DNA of 64,000 nucleotides from Nitrosopumilus sp. (GTDB lineage: Archaea; Thermoproteota; Nitrososphaeria; Nitrososphaerales; Nitrosopumilaceae): positions 1 through 64,000 of the forward strand of contig NZ_JAILWA010000003.1 in NCBI RefSeq assembly GCF_025699255.1, given 5' to 3'. Below are positions 1 through 64,000 of the stretch, piece after piece; within the stretch, counting starts at the first letter, position 1, and each line of letters starts with the position of its first letter. Below the pieces are notes generated by a model, which was not told where the DNA came from, did not search any database, and was given only the letters and a program-made list of their open reading frames with translations. Both the position numbers and the translations under genes were made by a program.

Positions 1-96
1 GGAGTTTGTGCCTGAGATAGTACCGTTGACAGGAATGGTTGTTTCTGTGGAGTTTGTGCCTGAGATAGTACCGTTGACAGGAATGGTTGTTTCTGT
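1..96. repeat. 48-bp tandem repeat, at least two exact copies
   Basis: Positions 1-48 and 49-96 are identical. Each encodes, on the minus strand, the 16-residue unit STETTIPVNGTISGTN. The array begins outside the window, so the copy number is unknown. A 48-base unit keeps the reading frame when it expands or contracts. Confidence 0.9.
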
Positions 97-1398
97 GGAG
101 TTTACAAGAATAATTTCAGTTGAATTCTGGTTTGTAGTAATTTGGTTATCAGTTGAATTGTTGATCGGTACTAGGCTTGATGTGACATTGTTACCAACTA
201 ATGTGTTGATCGATGTTTGATTAGATGAAACCTCAGTAGACTCGGTATCTTCAGCTGGTGTAGAAGAAGATGAGGTTGAGCCTACTGAGGCATCAGTGCT
301 ATCAGATGTTGAATCCTCAACAGTTTCTGTATCTTCAGCTGGTGTAGAAGAAGATGAGGTGTTGTCTGTTGAGGCAGTTGGTTGAGTAGAAGATGAAACC
401 TCAGTAGACTCGGTATCTTCAGCTGGTGTAGAAGAAGATGAGGTTGAGCCTACTGAGGCATCAGTGCTATCAGATGTTGAATCCTCAACAGTTTCTGTAT
501 CTTCAGCTGGTGTAGAAGAAGATGAGGTGTTGTCTGTTGAGGCAGTTGTATTATCAGAAATGTTTTGATCTAAATCACCAGTATCAGCATAAGCTTCAGG
601 CCAATAACTTGATGAAATAGAATATGGAGTTACAATAACAGTTGATAAAATAATGAAAACACAAACAAAAGATAGTAATGGACGGATTTTTTCGAATTTA
701 AATTTAACATCTTCAGCAAAAATAAATAAAAAGAAAACAAGTGGAGTAAAAATAATTATGATAAAAGAATTATCAGAGACAAAAGATAGATCAAAAATAG
801 GAAAAGAATCAAGAGTGTTTGTAAATGATTTATCAAAAACATTTAGAGAATTAATAACATAGTCAAAATCAATTTGATTTATTGAAACAAAATTAAATGG
901 ATCAGAAAAGAATGATGTTTCTAAAATATTTGTTGGGATTGAGATCAAAACATCAGAAGAATATTGATCATGAGAGTCATCAAGATATAATGTTTCAATC
1001 TTTGAATTCTTTTTTCTATCGTCACGAGTTTTATCAGTTTGTGTGATTCTTTCAATTATTACTTGTGGTTGTGAAATAAATGTAATATGCAAAACAGATT
1101 CTTCAAGGGCTGAAGAAATTAAATTCAAATCTTCTGAAAGACTGATGTTTGTCTTTGAATGTCCTGATTCTGAAACAGTATTAGAGTTAACTTCAGAATT
1201 TTTTTTCTGTGGTGGATTTGATTTTATTCCAATTGATTCTTCTAATGAAATTGAAATTGTTCTAGATTCTTTTGGTGTAGATGAAACAATTTCTGATTGT
1301 TCATATGGAGAATCAACCGATGGTGATTCAGCAAATCCAAAGGGAATGCCAGATGTCAATAAAAATAGAATTGCGATTAGAGAGAAAGCAGATTTCAA
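1..1398 (-). CDS. Repeat-rich surface/membrane protein, 3' end beyond window
   Basis: The frame is open from a TTG at 1398 to the window edge, 466 codons. TTG is the first possible start because an in-frame TAA lies directly before it, and a GGAGGG ribosome site sits 9 bases upstream. Residues 1-23 (MKSAFSLIAILFLLTSG...) look like a signal peptide. A hydrophobic segment lies near residues 216-234 and a second near 246-265. After that the chain is almost all Ser/Thr/Asp/Glu/Pro: two 56-residue repeats containing TSSSSTPAEDTE, then Asn/Thr-rich sequence and at least two copies of STETTIPVNGTISGTN. This suggests an exported, membrane-anchored protein with an extended, probably glycosylated stalk. 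The repeats are near-identical in DNA, so they are recent. I do not recognise a family; function unknown. Confidence 0.75.
   Translation of the reverse strand, partial: MKSAFSLIAILFLLTSGIPFGFAESPSVDSPYEQSEIVSSTPKESRTISISLEESIGIKSNPPQKKNSEVNSNTVSESGHSKTNISLSEDLNLISSALEESVLHITFISQPQVIIERITQTDKTRDDRKKNSKIETLYLDDSHDQYSSDVLISIPTNILETSFFSDPFNFVSINQIDFDYVINSLNVFDKSFTNTLDSFPIFDLSFVSDNSFIIIIFTPLVFFLFIFAEDVKFKFEKIRPLLSFVCVFIILSTVIVTPYSISSSYWPEAYADTGDLDQNISDNTTASTDNTSSSSTPAEDTETVEDSTSDSTDASVGSTSSSSTPAEDTESTEVSSSTQPTASTDNTSSSSTPAEDTETVEDSTSDSTDASVGSTSSSSTPAEDTESTEVSSNQTSINTLVGNNVTSSLVPINNSTDNQITTNQNSTEIILVNSTETTIPVNGTISGTNSTETTIPVNGTISGTNS
224..548. repeat. 168-bp period repeat in surface protein gene
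   Basis: Two 157-base copies, 224-380 and 392-548, are separated by an 11-base linker (period 168 bases, 56 residues). Each copy contains a 21-base core twice (starting at 256, 340, 424 and 508). The copies at 340 and 508 extend to a 24-base match with the gene's own upstream region. Confidence 0.9.
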
Positions 1399-1514
1399 TT
1401 AAGAGTTCCCTCCACACAAAAATTTGCAAAAATTTCTTGGTGTAGAATTTGATTTGCAAGAATTTGGTGTAGAGAATTCTCTAGAGGATCGAAAAATCCA
1501 ATAATGCTATCCAT
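1395..1514 (-). CDS. Possible 39-residue leader ORF overlapping the next start
   Basis: An ATG at 1514 opens a 39-codon frame whose stop TGA overlaps the TTG start of the surface-protein gene. It contains two similar stretches (LHQILANQI and LHQEIFANF) that arise from a 27-base imperfect DNA repeat. It has no recognised domain. It could be a translated leader peptide coupled to the surface-protein gene, or a chance frame inside a structured leader. Confidence 0.3.
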   Translation of the reverse strand: MDSIIGFFDPLENSLHQILANQILHQEIFANFCVEGTLN

Positions 1515-1555
1515 AGGATAGTCTAAGGTAAACACCTCATCTTCTTCTACACCAA
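1437..1555 (-). promoter_or_regulatory. Leader region with internal and leader-to-coding complementarity
   Basis: This is part of the roughly 380-base gene-free stretch 1399-1778. Plus-strand 1437-1446 and 1464-1473 both read TTGGTGTAGA, and 1546-1555 is their reverse complement, so a leftward transcript could form alternative hairpins. In addition 1531-1554 is an exact 24-base reverse complement of 340-363 and 508-531 inside the downstream coding repeats. A long leader could therefore pair with its own message. Beyond 1600 the stretch is AT-rich and I see nothing else in it. Confidence 0.4.
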
Positions 1556-1778
1556 CAAAAAATCATTCACAAAAACCGATAAAGAAGGTGGAAATCTGCG
1601 TAAAAGATCTATTCCATGATGGAAATTAAGAAAATAGATTGATCCAATTTGGATCACGATTTTTGGGATATTTTTCATGAAAAATATTGAAAAAATGTAA
1701 ATCAAATTTTAAGAAATGATAAGTTATGAATTAATAAAATAATCACATAAAAATTGTAAATCTAAAAATTTCTAATAA

Positions 1779-3716
1779 TTACAAAGGAATTGGAATTGCA
1801 TCGCCGTATTCAACTTTGATGATTTGGCTTTTACCAGCTGGTAATGTACGTACATAATCATCTATTGGAATATTTTTTGCAATTGGTTCTTCTAACTTTG
1901 AAAATTCAATTCTAATTTTTTTAGCTGTTTCAACCATTTCTGATCCGTGTGGTTCAATTATTGCATACAAGATAGAATATTTTTTAATGGGTTCTGGTGG
2001 ACCGCATGCTAAAATATAATCATCATCTTGCTTGATGATACCAACTGCAAGTCTAAGAGTTTCAGATTTGATAAAATTTCTTTGTCCTTCAATAGTAAAT
2101 GATCCTTTAGGTAAAAATTCTCCACTAGGTGCAGATTTTTTTATTTGATCTGGATGAACCCAATAAGCACTTACACCATACATTCCTTCTCTCCAAGCTC
2201 TACTAAAACAAACTGTTGCATGTGCAATTTCATTCATACTTGAATCAGGTGCATGATCAGCATCTTTTAAAATAAAAAATGGTGAACCAAAAATGTCACC
2301 ATGAAATACTTTATCATTTTTTGCTAAATGTTTTCGGATTACAGCTGAATTTGATGCTGCATCTCTTCCACCAACAGTAAGGTACCCATCAGTTGTAAAG
2401 AACCATCTGTATCTTTCATACCAATTTTTTTTTCTAATTTCTGAAACTACAATCAAATCTTTTTCAGATTCTGTTTTATTCTCAAATTTTTCCAATTTTT
2501 TCTCTGTTTTTTCTTTAATAGATTGAATTGAAGGAATTGCTGCTGATTGTTTTTTTGCTTCATTGAATAATACTGATGCAATTGATTGGAGTGGAGATTT
2601 AGTGTTAATCTTTATTTTTTCATCTTGAACAATTATTAATGAAATTCCTTTTTCATTAACCAATTTTGCATTATTATTTGCTAGTATTTCTTGAGCTGTA
2701 GTATCCTCTATCGATAAAACTCCTTTTGATACCATTTCAAAAATGGAATTTGCAACATTTGTGATATTCTTAGATCTTTCTTTTACTGTTTCAATTGCTT
2801 TTTCTTGTTCAGAGATTTGTGTTTGTAGTTCCTTAATTTTTTTATCTGAACTACTTGTTTGGATTGATTTTCCTTTTGTTATGATATTTTCAGTAAATAC
2901 AGTATCTAGTCCTTCAATGAAACTATTTACTGGTGTAATTTCTCCTTCTAGTTTTCCTAATTTGACAGGAAGAACTTCAGTTTTTTCATTTCTAATGATC
3001 ACAGCATCATGATTTCCAGAAACCACATCTGAAACAATTTTCTTTACAGTTTCAAAAATTGTTTGAATTTCTTCATTAGTCAATAAATTTCCAATTTTTT
3101 TCCCATCAACTTTTGCAATTTCAAAAACTGCTTCAACATATTTTTTGGGTAAACCCAAAGTTCTTCCAAACCATTTTGCTGCAACTAAATCTGTAGTTTT
3201 TAATTCATCGAAGTCTGATTCTTTAATGTTAAAAATATCAAGACTGCCACTTGGTGGTTGTGTATATTCTAGACCGACTCTTAGTTTTCTATGTCTTACA
3301 TCTATAGAATGTTGTAATGCAAGAATTTTCATGTCCTTGTTACAAAGTAAAATGTTGCCATCCCCAAAGAATTCCCCTACCAATACAAACTCTTTGCCAA
3401 ATCCTTCAAACGTAAAATATGCTATTCTTTCAGCTCCGATTTGTTCAATTTTTTTTAATTTTAATCTCAAAAGATCATTTCGTAATCTTTTGAGCAATCT
3501 GTTTGGTTCCATTTGATCTATCTTTACTGCAGTTAACCAAACCCCAGAGATTGATATCATCATAAAGAGATCGCTTTTTTCAGTATGATGTAGTTTGAAG
3601 AGAATACTATCTTTTGTAATTCCATAAATATTGCTAATATAGTAACCCTGAACTTGTTCTGAAATTTTATCAACTAAATACCGTAATTCGATACCAGATA
3701 ATGCCATAATCATCAT
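1779..3716 (-). CDS. rqcH: NFACT-family protein (Rqc2/RqcH/NEMF homologue)
   Basis: The 645-residue protein has the order expected of archaeal NFACT proteins. The N-terminal NFACT-N region (MALSGIELRYLVDKI..., then SIDVRHRKLR) is followed by a coiled-coil middle (around residues 290-330 and 400-420, rich in K/E) and a C-terminal NFACT-R domain (KNWYERYRWFFTTDG, GGRDAASN, HATVCFSRAW). Family members bind the large ribosomal subunit with peptidyl-tRNA and drive ribosome-associated quality control, in bacteria by adding alanine tails. The start may instead be the fourth codon (ATG at 3707), since MALSGIEL is the usual beginning. It stands alone, divergent from the next gene. Confidence 0.88.
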   Translation of the reverse strand: MMIMALSGIELRYLVDKISEQVQGYYISNIYGITKDSILFKLHHTEKSDLFMMISISGVWLTAVKIDQMEPNRLLKRLRNDLLRLKLKKIEQIGAERIAYFTFEGFGKEFVLVGEFFGDGNILLCNKDMKILALQHSIDVRHRKLRVGLEYTQPPSGSLDIFNIKESDFDELKTTDLVAAKWFGRTLGLPKKYVEAVFEIAKVDGKKIGNLLTNEEIQTIFETVKKIVSDVVSGNHDAVIIRNEKTEVLPVKLGKLEGEITPVNSFIEGLDTVFTENIITKGKSIQTSSSDKKIKELQTQISEQEKAIETVKERSKNITNVANSIFEMVSKGVLSIEDTTAQEILANNNAKLVNEKGISLIIVQDEKIKINTKSPLQSIASVLFNEAKKQSAAIPSIQSIKEKTEKKLEKFENKTESEKDLIVVSEIRKKNWYERYRWFFTTDGYLTVGGRDAASNSAVIRKHLAKNDKVFHGDIFGSPFFILKDADHAPDSSMNEIAHATVCFSRAWREGMYGVSAYWVHPDQIKKSAPSGEFLPKGSFTIEGQRNFIKSETLRLAVGIIKQDDDYILACGPPEPIKKYSILYAIIEPHGSEMVETAKKIRIEFSKLEEPIAKNIPIDDYVRTLPAGKSQIIKVEYGDAIPIPL

Positions 3717-3810
3717 GGTTTTTGTCTAAAATTATACTCTTGCTTTGATATTCACAAATACTGACCAAAGATATTAAACATGGTTTGCTTGAGACACGCT
3801 AGAAATTTAC

Positions 3811-4290
3811 TTGGCAAAATTCAAAAAGAAAAAATCTCAACCGACAATTGATCCTAATGATTCAAAAAAAGAATCAGTAGAAGATATGCCTACGGATATT
3901 CCTGAAACAGAAAAATCTGAACCTATTCCAGAAACTCCTTCAAATGATCCACCAGTAAGTGCTGCTGAGAAAAGTGAAAAAGATAAGAAATTAAATAAGT
4001 TATTTTGGTTACGAGTTGCTTTAGCTATTATTGCAGGTACTTCAGCTACATTCATCTTTGATGATATTGAAGGCGAAGATAGAAGATGGGCATCTATTGG
4101 TTTTATGATAATAATCTTTTTTGCAACTATAATTGTTGCAAAAAGTATGAAAATGCAATTACCATCCTCAGATAGGAAAAAAATTGTTACACAAGCAATT
4201 GGCAGCTATGTTTTCTTATACCTATTTTCATGGATAGTAAGTTACACATTAGTAAATATTGGAAATGTTTCTAATGGAATTAACATTTAA
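3811..4290 (+). CDS. Hypothetical membrane protein with acidic N-terminus
   Basis: 159 residues from a TTG start. Residues 1-60 are charged and low complexity (KKKKSQPTIDPND, then Pro/Glu/Ser). They are followed by three predicted membrane segments (about 67-85, 93-110 and 128-150). No catalytic motif is visible. It lies just upstream of, and in the same direction as, the cobalamin methyltransferase genes, but the 28-base gap and lack of related motifs give no functional link. Function unknown. Confidence 0.7.
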   Translation: MAKFKKKKSQPTIDPNDSKKESVEDMPTDIPETEKSEPIPETPSNDPPVSAAEKSEKDKKLNKLFWLRVALAIIAGTSATFIFDDIEGEDRRWASIGFMIIIFFATIIVAKSMKMQLPSSDRKKIVTQAIGSYVFLYLFSWIVSYTLVNIGNVSNGINI

Positions 4291-4318
4291 CTTGGAAAAT
4301 TAAAAACGGTAGTAACAA

Positions 4319-4909
4319 ATGTGGAAATTTAAAACACCTGGTATTCCTGATGAAGAATTTGAGAGGATAGAAAAAGTTCCCATTACAAAAGAAGAGATAA
4401 GAGTTGTTCAAATTAGTAAAGCTAGACTAAAACCAGGTCAAATTATTTATGATATAGGATGTGGAAGTGGTTCAATTTCTATTGAAGCTGCACTTCAAAT
4501 AGAATCATCAGGTAAAGTATTGGCTATTGATTATGATGAAAATGCAATTGAGTTAACCAAAAAGAATATGAAAAAATTTGATGTTACAAATATTTCTCTA
4601 ATCCATGGAAATGCTAAAGAAGCAATTTTGAAACTTGAAGAAGCAGATACTATTTTCATTGGGGGGACAGGCGGAGACACAAAGGAAATTGTTGAGCTTT
4701 CTGAGAACAAACTAAAATCTGGTGGAAGAATAGTGGTTGGAATAATATTGATTGAAACACTCTATTCAGTTTTACAAGCATTAAACAGATTACAATTTGA
4801 ATCTGTAGATATCACTCAAGTTACCATTTCTAAGAGTAGAAAAACTAGTACAGGAACAATGATGCTTGCAAGAAATCCGGTTACAATCATTTCTGCTACT
4901 AAAATCTAA
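4319..4909 (+). CDS. cbiT: Cobalt-precorrin-6B C15-methyltransferase (decarboxylating)
   Basis: A class I SAM-methyltransferase fold of 196 residues, the right length for CbiT. Motif I is IYDIGCGSGSISIEAA and the acidic loop VLAIDYDENAIEL follows. IFIGGTGGDTKEI is the characteristic CbiT/CobL-C glycine loop. The enzyme methylates C15 and decarboxylates the C12 acetate side chain of the corrin ring in the anaerobic cobalamin route. It is followed at 37 bases by cbiL and then cbiF, forming a small corrin operon. Thaumarchaea are known cobalamin producers. Confidence 0.9.
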   Translation: MWKFKTPGIPDEEFERIEKVPITKEEIRVVQISKARLKPGQIIYDIGCGSGSISIEAALQIESSGKVLAIDYDENAIELTKKNMKKFDVTNISLIHGNAKEAILKLEEADTIFIGGTGGDTKEIVELSENKLKSGGRIVVGIILIETLYSVLQALNRLQFESVDITQVTISKSRKTSTGTMMLARNPVTIISATKI

Positions 4910-4945
4910 TCTAGATTTTTAATTAGGGAGAAAATCATATTCTTC

Positions 4946-5668
4946 ATGCCTGGATTGATTGGAATTGGAGTAGGTCCAGGGGATGTTGATCTACTTACTG
5001 TAAAAGCTGTAAAGGCAATTCAGAATGCAGATATCATTATGTGTCCTGCATCAAAAGAAGATAGACCAAGTATTGCACTTGCAGTTGTATCTCCCATTAT
5101 TGATAAATCTAAAAATCAAGAGATTGTAAAACTAATTTTTCCAATGACTAAAGACAAGGATGTTCTTGAAGCAACATGGAAGAAAAATGCAAAAATAATG
5201 GCGGAAACAGTTCTCACTGGAAAAAATGTTGTATATCTTACAGTAGGTGATCCATTCTTGTATAGTACTTGGATATACATGCATAAAGATCTCACAGAGA
5301 ATTATCCTGACATGGACATTTCTGTAATTCCTGGAATTGTGTCAATGTTTACATTTGCATCAAAAGTGGGTGTTAGTATTGCAGAAGGAGCAGAAAAAGT
5401 TGCCATTATCCCATCTTGTTATGATTTATCAAGTGTGAAAGAGATTGCAAAAAATTCTGAATCAATGATCTTTCTTAAAGACGGACGATATTTTGATCAA
5501 GTAATTGAAGTCTTAAAGGAATCAGGATTCCCAGATAATTCAATTTTTGCAATTGGGCAAGATCTTGGAACAGAAAATGAGATAATTCGAAAAATGACTT
5601 TGGGTGAAGTAAATGATTCATCTTTAACTACAAAATATTTTTCAATTTTGGTGGTCAAACGTGTCTGA
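4946..5668 (+). CDS. cbiL: Precorrin-2/cobalt-factor II C20-methyltransferase
   Basis: 240 residues of the tetrapyrrole methylase family. The N-terminal GIGVGPGDVDLLTVKAVKAI and the later YLTVGDPFLYSTW are the SAM-binding signatures. SVIPGIVSMFTFASKVG matches the C20-methyltransferase subgroup. It acts early in corrin-ring methylation. The end overlaps the GTG start of cbiF by 8 bases, so the two are translationally coupled. No missing residue was noticed. Confidence 0.9.
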   Translation: MPGLIGIGVGPGDVDLLTVKAVKAIQNADIIMCPASKEDRPSIALAVVSPIIDKSKNQEIVKLIFPMTKDKDVLEATWKKNAKIMAETVLTGKNVVYLTVGDPFLYSTWIYMHKDLTENYPDMDISVIPGIVSMFTFASKVGVSIAEGAEKVAIIPSCYDLSSVKEIAKNSESMIFLKDGRYFDQVIEVLKESGFPDNSIFAIGQDLGTENEIIRKMTLGEVNDSSLTTKYFSILVVKRV

Positions 5669-6431
5669 CGTATTTTTTGTTGGATGTGGTCCAGGTGATC
5701 CTGAACTCATTACTATTAAAGCTAAAAAATTAATTCAAAAAGCAGATGTTGTTGTATATTCAGGTTCTTTAATTCCGGAACCAATTTTGAAGTTGTGTAA
5801 AAAAGGAAAATTGTATGATGCAGCTAAATTAGTTAGAGAAGAAATTTTTGATCTGTTATACAAAAATGCAAAAAAAGACAAGCTTGTAGTTAGATTACAT
5901 GATGGAGATCCTTCAATTTATGGTGCAATCAAAGAACAAATTGACAATCTAGAAAAAAAAGGAATCAAGTCAATTGTTGTTCCTGGTGTTACAGCATTTT
6001 TAGCTTCAGCCGCTGCGCTTGGAATGCAATTGACACTTCCTGGAGTTACTCAAACTATCATCGTTACAAGAGCAGAATCTAGAACCAAAGTTCCAAAACG
6101 AGAGAAAATTTCTGAGCTTGCAAAACATAAAGCAACATTAATTTTTTATCTTAGCATTCAGTTGATTTCTAATTTAGTTACTGAAGCAGTTGCAGGTGGA
6201 TATAAAAAATCTACACCTGTTGCAGTGGTTTATAGAGCAAGTTGGAAAGATCAAAAAATAATTAAAGGAACACTTGGAGATATTGCAAAAAAAATCAAAG
6301 ATGAAAAAATTACAAGAACTGCAATTGTAATAATTAGTGATGTAATAGATCCAAAAACATATGAGTATTCTAAGTTATACGATAAAAAATTTAGTCATGG
6401 TTATAGAAAAGCTAAAAAGAAATCGGATTAA
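5661..6431 (+). CDS. cbiF: Precorrin-4/cobalt-precorrin-4 C11-methyltransferase
   Basis: 256 residues from a GTG start inside the end of cbiL. The start VFFVGCGPGDPELITIKA and VVYSGSLIPEPIL are typical of CbiF/CobM, as are RLHDGDPSIYGAIKEQ and VPGVTAFLASAAALG. It transfers a methyl group from SAM to C11 of the corrin precursor. Third gene of the cbiT-cbiL-cbiF operon. Its 3' end overlaps by 20 bases the convergent racemase-like gene. Confidence 0.92.
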   Translation: MSDVFFVGCGPGDPELITIKAKKLIQKADVVVYSGSLIPEPILKLCKKGKLYDAAKLVREEIFDLLYKNAKKDKLVVRLHDGDPSIYGAIKEQIDNLEKKGIKSIVVPGVTAFLASAAALGMQLTLPGVTQTIIVTRAESRTKVPKREKISELAKHKATLIFYLSIQLISNLVTEAVAGGYKKSTPVAVVYRASWKDQKIIKGTLGDIAKKIKDEKITRTAIVIISDVIDPKTYEYSKLYDKKFSHGYRKAKKKSD

Positions 6432-7176
6432 CTTTATTTTTTATATTAATTTTATTTAATTTTCTTTGAAATAGCTTTACATTGCCTGTTGCAAAAATTT
6501 TTAATGTATTTCTTTTAGATTGTTTGTTTTTTATTTTTATGAAAATCTTTTTTGCAACTAGATCTGCAGGATCAATAAAATTTATTTTTGGATATTGTTT
6601 TTTTAACAAAAATTTTATAAATGGTAAATGTGTGCTTGACAGTGTTATTGTGTCAATATTAATTTGATTTAATTTTTTATCTAAAACCATTTTAATAATT
6701 TTTTGAGAATGTTTTTTATTAGAAATAAATTTTCCAGATTCTACTAATTCAACAAGTTCTGATCCATTAATTTTAAAAAACTTATAACTATTAGAAAAAT
6801 GATTGGCTTTGATATATTGAGTTAAGCCTTTACTGTTAATTGCACTTTTTGTAGCCAATATTCCAATTTGTTTAGTTTTAGATTTTTTTTTAGCAATAAT
6901 TAATGGTGGTTTTACATCAATTATTTTTTTTGTTGTCAAATTCAATATTAAACTAGGTGTATTTGATGCTACAACTACAAGATCTGGAGAGAACCTCTTC
7001 TGTAATAGTTTGATAGAGTTTTGAATAATATTTGATAGTTGGATCTTTGATTTGTTTCCGTATGGATAATTTTCTTGATCTGCAAAATAGATAATATCAG
7101 ATTTGGAAATTTTTTGAATTGCTTTGATTATAGATAATGAACCTAATCCCGAATCAAAAACTACAATCTTGGCCAT
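6412..7176 (-). CDS. Asp/Glu racemase-family protein lacking both catalytic cysteines
   Basis: The 254-residue protein follows glutamate racemase (MurI) from end to end: VVFDSGLGSLSII at the start (family VFDSGxGG), ENYPYGNKS near residue 36, VVASNTPS near 68-75, and TLSSTHLPF near 177-185. In MurI the last two motifs are ACNTxS and LGCTHYP, and their cysteines are the two acid/base catalysts. Here both are serine (Ser71 and Ser180). It is therefore probably not a conventional racemase. Archaea of this group have no known peptidoglycan. It is convergent with cbiF. Role unknown; a ligand-binding or altered enzyme is possible. Confidence 0.75.
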   Translation of the reverse strand: MAKIVVFDSGLGSLSIIKAIQKISKSDIIYFADQENYPYGNKSKIQLSNIIQNSIKLLQKRFSPDLVVVASNTPSLILNLTTKKIIDVKPPLIIAKKKSKTKQIGILATKSAINSKGLTQYIKANHFSNSYKFFKINGSELVELVESGKFISNKKHSQKIIKMVLDKKLNQINIDTITLSSTHLPFIKFLLKKQYPKINFIDPADLVAKKIFIKIKNKQSKRNTLKIFATGNVKLFQRKLNKINIKNKVNPISF

Positions 7177-7279
7177 AAATTATGTAAAAAATCAAAGGTA
7201 ATGTTTGTTAGCTAAATTTACTCTAAAGTCGATCTAAATACACACCCTCCATTAAGACTAAATTTCTAAACTACCAACC

Positions 7280-7930
7280 ATGCCAAACTTCGATAAGACT
7301 TGGGCTCGACAAGAGACCCAAAGTGTAACTGGCAAACTCCGTGAAGCAGTAAAGCCTCAAGGTGCATTAAAACCACGAATTCAGACTGCAGTAAACAAAC
7401 TACAAGTCCAGATCTCAAAAATGGACTCTATGTTAGGTAAACTGCATGAAAGAGATGCGCAACTCTTTCAGAGAGTCGTGACTGCAATGCAGCAACATGA
7501 TACTAGCACAAGTAGAGTTTTGTCCAACGAATTAGCTGAAATTCGTAAAGTTACAAAGATGCTCGGCAACGCAAGAATGTCATTAGAACAAGTCCAACTA
7601 AGACTGACAACTATTCATGATCTTGGTGATGCTATGGTAGCAATTGGACCAGCAATGTCTACAATGAAGGGATTGAAGTCATCGCTAGGAAGATTCATGC
7701 CAGAAGCTGATTCAGAATTGAATAGTATGACCCAGACACTTAATGGACTTATGATGGATTCACTTGCAGGAGACTCATTTAGCATGGAGTCTGATGTTTC
7801 AAGTGAAGAAACAGAAAAGATTCTTCAAGAAGCATCTGCAGTAGCTGAGCAACAGATAGGAGACAAATTCCCATCTGTTCCATCTTCAACTGGACTTTCG
7901 TCACAATCCTCTACTTCCACTTTTGAGTAG
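7280..7930 (+). CDS. ESCRT-III-like division protein, CdvB paralogue
   Basis: 216 residues, largely helical and charged, beginning MPNFDKTWARQE and containing KPQGALKPRIQTAVNKLQ, ERDAQLFQRVV, SNELAEIRKVTKML and ALEQ-type helices. These match the archaeal Snf7/CdvB core. The C-terminus ends with a Ser-rich tail after EEASAVAEQQ-like sequence; I see no winged-helix domain that would bind CdvA. In thaumarchaea, CdvB-type proteins polymerise at mid-cell during division. A second paralogue lies at 53255-53896 on the other strand and shares most of these motifs. Confidence 0.88.
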   Translation: MPNFDKTWARQETQSVTGKLREAVKPQGALKPRIQTAVNKLQVQISKMDSMLGKLHERDAQLFQRVVTAMQQHDTSTSRVLSNELAEIRKVTKMLGNARMSLEQVQLRLTTIHDLGDAMVAIGPAMSTMKGLKSSLGRFMPEADSELNSMTQTLNGLMMDSLAGDSFSMESDVSSEETEKILQEASAVAEQQIGDKFPSVPSSTGLSSQSSTSTFE

Positions 7931-7981
7931 ACAGATTAGGACGAACAGTTCATTCTTTTTGTTTTAATTATAAAAAACAGA

Positions 7982-9136
7982 TTAATTCCAAAGTTTTTCT
8001 TTGAAAGTTAATTTTTTGTTTAAGATAAAATTACTAAATGCTGCAACTCCAATGGCAGAGATTAAAGCAAGAGGGTATGCAATATCATAAGAATCAACTA
8101 GCCAAAATACCATACCAAGTTGTACAAGTGCACCTAATGAGCTAAATAAACCAAATTTACCATATTGTGTTAATGTTTTCTTTCGTGAAAAATCTTTATC
8201 TTCAAATGTCCAAATTTTATTTAGAGTGAAATTAGTTGAAATGGATGCAACGATTCCAAAAATATTTGCGTGTAAATACCACATTTCAATTAAATTGGAT
8301 GTCAAAATCATAGAAATTATATAATTTACAACAAATCCAGAAGCACCTACAGTAAAAAATCTAGCAGCTTTTGAAAGGAAGTGAACTGAATTACGTTTTT
8401 CATTTATGGTTTTTGTTTTTCCATTTTTGTATAATTTCCAGACAGATTTAAAATAATCAATAATTGTTGATGAATCTAGTTTACTTGAACCTAACTGTCT
8501 ATTTTCAAAAGTGTATGGAATTTCTTTAATGTTAATCCCTTTTGTTTTTACAAGGATTTCTAAAAGAATTTTGTAACCTAGTGCATCAAAGTTTAATCCT
8601 TTAATGATATTTTTTTTAAAAGCAAAAAATCCAGACATTGGATCTTTTGTTTTTACACCTAACCCTTGCTTTGCAATAATTGTTGCAGCTTTACTCATTA
8701 GTTTTCTTTTTGTTGTCCAACCATGAATTTTTCCTCCTGTAATATATCGTGATGCCACAACAAGATCACATTGATATTGCTTGAATGCTTCAATCATTTT
8801 TGGAAGCACTTGTGGTGGATGTGAGAAATCAGAATCCATTACAACTATTGTTTCACCTTTTGCATTTTGTATTCCATTTAATATTGCAGAAGAAAGTCCA
8901 TTTTTTGCTGTTCTGTGAATGATAGCAATAGTATTTTCGGCAATTTTTTTAAAATTTGATATATACTCTTCCACAATTTTTCCTGTTCCATCCGGAGAAT
9001 TATCATCAACAATTATTGTTTCAGCGTAGATTCCCTTTGGAATATTTGCATGAATTGATTTTAAAATATTTACAATATTTTGAGATTCATTGTATGTTGG
9101 CAAAATAATGGAAATTTGAGGATTTTTATGCGTCAT
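7982..9136 (-). CDS. Dolichol-phosphate hexosyltransferase (GT2) fused to GtrA-like membrane domain
   Basis: 384 residues. Residues 8-215 are a GT-A glycosyltransferase of the DPM1 type: ISIILPTYNESQNI, VDDNSPDGTG, VVMDSDFSHPP and DPMSGFFAF. Residues about 250-380 hold four membrane segments like GtrA (FFTVGASGFVVNYIISM, NIFGIVASISTNFTLNKIWTF). It is expected to transfer mannose or glucose from the nucleotide sugar to dolichol phosphate at the membrane, for N-glycosylation of surface proteins. The fusion is common in archaea. The exact sugar cannot be read from sequence. Confidence 0.88.
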   Translation of the reverse strand: MTHKNPQISIILPTYNESQNIVNILKSIHANIPKGIYAETIIVDDNSPDGTGKIVEEYISNFKKIAENTIAIIHRTAKNGLSSAILNGIQNAKGETIVVMDSDFSHPPQVLPKMIEAFKQYQCDLVVASRYITGGKIHGWTTKRKLMSKAATIIAKQGLGVKTKDPMSGFFAFKKNIIKGLNFDALGYKILLEILVKTKGINIKEIPYTFENRQLGSSKLDSSTIIDYFKSVWKLYKNGKTKTINEKRNSVHFLSKAARFFTVGASGFVVNYIISMILTSNLIEMWYLHANIFGIVASISTNFTLNKIWTFEDKDFSRKKTLTQYGKFGLFSSLGALVQLGMVFWLVDSYDIAYPLALISAIGVAAFSNFILNKKLTFKEKLWN

Positions 9137-9230
9137 ACTTCAATCATACCCAGAAACAAATGAATATTAATTTATAATAAAATTCATGCTCAAATAATTT
9201 TATGTTTATGCAAATTTGTTAAGAATGGAG

Positions 9231-10016
9231 TTAAAATTTTGCTATAGATAATTTTGATTGAAAAATGATTAATGATGACATCACTATTAGAAAAATCATT
9301 ATTGGATAGTGCAACTCAGGTAATGATTTGTCAGGAGAGATGAGATCACCCCATTTTTGAGGGGACGGAATTACTGAGATGTCATCTTGAAGTATTTCAG
9401 GATAGGTAAAAAAAATATTTGAACTTGAATCATAAACTGATACAAAAAATCCATAATTATCTGAACGTTGAATTATATCTGTAGGGATTTTGAATTCAAA
9501 ACCTGGATGTGGAATATCTGTATACCGATCATTTTCATCAGATACAGTACTTATTGCAATAAAATTACTAGAGGCAGAAATTTTTTGAAAGTAATTTGAA
9601 TGTACATTTGTGGAATTACCTTGATAAATAATTCCGTGGCTATTTCCCAAAGTAGATAAGAAACAAAAATCATTTTGATCAGGTATTTTATTTTTATTAT
9701 TTTCTCCATCAAAACAAATTATTGCCGTATCAAGTTCATGATCTAAAGTAAAATCATTAACAGAATCTATAAAAATATAAATAAAATTTTCATAATGTGC
9801 AGTTCTAAGTATTATTTGTTTGTCATCATTAACGATATATGATAAGCTAGTTGGTTTCCATTCTGAGAAAAATGTCCATTTACCATCAAGAACTATATTT
9901 TTCATTTCAGGTGAAATTGAAATTAGAATTGGATCAGACAATGCAAAGACATTACCATAAAACAATGTCATTGAAAAAAAAAGGATAAAAATAATTATAG
10001 ATAATCTGAAAATCAT
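9231..10016 (-). CDS. Secreted, C-terminally anchored protein, possibly DOMON/CBM9-like
   Basis: 261 residues with a signal peptide (MIFRLSIIIFILFFSMTLFYGNVFA) and a terminal membrane segment (about 240-256, YPIMIFLIVMSSLIIF) followed by a short basic tail. The body begins ILDGKW-like (VLDGKWTFFSEWKPTS) and has YIFIDSVNDFTL, which resembles the start of CBM9/DOMON beta-sandwich domains. That assignment is tentative. Two Cys (ICFDGEN, DFCFLS) could pair. Probably exposed at the cell surface. Confidence 0.65.
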   Translation of the reverse strand: MIFRLSIIIFILFFSMTLFYGNVFALSDPILISISPEMKNIVLDGKWTFFSEWKPTSLSYIVNDDKQIILRTAHYENFIYIFIDSVNDFTLDHELDTAIICFDGENNKNKIPDQNDFCFLSTLGNSHGIIYQGNSTNVHSNYFQKISASSNFIAISTVSDENDRYTDIPHPGFEFKIPTDIIQRSDNYGFFVSVYDSSSNIFFTYPEILQDDISVIPSPQKWGDLISPDKSLPELHYPIMIFLIVMSSLIIFQSKLSIAKF

Positions 10017-10097
10017 TTACTAAATTATTTCATGAGAACTATAAAAAATAATTCTTTTTCTAGACAGGTTTATAGAGTTCTAAATGAATTTGAAATT

Positions 10098-10313
10098 ATG
10101 AATAAAGGTGTAGGAATTGTTATTGTAGTTGGAGTTATAATAATAATTATAGGAATTGGATTATCATCATCTGAATCAATTAATGACAAAATAGTTGAAG
10201 AGATTCCAAATTTAGAAACAGATTCTGTAGAAAATGTTCCTGAGGAATCTGAATCAGTAGGTACAGAATTTTCTGTAGAATTAACAGAAAGAATAGGACT
10301 CAAATCACCCTAA
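10098..10313 (+). CDS. Small single-pass membrane protein
   Basis: 71 residues from the ATG at 10098 (MNKGVGIVIVVGVIIIIIGIG). This start gives a short N-terminal stub, one membrane helix and an acidic, Glu/Ser-rich outer tail ending KSP. An upstream in-frame ATG at 10032 would add 22 residues that spoil the topology, so I prefer the internal one. Function unknown. Confidence 0.6.
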   Translation: MNKGVGIVIVVGVIIIIIGIGLSSSESINDKIVEEIPNLETDSVENVPEESESVGTEFSVELTERIGLKSP

Positions 10314-10388
10314 AAGTGCCAAAGTGGATCTGTTAGTTAGTGATATTTTGCCACGATACCTATAATCTAGCAAAGAATAGACATTACA

Positions 10389-11084
10389 ATGAATAGAACA
10401 AAGAGCATAGCTCTATTTGCAGGTATTTTTGCAATAGCTATGACAACATACGGTCTATCTGGTGTATCATCATCTCCAATGGCTATGGCTTCAATTCCTC
10501 AATCACAAGAAGGAATGAAAATGCTAGGACATTTTGAATATACTGCATACGACAGTGAAAACAATGTAAAAGCATACCTCCAAACTGACAACGTCGTTGT
10601 TAATGACGGAACTGATTGTGCTGGTGCAATATTATTTGCTACAACTACCGATGGTGATTGTGGAAATACTGCTGCATTTACATGGATCGGAATTGGAAAT
10701 GGTACTGCTGGTGCAGGTGCAGATGACGTAGAATTAGATGCAGATACTCCTGGTACATGTGCAAGCTCAGGTGTTGATGGTGAGATGGCAAGAAAGAATG
10801 TAGTTCCAGATGTTACTGTTACAAATGTAGGAGCAGGTACACAAGTTGAGCTAGATGTAGGATCTGACACATTCAAATTTAGTTCAAGCAATGCAACTAC
10901 TGTAACTCAATCAGCAATCTTCAATGGCAATACTTCAGCACAAACAGCAAACGGTGAATGTGCAACCATGGGAACTGTAGGAACTCAATTTGAGATGTTT
11001 GCAATCCAAGACCTATCTGGTGGCGGTGTAACAGTCTCTGATGGAGATAGTTTAGCTGTCAAATGGACCATTACAATTAGTTGA
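10389..11084 (+). CDS. Secreted protein with four conserved-looking cysteines
   Basis: 231 residues. The signal peptide is MNRTKSIALFAGIFAIAMTTYG with cleavage probably near MAMAS. The mature part is Gly/Ala/Thr-rich with many short beta-type stretches. It has four Cys (TDCAG, DGDCGN, GTCASS, GECAT) that could make two disulfides. There are no lysine-rich or catalytic motifs. Codon choice is more GC-rich than its neighbours, as is usual for highly expressed genes. A TATA-like CCTATAATC lies 22-30 bases before the ATG, fitting leaderless transcription. Possibly an abundant exoprotein; family not recognised. Confidence 0.7.
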   Translation: MNRTKSIALFAGIFAIAMTTYGLSGVSSSPMAMASIPQSQEGMKMLGHFEYTAYDSENNVKAYLQTDNVVVNDGTDCAGAILFATTTDGDCGNTAAFTWIGIGNGTAGAGADDVELDADTPGTCASSGVDGEMARKNVVPDVTVTNVGAGTQVELDVGSDTFKFSSSNATTVTQSAIFNGNTSAQTANGECATMGTVGTQFEMFAIQDLSGGGVTVSDGDSLAVKWTITIS

Positions 11085-11136
11085 TCGGATTTTTTTAATT
11101 TCAACTAATTCTATTATTTTTAATAATATACTCAAA

Positions 11137-11787
11137 CTATGTTTTATTTAGTTTGTAAAACTTGCAGATATTTTTTATTTTACAAACATCACACATTGGT
11201 GAAATTGGTTTACAGATATTTTGTCCATACATAACAAATGTATCATTAATATCAATCCAAAATTTTTTAGGGATTTTTTTCATTAGTTCTTGTTCTGTTT
11301 CTTCTGGTGTTTTAGTATCTACCAAACCTAATCTGTTTGATATTCTATGAACATGAATATCAACAGGAATTGCAGGTTTTTCATATGCATAAACTAGAAC
11401 ACAATTTGCAGTCTTTCTTCCAACTCCAGGTAGTTTTACCAAAGTTTCAAGATCATCAGGCACAATTCCTTTGAACTGAGAATGAATGATTTTTGCAACT
11501 TCAATAATTCTCTTTGATTTTACATGATAGAAGCCAATAGGCCGAATAATTTTCTCCACATCTTTTAGTTTAGCATTTGCTAGCTCTTTTGCATTTTTGT
11601 ATTTAGAAAATAAAGCCTTGACTACTTTGGTAGTACTCTCATCTTTTGTTCGAGCTGAAAGTATCGTCCCAATGAGTATACTAAATGGACCACCTGTTTC
11701 AGCTTCATGTAGTTCTCTAAGTGCAGTCATTCTTGGTGGTTTTACAGAATTCATTGTATTTGTCATGCCAAGAAGAATTTTTTTCAT
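11137..11787 (-). CDS. nth: Endonuclease III (DNA glycosylase/AP lyase)
   Basis: 216 residues from the ATG at 11787. A further upstream start at 11832 would leave 9 bases to the divergent gene, so it is unlikely. The helix-hairpin-helix LPGVGRKTANCV contains the catalytic Lys. IPVDIHVHRISNRLGL holds the catalytic Asp. The [4Fe-4S] ligands are present as C-X6-C-X2-C-X5-C near the C-terminus (CKPISPMCDVC). The enzyme removes oxidised pyrimidines in base-excision repair. Confidence 0.92.
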   Translation of the reverse strand: MKKILLGMTNTMNSVKPPRMTALRELHEAETGGPFSILIGTILSARTKDESTTKVVKALFSKYKNAKELANAKLKDVEKIIRPIGFYHVKSKRIIEVAKIIHSQFKGIVPDDLETLVKLPGVGRKTANCVLVYAYEKPAIPVDIHVHRISNRLGLVDTKTPEETEQELMKKIPKKFWIDINDTFVMYGQNICKPISPMCDVCKIKNICKFYKLNKT

Positions 11788-11841
11788 GTTACATGAGATT
11801 CTACGTACAAGTATTATATCTGTAATTTTCAACTCATTGTA

Positions 11842-12996
11842 TTGGAATTAACTAAAGAAGAAGAATCTGCATTGAAAGGAGAACAGGGAGAAACTATGGA
11901 AATGGCATACAGAATTTTATCTGCTACTGGTGAAGCAACTGATGCAGAAAAATTAGTTCCTGTAAAATGGGTACATCTTTCTGGAGTAAATTATAATACA
12001 ATCGGAGATGCAGGTGAAGAATTTTTATCAAATATTAGTAAAGATGCAAGAGTTAAAGTAAAAACAACATTAAATCCAATGGGATTTGATATTGATAATG
12101 TATCAAACTACAATTTAGATAATAATTTCATTTCAAAACAATTATCAATAAAAAAATCATATGAAACAATGGGGGTTATTCCATCATTTTCTTGTATACC
12201 ATATGAGATTTTTGATATTCCAGAAAATGGTACACAGGTTGCATTTGCAGAAAGTAATGCTGCAATTCATGCAAATTCATATGACAATCTAAAAACAAAC
12301 AAAGAAAGTGCATTTAGTGCTTTGGCAAGTGCAATAACTGGAAAAAGTCCATATTCTTCTTTAAGAAAAGAAGACTCTCCTAACATAACAATTAGAATGA
12401 AAGTAAGCAGTCCCAATGAATTGATATATGGTATGCTTGGGTTTTTTGCAGGCAAAGTGGGAGATACATCAGTAAATATTTCAGGGCTTGGGGAAATGGA
12501 TACGCGTCAATGTAAGGCCATGTGTGGAGGCATGGGTACTTCAGGAACATGTGCAAAATTCTTGTTTGGTGAGGGAGAATCTGATTGTGAAAAAATAGAT
12601 TTTGATGAAAAAGAGATGCAAAACGTTCATGATGAATTAAACACAGCAGAAAAAGGAGATATCATAACACTTGGAAGTCCTCAATTAGGTTTAGAAGAGA
12701 TTGCTGATTTGACAAACAAGCTCAAAGGGAGATCATTTAAGAAAAGATGTATGGTGTTTACTCCCAGAACCATTAAGGAACAAGCTAAAAAAATTGGTTA
12801 TACAAATGAGCTTGAACGTGCAGGATGTGAAATTCTTTCTGATTGTTGTACATGTTTAACTCCGTTAATTAACAAAGAAAGTGTTGATGCAGTTACAACA
12901 AATAGTATCAAAGGTGCATTTTATTTAAAAAATTCTAATGGTGTGAATGTCAATTTAAAATCATTATCACAAATAATTAAAGATGAAACATCATGA
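11842..12996 (+). CDS. Phosphomevalonate dehydratase large subunit (aconitase X catalytic domain)
   Basis: 384 residues from a TTG start, of the AcnX/DUF521 family. Visible motifs are MEMAYRIL near the start, PSFSCIPYE, ESNAAIHANS, MCGGMGTSGTCAKFLF and SDCCTCLTPL. The cysteines of the last two fit the [4Fe-4S] site. In archaea this subunit with the following small subunit converts 5-phosphomevalonate to trans-anhydromevalonate 5-phosphate in the modified mevalonate pathway for isoprenoid lipids. It overlaps the small-subunit gene by 4 bases (ATGA). Confidence 0.9.
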   Translation: MELTKEEESALKGEQGETMEMAYRILSATGEATDAEKLVPVKWVHLSGVNYNTIGDAGEEFLSNISKDARVKVKTTLNPMGFDIDNVSNYNLDNNFISKQLSIKKSYETMGVIPSFSCIPYEIFDIPENGTQVAFAESNAAIHANSYDNLKTNKESAFSALASAITGKSPYSSLRKEDSPNITIRMKVSSPNELIYGMLGFFAGKVGDTSVNISGLGEMDTRQCKAMCGGMGTSGTCAKFLFGEGESDCEKIDFDEKEMQNVHDELNTAEKGDIITLGSPQLGLEEIADLTNKLKGRSFKKRCMVFTPRTIKEQAKKIGYTNELERAGCEILSDCCTCLTPLINKESVDAVTTNSIKGAFYLKNSNGVNVNLKSLSQIIKDETS

Positions 12997-13379
12997 AAGT
13001 ACTTGTTAAAGGAAAAATTCAAGGTATTGTTTTAAAATCTGAAAATCCGATTAATTTTTTGGGTACAGTAGAAAAAAAATCTGGAATAATTAGCGATAAA
13101 AATCACGACCTGTTTGACAAATCAATTAAAGATTCAATTCTTGTATTTCCAAGTGGTGTAGGAAGCAGTGTTGGAGCATATACAATTTATTCAATAAAAT
13201 CAAATAATTCTGCACCTCTTGCAATGGTTTGTAAGAAAGCTGATCTAACAGTAGCAACAGGATGTGCTTTGGCAAATATTCCACTTTTGATTATTTCAGA
13301 AAATGAATTTAATTCATTTAAAACAGGTATGAAAATTTTAATTGATACTGAATCATCAACACCAATAACTTCAGTTTAA
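12993..13379 (+). CDS. Phosphomevalonate dehydratase small subunit (AcnX swivel domain)
   Basis: 128 residues of the DUF126 type. VFPSGVGSSVGAYTIYSI is the signature loop of the swivel domain, followed by VCKKADLTVATGCALANIPLL. It completes the active site of the large subunit encoded directly upstream with a 4-base overlap. The separate-subunit arrangement is typical of archaea. Confidence 0.9.
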   Translation: MKVLVKGKIQGIVLKSENPINFLGTVEKKSGIISDKNHDLFDKSIKDSILVFPSGVGSSVGAYTIYSIKSNNSAPLAMVCKKADLTVATGCALANIPLLIISENEFNSFKTGMKILIDTESSTPITSV

Positions 13380-13408
13380 AAAAAATTTAATCTAAATTAA
13401 AGATTTGA

Positions 13409-16400
13409 TTAATCATCATCTTTCTTTTTGTCTTTCTTATCATGATGAGACTTTATAATTTCACAATTTTTCAGAGTATCGTCACTGTCTTCATAACATG
13501 TATCCTCATCAGCACCGCCATTCAGGGAATCAATTCCTTTTTCTCCCTTTAGTGTATCAAATCCTGCTTGTCCTCTAAGATCATCATTTCCGTCACCGCC
13601 TTTGATGTGATCATCTCCTGCACCGCCAAGGATAGTATCATTACCATCATCGCCTTTGAGTTCATCATTATCTAAGCCACCTTTGATGGTATCATTACCA
13701 TCATCGCCGTCAATCTTGTCTTTTCCAGAACCTCCAAAGATTTCATCATCGCCGTCACCGCCTTTGATGTGATCATCTCCTCCATTTCCAAGTAAAATAT
13801 CAAAACCATTTTCACCATCAATCTTATCTTTTCCTGCACCGCCAGTGATTTCATCATCGCCGTCACCGCCTTTGATGTGATCATCTCCTGCACCGCCAGT
13901 GATTATATCGTCTTCATTTCCACCATCAAGTTTGTCATTTCCAGAACCTCCAAGGATAGTATCATCGCCGTCACCGCCTTTGATCTCATCATTTCCAGAA
14001 CCTCCGTTGATAGTATCAGTACCTAATCCACCATCAAGTTTGTCATTTCCATCTTTTCCAAATATCTCATCATTTCCAGAACCTCCGTTGATAGTATCAT
14101 TTCCATCTCCTCCATTGAGTTCATCATGTCCATCATTTCCATTAATTCTATCATTTCCTTCATCTCCTTTTATGATATCACCACCACTTCCACCATCAAG
14201 GGTATCATTGCCATCATTGCCACGAATCATATCATCTCCACCTAATCCAAATATCTCATCATTGCCTGCTTGTCCTCTAAGATCATCATTTCCAGAACCT
14301 CCAATAATACAATCATTTCCTGCTTTAGCTTTTACAATATCTCCATAGTCTCCAGCAAGAATAAGATCTGCCTTATCGGTTCCTATCAGTGTATCACTCA
14401 AACCACCTCTATTGTCAATCAAATTGTATTTTCCTTTCAATGCTTTCTTTTCTAGTTCGGCAATAGTCAAGTCGTCACAAAACAACTGATTTTCAAAATC
14501 AATTTGTACTGTTATTGTAATAATGTCTTGATCCACTAAACCTACTGAATCAACTATCTGTAAAGTAATCTCATGTACTCCTTCAGGAAGATTGGAAAGT
14601 GAAAGTGAAGGACCAGTTCCTAATAAACCAGCATAGCCGTTAAACCATTCCAAACTAGAAGATATATCTCCATCTTCAGAATCAGTAGCAGTTCCTACAA
14701 AGTCAATTTGTTCTCCCAAAATGAAGACATCATTATCAAGTGGAGAAATAATTGTGGCAACAGGAGTATCATTTTCTGAGATAACTGTGATATCTACGGT
14801 TGCTTCATTGGATGTTTCTCCTGAATTATCATCAATTGTGTAAGTGTAAGTGTCAGATGTTGTTTCTGAACCATCATGTGTATAATCAATAGTTCCATCT
14901 CCGTTATCTACAAGTGCACCATTGGTTGGTCCACTAGTTATTGTAATTGATGACAAATCAAGACCATCATCTGCATCTGAGTCATTAGATACAATGTTAG
15001 TTGTTGTTGTTCCGCCTTCGTCTACTGAATCTGTATCGTCTTGTGCTTCTGGAATATCGTTAACTGGGATAACTATAACTGTAAATGATTTTTCTGTAGA
15101 ATCAATTCCATCTGAAACAGTTACTGTTATTTCTGCTTCACCATTTGCATTAGCTACTGGGGCATAAGATAATGAACCTGTAGTATCAGGAGAATTGTAA
15201 GTAACGATTGGATCTGGAATCAGTGCAGTATTATCAGAAGTAGCTATAACTGTAAGAGTCTGGACTTCGCCATTACCGGCAGTAATTCCAGATAGATTTA
15301 CTATCTGTATCAGAGCATCTTCAAGAATTGCGGGTGGTTCAATCAGATCATCTAAAGTTGGTGGAGTGTTAATCAAGTAAACTGTGATATCTACGGTTGC
15401 TTCATTGGATGTTTCTCCTGAATTATCATCAATTGTGTAAGTGTAAGTGTCAGATGTTGTTTCTGAACCATCATGTGTATAATCAATAGTTCCATCTCCG
15501 TTATCTACAAGTGCACCATTGGTTGGTCCACTAGTTATTGTAATTGATGACAAATCAAGACCATCATCTGCATCTGAGTCATTAGATACAATGTTAGTTG
15601 TTGTTGTTCCGCCTTCGTCTACTGAATCTGTATCGTCTTGTGCTTCTGGAATATCGTTAACTGGGATAACTGTGATATCTACGGTTGCTTCATTGGATGT
15701 TTCTCCTGAATTATCATCAATTGTGTAAGTGTAAGTGTCAGATGTTGTTTCTGAACCATCATGTGTATAATCAATAGTTCCATCTCCGTTATCTACAAGT
15801 GCACCATTGGTTGGTCCACTAGTTATTGTAATTGATGACAAATCAAGACCATCATCTGCATCTGAGTCATTAGATACAATGTTAGTTGTTGTTGTTCCGC
15901 CTTCGTCTACTGAATCTGTATCATCTCCTGCTATTGGTGCAGAAAGACAAGGATCTTCTATCTCAATATTTCCTTGAAAACCTGCTCCTGCAAAAGATTG
16001 TGTTGCACCACATGCAAGGAACCATTGACTTGCTGGACCAGAATTTGCTACAACTGCAGATGGATTATCAACAACCAATGCTCCATATTGAACAACATTT
16101 CCTCCTTGAGAAACTGCCGCTAAATTAAGAGGCTGTATTAGATCATTGTAAAGTCTTAGTGTTCCACCATTTTCAATGATTAATGTCCCGCCATTAGTAA
16201 CTAATAGTTGTCCAGAAAGATTTAGAGTTCCGCCATCTTTGATTGTTAATGTTCCAGAAGGACCAATAGTTATGTTAGTAGCAAAATGATTATCTGAAAT
16301 TTCCTCGTTTGTAGGACCTGTAATGACTGTATCATCAAGATGATCTGCAAAAGACATCTGAGTAGATGGGAAAAATGCAGAACTGACTAGCAAAAGTATC

Positions 16401-16432
16401 ATTAGAGAAAATCTGACCTTTGCATAATCCAT
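13409..16432 (-). CDS. Giant secreted adhesin-like protein: cadherin-like (tandem-95) repeats plus RTX calcium-binding repeats
   Basis: 1007 residues. The signal peptide is MDYAKVRFSLMILLLVSSAFF.... A beta-helix-like Gly-rich N-terminal part (GGTLNLSGQLLVTNGGT) follows. Next come three near-identical cadherin-like units of the DSVDEGGTTTTNIVSNDSDAD type and one divergent unit, then a PKD/Big-like segment. About 20 RTX nonapeptides (GGxGxDxhx, such as GGSGNDEIFGKDGND) fill residues 695-977. The end is basic-acidic (KKDKKKDDD). RTX repeats fold as Ca2+-bound parallel beta-rolls. Likely a surface or released adhesin. No protease or lipase domain is seen and no type I secretion genes are nearby. 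Confidence 0.85.
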   Translation of the reverse strand: MDYAKVRFSLMILLLVSSAFFPSTQMSFADHLDDTVITGPTNEEISDNHFATNITIGPSGTLTIKDGGTLNLSGQLLVTNGGTLIIENGGTLRLYNDLIQPLNLAAVSQGGNVVQYGALVVDNPSAVVANSGPASQWFLACGATQSFAGAGFQGNIEIEDPCLSAPIAGDDTDSVDEGGTTTTNIVSNDSDADDGLDLSSITITSGPTNGALVDNGDGTIDYTHDGSETTSDTYTYTIDDNSGETSNEATVDITVIPVNDIPEAQDDTDSVDEGGTTTTNIVSNDSDADDGLDLSSITITSGPTNGALVDNGDGTIDYTHDGSETTSDTYTYTIDDNSGETSNEATVDITVYLINTPPTLDDLIEPPAILEDALIQIVNLSGITAGNGEVQTLTVIATSDNTALIPDPIVTYNSPDTTGSLSYAPVANANGEAEITVTVSDGIDSTEKSFTVIVIPVNDIPEAQDDTDSVDEGGTTTTNIVSNDSDADDGLDLSSITITSGPTNGALVDNGDGTIDYTHDGSETTSDTYTYTIDDNSGETSNEATVDITVISENDTPVATIISPLDNDVFILGEQIDFVGTATDSEDGDISSSLEWFNGYAGLLGTGPSLSLSNLPEGVHEITLQIVDSVGLVDQDIITITVQIDFENQLFCDDLTIAELEKKALKGKYNLIDNRGGLSDTLIGTDKADLILAGDYGDIVKAKAGNDCIIGGSGNDDLRGQAGNDEIFGLGGDDMIRGNDGNDTLDGGSGGDIIKGDEGNDRINGNDGHDELNGGDGNDTINGGSGNDEIFGKDGNDKLDGGLGTDTINGGSGNDEIKGGDGDDTILGGSGNDKLDGGNEDDIITGGAGDDHIKGGDGDDEITGGAGKDKIDGENGFDILLGNGGDDHIKGGDGDDEIFGGSGKDKIDGDDGNDTIKGGLDNDELKGDDGNDTILGGAGDDHIKGGDGNDDLRGQAGFDTLKGEKGIDSLNGGADEDTCYEDSDDTLKNCEIIKSHHDKKDKKKDDD
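14784..15926. repeat. Near-identical ~288-bp cadherin-like coding repeats
   Basis: Copies start at about 14784, 15381 and 15669. The last two are in direct tandem with a period of exactly 288 bases (96 residues). The first copy is separated from them by a diverged unit. Over roughly 250 bases the copies look identical to the eye, including synonymous positions, which points to recent duplication or gene conversion. Confidence 0.85.
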
Positions 16433-16562
16433 GAGTTAAAAGACATTTTTTATTTAATAACTGTAACATGAACTTCTCATTTATGGAAATTAGAATTTTT
16501 AGTATGTCAGATAAATTAATTACAAATCTAGGCATGAAATTGTTTTATTTAATTAGTTTTTG

Positions 16563-17231
16563 TCAAGATCGCTTTTTGGTGATAAACAAGACACCAACTA
16601 TTATTCCCATACCCGCTGCCACATAAAACGGAAACAATGCAAACACATTCTTTGCAGGATCACCTGATAATAATTCTATAATCATACTTCCAGATGCCAT
16701 TGCTGGAGGATCAGTAGAACCTTCCATACCATGTACAGAATAAGAATGAAGTGCAAATTTTCCAATATCCAAATTGGTAACTACAATTCTTGCACCATTA
16801 TTTACAGTCAATCCCGCTCTATCAGTATATGATATGATAGATTTTGCCTCTGGGTACCAACCTCTGTCCAAGTCTCTATGAACAACAATGTAACCTTCTT
16901 TTGGTGTCTGAACTGCAACCCAAAACTTGTTGTCAGGTTTTGGTCCCATTCCAACTTCAATAAACTCATCTTGTGTTTCTTGATCGTATAGTCTAAGAAC
17001 TGCATTTCCATTTGGATTTGCATATAACAAATTATTATCGATAGTTACTTGCCAACTTATTGCATGAACATCATCTAGAACTCTAATTGGTGCTTCACGA
17101 AGTACTGTATTAAATTCATTATGAGGAATTTCTAATGTATCAATGATCAATGATGGATTGTTTGATTCCTGAGCAAATACTGGAGATATAAAAAGTCCAC
17201 CAAACAAAATTAAAGCAAAGAGATACTTCAC
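16563..17231 (-). CDS. Secreted, C-terminally membrane-anchored protein
   Basis: 222 residues with signal peptide MKYLFALILFGGLFISPVFA, a beta-rich body (VLRLYDQETQDEFIEVGMGP; GYIVVHRDLDRGWYP) and a membrane helix near the end (FYVAAGMGIIVGVLFI) with KKRS tail. The GYIVVH-D pattern resembles the DUF7282-type extracellular domain of archaea, but I would not insist. It follows sat by 30 bases in the same direction, though a link to sulfur metabolism is not evident. Confidence 0.65.
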   Translation of the reverse strand: MKYLFALILFGGLFISPVFAQESNNPSLIIDTLEIPHNEFNTVLREAPIRVLDDVHAISWQVTIDNNLLYANPNGNAVLRLYDQETQDEFIEVGMGPKPDNKFWVAVQTPKEGYIVVHRDLDRGWYPEAKSIISYTDRAGLTVNNGARIVVTNLDIGKFALHSYSVHGMEGSTDPPAMASGSMIIELLSGDPAKNVFALFPFYVAAGMGIIVGVLFITKKRS

Positions 17232-17261
17232 AAGCTAGCACAAATTTGATTGAATAAAAAT

Positions 17262-18404
17262 CTAATCAACAAATGGTTTTGGATGATCTAAAATTACTTG
17301 AGCAACTTCTGGTCTTAGAATAAACTCAGATGGTGCCTGACCATTTTGAATCATCTCTCGAAGTGCTGTTCCACTGATTTGTTCTTTAACATCATTATCA
17401 TGTGGACATGCTTTAGGAGTAGTATAAGTAAGACATTTCCTGCAGTAGAAGAACGGTGGGAAGAATACCGGAGAGATTTCTAACTCTGGATAATCATCAA
17501 AGATTTTTTGTGCTGCCATTGGGTCATAGAATTTTCCAACACCTGCATGATCTCGTCCAATAATGATATGAGTACAACCATAGTTTTGTCTCATGATTGC
17601 ATGATGTATTGCTTCTTTTGGACCAGCATACTTCATTTGTGTATGTAATGTTCCAAGCTTGCATCTGTTTTCAGGATAGTATAATTTAATCATGGTTTCA
17701 TAGCATTTTACAATCACCTCATCTACAAAGTCGCCAGATTTTTTCTTACCAATTACTGGGTTTACAAATACACCATCACGAGTTGTAATTGATGTTTTTT
17801 GCAGCATTTCGTGTGCTACATGAGGTGGATTTCTGGTTTGGAATGCGCAAATAGTCTTCCATCCAGCATTTGCAAAAGCCTCTCGTGTTTGAGTAGGTGT
17901 TAATCTATTTTTTCTAATTTCAGTATCATTTGGTCTTTGGATATAATCGATTTTTCCACCAACCAAGAAATCTTTCATTGCCATAGTATATGCAACACCT
18001 GGATGTGAAGAATCATTGGTACCGTAGACTCCTTGAGCTGCTTTTTCTTTATCAAAAGTAAATGTTTCATCAACGTGTAACACTGCAACTCCAATTCCAT
18101 CTGGGTTTTGAAGTAGAACATCTTTTGCTTCTTTCATTTTATTTGCAGTTTCTTCATCAACATCTAATACAATCGGAATAGTCCATGCTAAATCATTTGA
18201 TAATCTTCCACGAGATACAACACTTTCAAAGTCTTTTTGTCCTAGAAATCCTTCTAAAGGACTAAAAATTCCATCTGCAATATTTTCAACATCGTTTGCG
18301 ACATCTTCACTAATTGAAATTGAAAATAGTCCTGTAGGATCAATTTTGGAAATTCTGTTTACTAGTACTCCACCATGAGGTTTGATTGAATCAGTTTCTG
18401 ACAT
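17262..18404 (-). CDS. sat: Sulfate adenylyltransferase (ATP sulfurylase)
   Basis: 380 residues of the single-chain ATP-sulfurylase type. It has [16 protein letters not shown] (nucleotide-binding QxRNPxH), [11 protein letters not shown] and the C-terminal cysteine cluster [16 protein letters not shown], which binds zinc in related enzymes. It activates sulfate with ATP to APS. It sits 13 bases downstream of cysH in the same direction, giving an assimilatory sulfate-reduction unit. Confidence 0.94.
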
Positions 18405-18417
18405 GATAAATCAACAA

Positions 18418-19131
18418 TCAAGGGTCTATATGAAGGCCACACTCTTTGTTGCCTCCTTGTTCCCACCACCATCTTCCTGCACGAATATCCTCTCCAGGTT
18501 TTATTGCTCTTGTACATGGTTCACACCCTATACTTGGAAAGCCTTTGTCAAGTAGACTGTTGTATGGCAAATTATTTTTTTTAATATATTCTTGAATCTG
18601 ATCCCAAGTCCAATCTACAATCGGATTAATCTTTAGAATTCCTCCATGCCCATGATCTAGTTGAAAGATTGTAACATTTTGGCGATTTTGGGTCTGCTCC
18701 CTTCTTAAACCGGTAATCCAACCATCCAAAGTATTCAGCATCTTATTCATTGGGTGAACTTTACGAATTTCACAACAAAGCTTCCTGTTTTCAACACTAT
18801 CATAGAACAGATTCATTCCTTTATCACGAACCATCTCTTCTACTTCTTTTGTGTCAGGAAATAGTACTTCGATTGAAATATTGTATTTCTTACTTACAAC
18901 ATCAATGATATCATAAGTTTCCTGTGGCAATCTTCCTGTATCTAGGGTGAAAAATCTAAAGTTTGGATTTATTTTTAACATTATATCCATCACAACAGCA
19001 TCTTCAGCACCAAAGCTGGATGCTTTTGCAACTTTTGGATGAAGATTGTCTGAAACCCATTGTAAGACTTCTTCAGTTGTTTTAATTTTTGAGTTTAATT
19101 CATCTACTTGTTCTTGGGTAAATTTTGTCAC
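18418..19131 (-). CDS. cysH: Assimilatory adenylylsulfate (APS) reductase
   Basis: 237 residues from a GTG start. SSFGAEDAVVMDIM and TLDTGRLPQETYD form the PP-loop-like nucleotide site. Cys119-Cys120 and Cys203/Cys206 make the CC...CxxC set that binds a [4Fe-4S] cluster in APS-specific reductases. The catalytic Cys231 is in ECGLHI close to the end. It reduces APS to sulfite using thioredoxin. Upstream of sat; probable shared operon. Confidence 0.92.
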   Translation of the reverse strand: MTKFTQEQVDELNSKIKTTEEVLQWVSDNLHPKVAKASSFGAEDAVVMDIMLKINPNFRFFTLDTGRLPQETYDIIDVVSKKYNISIEVLFPDTKEVEEMVRDKGMNLFYDSVENRKLCCEIRKVHPMNKMLNTLDGWITGLRREQTQNRQNVTIFQLDHGHGGILKINPIVDWTWDQIQEYIKKNNLPYNSLLDKGFPSIGCEPCTRAIKPGEDIRAGRWWWEQGGNKECGLHIDP

Positions 19132-19215
19132 GATTTCAGTATGATTATTTCTTTTATATTGATTACCCGAAATTTTATCCTAAATTATAAACAAGTATTA
19201 TTCAAAATAGAAAAT

Positions 19216-20328
19216 ATGGATGAAATATCATATGTTGTAGTTTTTCCATCTAAATTTTCAAAAAATAAAATCCCACAATTAATCACAAATATTAAAAAAA
19301 TTCTCAAAATAAAAAATCAAGAGTTTAAATCTGTTAAACGTGATGGAGACATAATTTTAGTTCATGCAAATGATCCTGTGTTTGCATCATCAGCCATCAA
19401 TTTACTTTTTGGGATAGAAAAAACTGCTATTGCAAGACAAGCAAAGAATGATTTTCAAAATATCATATCTGAAATTACATCTATTGGTGGTAATTTACTC
19501 TTGAAAGGGGAAAAATTCCTAGTCAAAGTTGAAGGAATCGCAAAAGGATTTGTTACAAAGGATGTAGAAATTGCTGCAACATCAAACATTATAGAAAAAA
19601 AAGTAAATTTGGGTGCACAACCAGGAACAGATGAAAATTTTGATAAATTACTATACACATATCTTACAAAAAATAATGCATACATCTGTATTTTTTTAGA
19701 TATGGGTAAAGGAGGAATTCCATATCAATCACAAAAAGAAAAAACAATTTGTGCAATATATGATGAAATTTCAGCAGTTTCTTGTTATGAAACTATCAAA
19801 CAAGGATATGATACAAAAATTATAGTTTGTTACAGACAAAAATCAGAAATAATGAATCTTGCAAAGATAGTTAATCAAATTATTCCAAGATTAGTACAAG
19901 AAAAAATGGATATTGAATTCTTGCAAATTAAAATCAATCCTAACGGAATAAAAAATTATTTAATTTTTGTAAATACGGTATTAGAGATCTTATTACATTA
20001 TACTAACAATCGTATATCATTAGCATTATCTCCACTAGTTTTTTCATCAGACTTTATTGATCATTCATTAAAACAAGTGTTTGAAAAAAAGAAAATTCCA
20101 ATTCTTCCATTATCTGGGATAGATTCCAGTTTGTTTCATGAAGCAAAAGAAATAGGGTTGGAAAAAAATTTGAAAAAATTAGAAAAAATAGTCACTATTT
20201 CAACAAACGAAATACCCTCATTTTCAAAAAAAGATGTTGAATCTGCACTCAAAACGAAGAAAAAGATCACGATTCAGATTGGTCCAAATAATGTTCATGA
20301 TATTTTAGATTCTCTAGAGAATCATTGA
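19216..20328 (+). CDS. ThiI-like THUMP-domain protein with degenerate PP-loop
   Basis: 370 residues from the ATG at 19216; longer starts would run into cysH. The N-terminal half matches the ferredoxin-like plus THUMP region of ThiI (VKVEGIAKGFVTKDVEIAA). The C-terminal half should be the adenylating PP-loop domain. Where ThiI has SGGxDSP, this protein reads DMGKGGIPYQSQ, and the following strand (YDTKIIVCYRQ) is retained. There is no rhodanese domain. It is next to sulfur-assimilation genes but divergent from them. It may bind tRNA without thiolating it. Confidence 0.6.
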   Translation: MDEISYVVVFPSKFSKNKIPQLITNIKKILKIKNQEFKSVKRDGDIILVHANDPVFASSAINLLFGIEKTAIARQAKNDFQNIISEITSIGGNLLLKGEKFLVKVEGIAKGFVTKDVEIAATSNIIEKKVNLGAQPGTDENFDKLLYTYLTKNNAYICIFLDMGKGGIPYQSQKEKTICAIYDEISAVSCYETIKQGYDTKIIVCYRQKSEIMNLAKIVNQIIPRLVQEKMDIEFLQIKINPNGIKNYLIFVNTVLEILLHYTNNRISLALSPLVFSSDFIDHSLKQVFEKKKIPILPLSGIDSSLFHEAKEIGLEKNLKKLEKIVTISTNEIPSFSKKDVESALKTKKKITIQIGPNNVHDILDSLENH

Positions 20329-20358
20329 GAATTTAAACAGCATATTTGGTTTGATATT

Positions 20359-21594
20359 GTGCTCAAAATAGGAGAATTCATCTATCCGTGGGGAAGTGGT
20401 CATTATTCTCGAATGATGAGGCTAAATGAGGTTTTAGGCGAATATGTCAAAGAAGAGTTTGAGATTCATTTCTCAAGCAAAGATCACGTGTATGAAAAAC
20501 TATTAAAAAAATTCCCTGATCAGAAAGAAAAAATTCACGAGATTTTGATGCCAACACCAATTGATGGTAAGTTTGGTCCAAGTGTTTCAATGTCTTTGAT
20601 GAATTTGTTACTTCCAATATCAAAAAACCCTCCACTAGTTAGGCAAATTGCAAATTATTTGAAAGAAGAAAGAAAACTCTACAACAAAGAAAAATTTGAT
20701 TTGGTAATTAATGATGGAGATATGGGGTCAAATATTTTAGCAAAGAATAGAAATATTCCAAGTTTATTTGTAACAAATCAATTTCGACCTAAACTATACA
20801 ATTCTAGATCCTATCTTTATCCATCGCTCATTTTTGTTGCAAAGCAAATTGCCAAAGCATCAAAAATTCTTGTTGCAGATTCACCACCACCATATACAAT
20901 GTGTGAATATAATTTGAATTTCATTAAAGAGGTAGAAGAAAAAATATCTTATGTAGGTCATTTTACAAATAGTATAAAAATTAAAAAAGAAAGTGATTCA
21001 AATCTTGAAAAATTAGTTAAAAATAATGAATTTGGGTATTGGATGAGAACCGGAAATAAATCAACTAATGATGGTACTGGTCAGAGATATGAAAAAGTAT
21101 TTCAACAAGATGAAATGAGAAATGAAAAAAGAATTATTTCACATGCAAGAAATGATCCTAACATAAATTCGGTGGTTGGAAAAGATGGAAAACAATATTC
21201 AATTACAGAAGCGTTAGAGAAAAATATTGATTGGATTCAGATTGATATTGGTTTTCTTTCAGAACAGGAAAAAGATACAATTTTGAATTTATGTAAATAT
21301 GCAGTTGTGAATGGTTCTCATACAGTAATGGGTGAGATTATGGGTGGAAAATCAAAGCCAATAATTGGAATTCCAATTTATGATGAGCATACTAACAATA
21401 TTAGATGGGCCGAAGAAAAGAATCTAGGCATATTAGCCATTAAAGCAAATGATGTGATCAAAGGCATATCAAAAATTAAAGAAAATTATCAAGAATTTGA
21501 GGATAGTTTGAAAGAATTCTCAAAGAATTTTGTTCCTAATGGAGCAGAAAATTCAGCAAAAATTGCTGCTGATACACTAGAGGAAAAGAGATAA
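20359..21594 (+). CDS. GT-B fold glycosyltransferase
   Basis: 411 residues from a GTG start. The N-terminus has FIYPWGSGHYSRMMRLNEV, the G-x-GH-x-x-R loop of GT-B enzymes that act on nucleotide sugars. The C-terminal domain has AVVNGSHTVMGEIMGGKSKPIIGIP, the donor-binding H-x7-E pattern of MGT/UGT-like transferases. An insert (about 225-270) is highly charged. Substrate unknown. 30 bases after the ThiI-like gene. Confidence 0.72.
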   Translation: MLKIGEFIYPWGSGHYSRMMRLNEVLGEYVKEEFEIHFSSKDHVYEKLLKKFPDQKEKIHEILMPTPIDGKFGPSVSMSLMNLLLPISKNPPLVRQIANYLKEERKLYNKEKFDLVINDGDMGSNILAKNRNIPSLFVTNQFRPKLYNSRSYLYPSLIFVAKQIAKASKILVADSPPPYTMCEYNLNFIKEVEEKISYVGHFTNSIKIKKESDSNLEKLVKNNEFGYWMRTGNKSTNDGTGQRYEKVFQQDEMRNEKRIISHARNDPNINSVVGKDGKQYSITEALEKNIDWIQIDIGFLSEQEKDTILNLCKYAVVNGSHTVMGEIMGGKSKPIIGIPIYDEHTNNIRWAEEKNLGILAIKANDVIKGISKIKENYQEFEDSLKEFSKNFVPNGAENSAKIAADTLEEKR

Positions 21595-21604
21595 TACATT
21601 ATTT

Positions 21605-21697
21605 TGATCATTTTGTTCGTCTGGCACGCGGGATTTCGATGGGCGAACGGACCGAAAGGGATGATGAAAAAATCCGCGTGTCGGACTCTATCGATCA
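21605..21697 (+). ncRNA. Structured RNA candidate, GC-rich in an AT-rich gap
   Basis: A 13-bp continuous helix pairs 21619-21631 (GTCTGGCACGCGG) with 21674-21686. It continues as 4 bp (21633-21636 with 21670-21673) past one bulged G. An outer TGATC/GATCA helix joins 21605-21609 and 21693-21697. Two pairs are G-U wobbles on the plus strand and would be A-C mismatches on the other, so plus is preferred. The 33-base apical region contains ATGATGA, like a C box, but no D box. It does not look like tRNA, 5S, SRP or RNase P RNA. It could also be a leader of the gene at 21747. Confidence 0.55.
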
Positions 21698-21746
21698 TTT
21701 AAGATTGTGGGAACGCTTTTATGGAAAAAATTAAGCCAGAACATCA

Positions 21747-22061
21747 GTGCCTAACTGTCCAGAATGTACATCACGAGAAAAAAAGAAAATAGAAGCAAAA
21801 TACATAGAAGATTTTCCTGAAGAAGAAGATAGAAGTAGAGATGCTTTATTCAAATTATTTGATGAAATTGACATTCCAATGAAAATGGATGAGAAGAATA
21901 GAAGACATTTCATTTGTAAAAGATGTGGCTTATACGCTACAAGAGAAGAAATTTCAGATATCAGATTCAAATTAAATCAAAAAGAGAGAACACGTGATGA
22001 CAAACATGATGACTATCTAGAATGGTGGTCAAAAAGTAAAAAAGAAAAAGCTGAAAATTAG
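21747..22061 (+). CDS. Conserved small zinc-binding protein
   Basis: 104 residues from a GTG start. CPEC (residues 4-7) and CKRC (around 58-61) form a split four-cysteine zinc site. The rest is strongly charged and helical (REKKKIEAKY, EEEDRSRDAL, KQKERTRDDKHDD). No known catalytic domain. 12 bases before the next gene, so probably co-transcribed. Confidence 0.7.
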   Translation: MPNCPECTSREKKKIEAKYIEDFPEEEDRSRDALFKLFDEIDIPMKMDEKNRRHFICKRCGLYATREEISDIRFKLNQKERTRDDKHDDYLEWWSKSKKEKAEN

Positions 22062-22073
22062 AGTGGATTTACC

Positions 22074-22475
22074 ATGGTAAAAAAGAAAGAAGACGAAATT
22101 CCAGAATGGGTTACTGACGAAATTCAGAATGCAAAATTTAAGAAACCTGAAGAGCTAAAAAAACAAGGATATATTTTAGAATTTTATTACGAAGATAACA
22201 AAATTGATGTTCAATTGTATGATCCTGTAGAAGATGGACGACATATTGTAACTATGGATGTTCCAAAGACAATCAAGATGGATGATTTGTTAAAGGGTGA
22301 AGTTTATGAATTTGTATTTGACCAACATAAAGCTCCATTAAGTAAAAAAGTATCAGAATTTCTAGAAAAAGAAAAAGAAATTGATATGAAAGCAATTTAT
22401 CAATTTGATTTAAAATCACTAGAATTGTTAGATGTAGGCTCAAGTGAAACTACAGATGACGATAGTGAAGAATAA
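22074..22475 (+). CDS. Conserved hypothetical acidic protein
   Basis: 133 residues, acidic, ending in Asp/Glu runs (ETTDDDSEE). The central part alternates beta strands (YILEFYYEDNKIDVQLYDP) and amphipathic helices. No Cys, no signal peptide, no motif that I know. Follows the zinc protein at 12 bases. Function unknown. Confidence 0.65.
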   Translation: MVKKKEDEIPEWVTDEIQNAKFKKPEELKKQGYILEFYYEDNKIDVQLYDPVEDGRHIVTMDVPKTIKMDDLLKGEVYEFVFDQHKAPLSKKVSEFLEKEKEIDMKAIYQFDLKSLELLDVGSSETTDDDSEE

Positions 22476-22477
22476 TC

Positions 22478-23272
22478 TTATTTTATAGAATCTAATTGTT
22501 TTTTGAATGCTTTTCCTAAGATAGGGTTGATCAAATAAGGAAATGTAGTTTTGAACCAAACTGCACCTCTAACTACAGTCGGTACAATGATTTCTAATCT
22601 AGAAGAATTTGCAGCCTTCAAAATAGCTTTTGCAACAGTTTTAGAACTAAGTGAAGTTGGAGAAAATTTTGGCATTTTTTCAAATGAAGGATGTTCAAAG
22701 AAATTTGTTCTAACCATAATTGGACTAACAACAGTTATTCCAACTCCAGAATTTTTTAGTTCATGTTTCAGGCCTTCTGAAAATCCCAACATTGCAAATT
22801 TTGATGCACAATATGAAGCAATTCCTGGTAAACCAAAGCTTGCAGCAACTGAAGCAACATTAACTATATGACCAGATTTTTTTTCTAACATTGACGGAAG
22901 AAAATTTTTAATGCAATAAATCATTCCAAAATAATTTGTTTCCATCTGTGATTCTATATCATCAATACTTAGATCTGATACAGAACCATATATTGCAAAA
23001 CCTGCATTATTAACTAAAATATCTACAGAGTTAAATTTCTCTAAAACCAATTTTGACATTTCTTTAACTTGTTCTTTATTTGATACATCACATTGACATA
23101 CAAGTGTAACAACATTGAATTTTTTTAATTCATCTGCAACTTGTTCAAGTTTTTCTTTGGTTCTTGAAACTAAAACTATGTTAGCACCTTGTTTTGCAAA
23201 TTCTATTGCAGTATCTTTACCAATTCCGGATGATGCGCCAGTGATTAAAACAACTTGATTTTTGAATTTCAC
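22478..23272 (-). CDS. Short-chain dehydrogenase/reductase
   Basis: 264 residues of the classical SDR family. LITGASSGIGKDTA is the TGxxxGxG cofactor loop. NNAGFAIYG, the serine region NVASVAAS and YCASKFA (YxxxK) are the catalytic elements. An Arg after the second strand (SRTKEK) suggests NADPH. A hydrophobic C-terminal part (VVRGAVWFKTTFPYLINPIL) resembles DHRS7-like membrane-associated SDRs. Substrate unknown. Confidence 0.85.
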   Translation of the reverse strand: MKFKNQVVLITGASSGIGKDTAIEFAKQGANIVLVSRTKEKLEQVADELKKFNVVTLVCQCDVSNKEQVKEMSKLVLEKFNSVDILVNNAGFAIYGSVSDLSIDDIESQMETNYFGMIYCIKNFLPSMLEKKSGHIVNVASVAASFGLPGIASYCASKFAMLGFSEGLKHELKNSGVGITVVSPIMVRTNFFEHPSFEKMPKFSPTSLSSKTVAKAILKAANSSRLEIIVPTVVRGAVWFKTTFPYLINPILGKAFKKQLDSIK

Positions 23273-23359
23273 AACTCAAAAAAAATTGTTTTTAGATAAA
23301 GTGGTTTCTATTAGGTATTTTTTGTATATAAACAACAAATTAGACTGAGATTTAAGAAA

Positions 23360-23845
23360 TTATTTTTCATGTAATTTTCCAATTATAGCACCAGCTAAGT
23401 GAATCATTCCTAAAATTATCAATGACCCCAATAAATGGACTAAAACTGATACCTCGAAATTAGATAATTGAGGTGCTTCATTACTTACAATAAACCAGAA
23501 TATAGGCTCAAAAATCGGTTTAACCCAATTGTTTCCTGCAAGTCCTAGAAAAATTGTCAAACTTCCGATTGTTTTAGAACCTAAGAAAAAAGCAACATAT
23601 GGATTTTGATAATTCTTTTTTACATCATAAATAATTACCATAACTCCAAAAACTGAAATGATTGCCCATACAACAAAACTAATTGAATAGATGTTTGTAA
23701 ACAATAGAGTAACTAGAACATTTGCTACAGTAAAGGCAATAGACAAACTGGATACATATCGTGTTTCTTTGTAAGCACCATAACCTGCAACAATAAGCCC
23801 ACTTACTATTGGAAGCAAAGTGATTGGTAAAATTGTTTGTTCCAT
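23360..23845 (-). CDS. Hypothetical polytopic membrane protein
   Basis: 161 residues with about five membrane segments (ILPITLLPIVSGLIVAGYG, LSIAFTVANVLVTLLF, SFVVWAIISVFGVMVIIY, TIGSLTIFLGLAG, VLVHLLGSLIILGMIHLAGAI). A conserved-looking His pair lies in the last segment. No family recognised. Confidence 0.6.
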   Translation of the reverse strand: MEQTILPITLLPIVSGLIVAGYGAYKETRYVSSLSIAFTVANVLVTLLFTNIYSISFVVWAIISVFGVMVIIYDVKKNYQNPYVAFFLGSKTIGSLTIFLGLAGNNWVKPIFEPIFWFIVSNEAPQLSNFEVSVLVHLLGSLIILGMIHLAGAIIGKLHEK

Positions 23846-23892
23846 TAGTCACTTCAGATTATTTTGTTCGGAATATTTATGAAAAGTTGATT

Positions 23893-24252
23893 TCATTTTT
23901 TTGTTTCTTTTCTTCTAGTAATTTCCCCATCAACTTCTTGAAAAAGTCTCTCTAATTCTGTTAAAGAAAATCCAATTTTGTCATTTGGCATCAAATTCTT
24001 AATTAATTGAGGATGTTTTTCTGTTCTTTTTCTAGTGTCTTTGATTTCTTGTCTTAATTGAGATAATTCATCATCTGTTTTTTTCTCTAATGAATCTATA
24101 ATTTTGTCTATATTTTTTTTCATAGTTTTTCGTGCTTTATCAGTTTCTTTTGTTAATTCAAGAAATGATACTCCTGTAAATTTCATTTTTTGTTCCCAAA
24201 ATGATTTATCTTCATCAGATTCTTCTTTTTTCTTTTTCAAAAAATCAAACAT
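23893..24252 (-). CDS. Hypothetical charged coiled-coil protein
   Basis: 119 residues, very rich in Lys/Glu, starting MFDFLKKKKEESDE and with a probable coiled coil from residue 35 to 80. There is no signal peptide, membrane segment or Cys. Function unknown. Confidence 0.6.
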   Translation of the reverse strand: MFDFLKKKKEESDEDKSFWEQKMKFTGVSFLELTKETDKARKTMKKNIDKIIDSLEKKTDDELSQLRQEIKDTRKRTEKHPQLIKNLMPNDKIGFSLTELERLFQEVDGEITRRKETKK

Positions 24253-24304
24253 TAAGTAAAATACGAATACTCACAAGATAAGCATTACGTATGCTAATTT
24301 GAAA

Positions 24305-24496
24305 TCATTTTGTTTTATCAATATCAATATGACAAATATCTCTTAGATAGTTTCTATATCTTTCATGTTTAGTATGACAGTCAGAACACAAATCAATGCT
24401 GTGAGGTTTGCCATTTTCATCAGGTGCCTCAACTATATGATGTTCAGTTAATTCAACTCCCTTTTGTTGACACATAGGGCATTGTCCAATATGCAT
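24305..24496 (-). CDS. Small HNH-like zinc protein
   Basis: 63 residues. CPMC at 7-10 and CSDC at 37-40 flank ELTEHHIVEAP, giving the C-x2-C...HH...C-x2-C arrangement of HNH nuclease folds. CHTKHERYRN follows as in HNH domains. It is shorter than most HNH enzymes but contains the core. Nuclease activity is an inference. Confidence 0.65.
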   Translation of the reverse strand: MHIGQCPMCQQKGVELTEHHIVEAPDENGKPHSIDLCSDCHTKHERYRNYLRDICHIDIDKTK

Positions 24497-24585
24497 AATT
24501 TTTATGATTAGAACTAAGAATTAAGAATTTTGTAAAGATGATTTAAATCAGATATTCTTATAAAATGAATTTCATATTTGAAACT

Positions 24586-26001
24586 ATGCCATCTTATGAT
24601 TTATTGCTGAAAGAGAGATATGAATCAATTCGTTCACAACTAGTTTCTTTAAAGTCTACAATATCATTACTAAAGCACAATTATTGGACAATATATTCAA
24701 ATTTTTCTTCAAAGAATACTGTACCACCTTTCATATTTCCAACAATGACTTTCTCAACTCTTGAAGATTATTTAGAAAAATTAATTTTAAATTGTTTAGC
24801 ATCAGATCCAACAAAAAATATTTCAAAAATATTTAGTTCACAAAATGAATTATCCGATAGGTCAAATGAATTATTGACTGAAATTGTTAGAATGTATACA
24901 TCGTTAACACAAAGGATAGCAGGAACAGGATTGATGAATCAAATTGAAACACATAGTATTTCACAATTTGAACAGGGTACATCTATCAAATCTTATCAGG
25001 CGGTTGATGCATTATCTTATGATCTTGTAAACAGAATATTAGGAAAAAAATGGATGACAGATAATTCGTATATTCCATTTTCAATTTTTGATTATGAGGG
25101 ATATTCAATGAATCCTTTAAGCTATGTAGCAACTTTACCATATCCTGATACATTTCGAAGTAGATTTTGGCCTGTTATGGCACACGAAATTTCACATATA
25201 CTAGTATATACTGAAGTTCAAAAACTTTCAAAGAAAAAATTGGAAACTATACGAGAACCAAAATCTTTAGGAGAATTATTATTTTATTCAATAGAAGAAT
25301 TATTAGATATTCTAAAATTAAGACATGATGAAAATAACAGTAATACTGCATATAGTCAAATTACGGAATTATTTTGTGATATAATTGCGACATATACATG
25401 TCCAATTTTATTTATTACTGGAACACTCAATCTTCGTCATTATTTGGAACCAGAACAACATAGTTTGCTACAAGCGTTACAAATTGCTACTCATCCGCCA
25501 TCAGATTCAAGGATAATTGCAATGAAAACTGTCCTGGATCGAAATAAAATTTTGAAAAATGATTCTATTTTCCAAGAATATGCAGAATCAGTGTTGGATC
25601 TTAATAATGAAAAGAATTCCAAATTGATTGATTTGAATTCATTTCTATTTCTTACAGAATATAATGAATTTGCTGCTAAACTTGCAAACAAAGTTGTAAA
25701 TTATCTAGAAAAATCATCCATACAGGGTTTAAAAAGTTCAGAATGGAAATTGTTGTTGAATGGAACTAGTGATTTACTCGGACGCTCGCCTACAATGGCA
25801 ATGAATATTCTTTGGCAGAAACGACTAAAAACCATCAAAAAGGACACCAAAAAAAGCATGATTCAATATTTTAATTCGAGACATACCGAATTCCAATTAC
25901 TCGAAAATTTCATTAATTCTGCTTATCAATACTATGTTGGAAATATATTTCCAAAAATAGAGGAAAAAGGAAGATATGACGTACGGATTAATACTTGTTA
26001 A
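24586..26001 (+). CDS. Zinc-metallopeptidase-like protein (HExxH)
   Basis: About 471 residues from the ATG at 24586. TCTTATAAA lies at 24553-24562, about 25 bases before it, so a leaderless start here fits better than the ATG at 24565. AHEISH near residue 200 is a HExxH zinc motif, and ELFCDIIA about 60 residues later could give the third ligand. The N-terminal third is helical. The end overlaps the next gene by 26 bases. Family not recognised; proteolytic activity inferred from the motif only. Confidence 0.62.
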   Translation: MPSYDLLLKERYESIRSQLVSLKSTISLLKHNYWTIYSNFSSKNTVPPFIFPTMTFSTLEDYLEKLILNCLASDPTKNISKIFSSQNELSDRSNELLTEIVRMYTSLTQRIAGTGLMNQIETHSISQFEQGTSIKSYQAVDALSYDLVNRILGKKWMTDNSYIPFSIFDYEGYSMNPLSYVATLPYPDTFRSRFWPVMAHEISHILVYTEVQKLSKKKLETIREPKSLGELLFYSIEELLDILKLRHDENNSNTAYSQITELFCDIIATYTCPILFITGTLNLRHYLEPEQHSLLQALQIATHPPSDSRIIAMKTVLDRNKILKNDSIFQEYAESVLDLNNEKNSKLIDLNSFLFLTEYNEFAAKLANKVVNYLEKSSIQGLKSSEWKLLLNGTSDLLGRSPTMAMNILWQKRLKTIKKDTKKSMIQYFNSRHTEFQLLENFINSAYQYYVGNIFPKIEEKGRYDVRINTC

Positions 26002-26290
26002 AGGAATTTCTAATAAAAGAGATCAAACTCTTACATTATTAGATAAGCTTATTGGCGATCAATCTTATAAAAATCAAACAGGAACAGAGATTGAACATGT
26101 TTTTGTAAGTTTTGGTTGGCCAGATATTGTTTTACTAATTAAAGGAGAAAATATAGAATTAATTAAAAATTCAATTATCCGAATTCGTGATTTAGTTGGA
26201 GAACATGGAGATAATCTTGAAACTTCTACAATAATTTGTACTACAATAAGTGAGTTGAAGGATAAAGAAAAAGCACTGTCAAAATTATAA
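25976..26290 (+). CDS. Lrp/AsnC-type ligand-binding (RAM) domain protein
   Basis: 104 residues. The pattern EHVFVSFGWPDIVLLIKGENIELIKNSI corresponds to the beta-alpha-beta RAM domain of Lrp/AsnC regulators (usually G-x-yDivl). The protein has no DNA-binding domain. Stand-alone RAM proteins bind amino acids or modulate partners. The 26-base overlap with the metallopeptidase gene suggests coupled translation and a shared task. Confidence 0.55.
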   Translation: MTYGLILVKGISNKRDQTLTLLDKLIGDQSYKNQTGTEIEHVFVSFGWPDIVLLIKGENIELIKNSIIRIRDLVGEHGDNLETSTIICTTISELKDKEKALSKL

Positions 26291-26335
26291 ACAGTATTTT
26301 ATCCAGACTAAAAATAAATATTGAAAAAGATCTAA

Positions 26336-26860
26336 TTACTTTTTCAATATATTTTTGGTATTTTGTTTTATTAGTTTATAGATTGTTTTCTTACCATGTT
26401 TTTCACGTGCTATTAAATCAGCAACATGTAGTCTCCATAGATAAGCAGATTCTGTGTTTCTATTTCTTTTTGTCTTTTTTCCAACTTGTTCAGCTGTTAA
26501 ACCATTAGGAGATGTAGCAAGTGCTCTCAATGTTTTTTCATATGTACTAAATGATCTTTTAGCTTCGGCATTTTTTTGCATCTGAGATGTTATTGAATTA
26601 AGAGTAGAAGAAAGTGTTTTGCTTGTCTGAATTGTCCAAGGATTAGCATTTCTATCATACACACTTAACATACTGTTGGATGCAGGAGATGTATCACGAA
26701 TAAGTGACGAATTTATAGAATTTTGTGTAGTTAACATATTGTCTTTTATTTCTGTCATTATGTTTCGTAATTCAGAAAGAGTCTTTTCTTGTTTTCCTAA
26801 ACGAGTTTTTATCAATTTTATCTCATTTTGAAGTTTTTGAGATGTAGTATTGTGTCGCAT
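26336..26860 (-). CDS. Coiled-coil/winged-helix DNA-binding protein
   Basis: 174 residues from ATG 26860. A TATA-like ATTTATATAC centred about 30 bases upstream favours leaderless translation from it rather than the TTG at 26872. Residues 5-50 form a coiled coil (KLQNEIKLIKTRLGKQEKTL). The C-terminal 75 residues look like a winged helix (ALATSPNGLTAEQVGKKTKRN, then AYLWRLHVADLIAREKHGKKTIYKL). Such proteins act as dimeric regulators. A 10-base palindrome sits directly upstream of the start. Confidence 0.62.
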   Translation of the reverse strand: MRHNTTSQKLQNEIKLIKTRLGKQEKTLSELRNIMTEIKDNMLTTQNSINSSLIRDTSPASNSMLSVYDRNANPWTIQTSKTLSSTLNSITSQMQKNAEAKRSFSTYEKTLRALATSPNGLTAEQVGKKTKRNRNTESAYLWRLHVADLIAREKHGKKTIYKLIKQNTKNILKK

Positions 26861-26861
26861 C

Positions 26862-26871
26862 TGTCTAGACA
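26862..26871. promoter_or_regulatory. Perfect palindrome TGTCTAGACA between TATA and start
   Basis: The ten-base palindrome lies directly before the ATG at 26860 and after the TATA-like element, where a bound repressor would block transcription. It may be an autoregulatory operator for the winged-helix protein. Confidence 0.4.
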
Positions 26872-26984
26872 ATTTCGACAGAAGTATATAAATTTAGAAC
26901 AGAATTGATTAGACACAGACTAATAGTTTTATAGACAATTATGCCTACTGTAAGTCTATATACATCATATATAAGATACACAAA

Positions 26985-27134
26985 ATGGTTAAAACTTTAC
27001 GAATTTCAGATGACAAATTACATAAAGAATTAGTTCGAATTCAAGGCCAAATTCAATCCAAATCAGGAGAATCAACTAGTATGGATGATGTAATTGGAGA
27101 ATTAGTTAAAGAGTATAGAAAAAAACACAGATAA
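26985..27134 (+). CDS. Ribbon-helix-helix protein (49 residues)
   Basis: The short frame starts MVKTLRISDDKLHKELVRIQ and continues SGESTSMDDVIGELVKEYRKKHR. A short N-terminal strand followed by two helices with the SxxxVI-ELV pattern is typical of Arc/MetJ/CopG DNA-binding proteins, often found as copy-number or antitoxin regulators on plasmids. Its end abuts the convergent gene at 27135. Confidence 0.65.
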   Translation: MVKTLRISDDKLHKELVRIQGQIQSKSGESTSMDDVIGELVKEYRKKHR

Positions 27135-27740
27135 TTAACGAATGCTAAATTTTGTAGATAAGATACCTTCTGAATGATAAAAAGTTGATTTACATTTAGA
27201 ACATTTTCTGTCTAATTCATCAGCATAGTTATGTTTGAAATTTTTTAAATAATTTGAATTACAAAGTGGACAAATACCAGCTTTGTAAAAATTAACGGGA
27301 TAAGGTTGTGAGTAACGATTTTCATTCTTTGGAAATTTAATCATAAGAAAACCTTCAGGAAAATCACTTGGTTTTAAAATCCACAAATTGTCTAATGCAG
27401 ATGTTTTTAGTTTTTGTTTGTCTAGATGAATATTAAGATAATTATTCAGATATTGATGTGCATTTTTAATATCAGATATATAATATTCTTTTTCATTATT
27501 TCTTTTATTTTCTTTTACTATATCTAAAATTCCATCATCTTGAAGTTTTTTTCTAATACTTCGTACAGTATTGCTAGAAAGATGTGGTAAGCGTTCTATC
27601 ATAAATTTATCGGATATATTCCAGCCTAGATTTTCTTTAGCCTTTATTGCACAGTCAAGGAAATGAAAAATGCCAATTGCCTTATTAGATTTTGCTTGGT
27701 TTGATTCAATGTGGTTTGGTTTACCAATTTCATTTTTCAT
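27135..27740 (-). CDS. Winged-helix plus zinc-ribbon protein
   Basis: 201 residues. The N-terminal 90 residues resemble a replication- or transcription-type winged helix (ISDKFMIERLPHLSSNTVRSIRKKLQDDGIL). The C-terminus has CPLCNSNYL and CSKCKSTFY, a four-Cys zinc ribbon. Divergent from the RHH gene at 27776, with both promoters in a 35-base gap. Probably a regulator or replication accessory of the element. Confidence 0.62.
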   Translation of the reverse strand: MKNEIGKPNHIESNQAKSNKAIGIFHFLDCAIKAKENLGWNISDKFMIERLPHLSSNTVRSIRKKLQDDGILDIVKENKRNNEKEYYISDIKNAHQYLNNYLNIHLDKQKLKTSALDNLWILKPSDFPEGFLMIKFPKNENRYSQPYPVNFYKAGICPLCNSNYLKNFKHNYADELDRKCSKCKSTFYHSEGILSTKFSIR

Positions 27741-27775
27741 AACTAAGTATTGTTATTTTATTTAATAAATTTAGA

Positions 27776-27934
27776 ATGATTACACAAAAGACAATATCGT
27801 TAGAAGACGAGTTATGGAAAAAAATAGACAGAACTCGCGGAGATATCTCGAGAAGTAGATATATCGCTAATATTTTAGCCGATTCTCTTGATAAATCTAC
27901 AAAAAAATCACATGGAGGTGAAATTTGTGACTGA
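27776..27934 (+). CDS. Second ribbon-helix-helix protein (52 residues)
   Basis: Starts MITQKTISLEDELWKKIDR and continues GDISRSRYIANILADSL, the classic RHH sequence with a first strand, helix, G-x-SRS turn and second helix. Its stop overlaps the GTG of the next gene. It is the first gene of a run that leads into the replication-type ATPase, so it may regulate that operon. Confidence 0.68.
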   Translation: MITQKTISLEDELWKKIDRTRGDISRSRYIANILADSLDKSTKKSHGGEICD

Positions 27935-28094
27935 AAACAGAGATTTTGACGAAGAATGGACTTTCATTCATGTGAAAAAAAGAACAAAGCGAAGATTCAA
28001 GAATTTTGGAAAAATGGGAGAGTTACAGGATAATTTAGTCAATCGAATGATGGATCATATCGATAAATGCGACAGGTGGTGGAATCATGAATAA
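27927..28094 (+). CDS. Small basic hypothetical protein
   Basis: 55 residues from a GTG at 27927. A strong GGAGGTG ribosome site lies 6 bases before it, which decides the start. The chain contains DFDEEWTFIHVKKRTKRRFKNFG and two histidines near the end. It overlaps the RHH gene upstream and the next gene downstream (ATGA-type), so all are translationally coupled. Function unknown. Confidence 0.55.
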   Translation: MTENRDFDEEWTFIHVKKRTKRRFKNFGKMGELQDNLVNRMMDHIDKCDRWWNHE

Positions 28095-28272
28095 ATCCTC
28101 TTACAGGATTAAAGTGAAACCATTTCTTTGGGAAAAGCAATTACTTCTTTCTTTAGATTCAAAATGGGTTGATGTGTTTGGATCGATCCCTTCATTTGAT
28201 GTAGAAGTTAAAGAAGGGAAATTGGTACTGGTTGGGCCTAAACTGCGATCTAGAGGTGGAAAAAATGGTTAA
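28087..28272 (+). CDS. Small hypothetical protein
   Basis: 61 residues, mixed strand and basic ends (RIKVKPFLWEKQLLL, VEVKEGKLVLVGPKL). It overlaps its upstream neighbour by 8 bases and the ATPase gene downstream by 8 bases. The tight overlap is the main evidence that it is translated. Function unknown. Confidence 0.5.
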   Translation: MNKSSYRIKVKPFLWEKQLLLSLDSKWVDVFGSIPSFDVEVKEGKLVLVGPKLRSRGGKNG

Positions 28273-29671
28273 TACTGTAACATCCAAACAGATCGCTAAA
28301 ACAAAAGGTCATACAAAAGATTATTTTTTTGAATCAGTCATGATAGATGCCAAACCAAGATTATTGACATATGATAAATCTACAAAACAAATTTCAATTC
28401 TTGAAAGTATTGAGAATGATGATAATGTCATTATTCCTCTAAAAGAATTCCAATGTGGATATCGTCCATACTCGTTTTCCCAAAGTGAGATTGATAATCT
28501 ACTGAATAGAGTGATTACAAAAGAAGAATTACTTGATACAATCAAAGTATTAGTTGACAAGTATATTGTTGCAGATGATATTGCAAAATATCTAATCCAA
28601 ATTGATATTATGCTAAGTTATTGTCAAGAGTGGATCACAACTTTACATTTTCCTTACAGTGTAGGGGATACTGAATCAGGCAAAAGTACAATATTACATA
28701 TAGCTTCTTGGATATGTTATAGATGTCATCTGGGAGAGGACATTCCTATGGCAGACATCTATAATTTTCTAGGAAAAGATGAAGAGGCTTGTGGAACAAT
28801 TGCGGAAGATGAAGCACAGGGATTAGATCCTCGTGATGAAAAGATGCGTATGTACAAGAGTTCTTACTCTAAAGGTTCTACAAAGGCACGAATATTAGGT
28901 GCAGACACATCTGGAAAACAACAAGTTTTCTACAAAACATTTTGTCCAAAGTGGTTTGCAGGCGAAAAAATACCTACCGATAAGGGATTTGTTGAAAGAT
29001 TGGCCGTAATTCATATGATTTCAGGCGTGCCTGAGAGTAACATAAAACGACCTTCCAAAGACGAAATGAAAGAATTGAATAATCTACGGAACAAATTACT
29101 TGTTTGGAAATTACAAAATATAGAAACTAAATTTTCTAACATTGATTCTAATTTTAAGAATAGAGATGCAGAACTCTGGGATGATTTTTTGTGTGTTGCA
29201 TATAATACAAAATATTTTAAAAATGCCAAACAAGTTGCTGAAAATTATGTTACTCAAAGACAAGATGGAATAAGAAATAGTTTTGAAGCTAGATTATTCA
29301 AAATTATTCTTACTTGTCTAGATGATAATTTAGAGGTTAAAGCACTAACGTTATGGAATAAAATAACTAAGAATAATTCAGAATTATCTGGAACATTAGA
29401 CGAGAAAACTAGAAAGGCATTCTATCCAGATGAGTTCGGAGTAAAGTTAACTCTCAATTCTCTATCACGAATGCTAGAACATACATTTCATTCCAAAAAG
29501 AAGATAAGAAATATCAAAAAAGATACAAAATGGAGTAAAGTTACATCATATTCATTTACAAAAGAGATCATTGATGCATTTGTTTACAAGTATGGAATTA
29601 CATTAGAAACTACCATGTGTGTTTATAGTGGTCCAAGTGGTCAAGGTAGTCAAATGCTTTCTTTACAGTAA
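28265..29671 (+). CDS. P-loop ATPase, probable replication helicase/initiator of the element
   Basis: 468 residues from ATG 28265 with AGAGGTG six bases upstream. GDTESGKST (134-142) is a Walker A motif. TIAEDEAQGLD about 40 residues later is the Walker B candidate. The region then continues with FAGEKIPTDKGFVERL (sensor-type Arg and polar residues). This order fits SF3-like or D5-like primase-helicase proteins of plasmids and viruses. The adjacent iteron-like repeats support a replication role. No primase active site is obvious. Confidence 0.58.
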   Translation: MVNTVTSKQIAKTKGHTKDYFFESVMIDAKPRLLTYDKSTKQISILESIENDDNVIIPLKEFQCGYRPYSFSQSEIDNLLNRVITKEELLDTIKVLVDKYIVADDIAKYLIQIDIMLSYCQEWITTLHFPYSVGDTESGKSTILHIASWICYRCHLGEDIPMADIYNFLGKDEEACGTIAEDEAQGLDPRDEKMRMYKSSYSKGSTKARILGADTSGKQQVFYKTFCPKWFAGEKIPTDKGFVERLAVIHMISGVPESNIKRPSKDEMKELNNLRNKLLVWKLQNIETKFSNIDSNFKNRDAELWDDFLCVAYNTKYFKNAKQVAENYVTQRQDGIRNSFEARLFKIILTCLDDNLEVKALTLWNKITKNNSELSGTLDEKTRKAFYPDEFGVKLTLNSLSRMLEHTFHSKKKIRNIKKDTKWSKVTSYSFTKEIIDAFVYKYGITLETTMCVYSGPSGQGSQMLSLQ

Positions 29672-30244
29672 GACCACTTTGATAACCTTGACAACTATTT
29701 TTGGTACGGTGTTTTGATAAAATTATTTTATTCCTGTATACACACCTAGTGATTAGGGATGTTAATTTCTCTGAATGACGTGGAGATTTACAGCCGTAAT
29801 CATTTTCTACTTTGACAGGGAGTATACACCTAGAAAATGTTGAATTTATTGAATTTTGTTAGGTTTGAAATGATTTCGTTTCCTACAATTGATGGTTCGA
29901 AACTTGATTTGTGTGTCAACCTAGATTTTAGATGATTTTCTTGAATTTTCTTAGGAACAATCATGAGTTTGTTTTCTACAATTAAGGTTCAATCATTTCA
30001 TTCTGTTCTTAACATGGTGTATACACTTGGAATTCACTAACTCTATCGTGTTTTGTTAGGTTTGAAATCATTTCTAATTCTACAATTAATGGTTTGAATT
30101 CGATTCTAGGTATGAATTATAGTAATCTTAGTCACCATAACAATATTTTTCACTTGAATATTTTAGATTGATATACATCTGAATAGCATTTTTTGCACTC
30201 TCCAAATAACAAAATCCAACAATCATGAAATGCTGATTCACAAT
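29672..30244. repeat. Iteron-like ~95-base imperfect repeats, gene-free stretch
   Basis: This 573-base gap has no gene. GTATACAC(AC)CTAG-like elements occur at 29736, 29822, 29913 (degenerate) and 30019, about 86-106 bases apart. A second block, TTGTTAGGTTTGAAAT followed by a CTACAATT element, recurs near 29858 and 30055 with a weaker copy between, at about 29949. Together they form about three imperfect units. Repeats beside a replication-type ATPase suggest an origin or partition site. CRISPR is excluded, since neither repeats nor spacers are regular. Confidence 0.55.
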
Positions 30245-31003
30245 TCATGAAGTTTCCTCATTTGGTTTTGGAGTAGACAATGGTTTGTCAATTAATCCAT
30301 TTCCTACCTCTGAACATCTTGTTTGGTATTTACAAAATTTACACAAACCAGATACTTCACCATTTGGAATTACACTATCTATCTTTGCACTCTCAATCTC
30401 TTGGATTCTAGTCTTTATCCAATCAGTCAAGTCCCTTTTTTCTACCTTGTATGTTACAATATCAGACATGTCTGCATAGACAATGTTTAGATTCTCAACA
30501 GGCATGTATTCTGAAAACATTGTATCGTATACCTGAAGTTGTAAAATATGCTCAGGTTTTGGCAAGAATCCTTGCTTTATTTGCCATTTAACAAACTTTG
30601 TTGTTTTAAGATCAATGATTGTTTTTGTTTTCCAATCATACATGTCTAGTCTTCCTGCAACTGTTGCAATTTTTTTGTCCTTTAATGGAACATAGTATTC
30701 CATATCCATCTCTCGCCATTTGTATGCATATGTCATGTTGTGTAAGAAATCCCCTCTGACTGTTGCCCACATTGATTCAAGTGTTGTATCTGCGAGTAAT
30801 TCCTCTTGAGGAATTCCTTGTTGTTTGTACAAAGATTTTCTTTGACAACCAACTAGTTCGGTTACAGAATATCTTGATTTTGGATTAAACTTTGATAGTC
30901 CATTTCGTTTTTCTAAAAAATTAACGATTCCTTTGGGAGTATCAATCTCCTCTGCTAAAGCGATTTGGTCGCCACCCATTTGTTTTGAAATTTGTTGTTT
31001 CAT
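30245..31003 (-). CDS. Cas4-like PD-(D/E)XK nuclease with Fe-S cysteines
   Basis: 252 residues. His88, Asp120 (GRLDMYD), Asp131 and Lys133 (IDLKTTK) and QLQVYD (Gln motif) are the RecB/Cas4 catalytic set. Cys53 together with Cys221, Cys224 and Cys230 (CKFCKYQTRC) gives the four-Cys iron-sulfur arrangement of Cas4. There are no cas1 or cas2 genes or CRISPR array in the window, so I call it Cas4-like, not Cas4. It is divergent from the CARF-like gene, and its promoter carries the shared operator. Confidence 0.8.
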   Translation of the reverse strand: MKQQISKQMGGDQIALAEEIDTPKGIVNFLEKRNGLSKFNPKSRYSVTELVGCQRKSLYKQQGIPQEELLADTTLESMWATVRGDFLHNMTYAYKWREMDMEYYVPLKDKKIATVAGRLDMYDWKTKTIIDLKTTKFVKWQIKQGFLPKPEHILQLQVYDTMFSEYMPVENLNIVYADMSDIVTYKVEKRDLTDWIKTRIQEIESAKIDSVIPNGEVSGLCKFCKYQTRCSEVGNGLIDKPLSTPKPNEETS

Positions 31004-31039
31004 ACATAATATTTGAGGCTACAAGCGATATCCTTTTAA

Positions 31040-31067
31040 TCGTATTATACGAAAATATATCGTATAA
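31040..31067 (-). promoter_or_regulatory. Shared operator copy 1 (Cas4-like and CARF-like promoters)
   Basis: Read on the minus strand the site is TTATACGA, seven bases, TCGTAT, one base, ATACGA. It ends 36 bases before the start codon of the Cas4-like gene, the same position as in copies 2 and 3. On the plus strand it ends one base before the ATG of the CARF-like gene, so binding would also affect that gene. Confidence 0.75.
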
Positions 31068-31068
31068 G

Positions 31069-31845
31069 ATGGTAATCCATATCGCACTAGTAGGCAAAGA
31101 AACTGGACATATCTGGGCAGGATTAAAAGAAATTATTCCTGCAGATAAATTATATCTTTTACACAGTCCTAATACAGATTCGATAAAATTTGCAGACAAG
31201 GCAAGGCAATTAAAAAAAGAAGTTGAAAAAAGATTTTGTGAAACAGTTCTTGTAAAGATTAATGCATTTGAGATGATGAATATTTTAGATGTAATTGACA
31301 AGATTGTCTCAGATGAAATTAAAAAAAGCAATTATGATTTAGATACAATAGACTTTGCAGTAGGAGTTACTGGTGGTACTAACATTATGGCATCAGGTGC
31401 GACACTTGGTGCAATGCTTACAGGTACTAAAGCATACTATGTACAAGATAGTAGAGTTGGACCAAAGCGAAAAAAATATGCTGAATTTCTACCAATACCT
31501 CCAATTAACATAATTCGTTCACTATCAAAATCACATCAAAAGATTCTGCAAACATTGGAGAAAGGATCATTTGAGTGGAAAGGAGAAAAACAATTAGGTG
31601 TAATGAAAAACAAAGACCTAGAAAAGAAACTAAAAATGCGTACATCATCATTAAACTCTGCAATTAAAGAATTAGTAAAGAAGAGATTTGTAGAAACTGA
31701 ACGTGGAGTTCCTGTAATCAAATTCAAAAAAGGTAGTGCAGATCAAAAACCAATACAAGTAGAAGAAAGATTAGAGAATCAAATGTTAGTAAAGATAACT
31801 GATTTGGGAAGGATACAGGCAAAAAAAGCCTCTCTACGTAAATAA
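31069..31845 (+). CDS. CARF-like ligand-sensing HTH regulator
   Basis: 258 residues from ATG 31069. The N-terminal Rossmann-like half (IALVGKETGHIWAGLKEI, then VGVTGGTNIMASGATLGAML at 98-117) has the D/V-x-TGGT-x-MA signature of CARF domains such as Csa3 and the archaeal DUF6293/HFX_2341 group. The C-terminal half is a winged helix (LEKKLKMRTSSLNSAIKELVKKRFV). CARF domains usually bind cyclic oligoadenylates made by type III Cas10, but no such enzyme is in the window. Adjacent to a type I restriction-modification operon and probably its regulator. Confidence 0.72.
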   Translation: MVIHIALVGKETGHIWAGLKEIIPADKLYLLHSPNTDSIKFADKARQLKKEVEKRFCETVLVKINAFEMMNILDVIDKIVSDEIKKSNYDLDTIDFAVGVTGGTNIMASGATLGAMLTGTKAYYVQDSRVGPKRKKYAEFLPIPPINIIRSLSKSHQKILQTLEKGSFEWKGEKQLGVMKNKDLEKKLKMRTSSLNSAIKELVKKRFVETERGVPVIKFKKGSADQKPIQVEERLENQMLVKITDLGRIQAKKASLRK

Positions 31846-31849
31846 TCTA

Positions 31850-31875
31850 TTACGAAATATTTTCGTATAATACGA
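31850..31875 (+). promoter_or_regulatory. Shared operator copy 2 (hsdM promoter)
   Basis: TTACGA, seven bases, TCGTAT, one base, ATACGA. It ends 37 bases before hsdM. The inner TCGTATAATACGA palindrome contains the likely TATA element, so a bound protein would compete with TBP. The leader after it is closely similar to that of copy 3. Confidence 0.75.
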
Positions 31876-31912
31876 AAAAAAGTTCTAGCATTCTTTTCAC
31901 ACAATTATTTCA

Positions 31913-34045
31913 ATGGAGAACAAGAAATATGAAAAACAATCAAAAATTAAGGCTAAAACGTATGACACTCATACCATTGAAAAACCCTATATCACTGACC
32001 TGCAGAAAAATCCTATGAATGTTTCTGAAATTGTATCATTTCTATGGGAAAAGCAAGAATTCCTTCGTAGTCATTACAAGAAAAATAAGTACAAGGATGT
32101 CATTTTACCCCTTGTTGTTTTAACTCGTTTAGATATTGAACTAAAACCTACCAAATCTCAAGTCTTGAAGAAAATTGGAGAGCTCAAAAAGAAAAAGATC
32201 AAAGTAGGTCCTGCAATGGATTCTGATTTAAACAGAATAGCAAAGAAGAGCTTTAACAACAAATCTGAATTTGAGGATTTGAAAGATGTTCTAGGAGATG
32301 ATGCAAAAGACATCAAAACTAATCTTGAGGATTACATTGATGGATTTTCTGATAACATCAAAGACGTTTTTGAGAAATTCAAATTCAAAGATTTAATCAA
32401 AGATCTTGAAAGTAAAAAAATTCTATGGAAGGCAGTAGAGCACTTTGCAAAATACGAAGACATGTTATCAAAATTAGACAACCATGATATGGGAACAGTT
32501 TATGAAGAATTAATCAGAAAAGCAAATGAAGCATCTCATGAGACTGCAGGAGATCACTTTACACCTCGTGATGTAATTAAAACACTAGTTGCAATAACTT
32601 TTTCACCAGATATAAAATCAATTCTCAAAGATCCTGATACAATTCGTACAATTTACGACCCAGCTTCTGGAACTGGAGGAATGCTATCTGAATCTGAAAA
32701 ATTCCTTGCAGACCATGTAAATAAAAATATCAAACTTGGTTTGGTTGGACAAGACATCAATGATGAAGCATATGCTGTTTGTAAATCAGATATGATGATC
32801 AGAGGAGTAGACCCACAACACATTCAATTTGGGAATAGTTTAACTGATGAGGATAAATTCCCAGGCTCAAAATTTGATTATATTTTATCTAATCCACCAT
32901 ATGGTAGAGATTGGAAAGATTTTGCAGAAGATATTGAAAAAGAAAGAAAGAAACCAGATAGTAGATATTCTGCAGGACTGCCACGAAGCAGTGACAGTGC
33001 AATGCTGTTTTTACAACACATTGTATCTAAAATGTATGATAAAGATTCAGAGAAAACAAGTAGAGTTGCAATTGTCTTTAATGGTTCTCCATTATTTACT
33101 GGTGATGCTGGAAGTGGAGAGAGTGACATTAGAAAGTGGTTACTTGAGGATTTAGATTATCTTGAGACAATTATTGCTCTTCCAAAAGATTTGTTTTACA
33201 ATACTGGAATCACCACATACATCTGGATTTTAACTAATCACAAAAGCAAAGCAAGAAAAGGCAAAGTTCAGCTAATTAATGCAGTTGATTTGTGTACTAG
33301 ACTACGTAGAGGTCTGTCAAGTAAAAGAAATGAGATTGAAGACTCCCATATTGAGCAGATAAAATCTGAATATGATGCATTTCCTAAAGAATCAAAAATT
33401 TCTAAAATCTTTGATACTAACGAATTTGGCTATGCTCAAATTACAGTTAATCGACCTTTGAAAAGAAATTATTCATTTGCACCTGAAAGAATAGAACTAG
33501 TAAAAGCACAGTCAACATTTATCAAATTAGCAGAATCAAAAAAGAAAGGATCTGCTAAAGAAAAAGAAGAGGTGGAAGGTAGAAAAAAACAAGAGGAAAT
33601 AATTTCTGTATTAAAATCTGCAAACAAATCCAAAGTTTACAAAGATTGTAATGATATGGAAAAAGCATTAGAGGAATTATTTGATAAATCTAAAGTTGAT
33701 ATATCTAAAGGAATGCTCAAGGCAATACAAAACGCACTATCTGAACACGATGATACAGCAACTCCATGTGTTAAAGGCAAAAAACCCATCTATGATTCAG
33801 ACCTTAGAGATACTGAAAAAGTTCCACTAACTGAAGATATTGATGAATACTTCAAGCGTGAAGTATTGCCATTTGTAGATGATGCAGTAATTGATGATGA
33901 TACTAGAACTAAAATTGGATATGAAATTCCAGTGACTAGAGTATTTTATGAATACAAACCTCTAAGATCTTTAGAAGAAATTGATTCAGAGATAAAAAAT
34001 CTCCAAAAAGAAATCTCAAAAGACTTGGAGGATTTGATGGATTGA
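31913..34045 (+). CDS. hsdM: Type I restriction-modification DNA methyltransferase subunit
   Basis: 710 residues. DPASGTGGML (249-258) is the SAM-binding motif and NPPYG (327-331) the adenine-methylation motif IV. HFTPRDV precedes them as usual. The N-terminal helical domain starts after a basic segment. The C-terminal 200 residues are longer than in most HsdM and helical. The product methylates adenine within the HsdS-determined target. Its stop overlaps the TTG start of hsdS. Confidence 0.95.
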   Translation: MENKKYEKQSKIKAKTYDTHTIEKPYITDLQKNPMNVSEIVSFLWEKQEFLRSHYKKNKYKDVILPLVVLTRLDIELKPTKSQVLKKIGELKKKKIKVGPAMDSDLNRIAKKSFNNKSEFEDLKDVLGDDAKDIKTNLEDYIDGFSDNIKDVFEKFKFKDLIKDLESKKILWKAVEHFAKYEDMLSKLDNHDMGTVYEELIRKANEASHETAGDHFTPRDVIKTLVAITFSPDIKSILKDPDTIRTIYDPASGTGGMLSESEKFLADHVNKNIKLGLVGQDINDEAYAVCKSDMMIRGVDPQHIQFGNSLTDEDKFPGSKFDYILSNPPYGRDWKDFAEDIEKERKKPDSRYSAGLPRSSDSAMLFLQHIVSKMYDKDSEKTSRVAIVFNGSPLFTGDAGSGESDIRKWLLEDLDYLETIIALPKDLFYNTGITTYIWILTNHKSKARKGKVQLINAVDLCTRLRRGLSSKRNEIEDSHIEQIKSEYDAFPKESKISKIFDTNEFGYAQITVNRPLKRNYSFAPERIELVKAQSTFIKLAESKKKGSAKEKEEVEGRKKQEEIISVLKSANKSKVYKDCNDMEKALEELFDKSKVDISKGMLKAIQNALSEHDDTATPCVKGKKPIYDSDLRDTEKVPLTEDIDEYFKREVLPFVDDAVIDDDTRTKIGYEIPVTRVFYEYKPLRSLEEIDSEIKNLQKEISKDLEDLMD

Positions 34046-35406
34046 AACAATATTCTCAAATGAAAGATTCTAGAATCAAAGGACTAGGAAAAATTCCATC
34101 TAGTTGGACTGAAATACCACTTCAATATCTGGCATCTTCTGAATCAAATGCATTTACCGATGGTCCCTTTGGTTCTAATCTAAAATCAAGTGAATATGTT
34201 GATTCAGGAGTACTGTTAATACAATTAAACAATATTGGTGATGGTAAATTTTATCTTAAAAATCCCACCTACATTACAGAAGAAAAGTTTCAATCATTAA
34301 GTAAACATAATGCAATTCCAGGAGATGTCGTTGTTTCAAAAATGGCTGATCCTATAGCCCGTGCATGCCTTGTTCCTGATATTGAATCAAAATATTTCAT
34401 AGTTTCAGATTGTATAAGATTACGAACAAAAGATAATGTTAACAATCAATTTCTTACTTATGCAATAAATAGTCCCTATTTTCGTCAAAGAGCAGCTTCA
34501 TTTGGGGGAGGTTCTACTAGACAAAGAATTCAATTAACACAACTAAAAAAATTATCCATCATATTACCAGAGAAAGAACAAAAACAAATTATAAATTATT
34601 TAGATAAAAAAACAAAGAAAATAGATGATGAAATATTAAAAAATCAAAAACTAATTGAATTATTAAAAGAACAAAAACAATCTGTAATTAATCATGCAGT
34701 AACTAAAGGACTAGATGACACAATTACAATGAAAGATTCTGGAATAGATTGGGTTGGAAAAATACCAAAACATTGGAATGTTAAATCTATTCGGTATATT
34801 CTCATTCCTGGAAAATTAGGAATTAAAATTGGACCTTTTGGAAGTTCATTAAAACTTAATTCTATGAGTAAATCAGGATTCAAAGTATATGGTCAAGAAA
34901 ATGTTATAAAACGAGATTTTGATCTAGGTGAACGATTTATTGATAAAAAAAAATTTGATGAGATGATTGTGCATGAAATTGTTCCTAATGATATAATTGT
35001 AACAATGATGGGTACAACTGGATTATCACAAGTAGTTCCTAAGAAAATTCAGAAAGGAATAATGGATTCTCACTTAGTAAGAATTAGATCAAATAATCAA
35101 ATTTGTGATACAAATTTTTTATCTCTTTTGATAAACTCTTCTGATTATGTTAAATTTGAGCTAAAGTTAGAGAGTAAGGGTTCTATCATGGAAGGATTGA
35201 ATTCTTCAATTCTAAAATCTGTAAAAATTTTATTACCTGAATCAATTAAAGAACAAAAACAAATCACAGATCATTTAGATAAAAAAACAAAAGCAGTTGA
35301 TTCCCTAATCCTCAAAATAGAATTACAAATCAAACAACTTCAAGAATTCAGAGAATCTTTAATCTCATCAGCAGTTACGGGCAAAATTCAGGTGACAGAG
35401 GCATGA
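34042..35406 (+). CDS. hsdS: Type I specificity subunit 1
   Basis: 454 residues from a TTG that overlaps the end of hsdM. Two target-recognition domains are present, each followed by a conserved helical region (LPEKEQKQIINYLDKKTKKID; LPESIKEQKQITDHLDKKTKAVD). MKDSGIDWVGKIPKHW marks the start of the second half. It ends QEFRESLISSAVTG, the same ending as the second specificity gene. Recognition sequence unknown. Confidence 0.93.
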   Translation: MKQYSQMKDSRIKGLGKIPSSWTEIPLQYLASSESNAFTDGPFGSNLKSSEYVDSGVLLIQLNNIGDGKFYLKNPTYITEEKFQSLSKHNAIPGDVVVSKMADPIARACLVPDIESKYFIVSDCIRLRTKDNVNNQFLTYAINSPYFRQRAASFGGGSTRQRIQLTQLKKLSIILPEKEQKQIINYLDKKTKKIDDEILKNQKLIELLKEQKQSVINHAVTKGLDDTITMKDSGIDWVGKIPKHWNVKSIRYILIPGKLGIKIGPFGSSLKLNSMSKSGFKVYGQENVIKRDFDLGERFIDKKKFDEMIVHEIVPNDIIVTMMGTTGLSQVVPKKIQKGIMDSHLVRIRSNNQICDTNFLSLLINSSDYVKFELKLESKGSIMEGLNSSILKSVKILLPESIKEQKQITDHLDKKTKAVDSLILKIELQIKQLQEFRESLISSAVTGKIQVTEA

Positions 35407-35420
35407 ATATAACAAAATTA

Positions 35421-35437
35421 TTTTGTATTGTACAAAA
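35421..35437. promoter_or_regulatory. Palindrome TTTTGTA-TTG-TACAAAA before hsdR
   Basis: A 7+7 inverted repeat in the 73-base gap between hsdS and hsdR, 43 bases before the hsdR start. It differs from the three ATACGA operators, so hsdR may have its own promoter and its own control, separate from the methyltransferase. Confidence 0.4.
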
Positions 35438-35479
35438 AATAACTATTCTAAACAACAGTTTAATCCATAACGAGGTAAA

Positions 35480-38400
35480 ATGGTAGAAAAAAACTTTGAA
35501 GATGATATTGTAGAAAGTCTGGAAAAATCAGGTTATGAAGTTAGACTATCTGGTAATTATGACAGCAAAACAGGATTAGACAAAGATGTTCTATTTCGAT
35601 TCCTAAATAATACACAACCTGATGAGATGGCAGAAATTCTACATGATTTTGGAGAAGACACCAAAGTAAAAATCATAGATACTACAGTCACTCAAATTAA
35701 TCAAAGAGGGTTAATTGATGTAATTAGAAATGGAATTAAAATAAATGATAAAAAATTAGTATTTTCTTTTAGAAAACCACAATCTCAAAAAAATAAAAAA
35801 GCATACGAGTTGTATCAAAAAAACATTTTTACAATAATCAGACAACTACGATTCAGTCAAATTACAACTGAATCAGTTGATCTAGCAATATTTCTAAATG
35901 GATTTCCAATTGCTACAGCTGAACTCAAAGATCAATTCTCAAAACAAACAATGGAAGTTGCAGAAAAACAATACATGAAAAGAAATACTGATGAGAGAAT
36001 ATTTCAATTCAAAAATGGAGCAATTGTTCATTTTGCAATAGATTATGACAATATCTCCATGACAACAAAGCTAAAAAACCAAGATACTGTATTTCGTCCA
36101 TTTAACAAGCCAAACATTGAAGATAAAAAATCATATCCAACATCATATCTCTGGAAAGAAATCTGGGATAAAGATAACCTTCTAAACATAATTCAGAACT
36201 TTGTACATCTTCAAATAGTATATGATCCTGATGATCCAAGTAAAATAAAAGATGAATTTTTAATTTTTCCAAGATACCATCAATGGGATGCAGTAAACAA
36301 AATTATTCTAGACACAAAAGAGAAAGGCTCTGGAAATAGATACCTTGTAGAGCACTCTACTGGAAGTGGTAAGAGTTTCTCTATTGCTTGGCTTGCATAT
36401 GCATTACACTCAGTACGAGACTATGATGGCAATTCAATCTTTGATGGAGTAGTTGTAATTTCAGATAGAAAAATAATTGTGGATCAACTTCGTGATGAAA
36501 TCAAACAGTTTGAAGATACTGATGGACTAGTACCTGAAATCAAAGATTCAAACGAATTAGGCACAGAATTGGAGCATTCAAGCAAGATTCTAGTTAGTAC
36601 ACAACAGAAATTCTTTGATGTCAAAGACAGAATTGAGAAGCTAGGTGGGAAACACTACGCAGTAATTGTTGATGAAGCTCAAAGCTCTCAAGGTGGAGAT
36701 GCATCACAAAAAGTAATGGATGCATTAGTTGACTTGGATGAGTTTGGCAAAAAAATTGCTACTGCAAAGCAAAACATTAGTTATTTTGCATTCAGTGGAA
36801 CCCCTAAAGACAAAACCTTGGCAATATTTGGAACAGAATTATCAGATGGTACAAAGGTTCCTTTCCATAAATATACAATGAAACAAGCTATTGATGAAGG
36901 ATACATTCTAGATGTACTCAAAAACTATACTACAATTAAAAGAATTTTTGATGTAATCCAAAAGGGTAGTGAAAAACAAGTTGACACTAAAAAAGCATTT
37001 AGGCAAATAATGCAGTTAGTCAATGAGGATCCAAAAAATATCTCAAAAAAATCTTATTTCATTATTGAGCATTTTAAAAATTACACAATGAATCAGATTG
37101 GTGAAAAAGCAAAAGCAATGTTGGTAACTGAAAAGCGAAAGCAGGCAGTACAATACAAACTAGCACTAGATGATTATATTGCACATCTAGGATTACCAAT
37201 TAAAACACTAGTTGCATTCTCAGGAACTGTGACTATAGATGGAGTTGATTACACTGAAAATTCACTTAACAATCCAAAAAGAGAAAAAGAGTTTGATATT
37301 GCTAAACAGTTTGGAAAAGAAGAATACAGAATTTTGATTGTAGCTGACAAGTTCCGAGTAGGATTTAATCAACCAAACTTGCATACAATGTATGTTGATA
37401 AAACACTACGTAACGTAAATGCAGTACAAACACTATCTAGACTAAACAGAACCAAAAAAGGAAAAGATGCTGTATGTGTAGTTGATTTTGTAAACTCTGC
37501 TGAAGAAATCAAGGAAGCATATTCAAAATATTATGTTGGAGTAATTCTATCTGACGAAATTGATTCAAAATTACTATACAAATTATACCAACAAGTGATG
37601 GACTATGGAGTAATTTTAGATGATGATATAGAATCCTACTGGGATCTGATTCATCCATCATCTGGAATTCCTGCAATAAATGAAGAACTAGTTGGGGCCA
37701 CAGCAGATGCCGTTCATAGATTCCTAGAATTAGATGAGGAGACCAGAGGTAAATTCAAGCAATTTTTAGTAAAATTTGTTGAAAATTACGCCTATCTGGT
37801 ACAGGTAAATGACTATGAGACTGAAAATCTAGAAAAACTGCATAGATTTGGCAGAAAACTTCTCACAAGACTACCTGATCCAGGAAAAATCATCCCACTA
37901 CCTCTCAAAGATGATGTTGCAGTAAGGTATATCGATCTTAAAGAGACATTTCATGGTTCCATTCCCCTAGAAGACAAGCCAGGAATTTTAGGAAAACCAA
38001 TAACTGTTGGGACTCAAAAAAGACCAAACATTATTGGTTCATTATCTGAAGTAATTTTAAAAATAAATGAAAAATATTCAAACACTGTACGAACTGTTGC
38101 AGAAACTGCATGCATTGAGAAATTTGTAAGGACTTTGGTATTAGACAATCACATAATTTCTGAATTTAAAAAATCAGGAAACACTAGACAAGCCATTTTA
38201 CAGTTTGGAAATTATCGTTCATCATTTGATATTAAACTCGATGAGATGGAATCATACAATCCTGAATTGTTTGTATCAATCAAAAACGATCTTGATTGGA
38301 AAGAACAGATAGTACAAGAATCTTCAAAAATAATTGATGAACAGATCAAAGCAAGGGGTGAAATTGAACTCCCAAGCATTACAAATGATATTGCAGAAAA

Positions 38401-39007
38401 CAAAGACTCTTACAGAAAAGCATTAGAATCTTGTAAAGACTATTTGTGGTTTGAGGAAAAACATCTTGCAGCTGATAAAGTAGAATTTTTAGAAGAAATT
38501 ATGAAGGGGTGTATAGTTACTGAGATTAGAATTTTAGGCTCTGCAATTTTTAATGATAAGATAAATGAAGAATTTTATACTAAAATCAAAGAATTACGAG
38601 ACAAACTAGATGCATTAAAAATTAAACTAGAAGTAAAAATTGCAATTACAAAAAGTTTACACAAAAAATTTCATGACCGCTATGCTATTGGATCAAATAA
38701 TCTATGGACTGTACCACCAATAAGTGCAGTATTAGAGGGAAGTTCTGCTACTTTTAATCAACATGTTGCAGGAAGTTCTACCTATGAGCAGGATTCAAAG
38801 GCATATGATGAGTGGTGGAATGATTCAGATGCAATTGATGTTTTCACAGATTGGGAAAAAATAAAACCAGTTGCAGAATCATTTTCAAAATTCGGGGGAA
38901 AACCACAAAAATACAATTGTGTTGAATGTGGAAAAGAGTTTACACGTAATTTCAAACTATCAAATCCCTTATGTGATGAGCATTTCAAACCTGGAGGAAG
39001 AAAATGA
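35480..39007 (+). CDS. hsdR: Type I restriction endonuclease/translocase subunit
   Basis: 1175 residues with a GAGGT ribosome site before the ATG. The N-terminal nuclease has Asp134 and Glu148-x-Lys150 (AELKDQF). The motor has Walker A STGSGKS (292-299 region), VDEAQSS near 397 and later helicase motifs (FSGTP, SRLNRT). The last 40 residues hold a CVECGKEF...CDEHF zinc-finger-like tail that is not part of the usual HsdR. It cuts unmodified DNA after ATP-driven translocation. The stop overlaps the start of the second hsdS. Confidence 0.94.
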   Translation: MVEKNFEDDIVESLEKSGYEVRLSGNYDSKTGLDKDVLFRFLNNTQPDEMAEILHDFGEDTKVKIIDTTVTQINQRGLIDVIRNGIKINDKKLVFSFRKPQSQKNKKAYELYQKNIFTIIRQLRFSQITTESVDLAIFLNGFPIATAELKDQFSKQTMEVAEKQYMKRNTDERIFQFKNGAIVHFAIDYDNISMTTKLKNQDTVFRPFNKPNIEDKKSYPTSYLWKEIWDKDNLLNIIQNFVHLQIVYDPDDPSKIKDEFLIFPRYHQWDAVNKIILDTKEKGSGNRYLVEHSTGSGKSFSIAWLAYALHSVRDYDGNSIFDGVVVISDRKIIVDQLRDEIKQFEDTDGLVPEIKDSNELGTELEHSSKILVSTQQKFFDVKDRIEKLGGKHYAVIVDEAQSSQGGDASQKVMDALVDLDEFGKKIATAKQNISYFAFSGTPKDKTLAIFGTELSDGTKVPFHKYTMKQAIDEGYILDVLKNYTTIKRIFDVIQKGSEKQVDTKKAFRQIMQLVNEDPKNISKKSYFIIEHFKNYTMNQIGEKAKAMLVTEKRKQAVQYKLALDDYIAHLGLPIKTLVAFSGTVTIDGVDYTENSLNNPKREKEFDIAKQFGKEEYRILIVADKFRVGFNQPNLHTMYVDKTLRNVNAVQTLSRLNRTKKGKDAVCVVDFVNSAEEIKEAYSKYYVGVILSDEIDSKLLYKLYQQVMDYGVILDDDIESYWDLIHPSSGIPAINEELVGATADAVHRFLELDEETRGKFKQFLVKFVENYAYLVQVNDYETENLEKLHRFGRKLLTRLPDPGKIIPLPLKDDVAVRYIDLKETFHGSIPLEDKPGILGKPITVGTQKRPNIIGSLSEVILKINEKYSNTVRTVAETACIEKFVRTLVLDNHIISEFKKSGNTRQAILQFGNYRSSFDIKLDEMESYNPELFVSIKNDLDWKEQIVQESSKIIDEQIKARGEIELPSITNDIAENKDSYRKALESCKDYLWFEEKHLAADKVEFLEEIMKGCIVTEIRILGSAIFNDKINEEFYTKIKELRDKLDALKIKLEVKIAITKSLHKKFHDRYAIGSNNLWTVPPISAVLEGSSATFNQHVAGSSTYEQDSKAYDEWWNDSDAIDVFTDWEKIKPVAESFSKFGGKPQKYNCVECGKEFTRNFKLSNPLCDEHFKPGGRK

Positions 39008-40335
39008 CTCTCCAAAAATATCCAAAAATGAAAGATTCTGGAGTGGAATGGATAGGAGAAATTCCTGAATCCTGGAATGTAGCACCATTGAAGTTTATAG
39101 GAAAATTAAATTCGGGAGGAACTCCCTCTACAGGTAATTCTGAATACTGGGATAACGGAACAATCCCATGGATTTCTTCAGGTGAAGTAAATAACAATAG
39201 TATTACAAAATGTATAAAGAAAATAACAAAGTTGGGATTAATTGAAAGTTCAGCAAAATTATTTCCCAAAGAGAGTGTTTTAATTGCAATTACTGGAGAA
39301 GGGGCTACTAGAGGACGAACTTCTATATTGAAAATTGAAGCCACTACAAATCAGTCTGTAGTAGGAATTGTATCCAATCAAAAAAAACATTATAGTCATT
39401 TTATTTGGTATTATCTTCAAAGTCAATATTCACATTTAAGAAATAGTAGCCATGGTAGTGTACAATCAGGTCTAAATTTAGATATTTTAAGGAATTATCC
39501 TATTTCTTTACAAAAAATATTGGAACAAAAACAAATCGTTAATTTTCTTGATGGAAAAACAAAAATAATTGATCAGGAAATCTCTAAAAGTAAAAAATTA
39601 ATTGAATTAATCAAAGAAAAAAGACAATCTCTTATCAACCATGTGGTTACTAAAGGGCTTGATGATTCAGTTCCGATGAAAGATTCTGGAATAGATTGGG
39701 TTGGAGATATTCCAGAAGATTGGAAAGTATCAAAGATCAAATTTGTATCTGATGTAACTGGTAGAATAGGGTATAGAGGTTACACAATAAATGATATTGT
39801 CTCTGAAGGAGAAGGTGCAATTACACTTAGTCCATCAAATATCATTGATGATAAATTCAACATGAATAAAAAAACCTACTTGACTTGGAAGAAATATGAA
39901 GAATCTCCTGAAATTCAGATTTTTGAGAATAATATTTTACTAGTTAAGACTGGTTCTACTATCGGAAAGGTGTGTATGGTACCAGATTACAGAGAAAAAA
40001 TGACCATCAACCCCCAATTGGTTGTATTAAAACCATTTAAAATTACTCCAAAATTTCTATTATTTTTTATGACTTCAAATAAATACAAAGATCAAATTTA
40101 TAGTTCAATAGTTGGCGGATCAACCCCTACTATATCACAACAAGAAATTTTGAATCATTATATCCTATTTCCACCTAGAACTGAACAAAATCATATTATT
40201 TCTTACATAGATAAACAAACTATTCAGATGGATAAATTAATCTCCAAAGTAGAATCACAAATCTCAAAATTACAAGAATTCAGAGAATCTTTAATCTTAT
40301 CGGCTGTAACTGGAAAAATTTGTGTGACTAACTAA
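39004..40335 (+). CDS. hsdS: Type I specificity subunit 2
   Basis: 443 residues starting in the stop of hsdR (ATGA). It has two target-recognition domains and the repeated phrases MKDSG(V/I)(E/D)W(I/V)G(E/D)IPE at residues near 9 and 223. It shares short exact DNA stretches with the first hsdS (for example the 30 bases from 34729 and from 39676) at the joints between domains. The recognition domains themselves differ. Having two complete hsdS genes for one hsdM gives two alternative specificities. Confidence 0.92.
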   Translation: MTLQKYPKMKDSGVEWIGEIPESWNVAPLKFIGKLNSGGTPSTGNSEYWDNGTIPWISSGEVNNNSITKCIKKITKLGLIESSAKLFPKESVLIAITGEGATRGRTSILKIEATTNQSVVGIVSNQKKHYSHFIWYYLQSQYSHLRNSSHGSVQSGLNLDILRNYPISLQKILEQKQIVNFLDGKTKIIDQEISKSKKLIELIKEKRQSLINHVVTKGLDDSVPMKDSGIDWVGDIPEDWKVSKIKFVSDVTGRIGYRGYTINDIVSEGEGAITLSPSNIIDDKFNMNKKTYLTWKKYEESPEIQIFENNILLVKTGSTIGKVCMVPDYREKMTINPQLVVLKPFKITPKFLLFFMTSNKYKDQIYSSIVGGSTPTISQQEILNHYILFPPRTEQNHIISYIDKQTIQMDKLISKVESQISKLQEFRESLILSAVTGKICVTN

Positions 40336-40360
40336 ATCTAGGTATAAAATCATAGATACT

Positions 40361-40386
40361 ATACGAAATAATCTCGTATAATACGA
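40361..40386 (+). promoter_or_regulatory. Shared operator copy 3 (40423 operon promoter)
   Basis: ATACGA, seven bases, TCGTAT, one base, ATACGA, the most perfect copy. It ends 36 bases before the ATG at 40423. The centres of the two overlapping palindromes (40370 and 40380) are 10 bases apart, one helical turn. Confidence 0.78.
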
Positions 40387-40422
40387 AAAAAACCTCAATG
40401 ATTCTTATCACACAATTAATTC

Positions 40423-40866
40423 ATGAAACAAACAGTTTCGACACAAATGGATGACGGCCATATCGTCAATGAAGGAAAAAGTCTTTCAAGTTATGATGAT
40501 TTTGTATTTCATGACTTGGAGCAAAGTTTTGTCTTTCAAAACCAATCCCTAGACGCACATTACAACCATGTAATGTCTAGTCTTGGGAATTCCTACAAGG
40601 GAGTAAACAAGTATATTTATGGAAACACAATAGGTGCAATCAAAACTATTGTTAACTGTAAAAAAACACATGCTAGACGTACTGAGAATTGTAAAGAAGC
40701 AATTGCATTCTTACATCAAGACATGCAATTGGCCACCAATTCAATACAGATGATAATGCTACTCTTTGGAGTAAAACTATCAACAAGACAAATCCTCAGA
40801 GACTCTGAACAAATACTCTCAGAAAGAGAACCTAACTGGATCTCAAATTTAGGAGGTAGATACTAA
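40423..40866 (+). CDS. Unknown protein under the shared operator
   Basis: 147 residues, helical, starting MKQTVSTQMDDGHIV. This beginning resembles that of the Cas4-like protein (MKQQISKQMGGDQIA), and the DNA there matches at 34 of the first 43 bases by hand count. The rest has no recognised motif; two Cys occur near 78 and 90. First gene of an operon that includes a coiled-coil protein, mini zinc ribbons and a HEPN-like protein. Function unknown. Confidence 0.62.
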   Translation: MKQTVSTQMDDGHIVNEGKSLSSYDDFVFHDLEQSFVFQNQSLDAHYNHVMSSLGNSYKGVNKYIYGNTIGAIKTIVNCKKTHARRTENCKEAIAFLHQDMQLATNSIQMIMLLFGVKLSTRQILRDSEQILSEREPNWISNLGGRY

Positions 40867-40867
40867 G

Positions 40868-41077
40868 ATGCATGATCAATTAAGAAAAACATTACCAAAG
40901 CGTCTTGATATTGCAAATTTAGAGCATGAAATCAATAGAATGGAGGCAGACTTGGATTACCATAGAAATAAAGCCAAAATATTTGAAGAGACATTGTTAG
41001 AACAACAATACATTCTATCAAAACTGCAGAAAAAATACTATCATAGTGATGAAGAGGGTTTAGATTGTTCAGAGTAA
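40868..41077 (+). CDS. Small coiled-coil protein
   Basis: 69 residues, mostly one long helix (LEHEINRMEADLDYHRNKAKIFEETLLEQQYILSK has heptad spacing). The ATG follows the previous stop by one base. No other motif. Possibly a partner or regulator for the neighbouring proteins. Confidence 0.55.
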   Translation: MHDQLRKTLPKRLDIANLEHEINRMEADLDYHRNKAKIFEETLLEQQYILSKLQKKYYHSDEEGLDCSE

Positions 41078-41085
41078 ATGACTGG

Positions 41086-41181
41086 ATGACAGTACATCAC
41101 TGCAAATCATGTAATCAAAAAGCATTGGTAAGATCAAATCATAAACTATGCAACAGTTGTAGGAGAAAACAAAATGAGTAA
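41086..41181 (+). CDS. Mini zinc-ribbon protein 1 (31 residues)
   Basis: MTVHHCKSCNQ...LCNSCRRKQNE has two CxxC knuckles about 13 residues apart, enough for one zinc ribbon. It overlaps the next frame by 8 bases. It is too short for a homology claim, but the spacing, overlap and repeated CxxC theme in three consecutive frames favour real genes. Confidence 0.5.
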   Translation: MTVHHCKSCNQKALVRSNHKLCNSCRRKQNE

Positions 41182-41311
41182 AGTATGTCCTAAATGTAAC
41201 AGTGAAGATACTAGTATCTTTTTGATTGCACCAAATGTATTTCAGATTAAACAAGAATCAAAACCAATCTTTTGTTGGTATTGTGAAAATTGCAGGAATG
41301 AGTGGCAATGA
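41174..41311 (+). CDS. Mini zinc-ribbon protein 2 (45 residues)
   Basis: MSKVCPKCNSEDTSIFLI, then FCWYCENCRNEWQ. CPKC and CENC form a classical zinc ribbon like those of transcription-associated proteins. It overlaps mini protein 1 by 8 bases and mini protein 3 by 4 (ATGA). Confidence 0.55.
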   Translation: MSKVCPKCNSEDTSIFLIAPNVFQIKQESKPIFCWYCENCRNEWQ

Positions 41312-41460
41312 GATGTAAAATCTGTGAAATTCCTCACAAGAACACGTCTATGCATGGAATTTGGGCTGAATTTAGGGTTTGTAGAGGATGTTCCTTCATT
41401 TTGGATGTATTTTCATGGAATGGAGCAAATCTGAGTACGTATTGGGAGGGTGAATTTTGA
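41308..41460 (+). CDS. Mini zinc-ribbon protein 3 (50 residues)
   Basis: MRCKICEIPHKNTSMHGIW and VCRGCSFILDVFSWNG. CKIC and CRGC are the two knuckles. It starts in the stop of mini protein 2 and its end overlaps the GTG of the HEPN-like gene by 11 bases. Four consecutive overlapping frames argue for a real operon. Confidence 0.55.
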   Translation: MRCKICEIPHKNTSMHGIWAEFRVCRGCSFILDVFSWNGANLSTYWEGEF

Positions 41461-42280
41461 AGTGTTTAATTACGATTTGTGGAATACAAATGATGAAAGT
41501 ATGAGTAAAAGATTTGCAAGGTTTCAACCACATAAAATTGCTAAATTAAAGGAAGACGTTGATCCGACATATTTTGATACACAATTAAATGAACTCTATA
41601 AACAAATTGATGAATTTGAAAATATTGAATCTAAAGAAGTAATTCAGTCTTTAAAAAATTTCATTGTAATAAATCTAGTAACAGTTATGGAAGATACAAT
41701 AAAACGTGAATTGAAATTTGAAATTGATGTAGAACAAATTGAATTGAAGAATATTTTTGATCAAAATGAACTTCGAATTAGGTTAACTGATCTTGATATT
41801 ATAAAAACAAATGAAATTACAAAGGGAATGATTGTAGCTTCAAATTTTAATTTTCAAAATCTAAATGAATTTGATAGGATTTTTTCGAAAGCGTATAAAG
41901 TTGATTTTCTTGAAACATTTTTAGAATTATTAAAATTACCTCTTAATATTGAGAGAGATGAATCTCAAAGATATTATGAGCAGCGAATGGGCATATTGAA
42001 AAGGTGGGAAAAATTAAAAGAGATTCCATATGAACGACATAGAATAATTCATAACTTAAATCAGAATATAGAATTAGATAAAGAAGAATTACATGATTTA
42101 GTAGATGTAGTACATAATTTTCTTGCTAAATTTTTATTTTTTACTTATGTTTTAAACATGATTGATAATGTTAATTTTGCACCTAAAGATGTGAAAAAAC
42201 ATTTAGAAGAAGAATTTGGAAATAAATTTGAAGTTTTAGAAGAAATCGTAAATAGACAAAGAAGAAAATTTAGGAATTAA
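41450..42280 (+). CDS. HEPN-like protein, probable RNase candidate
   Basis: 276 residues from a GTG in the end of the mini-ribbon gene. The chain is almost all helical and charged. Arg196-His-Arg-Ile-Ile-His201 fits the R-x4-6-H signature of HEPN RNases, followed by ELHDLVDVVHNFL, another His-rich helix. The family is often found in defence and toxin-antitoxin systems. The assignment rests mainly on that motif and on context, so alternatives remain open. Confidence 0.5.
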   Translation: MNFEVFNYDLWNTNDESMSKRFARFQPHKIAKLKEDVDPTYFDTQLNELYKQIDEFENIESKEVIQSLKNFIVINLVTVMEDTIKRELKFEIDVEQIELKNIFDQNELRIRLTDLDIIKTNEITKGMIVASNFNFQNLNEFDRIFSKAYKVDFLETFLELLKLPLNIERDESQRYYEQRMGILKRWEKLKEIPYERHRIIHNLNQNIELDKEELHDLVDVVHNFLAKFLFFTYVLNMIDNVNFAPKDVKKHLEEEFGNKFEVLEEIVNRQRRKFRN

Positions 42281-42590
42281 GTCTGGTTTTTGTGCGTAAT
42301 TTCTTTAATTCTTCTTCTAGTTTTTTGATATAATGTATTGCAACAACATAATTTGCAAATGTAGCACCAAACATGTTCATAAATGTATATGATGAATTCA
42401 AACTGTCTTTAGGAAATAATGGATCGTTTTCCTGAGCCAGTCTACGTGAATCATCAATGTCTTTACTCCATTTTTTAAAATCTTGCTTTAATTGTAATAC
42501 AGATTTTTTATTTGGTTTTTCATCTAACCATTTTTTAAGACGTGCTTCACGTTGACGAAGAATTTGAATTATCTCTTCTCTAGTAATCAT
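42270..42590 (-). CDS. Hypothetical helical protein next to integrase
   Basis: 106 residues, mainly charged helices (EEIIQILRQREARLKKWL, KKLEEELKKLRTKT). Its start overlaps the end of the recombinase gene by 4 bases, so the two form one unit. It is convergent with the HEPN-like gene and overlaps its 3' end by 11 bases. Function unknown; perhaps a recombinase accessory factor. Confidence 0.55.
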   Translation of the reverse strand: MITREEIIQILRQREARLKKWLDEKPNKKSVLQLKQDFKKWSKDIDDSRRLAQENDPLFPKDSLNSSYTFMNMFGATFANYVVAIHYIKKLEEELKKLRTKTRLNS

Positions 42591-43729
42591 TTCAAAAACT
42601 CTGGAACTTGAAGACTGTTATCTCTTGATTGTAGTTTAAACTCGTTGAACTTTGCTTCTAATTCTGCATATTTTATGGATAATGTTTTGAGATTCTTATC
42701 TACTTGTTTGAAGTCAGAGATTGTAAGATGTGGTTCTGCTTGCAAGTACATCTCTTTTCTTTTTTCATCAGATAGTTGATAGTAAGTATCCATGTAGAAA
42801 CCATGACCCATTAGTTCTTCTGCAAAATCTCTTCCACAGACATTTCCTACTGTAGTACGAAAATATTTTCTAAATGCATGAAAATGTACTACCTTTCTAC
42901 CATTCTTGTTATTTGAGTTGATTTCAGAATTTTTGTCAAGGTGATATCTGAGGCTATTGTGTAGTAAACTTTCTGCATGTAGATGAGGAGGTTGTTTAGG
43001 ATTTGATTTACGTTTTAGATTTTTTATCTTTGATATTCTCCCAAAAATTTTGATGTTTTTTAGTTGAACATTATCGCTAGTTTCATCCCATCCAAAATAT
43101 CGTTTTAGATATTCTTTTAGTGAATTTGTGGCCTCAGTAGTAAGGTATGTTTGTCGTTCAGTTCTAGTTTTTGTAGTTTCTGCTCTTAGTGAAATAGTTG
43201 TAGGAGTAGTTGAAAAATCAATATCACCTAATTCCAATTGAACTAGTTCACCTAGTCTCATTCCACTAGATGAAAGAACTAGAACAATTGTTTGTAACCT
43301 AGGTGAGAAACTCCGTTGTAATTTTACAATTAATTCTCTAGTTACTGGTTCTTCTCTTTGTCGAATTATTTTAGGGATACGAACCATTTGCTTGTAATCC
43401 TCAGAATTGATTTTTAATCCCAAGTTTCTAAGGTAGCCTTTAACTGCAGGCATTCTACTTGTAATTGATTTTGCAGTGTATCCTTTAGAATCTAAAAAGA
43501 CAACAAACTCATTTAGAATTTTGTAAATATCAAGTGATTCACCGTTTACTTTTTCAATTAACTCAAATTCATCAATACAGTATTTTTCTGACAAAAATTC
43601 TCTAAATCCAGTTTTCTTACTGTTTGTAATTGCTAAACGATACGAGCTTACAGTACTATGACTGTGAGATATGATAAACAAGGATGCCAAGTAATCATCT
43701 AATGATTTATCTAAAACTTTAAGAGACAT
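42587..43729 (-). CDS. Tyrosine recombinase/integrase
   Basis: 380 residues. SSGMRLGELVQLELGDID gives catalytic Arg158. HAFR at 284-287 supplies the H-x-x-R pair and GHGFYMDTYYQ gives His309 and the nucleophile Tyr316 or Tyr317. A SAM-like core-binding domain occupies residues 1-120. It likely integrates or excises the surrounding element. A coiled coil follows the catalytic domain (residues 335-365). Confidence 0.9.
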   Translation of the reverse strand: MSLKVLDKSLDDYLASLFIISHSHSTVSSYRLAITNSKKTGFREFLSEKYCIDEFELIEKVNGESLDIYKILNEFVVFLDSKGYTAKSITSRMPAVKGYLRNLGLKINSEDYKQMVRIPKIIRQREEPVTRELIVKLQRSFSPRLQTIVLVLSSSGMRLGELVQLELGDIDFSTTPTTISLRAETTKTRTERQTYLTTEATNSLKEYLKRYFGWDETSDNVQLKNIKIFGRISKIKNLKRKSNPKQPPHLHAESLLHNSLRYHLDKNSEINSNNKNGRKVVHFHAFRKYFRTTVGNVCGRDFAEELMGHGFYMDTYYQLSDEKRKEMYLQAEPHLTISDFKQVDKNLKTLSIKYAELEAKFNEFKLQSRDNSLQVPEFLK

Positions 43730-43804
43730 AGACCATATTATTACACATCATATATAATAGTTATAATTTATATGATATATATCTTGTATATAGAGTGGTT
43801 TCTA

Positions 43805-44842
43805 TCAAGACTGAGATTTGGGTATTTTACTCAAGGCTAATTTTACTAATAATAGCCATGTAACTGCTATTGGGACATAGTATGTAGCTATTCTCCATCC
43901 AATAACTGCATCCCAAGCCACAACTCCTTCTGAAATCTCAAATGCAAAAGGATCTAAGTTATTGATATATGCAACAATTCCAAATTCTGCAAGACCTGAT
44001 CCGCCTATGGTGATTGGTAAGTTGCCAATTGCGTTTGCACCCATTACTGCCATAATTGAATCAAATGCATTAATTACAAATCCAGTTCCCATTGCAATAA
44101 TCATAAATGAAATTCCATAAAATGACCAAGATGCTAAAGAAAATAGAAATGAAATACCGAATATTTTTTTAGATTCAGAAGTTTTTAGATTTTCTCTACT
44201 CATAGTACATACTTCTTCCATCCAAATGTTTGTTTTATCTATGGCTTTGGCACCTTTTTCCTTTCCAAATCTTTTTGCAAGATTTTCTAATACTTTAGGA
44301 ACTTGGAATGTATGTTTTGAAGAAAGGAAGAACATAACCATCCACAAAGATGTAATTACAATACTAGTTGCTAGAATCACAGCTGCTACAACGTATGCAC
44401 CATTGAGTAAAGCAATGATTCCTGCCATTATAGATAGCAAACCTGCTGCAAATACTTCAGTGACAATATCCATGATTGCAATCCATGCTGATTTTGCAGG
44501 TTTCGCACCTTTTTTGTGTAAATAATAAATTACAACAAATTCTGCCCCAACAAACATTGGAGTTGTAAATTTGATAAATTCACTTCCAACTCTAACTCCA
44601 ACTAATTTAAAAAATGAATCAAAATTTCCAAGATATTTTCGTGTGATGTATGCAAATTTTATTCCTTGAAGACCTAATTTTATCATCATGGCTATAATTG
44701 CTCCAGCAAATGGAAATATTCCAATGGCCAAAACATCTTCAATTTGAATATCAAATTGGATGGCAATGATGAAAATCGGAATTAATGTGACAGGGATAGC
44801 CACTAGTCTCCAGTTCATTTGATAATTTTTTTGAGGAATCAA
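43805..44842 (-). CDS. UPF0104/LPG-synthase transmembrane-domain protein
   Basis: 345 residues with about eight membrane segments, resembling the lysylphosphatidylglycerol-synthase TM (UPF0104) family: VGVRVGSEFIKFTTPMFVGAE and NLPITIGGSGLAEFGIVAY (the PxxxGGxGxxE motif). Archaeal members act in glycolipid or dolichol-sugar handling. First core gene to the right of the integrase. Confidence 0.82.
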   Translation of the reverse strand: MIPQKNYQMNWRLVAIPVTLIPIFIIAIQFDIQIEDVLAIGIFPFAGAIIAMMIKLGLQGIKFAYITRKYLGNFDSFFKLVGVRVGSEFIKFTTPMFVGAEFVVIYYLHKKGAKPAKSAWIAIMDIVTEVFAAGLLSIMAGIIALLNGAYVVAAVILATSIVITSLWMVMFFLSSKHTFQVPKVLENLAKRFGKEKGAKAIDKTNIWMEEVCTMSRENLKTSESKKIFGISFLFSLASWSFYGISFMIIAMGTGFVINAFDSIMAVMGANAIGNLPITIGGSGLAEFGIVAYINNLDPFAFEISEGVVAWDAVIGWRIATYYVPIAVTWLLLVKLALSKIPKSQS

Positions 44843-44909
44843 ATATGAAAGTTGAGAAAATTTTCAGTCAGGAAAAATTTGTGCCTGAAATTAGGCATGA
44901 AAATTTGAG

Positions 44910-45062
44910 TTAATTTGTGGATTGAGTTTGATTTTTCAATTCTTTCTTAATTTCTTCAAAGAGATTATTCAAAGTATCAAAATCTGAAAGGTTTCTATTT
45001 CTAAGTAATTTTTCTACCAAGTCTTTCAGATAAGCTTCTTTTTCAAAAATATTTTGATTCAT
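44910..45062 (-). CDS. Small helical protein (50 residues)
   Basis: MNQNIFEKEAYLKDLVEKLL ... LFEEIKKELKNQTQSTN: two charged helices. The gap of about 340 bases (44843-45182) between flanking genes is otherwise empty. The coding-like composition and clean ATG support it, but there is no family evidence. Confidence 0.45.
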   Translation of the reverse strand: MNQNIFEKEAYLKDLVEKLLRNRNLSDFDTLNNLFEEIKKELKNQTQSTN

Positions 45063-45182
45063 AAATTAAACAAAAATTCATCCATTAAACATAAAGTGGA
45101 ATTTTTCTAGAGAATTGATTACCAATTTGGAAATTCAAAAACAAGCTAGTTTGAAATATAAGCAAATAAAGAACTAGACGGA

Positions 45183-45941
45183 TTGAAAACAATTTTCGTT
45201 TCAGGTACTGCAGGTTCTGGAAAATCATTACTATCGTCAAAGCTTTTAGAGTATTATACAAAAAATGGAGCCTTTGCTGCTGTGATGAATTTAGATCCAG
45301 GAGTTGAGAATTTAGCATATACTTGTGATATTGATGTTAGAGATTATGTTGATTATGTATCAATTATGCAACAATATGATTTAGGTCCAAACGGAGCAAT
45401 GGTAATGGCAAATGATTTGATTGCATCAAAGATTGATGATATCCAAAATGACATAGATAAAGTAAATCCAGATTACCTTATAGTTGATACACCTGGTCAA
45501 ATCGAATTATTTGCATATCGATCTAGCGGCCGATTCATTATAGAAAATATTACATCTGATGAAAAAACAAGTATTTTTCTTTTTGATGGAGCACTAATTA
45601 ATACTCCAGTAAATTTTGTTTCAATTGCATTACTTGCAACATCAATTAGATTGAGATTAAATTTGCCTACGATTAATGTTCTAACTAAATCAGATCTTAT
45701 TAGTGATAAATTAAAAGAGATTTTGCAATGGTCTACAAATCTGAAGAGTTTAGAAAGTGCAATAGCCAAAGATACAGATGGTGATACGTATGCCTTAACT
45801 ACAAATATTTTAAGAGGACTAAATTTGGGAGGATTTGCGCAGGGATTAATTCCAATTTCTAATGTAACTGGAGATGGTTTTGTAAATCTAGAGGGAGCTA
45901 TGAGCAGAATTCTTAATTTGGGTGAAGAGGTAGAGGATTAG
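45183..45941 (+). CDS. GPN-loop GTPase
   Basis: 252 residues from a TTG start. SGTAGSGKSLL is the P-loop, LDPGVENLAY the switch I region, DLGPNGAM carries the GPN signature, DTPGQIE the Walker B and TKSD the base-specifying motif. Archaeal and eukaryotic GPN GTPases dimerise and assist assembly of large complexes such as RNA polymerase. The next gene (thrB) starts directly after its stop. Confidence 0.92.
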   Translation: MKTIFVSGTAGSGKSLLSSKLLEYYTKNGAFAAVMNLDPGVENLAYTCDIDVRDYVDYVSIMQQYDLGPNGAMVMANDLIASKIDDIQNDIDKVNPDYLIVDTPGQIELFAYRSSGRFIIENITSDEKTSIFLFDGALINTPVNFVSIALLATSIRLRLNLPTINVLTKSDLISDKLKEILQWSTNLKSLESAIAKDTDGDTYALTTNILRGLNLGGFAQGLIPISNVTGDGFVNLEGAMSRILNLGEEVED

Positions 45942-46865
45942 ATGGTTAGCAAAGTTACGATAAAGGCGCCTTCTTCAACTGCAAATCTTGGTCCAGGTTT
46001 TGATGTATTTGGATTAGCAATAGATGCATTTTATGATACAATCACACTCAGAAAAATAAAAAATGGAATCAAAATCGTTACAGATGATAATATTCCCACA
46101 GATCCTGAAAAAAATACTGCAGGATTAGTTGTAAAGAATATGAAAAATAAATTTAAAATCAAAGACGGAGTAGAAATTAAAATCAAAAAAGGAATACCTG
46201 CAGGTTTTGGAATGGGAAGTAGTGCAGCTTCAGCTGCTGCAACTGCAGTGGCATTTGATAAGTTATTTGGACTAAAACTTGATGGGAATTCTTTGGTAGA
46301 ATTTGCAGGTTCTGGAGAAAAAGCTAGTGCAGGAACAGTTCACTATGATAATGTAGCAGCTTCTGTTTTAGGTGGTTTTGTGATTGTTAAAACAAATCCT
46401 TTGAATGTAATTAGAATTGAACCTCCAACTAATCTTAGAATGTGTGTTGCAGTTCCAACAATTAATGTTCCAAAGAAAAAGACCAAGGTATCAAGAGGAG
46501 TAATTCCAAAAAAAGTCAAATTAGTAGATAGTATTTTGAACTTATCAAATGCTTCAACAATTGTAGCAGGGTTTATGAAAAAAGATCCTGAATTGATTGG
46601 AAATTCAATTAAAGATATCATAGTAGAACCTGCTAGACAACATATGATCCCAGGCTTTTCCAAAGTCAAGGAAAATGCTATAAAAGCTGGTGCATTAGGA
46701 GTGACCATTAGTGGGGCAGGACCTTCAGTTATTGCATTCTCAAAAAATTCAGCAAATCTAAAAAAAATTAGTTTAGCAATGTCTAAGGGATTTGAATCTG
46801 CAAACACAAAATGTCAAACTATAATTTGTAAACCTAGTAAGGGTGCAGCAGATAAAAGAAAATAG
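45942..46865 (+). CDS. thrB: Homoserine kinase
   Basis: 307 residues of the GHMP kinase family. APSSTANLGPGFDVFGLAI is the N-terminal signature, GIPAGFGMGSSAASAAA the ATP-binding loop, and GVTISGAGPSVIAF the third motif. It phosphorylates homoserine for threonine synthesis. Packed head-to-tail after the GPN gene and before queC. Confidence 0.92.
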   Translation: MVSKVTIKAPSSTANLGPGFDVFGLAIDAFYDTITLRKIKNGIKIVTDDNIPTDPEKNTAGLVVKNMKNKFKIKDGVEIKIKKGIPAGFGMGSSAASAAATAVAFDKLFGLKLDGNSLVEFAGSGEKASAGTVHYDNVAASVLGGFVIVKTNPLNVIRIEPPTNLRMCVAVPTINVPKKKTKVSRGVIPKKVKLVDSILNLSNASTIVAGFMKKDPELIGNSIKDIIVEPARQHMIPGFSKVKENAIKAGALGVTISGAGPSVIAFSKNSANLKKISLAMSKGFESANTKCQTIICKPSKGAADKRK

Positions 46866-46873
46866 TGAAAAAT

Positions 46874-47548
46874 ATGAAAAAAGCAGTTATTGTGTTTAGT
46901 GGAGGGGTTGATTCTGTATGTGCAGTTTCATATTTGAAATCAAAGTATGAATTGTATGGAATAACATTTTCCTATGGACAAAAAGCAAATAGTGAGATTA
47001 CAGCTGCAAAATCCTTTGCAAAGAAACTGGGGTTAAAACAACATAAGATTATTGACATTGGTTTTATGAAAGAATTGTATGGGAATTCTAATGTTTTAAC
47101 AAGTTCAAAGAGAAAAATACCAAGTGAATTTGAATATTCAATTGTTGTACCAATTAGAAATGCAGTATTTCTATCGATTGCTTCAGCATGGGCCTTTACA
47201 CTTAATGCATCTTTAGTAGCATATGGTGCTCATATGGGAGACAAACATTATCCAGATTGTAGACCAAGTTTTGCAAAAAAACTAGAAGCTGCCTTTAATG
47301 AAGGTGAAATTGATGGAATTAAATCAAAACTTAGAAAAAATATTGAAATTTGGTCACCATATAAAATGAAATTATCAAAAAGTGATTTATTAAAATCTGG
47401 AATCAAAGTTTTAGGTGATTCAATATTCAAAACATGGAGTTGTTACTCAAATAAAAAATATCATTGTGGTGTTTGTGAATCATGCAATAATAGAAAAATT
47501 GCTTTTGAAAAATCAGGAATTATAGATAAAACAAAATATCTAAAATAA
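46874..47548 (+). CDS. queC: 7-cyano-7-deazaguanine (preQ0) synthase
   Basis: 224 residues from ATG 46874; a GTG three codons earlier is possible. VFSGGVDSVCAVSYL is the PP-loop, and CGVCESCNNRKIAF near the end provides the zinc cysteines. VPIRNAVFLSIASAWA is also diagnostic. It converts carboxy-deazaguanine to preQ0 with ATP and ammonia. In archaea preQ0 feeds archaeosine in tRNA. folE and queE are 0.3-1.7 kb downstream on the other strand. Confidence 0.92.
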   Translation: MKKAVIVFSGGVDSVCAVSYLKSKYELYGITFSYGQKANSEITAAKSFAKKLGLKQHKIIDIGFMKELYGNSNVLTSSKRKIPSEFEYSIVVPIRNAVFLSIASAWAFTLNASLVAYGAHMGDKHYPDCRPSFAKKLEAAFNEGEIDGIKSKLRKNIEIWSPYKMKLSKSDLLKSGIKVLGDSIFKTWSCYSNKKYHCGVCESCNNRKIAFEKSGIIDKTKYLK

Positions 47549-47550
47549 TT

Positions 47551-47814
47551 TTAATAGCTGTTTCTAAGAATTTTCTTTTTTAGAATGAATCCTCTAATTC
47601 CAATATACCAAATTAGAAATATTCCACCTACAATTCCCATAAACACATAGTTTTGTACATCTGGTGCAAGTTCTTCAATAGAATCAGTAATCTCTCTAGA
47701 TATCAACATGGATAATGCAAGTACAATAATACATTCAATAGCATACCATGTCCAGTTTGGCCAGGATTCTTTTGGAATGTGAACATACGGATTTGCACCC
47801 ATGTTTGTGATCAA
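47551..47814 (-). CDS. Hypothetical two-helix membrane protein
   Basis: 87 residues with membrane segments near 18-36 (TWYAIECIIVLALSMLIS) and 56-74 (VFMGIVGGIFLIWYIGI) and a basic C-terminus. No recognised family. It sits convergent to queC with a 2-base gap. Confidence 0.6.
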   Translation of the reverse strand: MITNMGANPYVHIPKESWPNWTWYAIECIIVLALSMLISREITDSIEELAPDVQNYVFMGIVGGIFLIWYIGIRGFILKKKILRNSY

Positions 47815-47845
47815 AAATATTGATTATTTAATTTTTCAGTATTCT

Positions 47846-48403
47846 CTATAAAGAGAGATTTGAGCCACGCTGTCTAATTAATGACATTATTCCTGCTTTT
47901 TCTTCTTTATTCTCATAAATTCCCCTAAAAGCTGAAGAAGATAGTTTTGCATCATTTTTGACACCACGCATTTTCATACAAAGATGTTCAGCATCTGCTA
48001 AAACAACAACTCCTTTTACCCCTTGAGAATGAAGTTCATCAGCAATGTTTTTGGTTAAGCGTTCTTGAATTTGAAGTCTTTTTGAATATTTTTCAACCAA
48101 TCTTACAAGTTTTGAAATACCGAAAACTCTACCGTTTGGAGAGTAAGCAATGTGAATTTTACCGAAAAATGGTAACATATGATGTTCACACATTGAATAA
48201 AATTGAATATCTCTAGCGATTACTACATCAGAATCTTCTGAAAATTGTACTGATAATTCTGAATCAGAGTCGTATCCTCCAAAGATTTCTTTGTACATAT
48301 TTGCAATTCTTTCAGGAGTTTCTCGTAAACCCTCTCGAGTAGGATCTTCTCCAACTTCAATAATTAATTCTCTAACAAGTTTTTTTACACGTTCTTGGTC
48401 CAT
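47846..48403 (-). CDS. folE: GTP cyclohydrolase I
   Basis: 185 residues. FYSMCEHHMLPFFGKIHIAY holds the zinc Cys and His and the catalytic His, and ISKLVRLVEKYSKRLQIQERLT and LCMKMRGV are typical. It opens the purine ring of GTP to give dihydroneopterin triphosphate, the first step towards preQ0 and folate-type cofactors. Located with queC and queE. Confidence 0.94.
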   Translation of the reverse strand: MDQERVKKLVRELIIEVGEDPTREGLRETPERIANMYKEIFGGYDSDSELSVQFSEDSDVVIARDIQFYSMCEHHMLPFFGKIHIAYSPNGRVFGISKLVRLVEKYSKRLQIQERLTKNIADELHSQGVKGVVVLADAEHLCMKMRGVKNDAKLSSSAFRGIYENKEEKAGIMSLIRQRGSNLSL

Positions 48404-48467
48404 TTAATGATCTCACAGAATTTTTCTAGTATTTGAACCTAATCTGATATTCAGGCAGGTGCTAATT

Positions 48468-49181
48468 TTATGGAGCTCCTATGAATTTGTGTAATTGAGG
48501 TACAACCTTAACGTCAATGTAATGAGGATAAACTAAATCATATAATTCCAATAACAGTTCTAATGAAGGTTCAGAAATTCCATATGTCGGTTGGATGATA
48601 AATCCGTCAATATCATCTTTAGATACAATACTAAAAATTTCATTTACTAAATTTGCAAATTCATTAGATTGTGTTTTTGAACTTACTACAATTTTGATGT
48701 ATGTTGTTTTCTTTGATTTTATAGATGATTCTAAACATTTCATTGTATGACTGATTAATTTTTCATAGTGTTTTGAATCAACAAAATCTGAATCTTTTGT
48801 TTTAAATTCTATCTTGACAATATCAATAAAAGGTAAAACATGATTAAATCTATCAATATCAAAACATGAGGATTCAAGATATGTAGGAATTTTCTTTTCT
48901 TGAATATGTTTTGCTAATAATGCAACTGCTTCATGTTGAATAAGGGGATCTCCTCCTGTAAAATTTACTTTGTAAGTTTGATTTTTTAAATTAGAATCAA
49001 TTAGTTGTTTTGCATCATCAATTGAATATTCTGTTCCAGAATCAAGTGGAAGAGATTCTTTTGTATCACAATAAAAACATGTGAATGGACATCCTGCTAA
49101 TCTTACAAACAATGTCTTAGTTCCATAGAGAATTCCTTCGCCTTCTACTGATGTGAATATTTCAAATAATCTGACTTTCAA
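48468..49181 (-). CDS. queE: 7-carboxy-7-deazaguanine synthase (radical SAM)
   Basis: 237 residues. AGCPFTCFYCDTKE is the CX3CX2C radical-SAM cluster motif and NFTGGDPLIQHE the SAM-binding loop. The start RLFEIFTSVEGEG is typical of QueE. It rearranges carboxy-tetrahydropterin to carboxy-deazaguanine. queD, needed between folE and queE, is not in the window. Confidence 0.93.
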   Translation of the reverse strand: MKVRLFEIFTSVEGEGILYGTKTLFVRLAGCPFTCFYCDTKESLPLDSGTEYSIDDAKQLIDSNLKNQTYKVNFTGGDPLIQHEAVALLAKHIQEKKIPTYLESSCFDIDRFNHVLPFIDIVKIEFKTKDSDFVDSKHYEKLISHTMKCLESSIKSKKTTYIKIVVSSKTQSNEFANLVNEIFSIVSKDDIDGFIIQPTYGISEPSLELLLELYDLVYPHYIDVKVVPQLHKFIGAP

Positions 49182-49222
49182 GTAATAATTGTAAATTTTT
49201 TCATTATTTATTCAATGAGTTT

Positions 49223-49423
49223 CTAATGCATTACTGGTTCCTTTGAATAGAATAATCCCGTGATGAAGAATATCACACCTAAGATTCCAATTGAACTTCC
49301 TACTAATTCTATTTGATTTTGCAGATCATTTTCAATTGGTGCCCATAACCATGCCATTAAAGCACCAACAATTATCATAGGAATTCCTACGCCAACGGTA
49401 ATTGCTTTAGAGGCCATGCTCAC
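49223..49423 (-). CDS. Small two-helix membrane protein
   Basis: 66 residues with two hydrophobic segments (AITVGVGIPMIIVGALMAWLW and IGILGVIFFITGLFY) joined by a polar loop. No family recognised. Confidence 0.6.
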   Translation of the reverse strand: MSMASKAITVGVGIPMIIVGALMAWLWAPIENDLQNQIELVGSSIGILGVIFFITGLFYSKEPVMH

Positions 49424-49462
49424 TGCTGATTAGAAAATGTATATGAATTTTATGATAACCTA

Positions 49463-50482
49463 TCAAGTAGAATTTTTAATTGCTGACAGTTGTTTTGCCA
49501 AATCTCTCAAAAGTTCATTAGCGGTTTCAAATTCACCATTATTCAAATTTTCTTTGATATTTTGAAGAGTTTCTTTTGCATCTGAAATATCAGTTGGATC
49601 TACACCATCTACCTGAGATAGTCTAGATAATGTTTTTTCAACTTGTAATATTCTAGATTCTAGTCTATCATATTTAGTTAGATCAAACTGATCCTTTAGA
49701 GACATTATATTTCTAATCTCTTCAACAATTTGTCGTGGATCATCTGTTGAAGATAGTTTTTCTCGTGCAGATTCCAATCTTTCAATAATATCATTAGAAA
49801 CGCCTTGTTTTTTGGCATTTTCAATTAATCTATCTAATTGTTCCAAATATTTTTGAGCATATACTTTTGCTCGTTGGGATTCTTGCTTTGCTGCGTTTTC
49901 ACGTAGATCTTTGTTAATATCAACTATGGTTTCTTTAATTTCATGGATAGTGTTTATGGCTTGAGTAAATTTACCATCGCTTATTTGTTGTTGTGCTTGT
50001 TTGAATAATTTGTCTAAATCTGAAAAGTCAATTGGAGTATCATATTTTTTTGCAATTGTCTTTAGACTGTTTACATAGACTTGTAATCTTTGAAGATCAT
50101 TTGATGGATCTTTAGCAGTATCTCTAACGGAAGATAATTCAGTTTTTGGTGCAACATCAGATACAGTATTTGAAGATGTCAGATGACTAGAAATTTCTTT
50201 GAAGATTTTCATGGCTGAAAGGAAATGTTCCTTTGCAGAGCTAATATTATCACTTCTAAGTGCTTTTTCTAAGGAATCTACTTGTTGTGTCCCTTCTTCA
50301 AATAATCTCTTGATTTTTTCAGATGAATCAACGGAGATTTGTTTGTCTATTTGTTCCTGTGCACGTTTTGCAATCTTAAGTAGAATTGTAGGATCTTCTG
50401 CAGCAGAAGCATTACTAGTCATGCCTCCTAGAGCCATACTTGTAACTAGAATCAATAAAATGGCAGTTGTGATAGTTTTCAT
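49463..50482 (-). CDS. Secreted helical (coiled-coil) protein
   Basis: 339 residues. The signal peptide is MKTITTAILLILVTSMALGG with AAEDP near the cleavage site. The mature protein is a series of amphipathic helices with heptad features (AQEQIDKQIS, LDKLFKQAQQQISDGK) and no Cys. It overlaps the membrane-anchored regulator gene upstream by 4 bases, so they share an operon. It may be a surface partner or stress protein. Confidence 0.65.
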   Translation of the reverse strand: MKTITTAILLILVTSMALGGMTSNASAAEDPTILLKIAKRAQEQIDKQISVDSSEKIKRLFEEGTQQVDSLEKALRSDNISSAKEHFLSAMKIFKEISSHLTSSNTVSDVAPKTELSSVRDTAKDPSNDLQRLQVYVNSLKTIAKKYDTPIDFSDLDKLFKQAQQQISDGKFTQAINTIHEIKETIVDINKDLRENAAKQESQRAKVYAQKYLEQLDRLIENAKKQGVSNDIIERLESAREKLSSTDDPRQIVEEIRNIMSLKDQFDLTKYDRLESRILQVEKTLSRLSQVDGVDPTDISDAKETLQNIKENLNNGEFETANELLRDLAKQLSAIKNST

Positions 50483-51417
50483 TGTTCATTCTCCAAGTCT
50501 TTCTTGATTTTTACTAGATTCTGTTGATCTTTTTTAGAGATTTCTATTACTCCTTGTCTTTCTAAACGTTTTACTGCTCTCCACATTGTAGTTCTAGGTT
50601 GTAAGAATTTTTTTCTTAAATCACTTTCCAAAGCTTCTCCACCATTTGCAGAAATGAATTTAATAATTTCTTTATCATCTTCGCGCATTTCAGGTCTTAA
50701 ATTAAAAATATTTTCAGTGTCACTTGTAGTATTATTGGTAGATTCTGTAATCACTTCATTTTGAATATGTGGTGAAGATCTTGTTTGATTTCGTTTGATA
50801 ATAATCACTGCTCCAACAATTGCTGCGGCAACAGGTGCACCAATTAGAGCATATGTTAGAACATCATTGTTGGATTGTGGTGGTGTTGTTGGTGGTGTTG
50901 TTGGTGGTGTTGTTGTGGTTCCAAAAATATAATTAATTTCTGATAAACCTGGAGTTAAATCTAATTTTGTTTGATCGTTTACTAAATCCATATTTGATGG
51001 AAGTGCATCCATTCCAACAATTATAGAATTAGAAGGCATCAGTACAGAATAATCAGTTGGAGCATCTAGAGTAAAAGTCCAAACTCTTCCTTCCTTGGAA
51101 ATTAAATCATGAATATCATAATCAACTGAAATCGATGAAGAACCAAAAGTATCAATAATTGCAGTATCATCTATTATTTCACTAGATAGCAAAAAGCCAT
51201 TTTCACCTACAGCGACAAAATTATCAATTGATGGACCAAACAAATTTACTTCAAAATCTGGATCTAATGGATCTACATCTATTTGAGTAGAAATGTGTGC
51301 TGAACCGTCGGAATAAAGGGTTAGATCAAGCATACGAGTAGAACTGAATGAGGTCTGAAGAGGCATCGTTAATGCAACAACCATTAAGCCAGCAATTATC
51401 AAAGGTGCCTTAACCAT
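50479..51417 (-). CDS. Membrane-anchored protein with extracellular domain and cytoplasmic winged helix
   Basis: About 312 residues from ATG 51417, where a signal-like segment begins (MVKAPLIIAGLMVVALTM). The 160-residue outer part is beta-rich. Then comes a PTTPPTTPPQ linker, one membrane helix (TYALIGAPVAAAIVGAVIII) and a cytosolic winged helix at the C-terminus (KFISANGGEALESDLRKKFLQPRTTMWRAVKRLERQGVIEI). It resembles a one-component transmembrane sensor. The operon partner at 49463 is a secreted coiled coil. Confidence 0.7.
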   Translation of the reverse strand: MVKAPLIIAGLMVVALTMPLQTSFSSTRMLDLTLYSDGSAHISTQIDVDPLDPDFEVNLFGPSIDNFVAVGENGFLLSSEIIDDTAIIDTFGSSSISVDYDIHDLISKEGRVWTFTLDAPTDYSVLMPSNSIIVGMDALPSNMDLVNDQTKLDLTPGLSEINYIFGTTTTPPTTPPTTPPQSNNDVLTYALIGAPVAAAIVGAVIIIKRNQTRSSPHIQNEVITESTNNTTSDTENIFNLRPEMREDDKEIIKFISANGGEALESDLRKKFLQPRTTMWRAVKRLERQGVIEISKKDQQNLVKIKKDLENEQ

Positions 51418-51511
51418 TGTTTCGAGGATACCCTCAGTCCTTACAAAAAGCATTCCATCTTCTCGAAGAGACTCTTTCCTATGAATTGGTACGATTTCTG
51501 GATACATTGGC

Positions 51512-51799
51512 TCAATACCTTAGATTCATGCTTTCGACTAGTCCCTGAAATCTCTTGAACTCCTGGAAAAACTGAAGTCCTTTTTCAGTTATCAAAAAGA
51601 CTCTATTTCGGTCATTTTTGACGGATTCGACTAAGCCTGCTTCTACCAGTTTCTCACATTTGTCTAGTACTGCATAGTGAGATAGGTTGGCTTTGCGAGA
51701 GATTGCAGATACAATGACTCCACCACGACCGCCATCAGCGGTAACGTCTAAGATATCACCCATTATGCCCATTTCGGACCTGTATTGTTGTTTTGACAT
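51512..51799 (-). CDS. Winged-helix transcriptional regulator
   Basis: 95 residues. IVSAISRKANLSHYAVLDKCEKLVEAGLVES fits a winged helix with recognition helix, and FLITEKGLQFFQEF the wing, as in the HTH_45 type common in thaumarchaea. Its upstream gap (51800-52103) contains direct repeats that might be its operator. Confidence 0.78.
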   Translation of the reverse strand: MSKQQYRSEMGIMGDILDVTADGGRGGVIVSAISRKANLSHYAVLDKCEKLVEAGLVESVKNDRNRVFLITEKGLQFFQEFKRFQGLVESMNLRY

Positions 51800-52103
51800 G
51801 CTCTAGTATACAACAATGTAGTTTATGAGGAACATTTTGAAACTTCATAGCGGAACGCAAAGCGGAACAGCAATTTCACCAAAAAAAATGTGTGATTTTT
51901 GATGATTTTGAAAATATAAAGAAATTATGGAAAGAAATTACGCCTAAGAATTTTTTTGAAAAAAGTTAATTTTTAGGAAAAATCTCTTTTTCAAAAAATT
52001 AGATGAAAAAGGGAGAAATTTTTCTGATTTTAGAGAATTTTGATTGAATTTAGTATATAAGGAACAGGATAATTCCTAACCGTTCCTAATCTATCTTGTT
52101 GGC
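51800..52103. promoter_or_regulatory. Divergent promoter region with short direct repeats
   Basis: A 304-base gap between two divergent genes. AGCGGAAC occurs at 51849-51856 and 51861-51868, and TTCCTAA at 52073-52079 and 52083-52089. TATATAA at 52054-52060 is a good TATA box for the rightward gene. Otherwise AT-rich; no RNA or gene is seen. Confidence 0.5.
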
Positions 52104-52679
52104 ATGTCTTTTTTCATGGTTAAATCCCAGATTAGAACAATTGAAGCAATATTCATCCTCTTGATGCTTGGTGCTTCACACCTGTCTGTGACTTATTCAT
52201 TTGCTGAAAATGCAGTAAATCAAGAAGAAAACGGAGAACTCAGAGCAATTCTTACAGAAAGAGTAGTTGATGGCAAGTTAGAAGTGCATAGATATGCATT
52301 ACCTGATGATGTATCAAAAGCAGACTTACATAGAATGCTATTATTTGAGGGTCAAATGTCTTGGGCATTCGTCAATTACAAGGCATATGATGCAGGAATT
52401 GTGCTCTTTGATGGAAAGGCAACTAAGATAGGTGAAAATCTTTGGGAGATTTCAATAGAGCAAGATGTCTCAGGTGAGGAACTAATCTATCAAGTAGTAT
52501 TTTCTGGAACAATAGCAGAAACAGATGAAGAGGAATTTGTAATTTCATTGATGAATTCTTTAAAAAATCATGAAATTGGTCAAAATCTCAAATCGTTACA
52601 AATTGGAGAAATGAACACAAATTCAGAAAAATCAATTAATTCTAGCCAAGAATTCAAAAATTCAATATCGGTGATATAA
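52104..52679 (+). CDS. Secreted hypothetical protein
   Basis: 191 residues. A signal peptide follows a short basic stretch (MVKSQIRTIEAIFILLMLGASHLSVTYSFA). The mature part is acidic with beta strands (IVLFDGKATKIGENLWEISI) and an Asn/Ser-rich tail. The start may be the ATG at 52116. No family recognised. Confidence 0.65.
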   Translation: MSFFMVKSQIRTIEAIFILLMLGASHLSVTYSFAENAVNQEENGELRAILTERVVDGKLEVHRYALPDDVSKADLHRMLLFEGQMSWAFVNYKAYDAGIVLFDGKATKIGENLWEISIEQDVSGEELIYQVVFSGTIAETDEEEFVISLMNSLKNHEIGQNLKSLQIGEMNTNSEKSINSSQEFKNSISVI

Positions 52680-52776
52680 TCACCATTTTTTCTTTAATGG
52701 ACTAAAAATCATTCACAAGGTCAGCTTTGAGATGCAATGTAACTTTTTATTCCCATTTTGAAAAGTAAATCATAAA

Positions 52777-53244
52777 ATGTTTGACAAATTCAAAAATGAA
52801 GAGGGAGGAGAGATGATAGAAGAAAGATCGGATAATTCTAGTACAGAAGAATCCAATTTTGCAAGTGAATCTTCAAGTCAAATTGGAATTGGAGAATTAA
52901 TGGGTAAACGAGCAAAATTGGAAGAAGCAATAGATTATGTTGGTTTAATGATTAAAAACCTCAAAGATAAGAGAACTCTTCTAGAGAAAGACATTGAAGA
53001 AGAGTCAGTTGACATTAAGAATCTTAAAGAAAAACTTCAAAAAGTTAGCGAGTACATAGATGAAGAAAATAGAGGAATTGAAGAACTTGCTAAAAAGAGA
53101 CAACAGGTTGAAAATGAAGCAGATGAGGTAGGCTCAATTATCAATTCATTAAGAGAAAAACTATCTGGAGTAGATAGAATTATTGATGATGAAGGTAGTA
53201 GAGTTAAAAAAATTAAAGAATCTAGAGATTCAATAAATGAATAA
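52777..53244 (+). CDS. Cytoplasmic coiled-coil protein
   Basis: 155 residues. After an acidic, Ser-rich N-terminal 45 residues, a long coiled coil runs to the end (KRAKLEEAIDYVGLMIK, EKDIEEESVDIKNLKEKL). It is convergent with the CdvB paralogue. A role beside it is only suggested by position. Confidence 0.62.
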   Translation: MFDKFKNEEGGEMIEERSDNSSTEESNFASESSSQIGIGELMGKRAKLEEAIDYVGLMIKNLKDKRTLLEKDIEEESVDIKNLKEKLQKVSEYIDEENRGIEELAKKRQQVENEADEVGSIINSLREKLSGVDRIIDDEGSRVKKIKESRDSINE

Positions 53245-53254
53245 AATTTTCTTA

Positions 53255-53896
53255 TTATAGAAACTTGTTTGCTGAAGCTTCTTGTGTATCAGTAGGGACT
53301 GAGGGGAACATTTGACCTGCAGAACTTTCAGCAACAGCTGCTGCTTCTTTTAAGATACTTTCTGATTCTGCATTTGTTGTTTCATCCATTCCAAATGCTG
53401 CATCACCTGAGAAACTTTCTGTCATAAAACCACCAAGCATTTCTGCCATTTGACCAATTTCTTGTTCAGCTCCTGGCATAATTTTACCAAGAGATGATTT
53501 TAGATTCTTCATTAATCCCATTGTTGGCATTATTGCCACTACAGTATCTCCAAGATCACTGCATGTTGTTAATCGTAATTCAATTTGTTCTAATGCGATT
53601 CTAGCACCACTCAAGATTTTTGTAACTTTTCTTACTTCTGCTAGTTCATTTCCAAGAACTTTGGCTGTTTGAGTATCATGTTTTTGAGTTGCCTCAACTA
53701 TTCTTTGGAATAGTTTTCCATCTCGTTCTTGTAAATTTGTTAACATTGTATCTAATTTTTTAATTTGAATTTGTAATTTTTTAATGCCTTCCTGAACTCG
53801 AGGCTTTAAAGCACCTTTTGGCTTGATTGTATCGTTGATTTTCTCGCCAATACTAGGTTTAGGCTGACTGGACCATTTATCAGACAAATTAGGCAT
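53255..53896 (-). CDS. ESCRT-III-like division protein, second CdvB paralogue
   Basis: 213 residues from the ATG at 53896; a longer frame starts 30 codons earlier, but MPNLSDKWSS matches the paralogue's start. Shared phrases with the gene at 7280 are KPKGALKPRVQEGIKKLQ, ERDGKLFQRIV, GNELAEVRKVTKIL and ALEQ(I/V)(E/Q)LRLTT. It lacks a winged-helix tail. Both probably take part in the Cdv filament; which one is the principal CdvB is not clear. Confidence 0.87.
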   Translation of the reverse strand: MPNLSDKWSSQPKPSIGEKINDTIKPKGALKPRVQEGIKKLQIQIKKLDTMLTNLQERDGKLFQRIVEATQKHDTQTAKVLGNELAEVRKVTKILSGARIALEQIELRLTTCSDLGDTVVAIMPTMGLMKNLKSSLGKIMPGAEQEIGQMAEMLGGFMTESFSGDAAFGMDETTNAESESILKEAAAVAESSAGQMFPSVPTDTQEASANKFL

Positions 53897-54062
53897 GGTT
53901 TTGATTTTAGAATATGTACTTAATTTCCGGTGTAAAAAATGGTTCACAGGACATAAATTATTACTAGCTAAAAACAAACATTTCAAAAATCACTAACAAT
54001 CAAACAGAAATCAAAATAAGAAAATATATCAAAATTTGAAATAGCGTATTAAATATAAAAAA

Positions 54063-54347
54063 TTAGAAAGTTTCATTAGAATTCATTGTTTTAACTATAC
54101 CATCACGTTTTTTGTATTCAAGTTGTAAGTTATGCTCAAGTCGTTTAATAGTTTCTAAATGTGTTTGAGGATTTTTGGGGTTTTTTAATTCAGATTTTTT
54201 ATGTTCTTCTAGTTTTTTGATTCTTTCGTTATTGACTAAAAGTTCTCTATCAAGTAAATCAAGTTGAATTTTACAGTTTTGGCAAATTAACTTTCTAGTT
54301 GTTTCTATTTCAAAAATTGAGTTACATCGTTTACAATTAAAATCCAT
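54063..54347 (-). CDS. Small zinc-ribbon coiled-coil protein
   Basis: 94 residues. CKRC (5-8) and CQNC (22-25) form a zinc ribbon, followed by a charged helix (DRELLVNNERIKKLEEHKK). Function unknown; could be a nucleic-acid-binding accessory protein. Confidence 0.6.
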   Translation of the reverse strand: MDFNCKRCNSIFEIETTRKLICQNCKIQLDLLDRELLVNNERIKKLEEHKKSELKNPKNPQTHLETIKRLEHNLQLEYKKRDGIVKTMNSNETF

Positions 54348-54421
54348 TTACTAATTTTTTATAATTTTATCAACTTAAGCTTATTGATATAATTTGAAAT
54401 TTACTTTTATAATGGAACTAG

Positions 54422-54865
54422 GTGCATATTTCATTGAATAAAAAAATCATTATTATTCCAATAGCATTCATTTTAGTAATTAGTATAGTTAGTTTGTCGT
54501 CTGAAGAATCTAGTAGCAAAAATAAAGTGCAGTTTCACATTACACTTGCAGATCCTAATCTTTATGTTAATGGAATATATTCTGAAAAATTTACTTTTGA
54601 AAAAGGTGAATATTTTTTTAGATTTGTTCCAAATGGGAGCAGCCCAAAGATTTTATCAATTATAATAAGTGGAAATTCATTTGATTATTCAGAAAATTTT
54701 GAGCTGATTGGCACATCCCATCAAACTGGAATTTCAGAATATTACACATGGGATTATGATGGGCGAAAAAATATTTTGGTTTCTGAAACACAAGAGGTTT
54801 TGATCTCCATTAATCCAAATGGAGAAACAAAAGGATCAGTGTCAGTAGATATTTTAGAAAATTAA
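54422..54865 (+). CDS. Secreted hypothetical protein
   Basis: 147 residues from a GTG start. An N-terminal membrane/signal segment (KKIIIIPIAFILVISIVSL) is followed by a beta-sandwich-like domain (QFHITLADPNLYVNGIY; GEYFFRFVPNG). Divergent from the zinc-ribbon gene. Its stop is three bases before the structured RNA candidate. Confidence 0.58.
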   Translation: MHISLNKKIIIIPIAFILVISIVSLSSEESSSKNKVQFHITLADPNLYVNGIYSEKFTFEKGEYFFRFVPNGSSPKILSIIISGNSFDYSENFELIGTSHQTGISEYYTWDYDGRKNILVSETQEVLISINPNGETKGSVSVDILEN

Positions 54866-54868
54866 AAG

Positions 54869-54960
54869 GCGTAAACCCCTTTGCTACAGAACTTTGAGAG
54901 ATTTCCTCTCTTTGTCAGTCGTTTAACGCTGATCACCTTTTTCGTTCTGCGGGGTTACGC
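54869..54960. ncRNA. Structured RNA candidate with multihelix junction
   Basis: The ends pair over 10 bp, 54869-54879 (GCGTAA, bulged A, CCCC) with 54951-54960 (GGGGTTACGC). Inside, CAGAAC 54887-54892 pairs with GTTCTG 54944-54949. Two hairpins follow: GAGAG/CTCTC (54896-54910) and TCAG(T)CGT/ACGCTGA (54915-54932). All pairs are Watson-Crick, so the strand is not decided. GC content is clearly above the surroundings. I do not recognise the family (not tRNA, 5S, SRP or RNase P). The rest of the gap to 55127 is AT-rich. Confidence 0.6.
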
Positions 54961-55127
54961 AAGTTCAGTCGATAGCAATTATATCTTTCGACATTAATTA
55001 GTATAGTAACTTTAACTATTTAAGATTTAATATTAAATTTTATAATAAATCTCTTAAATTCTTGTAATATTTTGTGACTGATTTTCATTAATGGATCTAT
55101 AAATTACGAAATTTATTCAAAATATTA

Positions 55128-55871
55128 TTGAGATTATCCGGTAAGATTGCATTAGTTACAGGAGGAAGTCGTGGAATAGGACTTGCTACTGCAAAAATTT
55201 TATCAGAAAATGGAGCAACGGTAGTAATCACTGCAAAAAATAATGAAAGGTTAGAAAAAGCAGCATCTGAAATTCCTAATTCAATTGGAATTTCAGCAGA
55301 TATTAGAAATCCAAATGATGTAAAAAATGTCGTTGATAAAATAATTGAAAAATTTGGAAAATTAGATATTTTGGTTAACAATGCAGGAGTTTTTCCTAAA
55401 ATAAAAAAATTGCATGAAATTGAAGAAGAAGAATGGAATGAAGTATTGGATGTAAATTTAACAGGACAGTTTAGATTTACAAGAGAATCCATTCCTCATT
55501 TACAAAAAACATTTGGTTCAATAATTAACATATCATCAGATGCTGGAATAAAGGCATATGAGGGATTTAACGCTGATGCATATTCAGCATCAAAAGCTGC
55601 TTTGATATTATTAACAAAATGCTGGGCATTAGAGTACTCTAAAGATAAGATCAGAGTTAATTGTATTTGTCCAGGTGTAGTAGATACAGATATGACAAAA
55701 CCATTTTTGAAAACTGAAAAAGATAAAGAATTCATGGATAATGAACATCCATTAGGAAGAATAGGACAACCTGATGAAATAGGAAAAGCAGTATTGTATT
55801 TTGTTTCTGATGACGCTTCATGGACTACAGGAGCAATTCTTACAGTAGATGGAGGAGAATCCATTAAATGA
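55128..55871 (+). CDS. SDR-family oxidoreductase, FabG-like
   Basis: 247 residues from a TTG start. LVTGGSRGIGLATA is the cofactor loop, NNAGVFPKI and NISSDAGIKAYEG the catalytic region, YSASKAA the YxxxK, and CPGVVDTDM the typical loop. Length and C-terminal GAILTVDGGESI match 3-oxoacyl-ACP reductase-like enzymes. The natural substrate is unclear; archaea lack a full fatty-acid synthase. Confidence 0.86.
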   Translation: MRLSGKIALVTGGSRGIGLATAKILSENGATVVITAKNNERLEKAASEIPNSIGISADIRNPNDVKNVVDKIIEKFGKLDILVNNAGVFPKIKKLHEIEEEEWNEVLDVNLTGQFRFTRESIPHLQKTFGSIINISSDAGIKAYEGFNADAYSASKAALILLTKCWALEYSKDKIRVNCICPGVVDTDMTKPFLKTEKDKEFMDNEHPLGRIGQPDEIGKAVLYFVSDDASWTTGAILTVDGGESIK

Positions 55872-55913
55872 TTTCACATGAATTTAATACAACTTCAGAG
55901 GAGGAAAGATGAG

Positions 55914-56120
55914 ATGAAAGATAGAAAAGCTAAAGCAAAATTAATCATACTATTAGGAATTATTTGGATAATTATCACATTACCGCTTCCATGGATAGTA
56001 AATAATCCAGAAGTATCTGAAACACAATTCAATATCGTATTATCAATCATAGGAGTCATGTCAATTCCGTTTATTGTTCTTGGAGTTGTATGGACATTAA
56101 AACCGGAACTTACAACCTAG
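55914..56120 (+). CDS. Small membrane protein
   Basis: 68 residues from ATG 55914. A GAGGAGG site eight bases upstream decides this start over the ATG at 55878. Two membrane helices (LIILLGIIWIIITLPLPWIV and FNIVLSIIGVMSIPFIVLGVVW). Follows the SDR gene by 42 bases. Function unknown. Confidence 0.6.
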   Translation: MKDRKAKAKLIILLGIIWIIITLPLPWIVNNPEVSETQFNIVLSIIGVMSIPFIVLGVVWTLKPELTT

Positions 56121-56130
56121 GTAATAATTT

Positions 56131-56946
56131 TTGAATGAAATTCCTATTTCAGATAAAATCCCAGAGCTAGAAATAGCTATCAAGGCTGCAAAAGAAGCAG
56201 GTGAAGCAATTTTAGAGATTTATCATAAAAACTATGAAACAACAACTAAAGAAGATGATTCTCCTATTACTGATGCAGATTTAAAGAGTAATGAAATTAT
56301 TAAAAAAATTCTTTCACAAACAGAATATCAGATTTTATCTGAAGAAGATGAAGATGATCTAAACAGACTATCTCAAAAAACAATATGGATTGTGGATCCA
56401 TTAGATGGAACCTCAGATTTTATTGATAAGACAGGCGAATTTACTGTAATGATTGCTCTTATCAAAAATAAAAAACCAATTCTAGGAGTAATTGGATGGC
56501 CAACAGAAAAAACATTATTTGTTGCACAAAAAGGAAATGGTGCGTTCAAATTTTCAAATAATGAATGGAATAAAATTTCTGTAACTCAAATTTCAGAAAT
56601 ATCAAAATGTCGAACAGTTGGTTCAAGACATCATTTATCAGAGAAAGAAAAATCATTTATTAAAAAATTAGGTATTGAAGACTTTACAAGTATAGGAAGT
56701 TCATTAAAAGTTGGAAAGATAAGCTCAGGTGAAGCTGAAGCATACATTACAACTACAAATAAAATGAAAGAGTGGGATTCGGCCGCTTCATATTGTATTA
56801 TTAGTGAAGCTGGGGGTAAAATGACAGACATGTTAGGAAATGATATCACATACAATAACAAAGATGTGTATCATCAAAATGGAATTCTAGTAACAAATGG
56901 TATTATTCATGACAAAATAGTTGAAGAGTTTAAAAAATTAGAGTAG
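56131..56946 (+). CDS. cysQ: Inositol monophosphatase-family phosphatase, CysQ-like
   Basis: 271 residues from a TTG start. SEEDEDD and WIVDPLDGTSDF hold the metal-binding Glu and Asp residues, and WDSAASYCIISEAGGK is the C-terminal motif. It probably hydrolyses PAP (3'-phosphoadenosine 5'-phosphate) or an inositol phosphate. The convergent cysC gene, overlapping by 9 bases, favours the PAP phosphatase reading. Confidence 0.78.
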   Translation: MNEIPISDKIPELEIAIKAAKEAGEAILEIYHKNYETTTKEDDSPITDADLKSNEIIKKILSQTEYQILSEEDEDDLNRLSQKTIWIVDPLDGTSDFIDKTGEFTVMIALIKNKKPILGVIGWPTEKTLFVAQKGNGAFKFSNNEWNKISVTQISEISKCRTVGSRHHLSEKEKSFIKKLGIEDFTSIGSSLKVGKISSGEAEAYITTTNKMKEWDSAASYCIISEAGGKMTDMLGNDITYNNKDVYHQNGILVTNGIIHDKIVEEFKKLE

Positions 56947-57453
56947 GTTTCTTCCTTTAAGGAAGTCCTTTACTTTATTTGCACTATCTGAAAGTGATTC
57001 ATGTTCGGTATCAACCACTAAATCTGCTTTATCTGGAGCTTCATAAGGATCATCAATTCCTGTAAATCCTTTGATCTCTCCTTTTCTTGCCTTGGCATAC
57101 ATACCTTTGACATCTCTTTCTTCGCATTTTGCTAGTGAACATTTTACATAGACTTCTGCAAATTGATCACCTGCATCGATAATCTTTCTAGCATTTTCTC
57201 TATTCTCAAGATATGGAGATACAAGAGATACTGCACTTGGAACACCGTGTTTCAACAAAAGCTTTGCTAGATGAGCAACTTTTTTGTTATGTTCATCACG
57301 TCCAGCTTTTGAAAAATCTTTTGGAGAAAACCATTCTCTAAGTTCATCACCATCAAGCATTGCCAAATTTGGAATATCTTTTTGCAAATCTTTTACGATT
57401 GTGGTCTTTCCAGAACAAGGAAGACCAGTCATCCAAAGAATGAAAGGTTTCAT
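56938..57453 (-). CDS. cysC: Adenylylsulfate kinase (APS kinase)
   Basis: 171 residues from ATG 57453; the longer frame adds eight residues before MKPFILWMTGLP. GLPCSGKTTI is the P-loop (family GLSGSGKST), DGDELREWFSPKDFSKAGRDEHNKKV the APS-binding region and KARKGEIKGFTGIDDPYE the lid. It makes PAPS from APS, and cysQ would remove the by-product PAP. With sat and cysH 38 kb away, both APS branches appear. Confidence 0.9.
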   Translation of the reverse strand: MKPFILWMTGLPCSGKTTIVKDLQKDIPNLAMLDGDELREWFSPKDFSKAGRDEHNKKVAHLAKLLLKHGVPSAVSLVSPYLENRENARKIIDAGDQFAEVYVKCSLAKCEERDVKGMYAKARKGEIKGFTGIDDPYEAPDKADLVVDTEHESLSDSANKVKDFLKGRNLL

Positions 57454-57489
57454 AAAGAAATTTTCAAAACAACACATAAAGAGCTTACG

Positions 57490-58032
57490 TTAATTTTTTG
57501 CCCAAGGTTGATTCTCTAAATAGTCAATTTCAGCAATTAATTCTTCTACTCTTTTAACTATTGCAAATACGGATTTGTATTGTTCATACATTTCGATTTC
57601 TTCTTCTTTTGATAATACATTTGCCTCTGCGTCATCAAAAAATTTATTTTCTTTGTTAAGATGATCATTTAAGAAAATTGCATATGTTCTCAAGTATCTT
57701 GAAACTGGTTCTTGTGCATCCTCACCATCCTTCCATCTTTTAAGATGATGTAAAATTTGACGTGCAACATTTCTGCCAAATTCATGTTCTATCATAAATT
57801 TTCTAATTTCTTCTTTTAGTGTATCATAACTCGCCACACACGGGAAATACGAATCTTCTTCTCTTGAATGATGAATTGTGTCAACAAATTCTGAAATTAC
57901 GATAGTAATTTTTGTAAGATCTGAAAATGGAATTTTTGTTCCTTTGTATAATTCATCAGCACATTTTGAAACTATTTTTTCTAGGCGTCGAACTTGATCA
58001 TGATCAGCACGTAATTGATTTGTAGCACTCAT
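57490..58032 (-). CDS. Hemerythrin-like HHE-domain protein
   Basis: 180 residues. LRADHDQVRRLE, HHSREEDSYFP, EHEFGRNVARQI and NDHLNKENKFF supply the His/Glu residues of a hemerythrin di-iron four-helix bundle. Such proteins bind O2 or NO or sense redox state. A 37-base gap separates it from cysC, in the same direction. The specific ligand is not evident. Confidence 0.85.
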   Translation of the reverse strand: MSATNQLRADHDQVRRLEKIVSKCADELYKGTKIPFSDLTKITIVISEFVDTIHHSREEDSYFPCVASYDTLKEEIRKFMIEHEFGRNVARQILHHLKRWKDGEDAQEPVSRYLRTYAIFLNDHLNKENKFFDDAEANVLSKEEEIEMYEQYKSVFAIVKRVEELIAEIDYLENQPWAKN

Positions 58033-58138
58033 GATATTCTAGTCAAATTATGTTATTTAAAAATCAGTAAAGAGAGCCTAAATTTTCTAATTTAATTGAG
58101 TTTAACTTTTATCCAGATGCACTTACATTGAGTCATAA

Positions 58139-59614
58139 ATGAATCTGATAATTTTATCAATTTTGAATCTGTTTAGTGAGCAAACTGGTGTAACAATACC
58201 AAAGTTTAACATAAATATGATATTTGAAAAATTTACAGAATTACAAAATTCCATTGTAACATTGTCAAGTCATGATGGACCAATTGCTGAGGCTCATGTA
58301 ATTTTACTTGCTGCAGGAGTAGTAATTTTTCTAGGAGTGGCAGGAGAGGCATTCTTCAAAAAAACAGGTATTCCAGATGTTGCTTTTCTGATGATTCTTG
58401 GAGTAGTTATCGGACCAGTGTTTGGATTAATTCAACCTGAGGCTGTAATCCAAGTTGTTCCATATTTTGCAGCTCTTGCATTGATTATCATCATGTTTGA
58501 TGGTGGACTAAATTTAGATATCAAACATGTAATCAAAACTGCTCATTTTTCAGTAACACTTGCTGTTCTAGGTTTTATTTTATCAGTGGTAATGATTACG
58601 TTAGCAGCACATTTTGCATTGGGGTGGTTATGGTTAGAAAGTATTCTGTTAGGTTCCATTGTAGGTGGAAGCAGCTCAGCGATTGTGTTTGGTTTGGTCA
58701 GAAATGTCAAAATTTCAGAAGAAACCAAATCTATGTTAAGTTTTGAATCTGCATTAACAGATATTTTAGCTACAATTATTGCATTCATATTATTTGAAGC
58801 TGTTTTAGCAGGTCATTTTGATCTTCAAACTTTACAAGAAACGATTGGGAGAGCTATTGTAGTAGGTTTAGTTCTTGGATTTGGAGTTGGAATTCCTTGG
58901 ATGTATATTTCTACAAAACTTGGAAATGCTCAACACGCCTATATGCTTACATTAGGTGTTTTGTTTGTTTTATTCTTCCTAGCAAATTCATTTGGAGAAT
59001 CCGGAGCATTAACTGCACTAGTATTTGGTTTGATGATTGGAAACAAAGCTCATCTGGCAAAAATTCTCAGATTCAAACTTCCTAGAGTTGAAATGGATGA
59101 TCCTACACATAATCAACTAACATTTTTGGTAAGATCATTCTTCTTTGTATTTGTAGGATTAATGGCAAGTTTTGGACAAATAGAGTATATGATATTTGGT
59201 GTATTAATCACAGTAGCTGTTTACTATGGAAGAATATTTGTTGGAAAGATTACATTAACAAAAAGATTTTCACTTTTGGATAGAGCAGTAACAAATTCTA
59301 TGATTCCTAGAGGATTAGCAGCAGCTGTACTTGCAACATATCCGATAACAATGGGATTACCAAATGCTGAAGCATATCCACAATTAGTGTTCTTTATTAT
59401 TTTATCATCAGTTATAATTACAACAATAGGATTAGCAAAATCAAAAAAGATTCCTCCTCCAGAATCTGTTGAAGGTGGATTTGTTAAACCTCCAGATGAT
59501 CCAAAAGATGGAACATCTGAAGAATCAGAAAAAATGCCAGATATTTTGATAGAAGAGAATGTTGAAGGTGGATTTGTTAAAAAAGAATCTGATAATTCTA
59601 AAGAAGAGAACTAA
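58139..59614 (+). CDS. Cation:proton antiporter (CPA1/NhaP type)
   Basis: 491 residues with about 11-12 membrane segments. IIMFDGGLNLD (around 122) and FESALTDILATI (about 203-215, NhaP-type conserved Asp) are the ion-binding elements. GSIVGGSSSAIVFG and MIPRGLAAAVLA are also typical. The cytosolic tail repeats VEGGFVKPP and VEGGFVKKE. It exports Na+ (or K+) in exchange for H+. Stop overlaps the convergent tfb gene by 4 bases. Confidence 0.87.
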   Translation: MNLIILSILNLFSEQTGVTIPKFNINMIFEKFTELQNSIVTLSSHDGPIAEAHVILLAAGVVIFLGVAGEAFFKKTGIPDVAFLMILGVVIGPVFGLIQPEAVIQVVPYFAALALIIIMFDGGLNLDIKHVIKTAHFSVTLAVLGFILSVVMITLAAHFALGWLWLESILLGSIVGGSSSAIVFGLVRNVKISEETKSMLSFESALTDILATIIAFILFEAVLAGHFDLQTLQETIGRAIVVGLVLGFGVGIPWMYISTKLGNAQHAYMLTLGVLFVLFFLANSFGESGALTALVFGLMIGNKAHLAKILRFKLPRVEMDDPTHNQLTFLVRSFFFVFVGLMASFGQIEYMIFGVLITVAVYYGRIFVGKITLTKRFSLLDRAVTNSMIPRGLAAAVLATYPITMGLPNAEAYPQLVFFIILSSVIITTIGLAKSKKIPPPESVEGGFVKPPDDPKDGTSEESEKMPDILIEENVEGGFVKKESDNSKEEN

Positions 59615-60516
59615 AGTTCTAAGGATTCTTTAAGACCTTTGTACCTATTTCGAATAGTTACTTCAGTCACGTTTGCAGCCTCTGCAATATCACGTTGAGT
59701 TTTATCTTCTCCATTTTTCACACAAGACAAATAGAGTGCTGCAGCTGCTAACCCCATAGGATCCTTTCCTGCAGATACTTCATTTTCTTGCGCCATTTTC
59801 AATACTTTTGTCGCATATCTTTTTGTTTTCTCTGCAATTCCAATTCTACTTGCAATTCTTGCAACACATTGAATAGAATCAGTTACTGGCATTTTCAAAT
59901 CTAGTTCTTTAACTAATAATCGATAACATCTTGCAATGTCTTTTCTTTTGATATTTGCAGCTTGTTCAACATCTTTTAGATTTCTTGGAGTTGAAGTGTC
60001 TCTACATGCAGCATAAAGTGCTGATGCCATTAATGCAGAAATAGAACGACCTCTAACTAAGCCTTTTTCAAGTGCCTTTCTGTAAATGTAAGCTGCTTTT
60101 TCAATTACAGAATCTGAAATTGCGAGTTTGTCTTTTAATCTATTTAATTCACTAAAGGCTTGTCTAAAATTTCTATCAACAGGTTCATGAACTTGACTTC
60201 TACTATCCCAAGTTCGCAGCCTCTCAATAGTACTTTTCATAGATGCTGAAAGTGGTCTTCCAGATGCATCTTTGTTTACAGGATTGATAATCGTTGCAAG
60301 ACCCATATCATGCATAGTTAATGATGTTGGTGCACCAGCTCTTGCTTTGTTGCCACCTTCATCTTGTGTAAATGAACGCCATTCTGGACCTGCTTCTTGA
60401 AGTTTTTCAGTAATTACAAATCCACATTTAGAACAGAACATCTCTCCTGATTCGTTATCAGTAACTAATTTTCCCTGAGCACATCTTGGACAGAGTTCTT
60501 TACTTTTACTTACCAT
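59611..60516 (-). CDS. tfb: Transcription initiation factor B (TFIIB homologue)
   Basis: 301 residues. The zinc ribbon CPRCAQGKL...CSKCGFV is at the N-terminus (CX2C, 15-residue spacing, CX2C). The B-reader follows (GPEWRSF, SLTMHDMGLAT), then two cyclin repeats (ALMASALYAACRDTSTPR, GLAAAALYLSCV). It recruits RNA polymerase to TBP-bound promoters. A second TFB starts at 63649, so the organism has at least two. Confidence 0.95.
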   Translation of the reverse strand: MVSKSKELCPRCAQGKLVTDNESGEMFCSKCGFVITEKLQEAGPEWRSFTQDEGGNKARAGAPTSLTMHDMGLATIINPVNKDASGRPLSASMKSTIERLRTWDSRSQVHEPVDRNFRQAFSELNRLKDKLAISDSVIEKAAYIYRKALEKGLVRGRSISALMASALYAACRDTSTPRNLKDVEQAANIKRKDIARCYRLLVKELDLKMPVTDSIQCVARIASRIGIAEKTKRYATKVLKMAQENEVSAGKDPMGLAAAALYLSCVKNGEDKTQRDIAEAANVTEVTIRNRYKGLKESLEL

Positions 60517-60634
60517 ATTATTACTAGAATCCTAGAATTTATGGTATTTATGAATCAACAAGTATTTTTGAAATTTTATTATCTAATTTTAACCTGATAA
60601 TAATACTGAATAATCATTATTGAATAATTCAGGT

Positions 60635-61582
60635 ATGAAAATTATCTGGATTATCTCTTTATTAATTGGATTTTTTATTTTGGTTCCACAAATCCATGCA
60701 GAGACAATCACACAGAATCTGGAGGGCGGGATGGATATTCAAATTCAATATCCTGAAGAAATTGTGGTTGGAAGAGATGGAAATATATCAATTTTAATTA
60801 AAAATAATGGATGGGAAAATAAAGAAGATATTTCATTTGAATTTTCACTATCAGGAATTCCTGGATTAATTCTAGATCCGTCAGATGGGGTTAGTCTGGA
60901 TAAACTTACTCAAGGAGGATCATATGGTGAAAATATTAATTTACAAATACCAGACAATACTAATACAGGAATTTATTTTCTAAATCTAAAATATTCTCAC
61001 ATTCTTGTTGCAAATAATGAAACACCACAACCAAGATTCTTTCACGATGTTGCAATTCCAATTACAATAAAGAATAATCCAAGTGTTACAATACACACAA
61101 AAATACCTGAATCAATTTTTTCAAATGCAGAGTTTCCTATTGAAGTAGAGTTATTTTCAAAAGACATTGATATTCAAAATGTCAGATTGAGGATAATTCC
61201 TCCTAAAGATATTGAGTTTAGAGGGGAAACTCTTCATTCTTTCTCAAAAATTGAAAAAAATACACATGTAGCAATTACATCTAGGATCATTACGCCAATT
61301 AATGAAGTAAATACAGAATACAAGATTCCATTTCAAATTATTGTGACTTATACTGACGATGTAGAACAAGAAAAAGAAGATTCACAAACAGTATCAGTAG
61401 TTTTACGACCTAGAACATTTATGGAATTAACTACAGATGGGGGCATCTGGATTGGAAATTTCTTTATTGCTCCATATGTAAGTCTTGGAACAATTATAGG
61501 AATTCCTGCTGGTGCCATAATATCATTATTAATTCGTAAAAAAACTTCTAGTGTAAAACGGACAAAAAAGAAAAAACCCTAA
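60635..61582 (+). CDS. Secreted, C-terminally anchored Ig-like protein
   Basis: 315 residues from ATG 60635. The signal peptide (MKIIWIISLLIGFFILVPQIHA) is followed by two or three Ig-like/CARDB-type beta domains (ISILIKNNGWENKEDISFEF; FPIEVELFSKDIDIQNVRLRI). Near the end are a membrane helix (VSLGTIIGIPAGAIISLLI) and RKKTSSVKRTKKKKP. Probably displayed on the surface. Function unknown. Confidence 0.68.
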   Translation: MKIIWIISLLIGFFILVPQIHAETITQNLEGGMDIQIQYPEEIVVGRDGNISILIKNNGWENKEDISFEFSLSGIPGLILDPSDGVSLDKLTQGGSYGENINLQIPDNTNTGIYFLNLKYSHILVANNETPQPRFFHDVAIPITIKNNPSVTIHTKIPESIFSNAEFPIEVELFSKDIDIQNVRLRIIPPKDIEFRGETLHSFSKIEKNTHVAITSRIITPINEVNTEYKIPFQIIVTYTDDVEQEKEDSQTVSVVLRPRTFMELTTDGGIWIGNFFIAPYVSLGTIIGIPAGAIISLLIRKKTSSVKRTKKKKP

Positions 61583-61878
61583 GATTCTAGTTTTTCCTTA
61601 ATTCTTTGAGTGTATTTTTGATTATATTCAATAAATAATTGAATTTTATCTTGTGCCAAAGCCATTGCGCCAGGTCTACTATTAACATGAGCTTCAGCAA
61701 TTTTTTGTTCTTCTAGGATTTTCTCTAGATTTTCTTTTGAAAGTGAATCTAATTCTGTAAGTAAAGTACCAAGTTCTTTTTCAAAATTATTTTTACTATC
61801 AGGGATTGCAGGTGGATCAGCGCCTATGATTTCTTTTGTAGTAATATTTCCAAATACCTTCTTGTCTAATTCAAGCAA
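61579..61878 (-). CDS. Hypothetical helical protein
   Basis: 99 residues, mostly acidic and amphipathic helices (EKELGTLLTELDSLSKENLEKILEEQK). It is convergent with and overlaps the Ig-like gene by 4 bases. No motif known. Confidence 0.58.
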   Translation of the reverse strand: MLELDKKVFGNITTKEIIGADPPAIPDSKNNFEKELGTLLTELDSLSKENLEKILEEQKIAEAHVNSRPGAMALAQDKIQLFIEYNQKYTQRIKEKLES

Positions 61879-61989
61879 TAATGAGATGTAAAATTAGTGA
61901 TATAAATTCAATTTCATTATATTCAAAATTGTAAAAGTGAGTGCAGTGCAATCAAACATTTTATCTTTAGATAATTTCGCATTATTTCT

Positions 61990-62199
61990 ATGACTTATTG
62001 TATTGGTGAATGCAAAAAATACAAGGCTCTAAAACCTACAGAAATTGGCAGATATGCTGCAGGCCAAAAAAGATGCAACTATTGTGAAGTGTTTGTTGAG
62101 TATGAAGGAATTATTTGCCCTTGTTGTAATAGACAACTAAGATGTCTACCAAGAAGTAGAAAAGGCAAAGAAAAGTACATGGAACAAATTGTAAGATAA
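61990..62199 (+). CDS. Small zinc-ribbon protein
   Basis: 69 residues with six Cys: CIGEC near the start, CNYC in the middle and CPCC plus CLPRSRKGK near the end. Two zinc-binding pairs are likely. The basic C-terminus suggests nucleic-acid contact. Common among thaumarchaea in my recollection, but role unknown. Confidence 0.65.
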   Translation: MTYCIGECKKYKALKPTEIGRYAAGQKRCNYCEVFVEYEGIICPCCNRQLRCLPRSRKGKEKYMEQIVR

Positions 62200-62255
62200 A
62201 AATTCACGCCTAAGAATTAAAGTTCTATTTATAAGAAATCAATACAAGGATAATT

Positions 62256-62528
62256 ATGGCAATTCCTCTAGATGTTGAAGAATTCGTTGAGAAACACATC
62301 AAATTAATGATATCTCAGACTGAAACATACTTACCATTTATCAAAGTAGCATTTCCGTATTCAAACAATGTTGCAGACGGGGTATACAATCTAATTATTG
62401 GAAGTGCATTATCTGTATTCGTAAATCAATTTGCCATGAAGATGAAATATCCTACTGCAGATGATTTTACAGAGTTTGGAAAAATTGCTCTAAAATACAG
62501 AGATCAAGTTGATCAATTTTTTGCATAA
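62256..62528 (+). CDS. Conserved hypothetical helical protein
   Basis: 90 residues, helical, with a hydrophobic middle (NLIIGSALSVFVNQFAMKM) that is too polar for a clear membrane helix. TATA-like ATTTATAAG is 29-37 bases before the ATG. Its stop abuts the convergent gene at 62529. Confidence 0.55.
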   Translation: MAIPLDVEEFVEKHIKLMISQTETYLPFIKVAFPYSNNVADGVYNLIIGSALSVFVNQFAMKMKYPTADDFTEFGKIALKYRDQVDQFFA

Positions 62529-62759
62529 CTAAGCTAGTTCACCTAGAAAATGAACTGTATGGTTTGTTACTACAACAGTTCTATCTTTTGGAACATGAAA
62601 TAATTTTTTTGATCCACTAGAAGATTGAACAATAAGTTTTGCATATGGGTCTTTAAGTGATTTGTAAAGAATTCCTTTATCGCCTACTGATTGAGACCAA
62701 TGATTTCCTTGCACAAAAGATATTGTTTGGAATTTTATAACTTGATACGAATAAACCAT
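62529..62759 (-). CDS. Small hypothetical protein after crcB
   Basis: 76 residues with beta-type pattern (SYQVIKFQTISFVQ, KLIVQSSSGSKKLFHVP, TVVVTNHTVHFLG). It starts 6 bases after the crcB stop, so the two are co-transcribed. Possibly related to fluoride tolerance by context only. Confidence 0.52.
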   Translation of the reverse strand: MVYSYQVIKFQTISFVQGNHWSQSVGDKGILYKSLKDPYAKLIVQSSSGSKKLFHVPKDRTVVVTNHTVHFLGELA

Positions 62760-62765
62760 TTCTAA

Positions 62766-63149
62766 TTAATTATTAACAATTGCACTCATTAATGACTTTC
62801 CTCCTATTAATGCAGTAATTGACAGACCAATATTTGCCAAAATATTGATAGCTAGTGCTCCATAATGATTATTCTCTAATAGATTACTTGAATCCAGTGC
62901 AAATGAAGACATTGTAGTAAGTGAACCACAAAATCCTACTGCGGCAAATAGAGAATATCTACCATCCAAATTCCAGTATTCAGATAATACAATAAATGAT
63001 CCTAGAACAAATGCCCCCAGAACATTGACTATCAAAACGTTGAGTGGTAATGTGTTGAAAAGTAATGGTGATTCAGTGACTTTGTATCTTAGAAATGCTC
63101 CTAGTACTGAACCTGCTGCAAGAAAAACAAACTCTAATCCTTTCATCAC
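62766..63149 (-). CDS. crcB: Fluoride ion channel (Fluc/CrcB)
   Basis: 127 residues with four membrane helices. VLGAFLRYKV at the start, NVLIVNVLGAFVLGSF (the Asn-rich helix) and GFCGSLTTMSSFALDS (family GFCGgxTTfSTF) are diagnostic. It exports fluoride as an antiparallel dimer. Only one gene is present here, so a homodimer is expected. No fluoride riboswitch was recognised upstream. Confidence 0.9.
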   Translation of the reverse strand: MMKGLEFVFLAAGSVLGAFLRYKVTESPLLFNTLPLNVLIVNVLGAFVLGSFIVLSEYWNLDGRYSLFAAVGFCGSLTTMSSFALDSSNLLENNHYGALAINILANIGLSITALIGGKSLMSAIVNN

Positions 63150-63275
63150 ACAAATCAGACAATTTGGTATTATTAGTGCTATATGGAAAAAATCTGGCTA
63201 AATTGTGCCTAATTTCAGATTGAATTAGAAATTATGTATATGGTTTTTATAGGTTCAATATTTTCCCCAGACTGA

Positions 63276-63467
63276 ATGACATTAAAATTGAGATGTGAAG
63301 ACTATGGTTTTGAATGTGATTACATTCTAGATGAAGAAAAAACTGTAGGTCTGATTGAAAAATTAAGAAATCATTTTGAAGAAGAACACGGAATTGATTA
63401 TACTGTTGAAGCAGTTACTCAAATGATAACAAATCGTGGTCACTCTTTAGAATCAATTAAGAAATAG
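63276..63467 (+). CDS. DUF1059-type small protein
   Basis: 63 residues. LRCEDYGFECDYILDEE and NHFEEEHGIDYT match the short DUF1059 family, with two Cys and a pair of His that might bind metal. The 181-base gap after it (63468-63648) ends in the promoter of the second TFB. Confidence 0.72.
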   Translation: MTLKLRCEDYGFECDYILDEEKTVGLIEKLRNHFEEEHGIDYTVEAVTQMITNRGHSLESIKK

Positions 63468-63648
63468 ATAATTTCTTTAAAAAAATTATTTTCATTTTTA
63501 ACATTTATTACAATGTGTGTTGCATTATAGATAAGAATTAAATTTCTACAATAAGTTGAGGAATTTTTCGTTTATGAAGTTTGGTTTTGAATCAAAAATT
63601 TCCTGAATCATATTATTTTTATTTTATAATCACCAATAGTAGTTAATA

Positions 63649-64000
63649 GTGGTAGAAAATTATTCAAATGATTATGATGTCAAGTGTCAGTTAGATACTT
63701 GCAAAACCTACCCTACAATAACAGATTCTGAAAGAGGAGAAATTGTTTGTGGGGGTTGCGGTCTTATTCTATTGCAAAATATGGCTGACGCATCATATGA
63801 AAACAACGGTTACAACTCTGAAGACTTTATGAAACTATCAAGAACAGGTCCTGCTACATCACTTACAATGCATGACAAAGGACTTTCAACTGTAATTGGT
63901 ACAAATAAAGATTCTTCTGGAAATTCATTATCTAGCAAAACAAAATATGAATTCAATAGACTAAGAACATGGGATCAAAGAAGCAAATCAAGAAAAACTG
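63649..64000 (+). CDS. tfb: Second transcription factor B, truncated by window end
   Basis: The frame starts with a GTG at 63649 and is open to the window end (117 codons). An N-terminal zinc ribbon has Cys13-x4-Cys18 and Cys34-x2-Cys37; the first pair is wider than the CX2C usual in TFB. SLTMHDKGLSTVIGTNKDSSG and RLRTWDQRSKSR match the B-reader/linker of the other TFB at 59611. A TATA-like ATTTTATAATC lies about 20-30 bases upstream, fitting leaderless transcription. Confidence 0.85.
   Translation, partial: MVENYSNDYDVKCQLDTCKTYPTITDSERGEIVCGGCGLILLQNMADASYENNGYNSEDFMKLSRTGPATSLTMHDKGLSTVIGTNKDSSGNSLSSKTKYEFNRLRTWDQRSKSRKT

Follow-up and report, generated by a model that had tools for sequence, protein, structure and literature searches.

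What does a CARF-domain regulator control, and what might it sense, when its gene lies among type I restriction-modification genes? The question is raised by a stretch of 64,000 nucleotides from Nitrosopumilus sp. (hereafter the window), for which a preliminary description had proposed, from the letters and their open reading frames, a ligand-controlled defence regulon of restriction-modification genes, a Cas4-like nuclease and a HEPN-like protein.

Organization of the locus

The CARF gene (31069..31845, plus strand) is flanked by a divergent Cas4-like gene and by hsdM-hsdS1, hsdR-hsdS2 and a run of genes from orf147 to a HEPN-like gene. The hsd genes, all on the plus strand, encode the type I N6-adenine methyltransferase HsdM (31913..34045; N6_Mtase 1.8e-61, PADLOC MTase_I 4.6e-241), the specificity subunits HsdS1 (34042..35406; Methylase_S 5.6e-19, PADLOC Specificity_I 1.7e-98) and HsdS2 (39004..40335; Methylase_S 4.1e-31, PADLOC Specificity_I 1.5e-110), and the restriction subunit HsdR (35480..39007; SWI2_SNF2 1e-24, HSDR_N 1.3e-10, PADLOC REase_I 7e-37). 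All three kinds of type I subunit are thus encoded with their domains, and their activity is predicted from these matches.

The Cas4-like PD-(D/E)XK nuclease (30245..31003, minus strand), divergent from the CARF gene, was matched by PADLOC Cas4 (3.1e-14) and Pfam PDDEXK_1 (4.1e-8). Four cysteines, DLK and QxxxY were read by eye from its sequence, and together with the PADLOC match these motifs give it the PD-(D/E)XK nuclease with Fe-S cysteines that characterizes Cas4; its orthologues in CARF loci stand at 44-82%. As neither an intact Cas1 nor a CRISPR array was found in the host genome, the sequence places the protein with the solo-Cas4 type and not in CRISPR adaptation.

Further downstream on the plus strand lie orf147 (40423..40866), a conserved protein without assigned function, a small ORF of 69 residues 3' of it (40868..41077), and the HEPN-like gene (41450..42280). 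Homologues of orf147 with 44-48% identity occur in four loci of relatives (L024, L026, L028 and L031; loci of relatives carry L numbers and genomes G numbers), with an operator upstream of every one; ORFs similar in size to the small ORF also follow orf147 in relatives and form a cluster of four. For the HEPN-like protein, neither a Pfam match above cut-off nor a PDB sequence match was obtained, and its structural model (pLDDT 41) was too poor to be used. HEPN RNases are recognized by Rx4-6H with N, D or H after the R, and by an upstream acidic Ex3[KR] (PMC3710099); the present protein has both, as R196-x4-H201 and E81-x3-K85, with R-[NHD]-x3-H in every family row that covers the motif and the upstream E conserved. 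On these motifs it is a candidate RNase. A tyrosine integrase (42587..43729, minus strand; Phage_integrase 1.1e-12) marks the right edge of the island; relatives of this integrase adjoin the L028 and L031 loci. The gene positions of the preliminary description are borne out by strong family matches, the last gene (41450-42280) being called HEPN-like by motif only.

The CARF-wHTH protein

The product of 31069-31845 comprises 258 residues with a CARF and a wHTH domain only (PADLOC CARF3 5.6e-32; Pfam HFX_2341_N 1.5e-12), and is the sole match to itself in the host genome. An AlphaFold2 model from an alignment of ten sequences reached a pLDDT of 86. In Foldseek, the best match of this model was Csa3, followed by Can2, ring nucleases and Csm6; with VIA, residues 1-144 of the model aligned to cA4-binding CARF domains (Z about 16) and residues 145-258 to MarR (Z about 12). 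On the strength of the model the protein is a CARF plus MarR-like wHTH transcription regulator, and the match to Csa3 and to cA4-bound CARF folds confirms the CARF-like sensor of the preliminary description. It has the Rossmann-like CARF domain, the C-terminal winged HTH and the ligand-pocket motif of Csa3-like (PADLOC CARF3) proteins; Csa3 proper is encoded with CRISPR-Cas genes, and the present gene is not. We infer that the protein binds DNA and is controlled by a ligand. Since the pocket motif, T101-G-G-T104, is invariant in the ten relatives, some ligand is to be expected, probably one that does not come from type III CRISPR.

A common operator and its distance to start codons

Comparison of relatives revealed an operator unit of 26 bp with three half-sites, TACRAA-N5-TTYGTA-N3-TACRAA. 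It marks four promoters of the island: O1 (31039..31064, minus strand, 2 mismatches) is shared by cas4, whose ATG is 35 bp away, and the CARF gene, whose ATG is 4 bp away; O2 (31851..31876, plus strand, 0 mismatches) lies 36 bp before the ATG of hsdM; O3 (35411..35436, plus strand, 1 mismatch), of TTTGTA type, 43 bp before that of hsdR; and O4 (40362..40387, plus strand, 1 mismatch) 35 bp before that of orf147. In the 1.65-Mb genome, TTCGTATAATACGAA was found with at most 1 mismatch only at 31039, 31862 and 40373, so the three promoters with the same operator described at first are real; the site before hsdR and the full 26-bp unit had escaped notice. A scan of the same genome with the whole unit at up to 2 mismatches returned the four island positions, an additional, overlapping reading in reverse at 31862, and only C4:18183 away from the island. 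With a single other site in this fixed geometry, chance can be excluded as the origin of the operators.

The distances to the start codons are equally regular. From the operator to the CARF start codon they amount to 3-4 bp in 8 of 8 loci checked, and to the start codons of target genes to 35-36 bp in 18 promoters (hsdM, cas4, orf147 and similar genes); seven further loci of distinct lineages, other genera among them, keep both geometry and spacing. Larger distances are found at hsdR of the window (43 bp), at the L024 gene for a 733-residue protein (54 bp) and, in L026, L051 and L028, at the genes divergently oriented to CARF (96-102 bp). A Shine-Dalgarno-like GAGGT is visible at hsdR of the window. 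The hsdR genes of L027 and L028 lack an operator of their own; they directly adjoin or overlap the hsdS gene before them. The promoters carrying O2 and O4 are 85% identical over 62 bp; the conservation of the operators could therefore reflect promoter blocks inherited together.

In 149 upstream regions, TATA-like hexamers cluster at -40 to -26. At the CARF gene the operator would accordingly lie over this zone; the target operators end just short of it, on its upstream side. A site just upstream of the TATA box is the typical position of archaeal activators, which is why activation of the targets is expected.

Conservation of the module and exchange of its cargo

The CARF family is rare: relatives were found in 17 of 250 genomes of the host family, with hsd genes in only a minority of the loci, which counts against the mechanism proposed below. 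The closest relatives adjoin hsdM in L026 (genome G047), L027/L051 (genome G178, Ca. Nitrosotalea devanaterra) and L028 (genome G012), and a type I-like split system in L024 (genome G024). Conversely, the HsdM subtype of the window (E <= 1e-60) occurs in 4 of the 250 genomes, each time with the CARF gene alongside, and one further HsdM homologue from a sample of the phylum (G406), which serves as a negative control, has neither CARF gene nor operator. The neighbourhood survey thus upheld the expectation that homologues lie beside hsd genes, in the form of conserved co-occurrence. Other loci carry other cargo: in L031/L052, CARF and Cas4 genes precede a 2072-residue DruE-like helicase (PADLOC 3e-147), in L025/L047 they are followed by AAA and VWA genes, and in a Halorubrum locus CARF is followed by HsdM. 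Regulator, operator and Cas4 are constant while the cargo varies.

An equation of the 733/285-residue pair of L024 with a haloarchaeal 704/268-residue pair found no support in the case of the second protein. More distant CARF relatives (E 1e-19 to 1e-8) occur in other families of the phylum; in those of their loci that were retrieved, tblastn with hsd and cas4 of the window returned no match nearby. Viral contigs, scanned with Cas4 and with alignments of the CARF and HEPN proteins, yielded no relatives.

Search for sources of a ligand

Cmr2 had no match in the host or in nine CARF-bearing relatives; Csm1 had none in the host and none over the cut-off in the nine relatives. Weak Csm1 matches in relatives were rejected as Cas10, as they cover only profile positions 3-164 below the cut-off and two contain stops. 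A repeat scan, which detected a synthetic control array, found no CRISPR array in the host genome; the repeats that it returned look like coding or low-complexity sequence. Of Cas1, the host yielded a partial match and no intact gene. No CD-NTase was detected in the host; SMODS matches in 8 of 10 genomes, in frames of about 450 residues and all but one below the cut-off, presumably represent the CCA-adding enzyme. The absence of Cas10 and CRISPR from the window, as described earlier, thus extends to the host genome. Since the host lacks a detectable Cas10, CRISPR array, intact Cas1 and CD-NTase, a type III ligand for its CARF protein is unlikely, and the link to cyclic oligonucleotides that had been drawn is weakened.

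Proposed mechanism and alternatives

We consider it probable that the CARF-wHTH factor governs an exchangeable anti-mobile-element cassette through the 26-bp operator, tuned by a ligand and repressing its own gene. The protein, probably as a dimer, would bind the operator with its three half-sites. At the CARF gene, where the operator extends over the TATA zone and up to the start codon, binding would shut off the gene itself, and from the position of the operator such autorepression is likely. At cas4, hsdM and orf147, where the operators end 35-36 bp before the start, just upstream of the expected TATA box, binding would lead to ligand-modulated activation of restriction-modification, the Cas4-like nuclease and the run from orf147 to the HEPN-like gene; operator position, the one guide here, makes activation more likely than repression. 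The signal sensed in the CARF pocket would be a nucleotide that marks infection and has a source other than Cas10, and the cassette would presumably serve in defence. That the sensor is tied to the restriction-modification locus, as first supposed, is supported by the operators common to its promoters.

It is possible, though less likely, that the CARF protein is purely a repressor, silencing all its promoters until an infection signal or a phage factor lifts the repression. In its favour, the TATA zone lies under the operator at the CARF gene and next to it at the targets, and there is a parallel in RptR, a repressor of type I restriction-modification islands whose own promoter carries three repeated sites and in whose system hsdM rises after infection (PMC12255303). 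The likeness extends to a conserved repeated site and a regulator over such an island; RptR, however, is a small single-domain four-helix protein of Gammaproteobacteria without a sensor domain, whereas the present model has two domains, CARF and wHTH. Against pure repression, the target operators keep a near-constant distance upstream of the TATA zone and do not lie over it as at CARF. A regulator that only schedules the methylase before restriction in a new cell, with a vestigial or constitutive CARF domain, would suit the autorepression geometry, the adjoining integrase and the separate, diverged operator before hsdR of the window, but the invariant pocket motif, the control of cargo other than a methylase-endonuclease pair (as in the DruE locus) and the hsdR genes of L027 and L028 that lack their own operator make it quite unlikely.

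Two further proposals concern the origin of the signal. A nuclease of the regulon, for example the HEPN-like protein, might make cyclic-ended RNA or another nucleotide at infection, which CARF then senses. HEPN RNases leave 2',3'-cyclic ends (PMC3710099), RtcR-like CARF proteins have been proposed to sense cyclic ends (PMC11090510), the HEPN-like motif is intact and other ligand sources were not found; yet the HEPN-like gene is missing from several CARF loci and has relatives in genomes that lack this CARF, and we regard such a loop as improbable. If true, it would mean a CRISPR-free positive feedback in which CARF increases the RNase along with restriction and the Cas4-like nuclease, and an immune response portable between cargo systems (type I restriction-modification, Druantia-like). 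Control by cyclic oligoadenylate from Cas10 would agree with the fold, which matches cA4-binding CARF proteins, but the results for Cmr2, Csm1, the CRISPR array and Cas1 given above largely refute it for this host, leaving it very improbable.

Relation to known systems

The domain architecture is that of Csa3a and Csa3b of Sulfolobales, and Csa3b activates some promoters and represses others (PMC7480081). Csa3 targets CRISPR-Cas genes in type III hosts; here, in a host without detected CRISPR, the targets are type I restriction-modification, the Cas4-like gene and the HEPN-like run. MM_0565 of Methanosarcina mazei, a dimeric CARF-wHTH protein that induces the casposon cas1 gene (PMC7465815), likewise is archaeal and acts outside cas operons, but its gene belongs to a type I-B CRISPR locus, and it has no restriction-modification regulon. 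CARF-AAA-HTH regulators linked to restriction-modification systems were proposed by Makarova in 2014 (PMC4012209), and in CoCoNuT superoperons RtcR-like CARF regulators occur with type I restriction-modification, Druantia and HEPN RNases (PMC11090510). The present locus resembles these systems in its CARF regulator beside type I restriction-modification, or Druantia, plus HEPN RNases; it differs in that the protein has no AAA+ sigma54-activator domain, the McrBC-like CoCoNuT core is missing, and archaeal promoters with several dispersed operators take the place of one long operon. Cryptic integrated elements of Thaumarchaeota are reported to carry HsdM/S/R near XerC-like integrases, in passages that mention no CARF regulator and no common operator (PMC6563490).

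The preliminary view that such a regulon was not known from the literature is therefore too strong, as ties between CARF and restriction-modification had been proposed (PMC4012209, PMC11090510). The idea has precedent in RtcR-like regulators, CoCoNuT and Csa3; the archaeal, CRISPR-free form appears to be new. The literature searched, to which the 2020 CARF classification (PMC7498327) does not belong, yielded no account of type I restriction-modification under an archaeal CARF-wHTH regulator in the absence of CRISPR.

Implications

With a CARF sensor tied to classical restriction and no CRISPR, Cas10 or CD-NTase detected, the question of its ligand becomes testable. The target genes, the operator and its fixed spacing are known precisely enough to permit direct tests by binding and by transcription in vitro. 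As one regulator accompanies interchangeable cargo, be it type I restriction-modification, a type I-like split system or a DruE-like helicase, the control module would seem portable among the defence islands of ammonia-oxidising archaea and their relatives.

Neighbouring genes in related loci

DUF2130 genes were found repeatedly in the vicinity of the related loci (L028:18000-19253, L024:3971-5191 and L066:6248-7582), among them the HsdM locus of G406, which is devoid of a CARF gene. A protein family of 250-388 aa, without a Pfam match in the two of its three members that were scanned, is encoded divergently from the CARF gene in three hsd loci (L026:12682-13797, L027:6184-6936 and L028:14382-15548); the window contains no member of this family. 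A CARF gene, the operator and a Cas4 are also present in L046, a contig labelled as a Gammaproteobacteria MAG; its Cas4 is 70% identical to the archaeal protein, and the contig is probably mis-binned. A partial Cas1 match was located within a 158-aa ORF of the host (L067:12522-12998, G000 contig 1), possibly a remnant.

Sequence features of the window

The 1007-aa ORF at 13409-16432 (-) carries repeated GDGDD-type segments that resemble RTX calcium-binding repeats. The stretch of about 570 bp on the left side of cas4 (29672-30244) has no listed ORF and contains two copies of a ~90-nt repeat, at 29812 and 30009, which are 74% alike. The Cas4-like protein (start 31003) and orf147 (start 40423) open with a similar peptide of the MKQQ-S-QM type, as do their relatives; this likeness may reflect either a common promoter-plus-start block or a functional N-terminus.

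A segment of 206 nt is common to the two specificity genes (34576-34781 in hsdS1 and 39523-39728 in hsdS2; 79% alike), which also have shorter repeats in common. Recombination could swap target-recognition domains or lead to the loss of hsdR.
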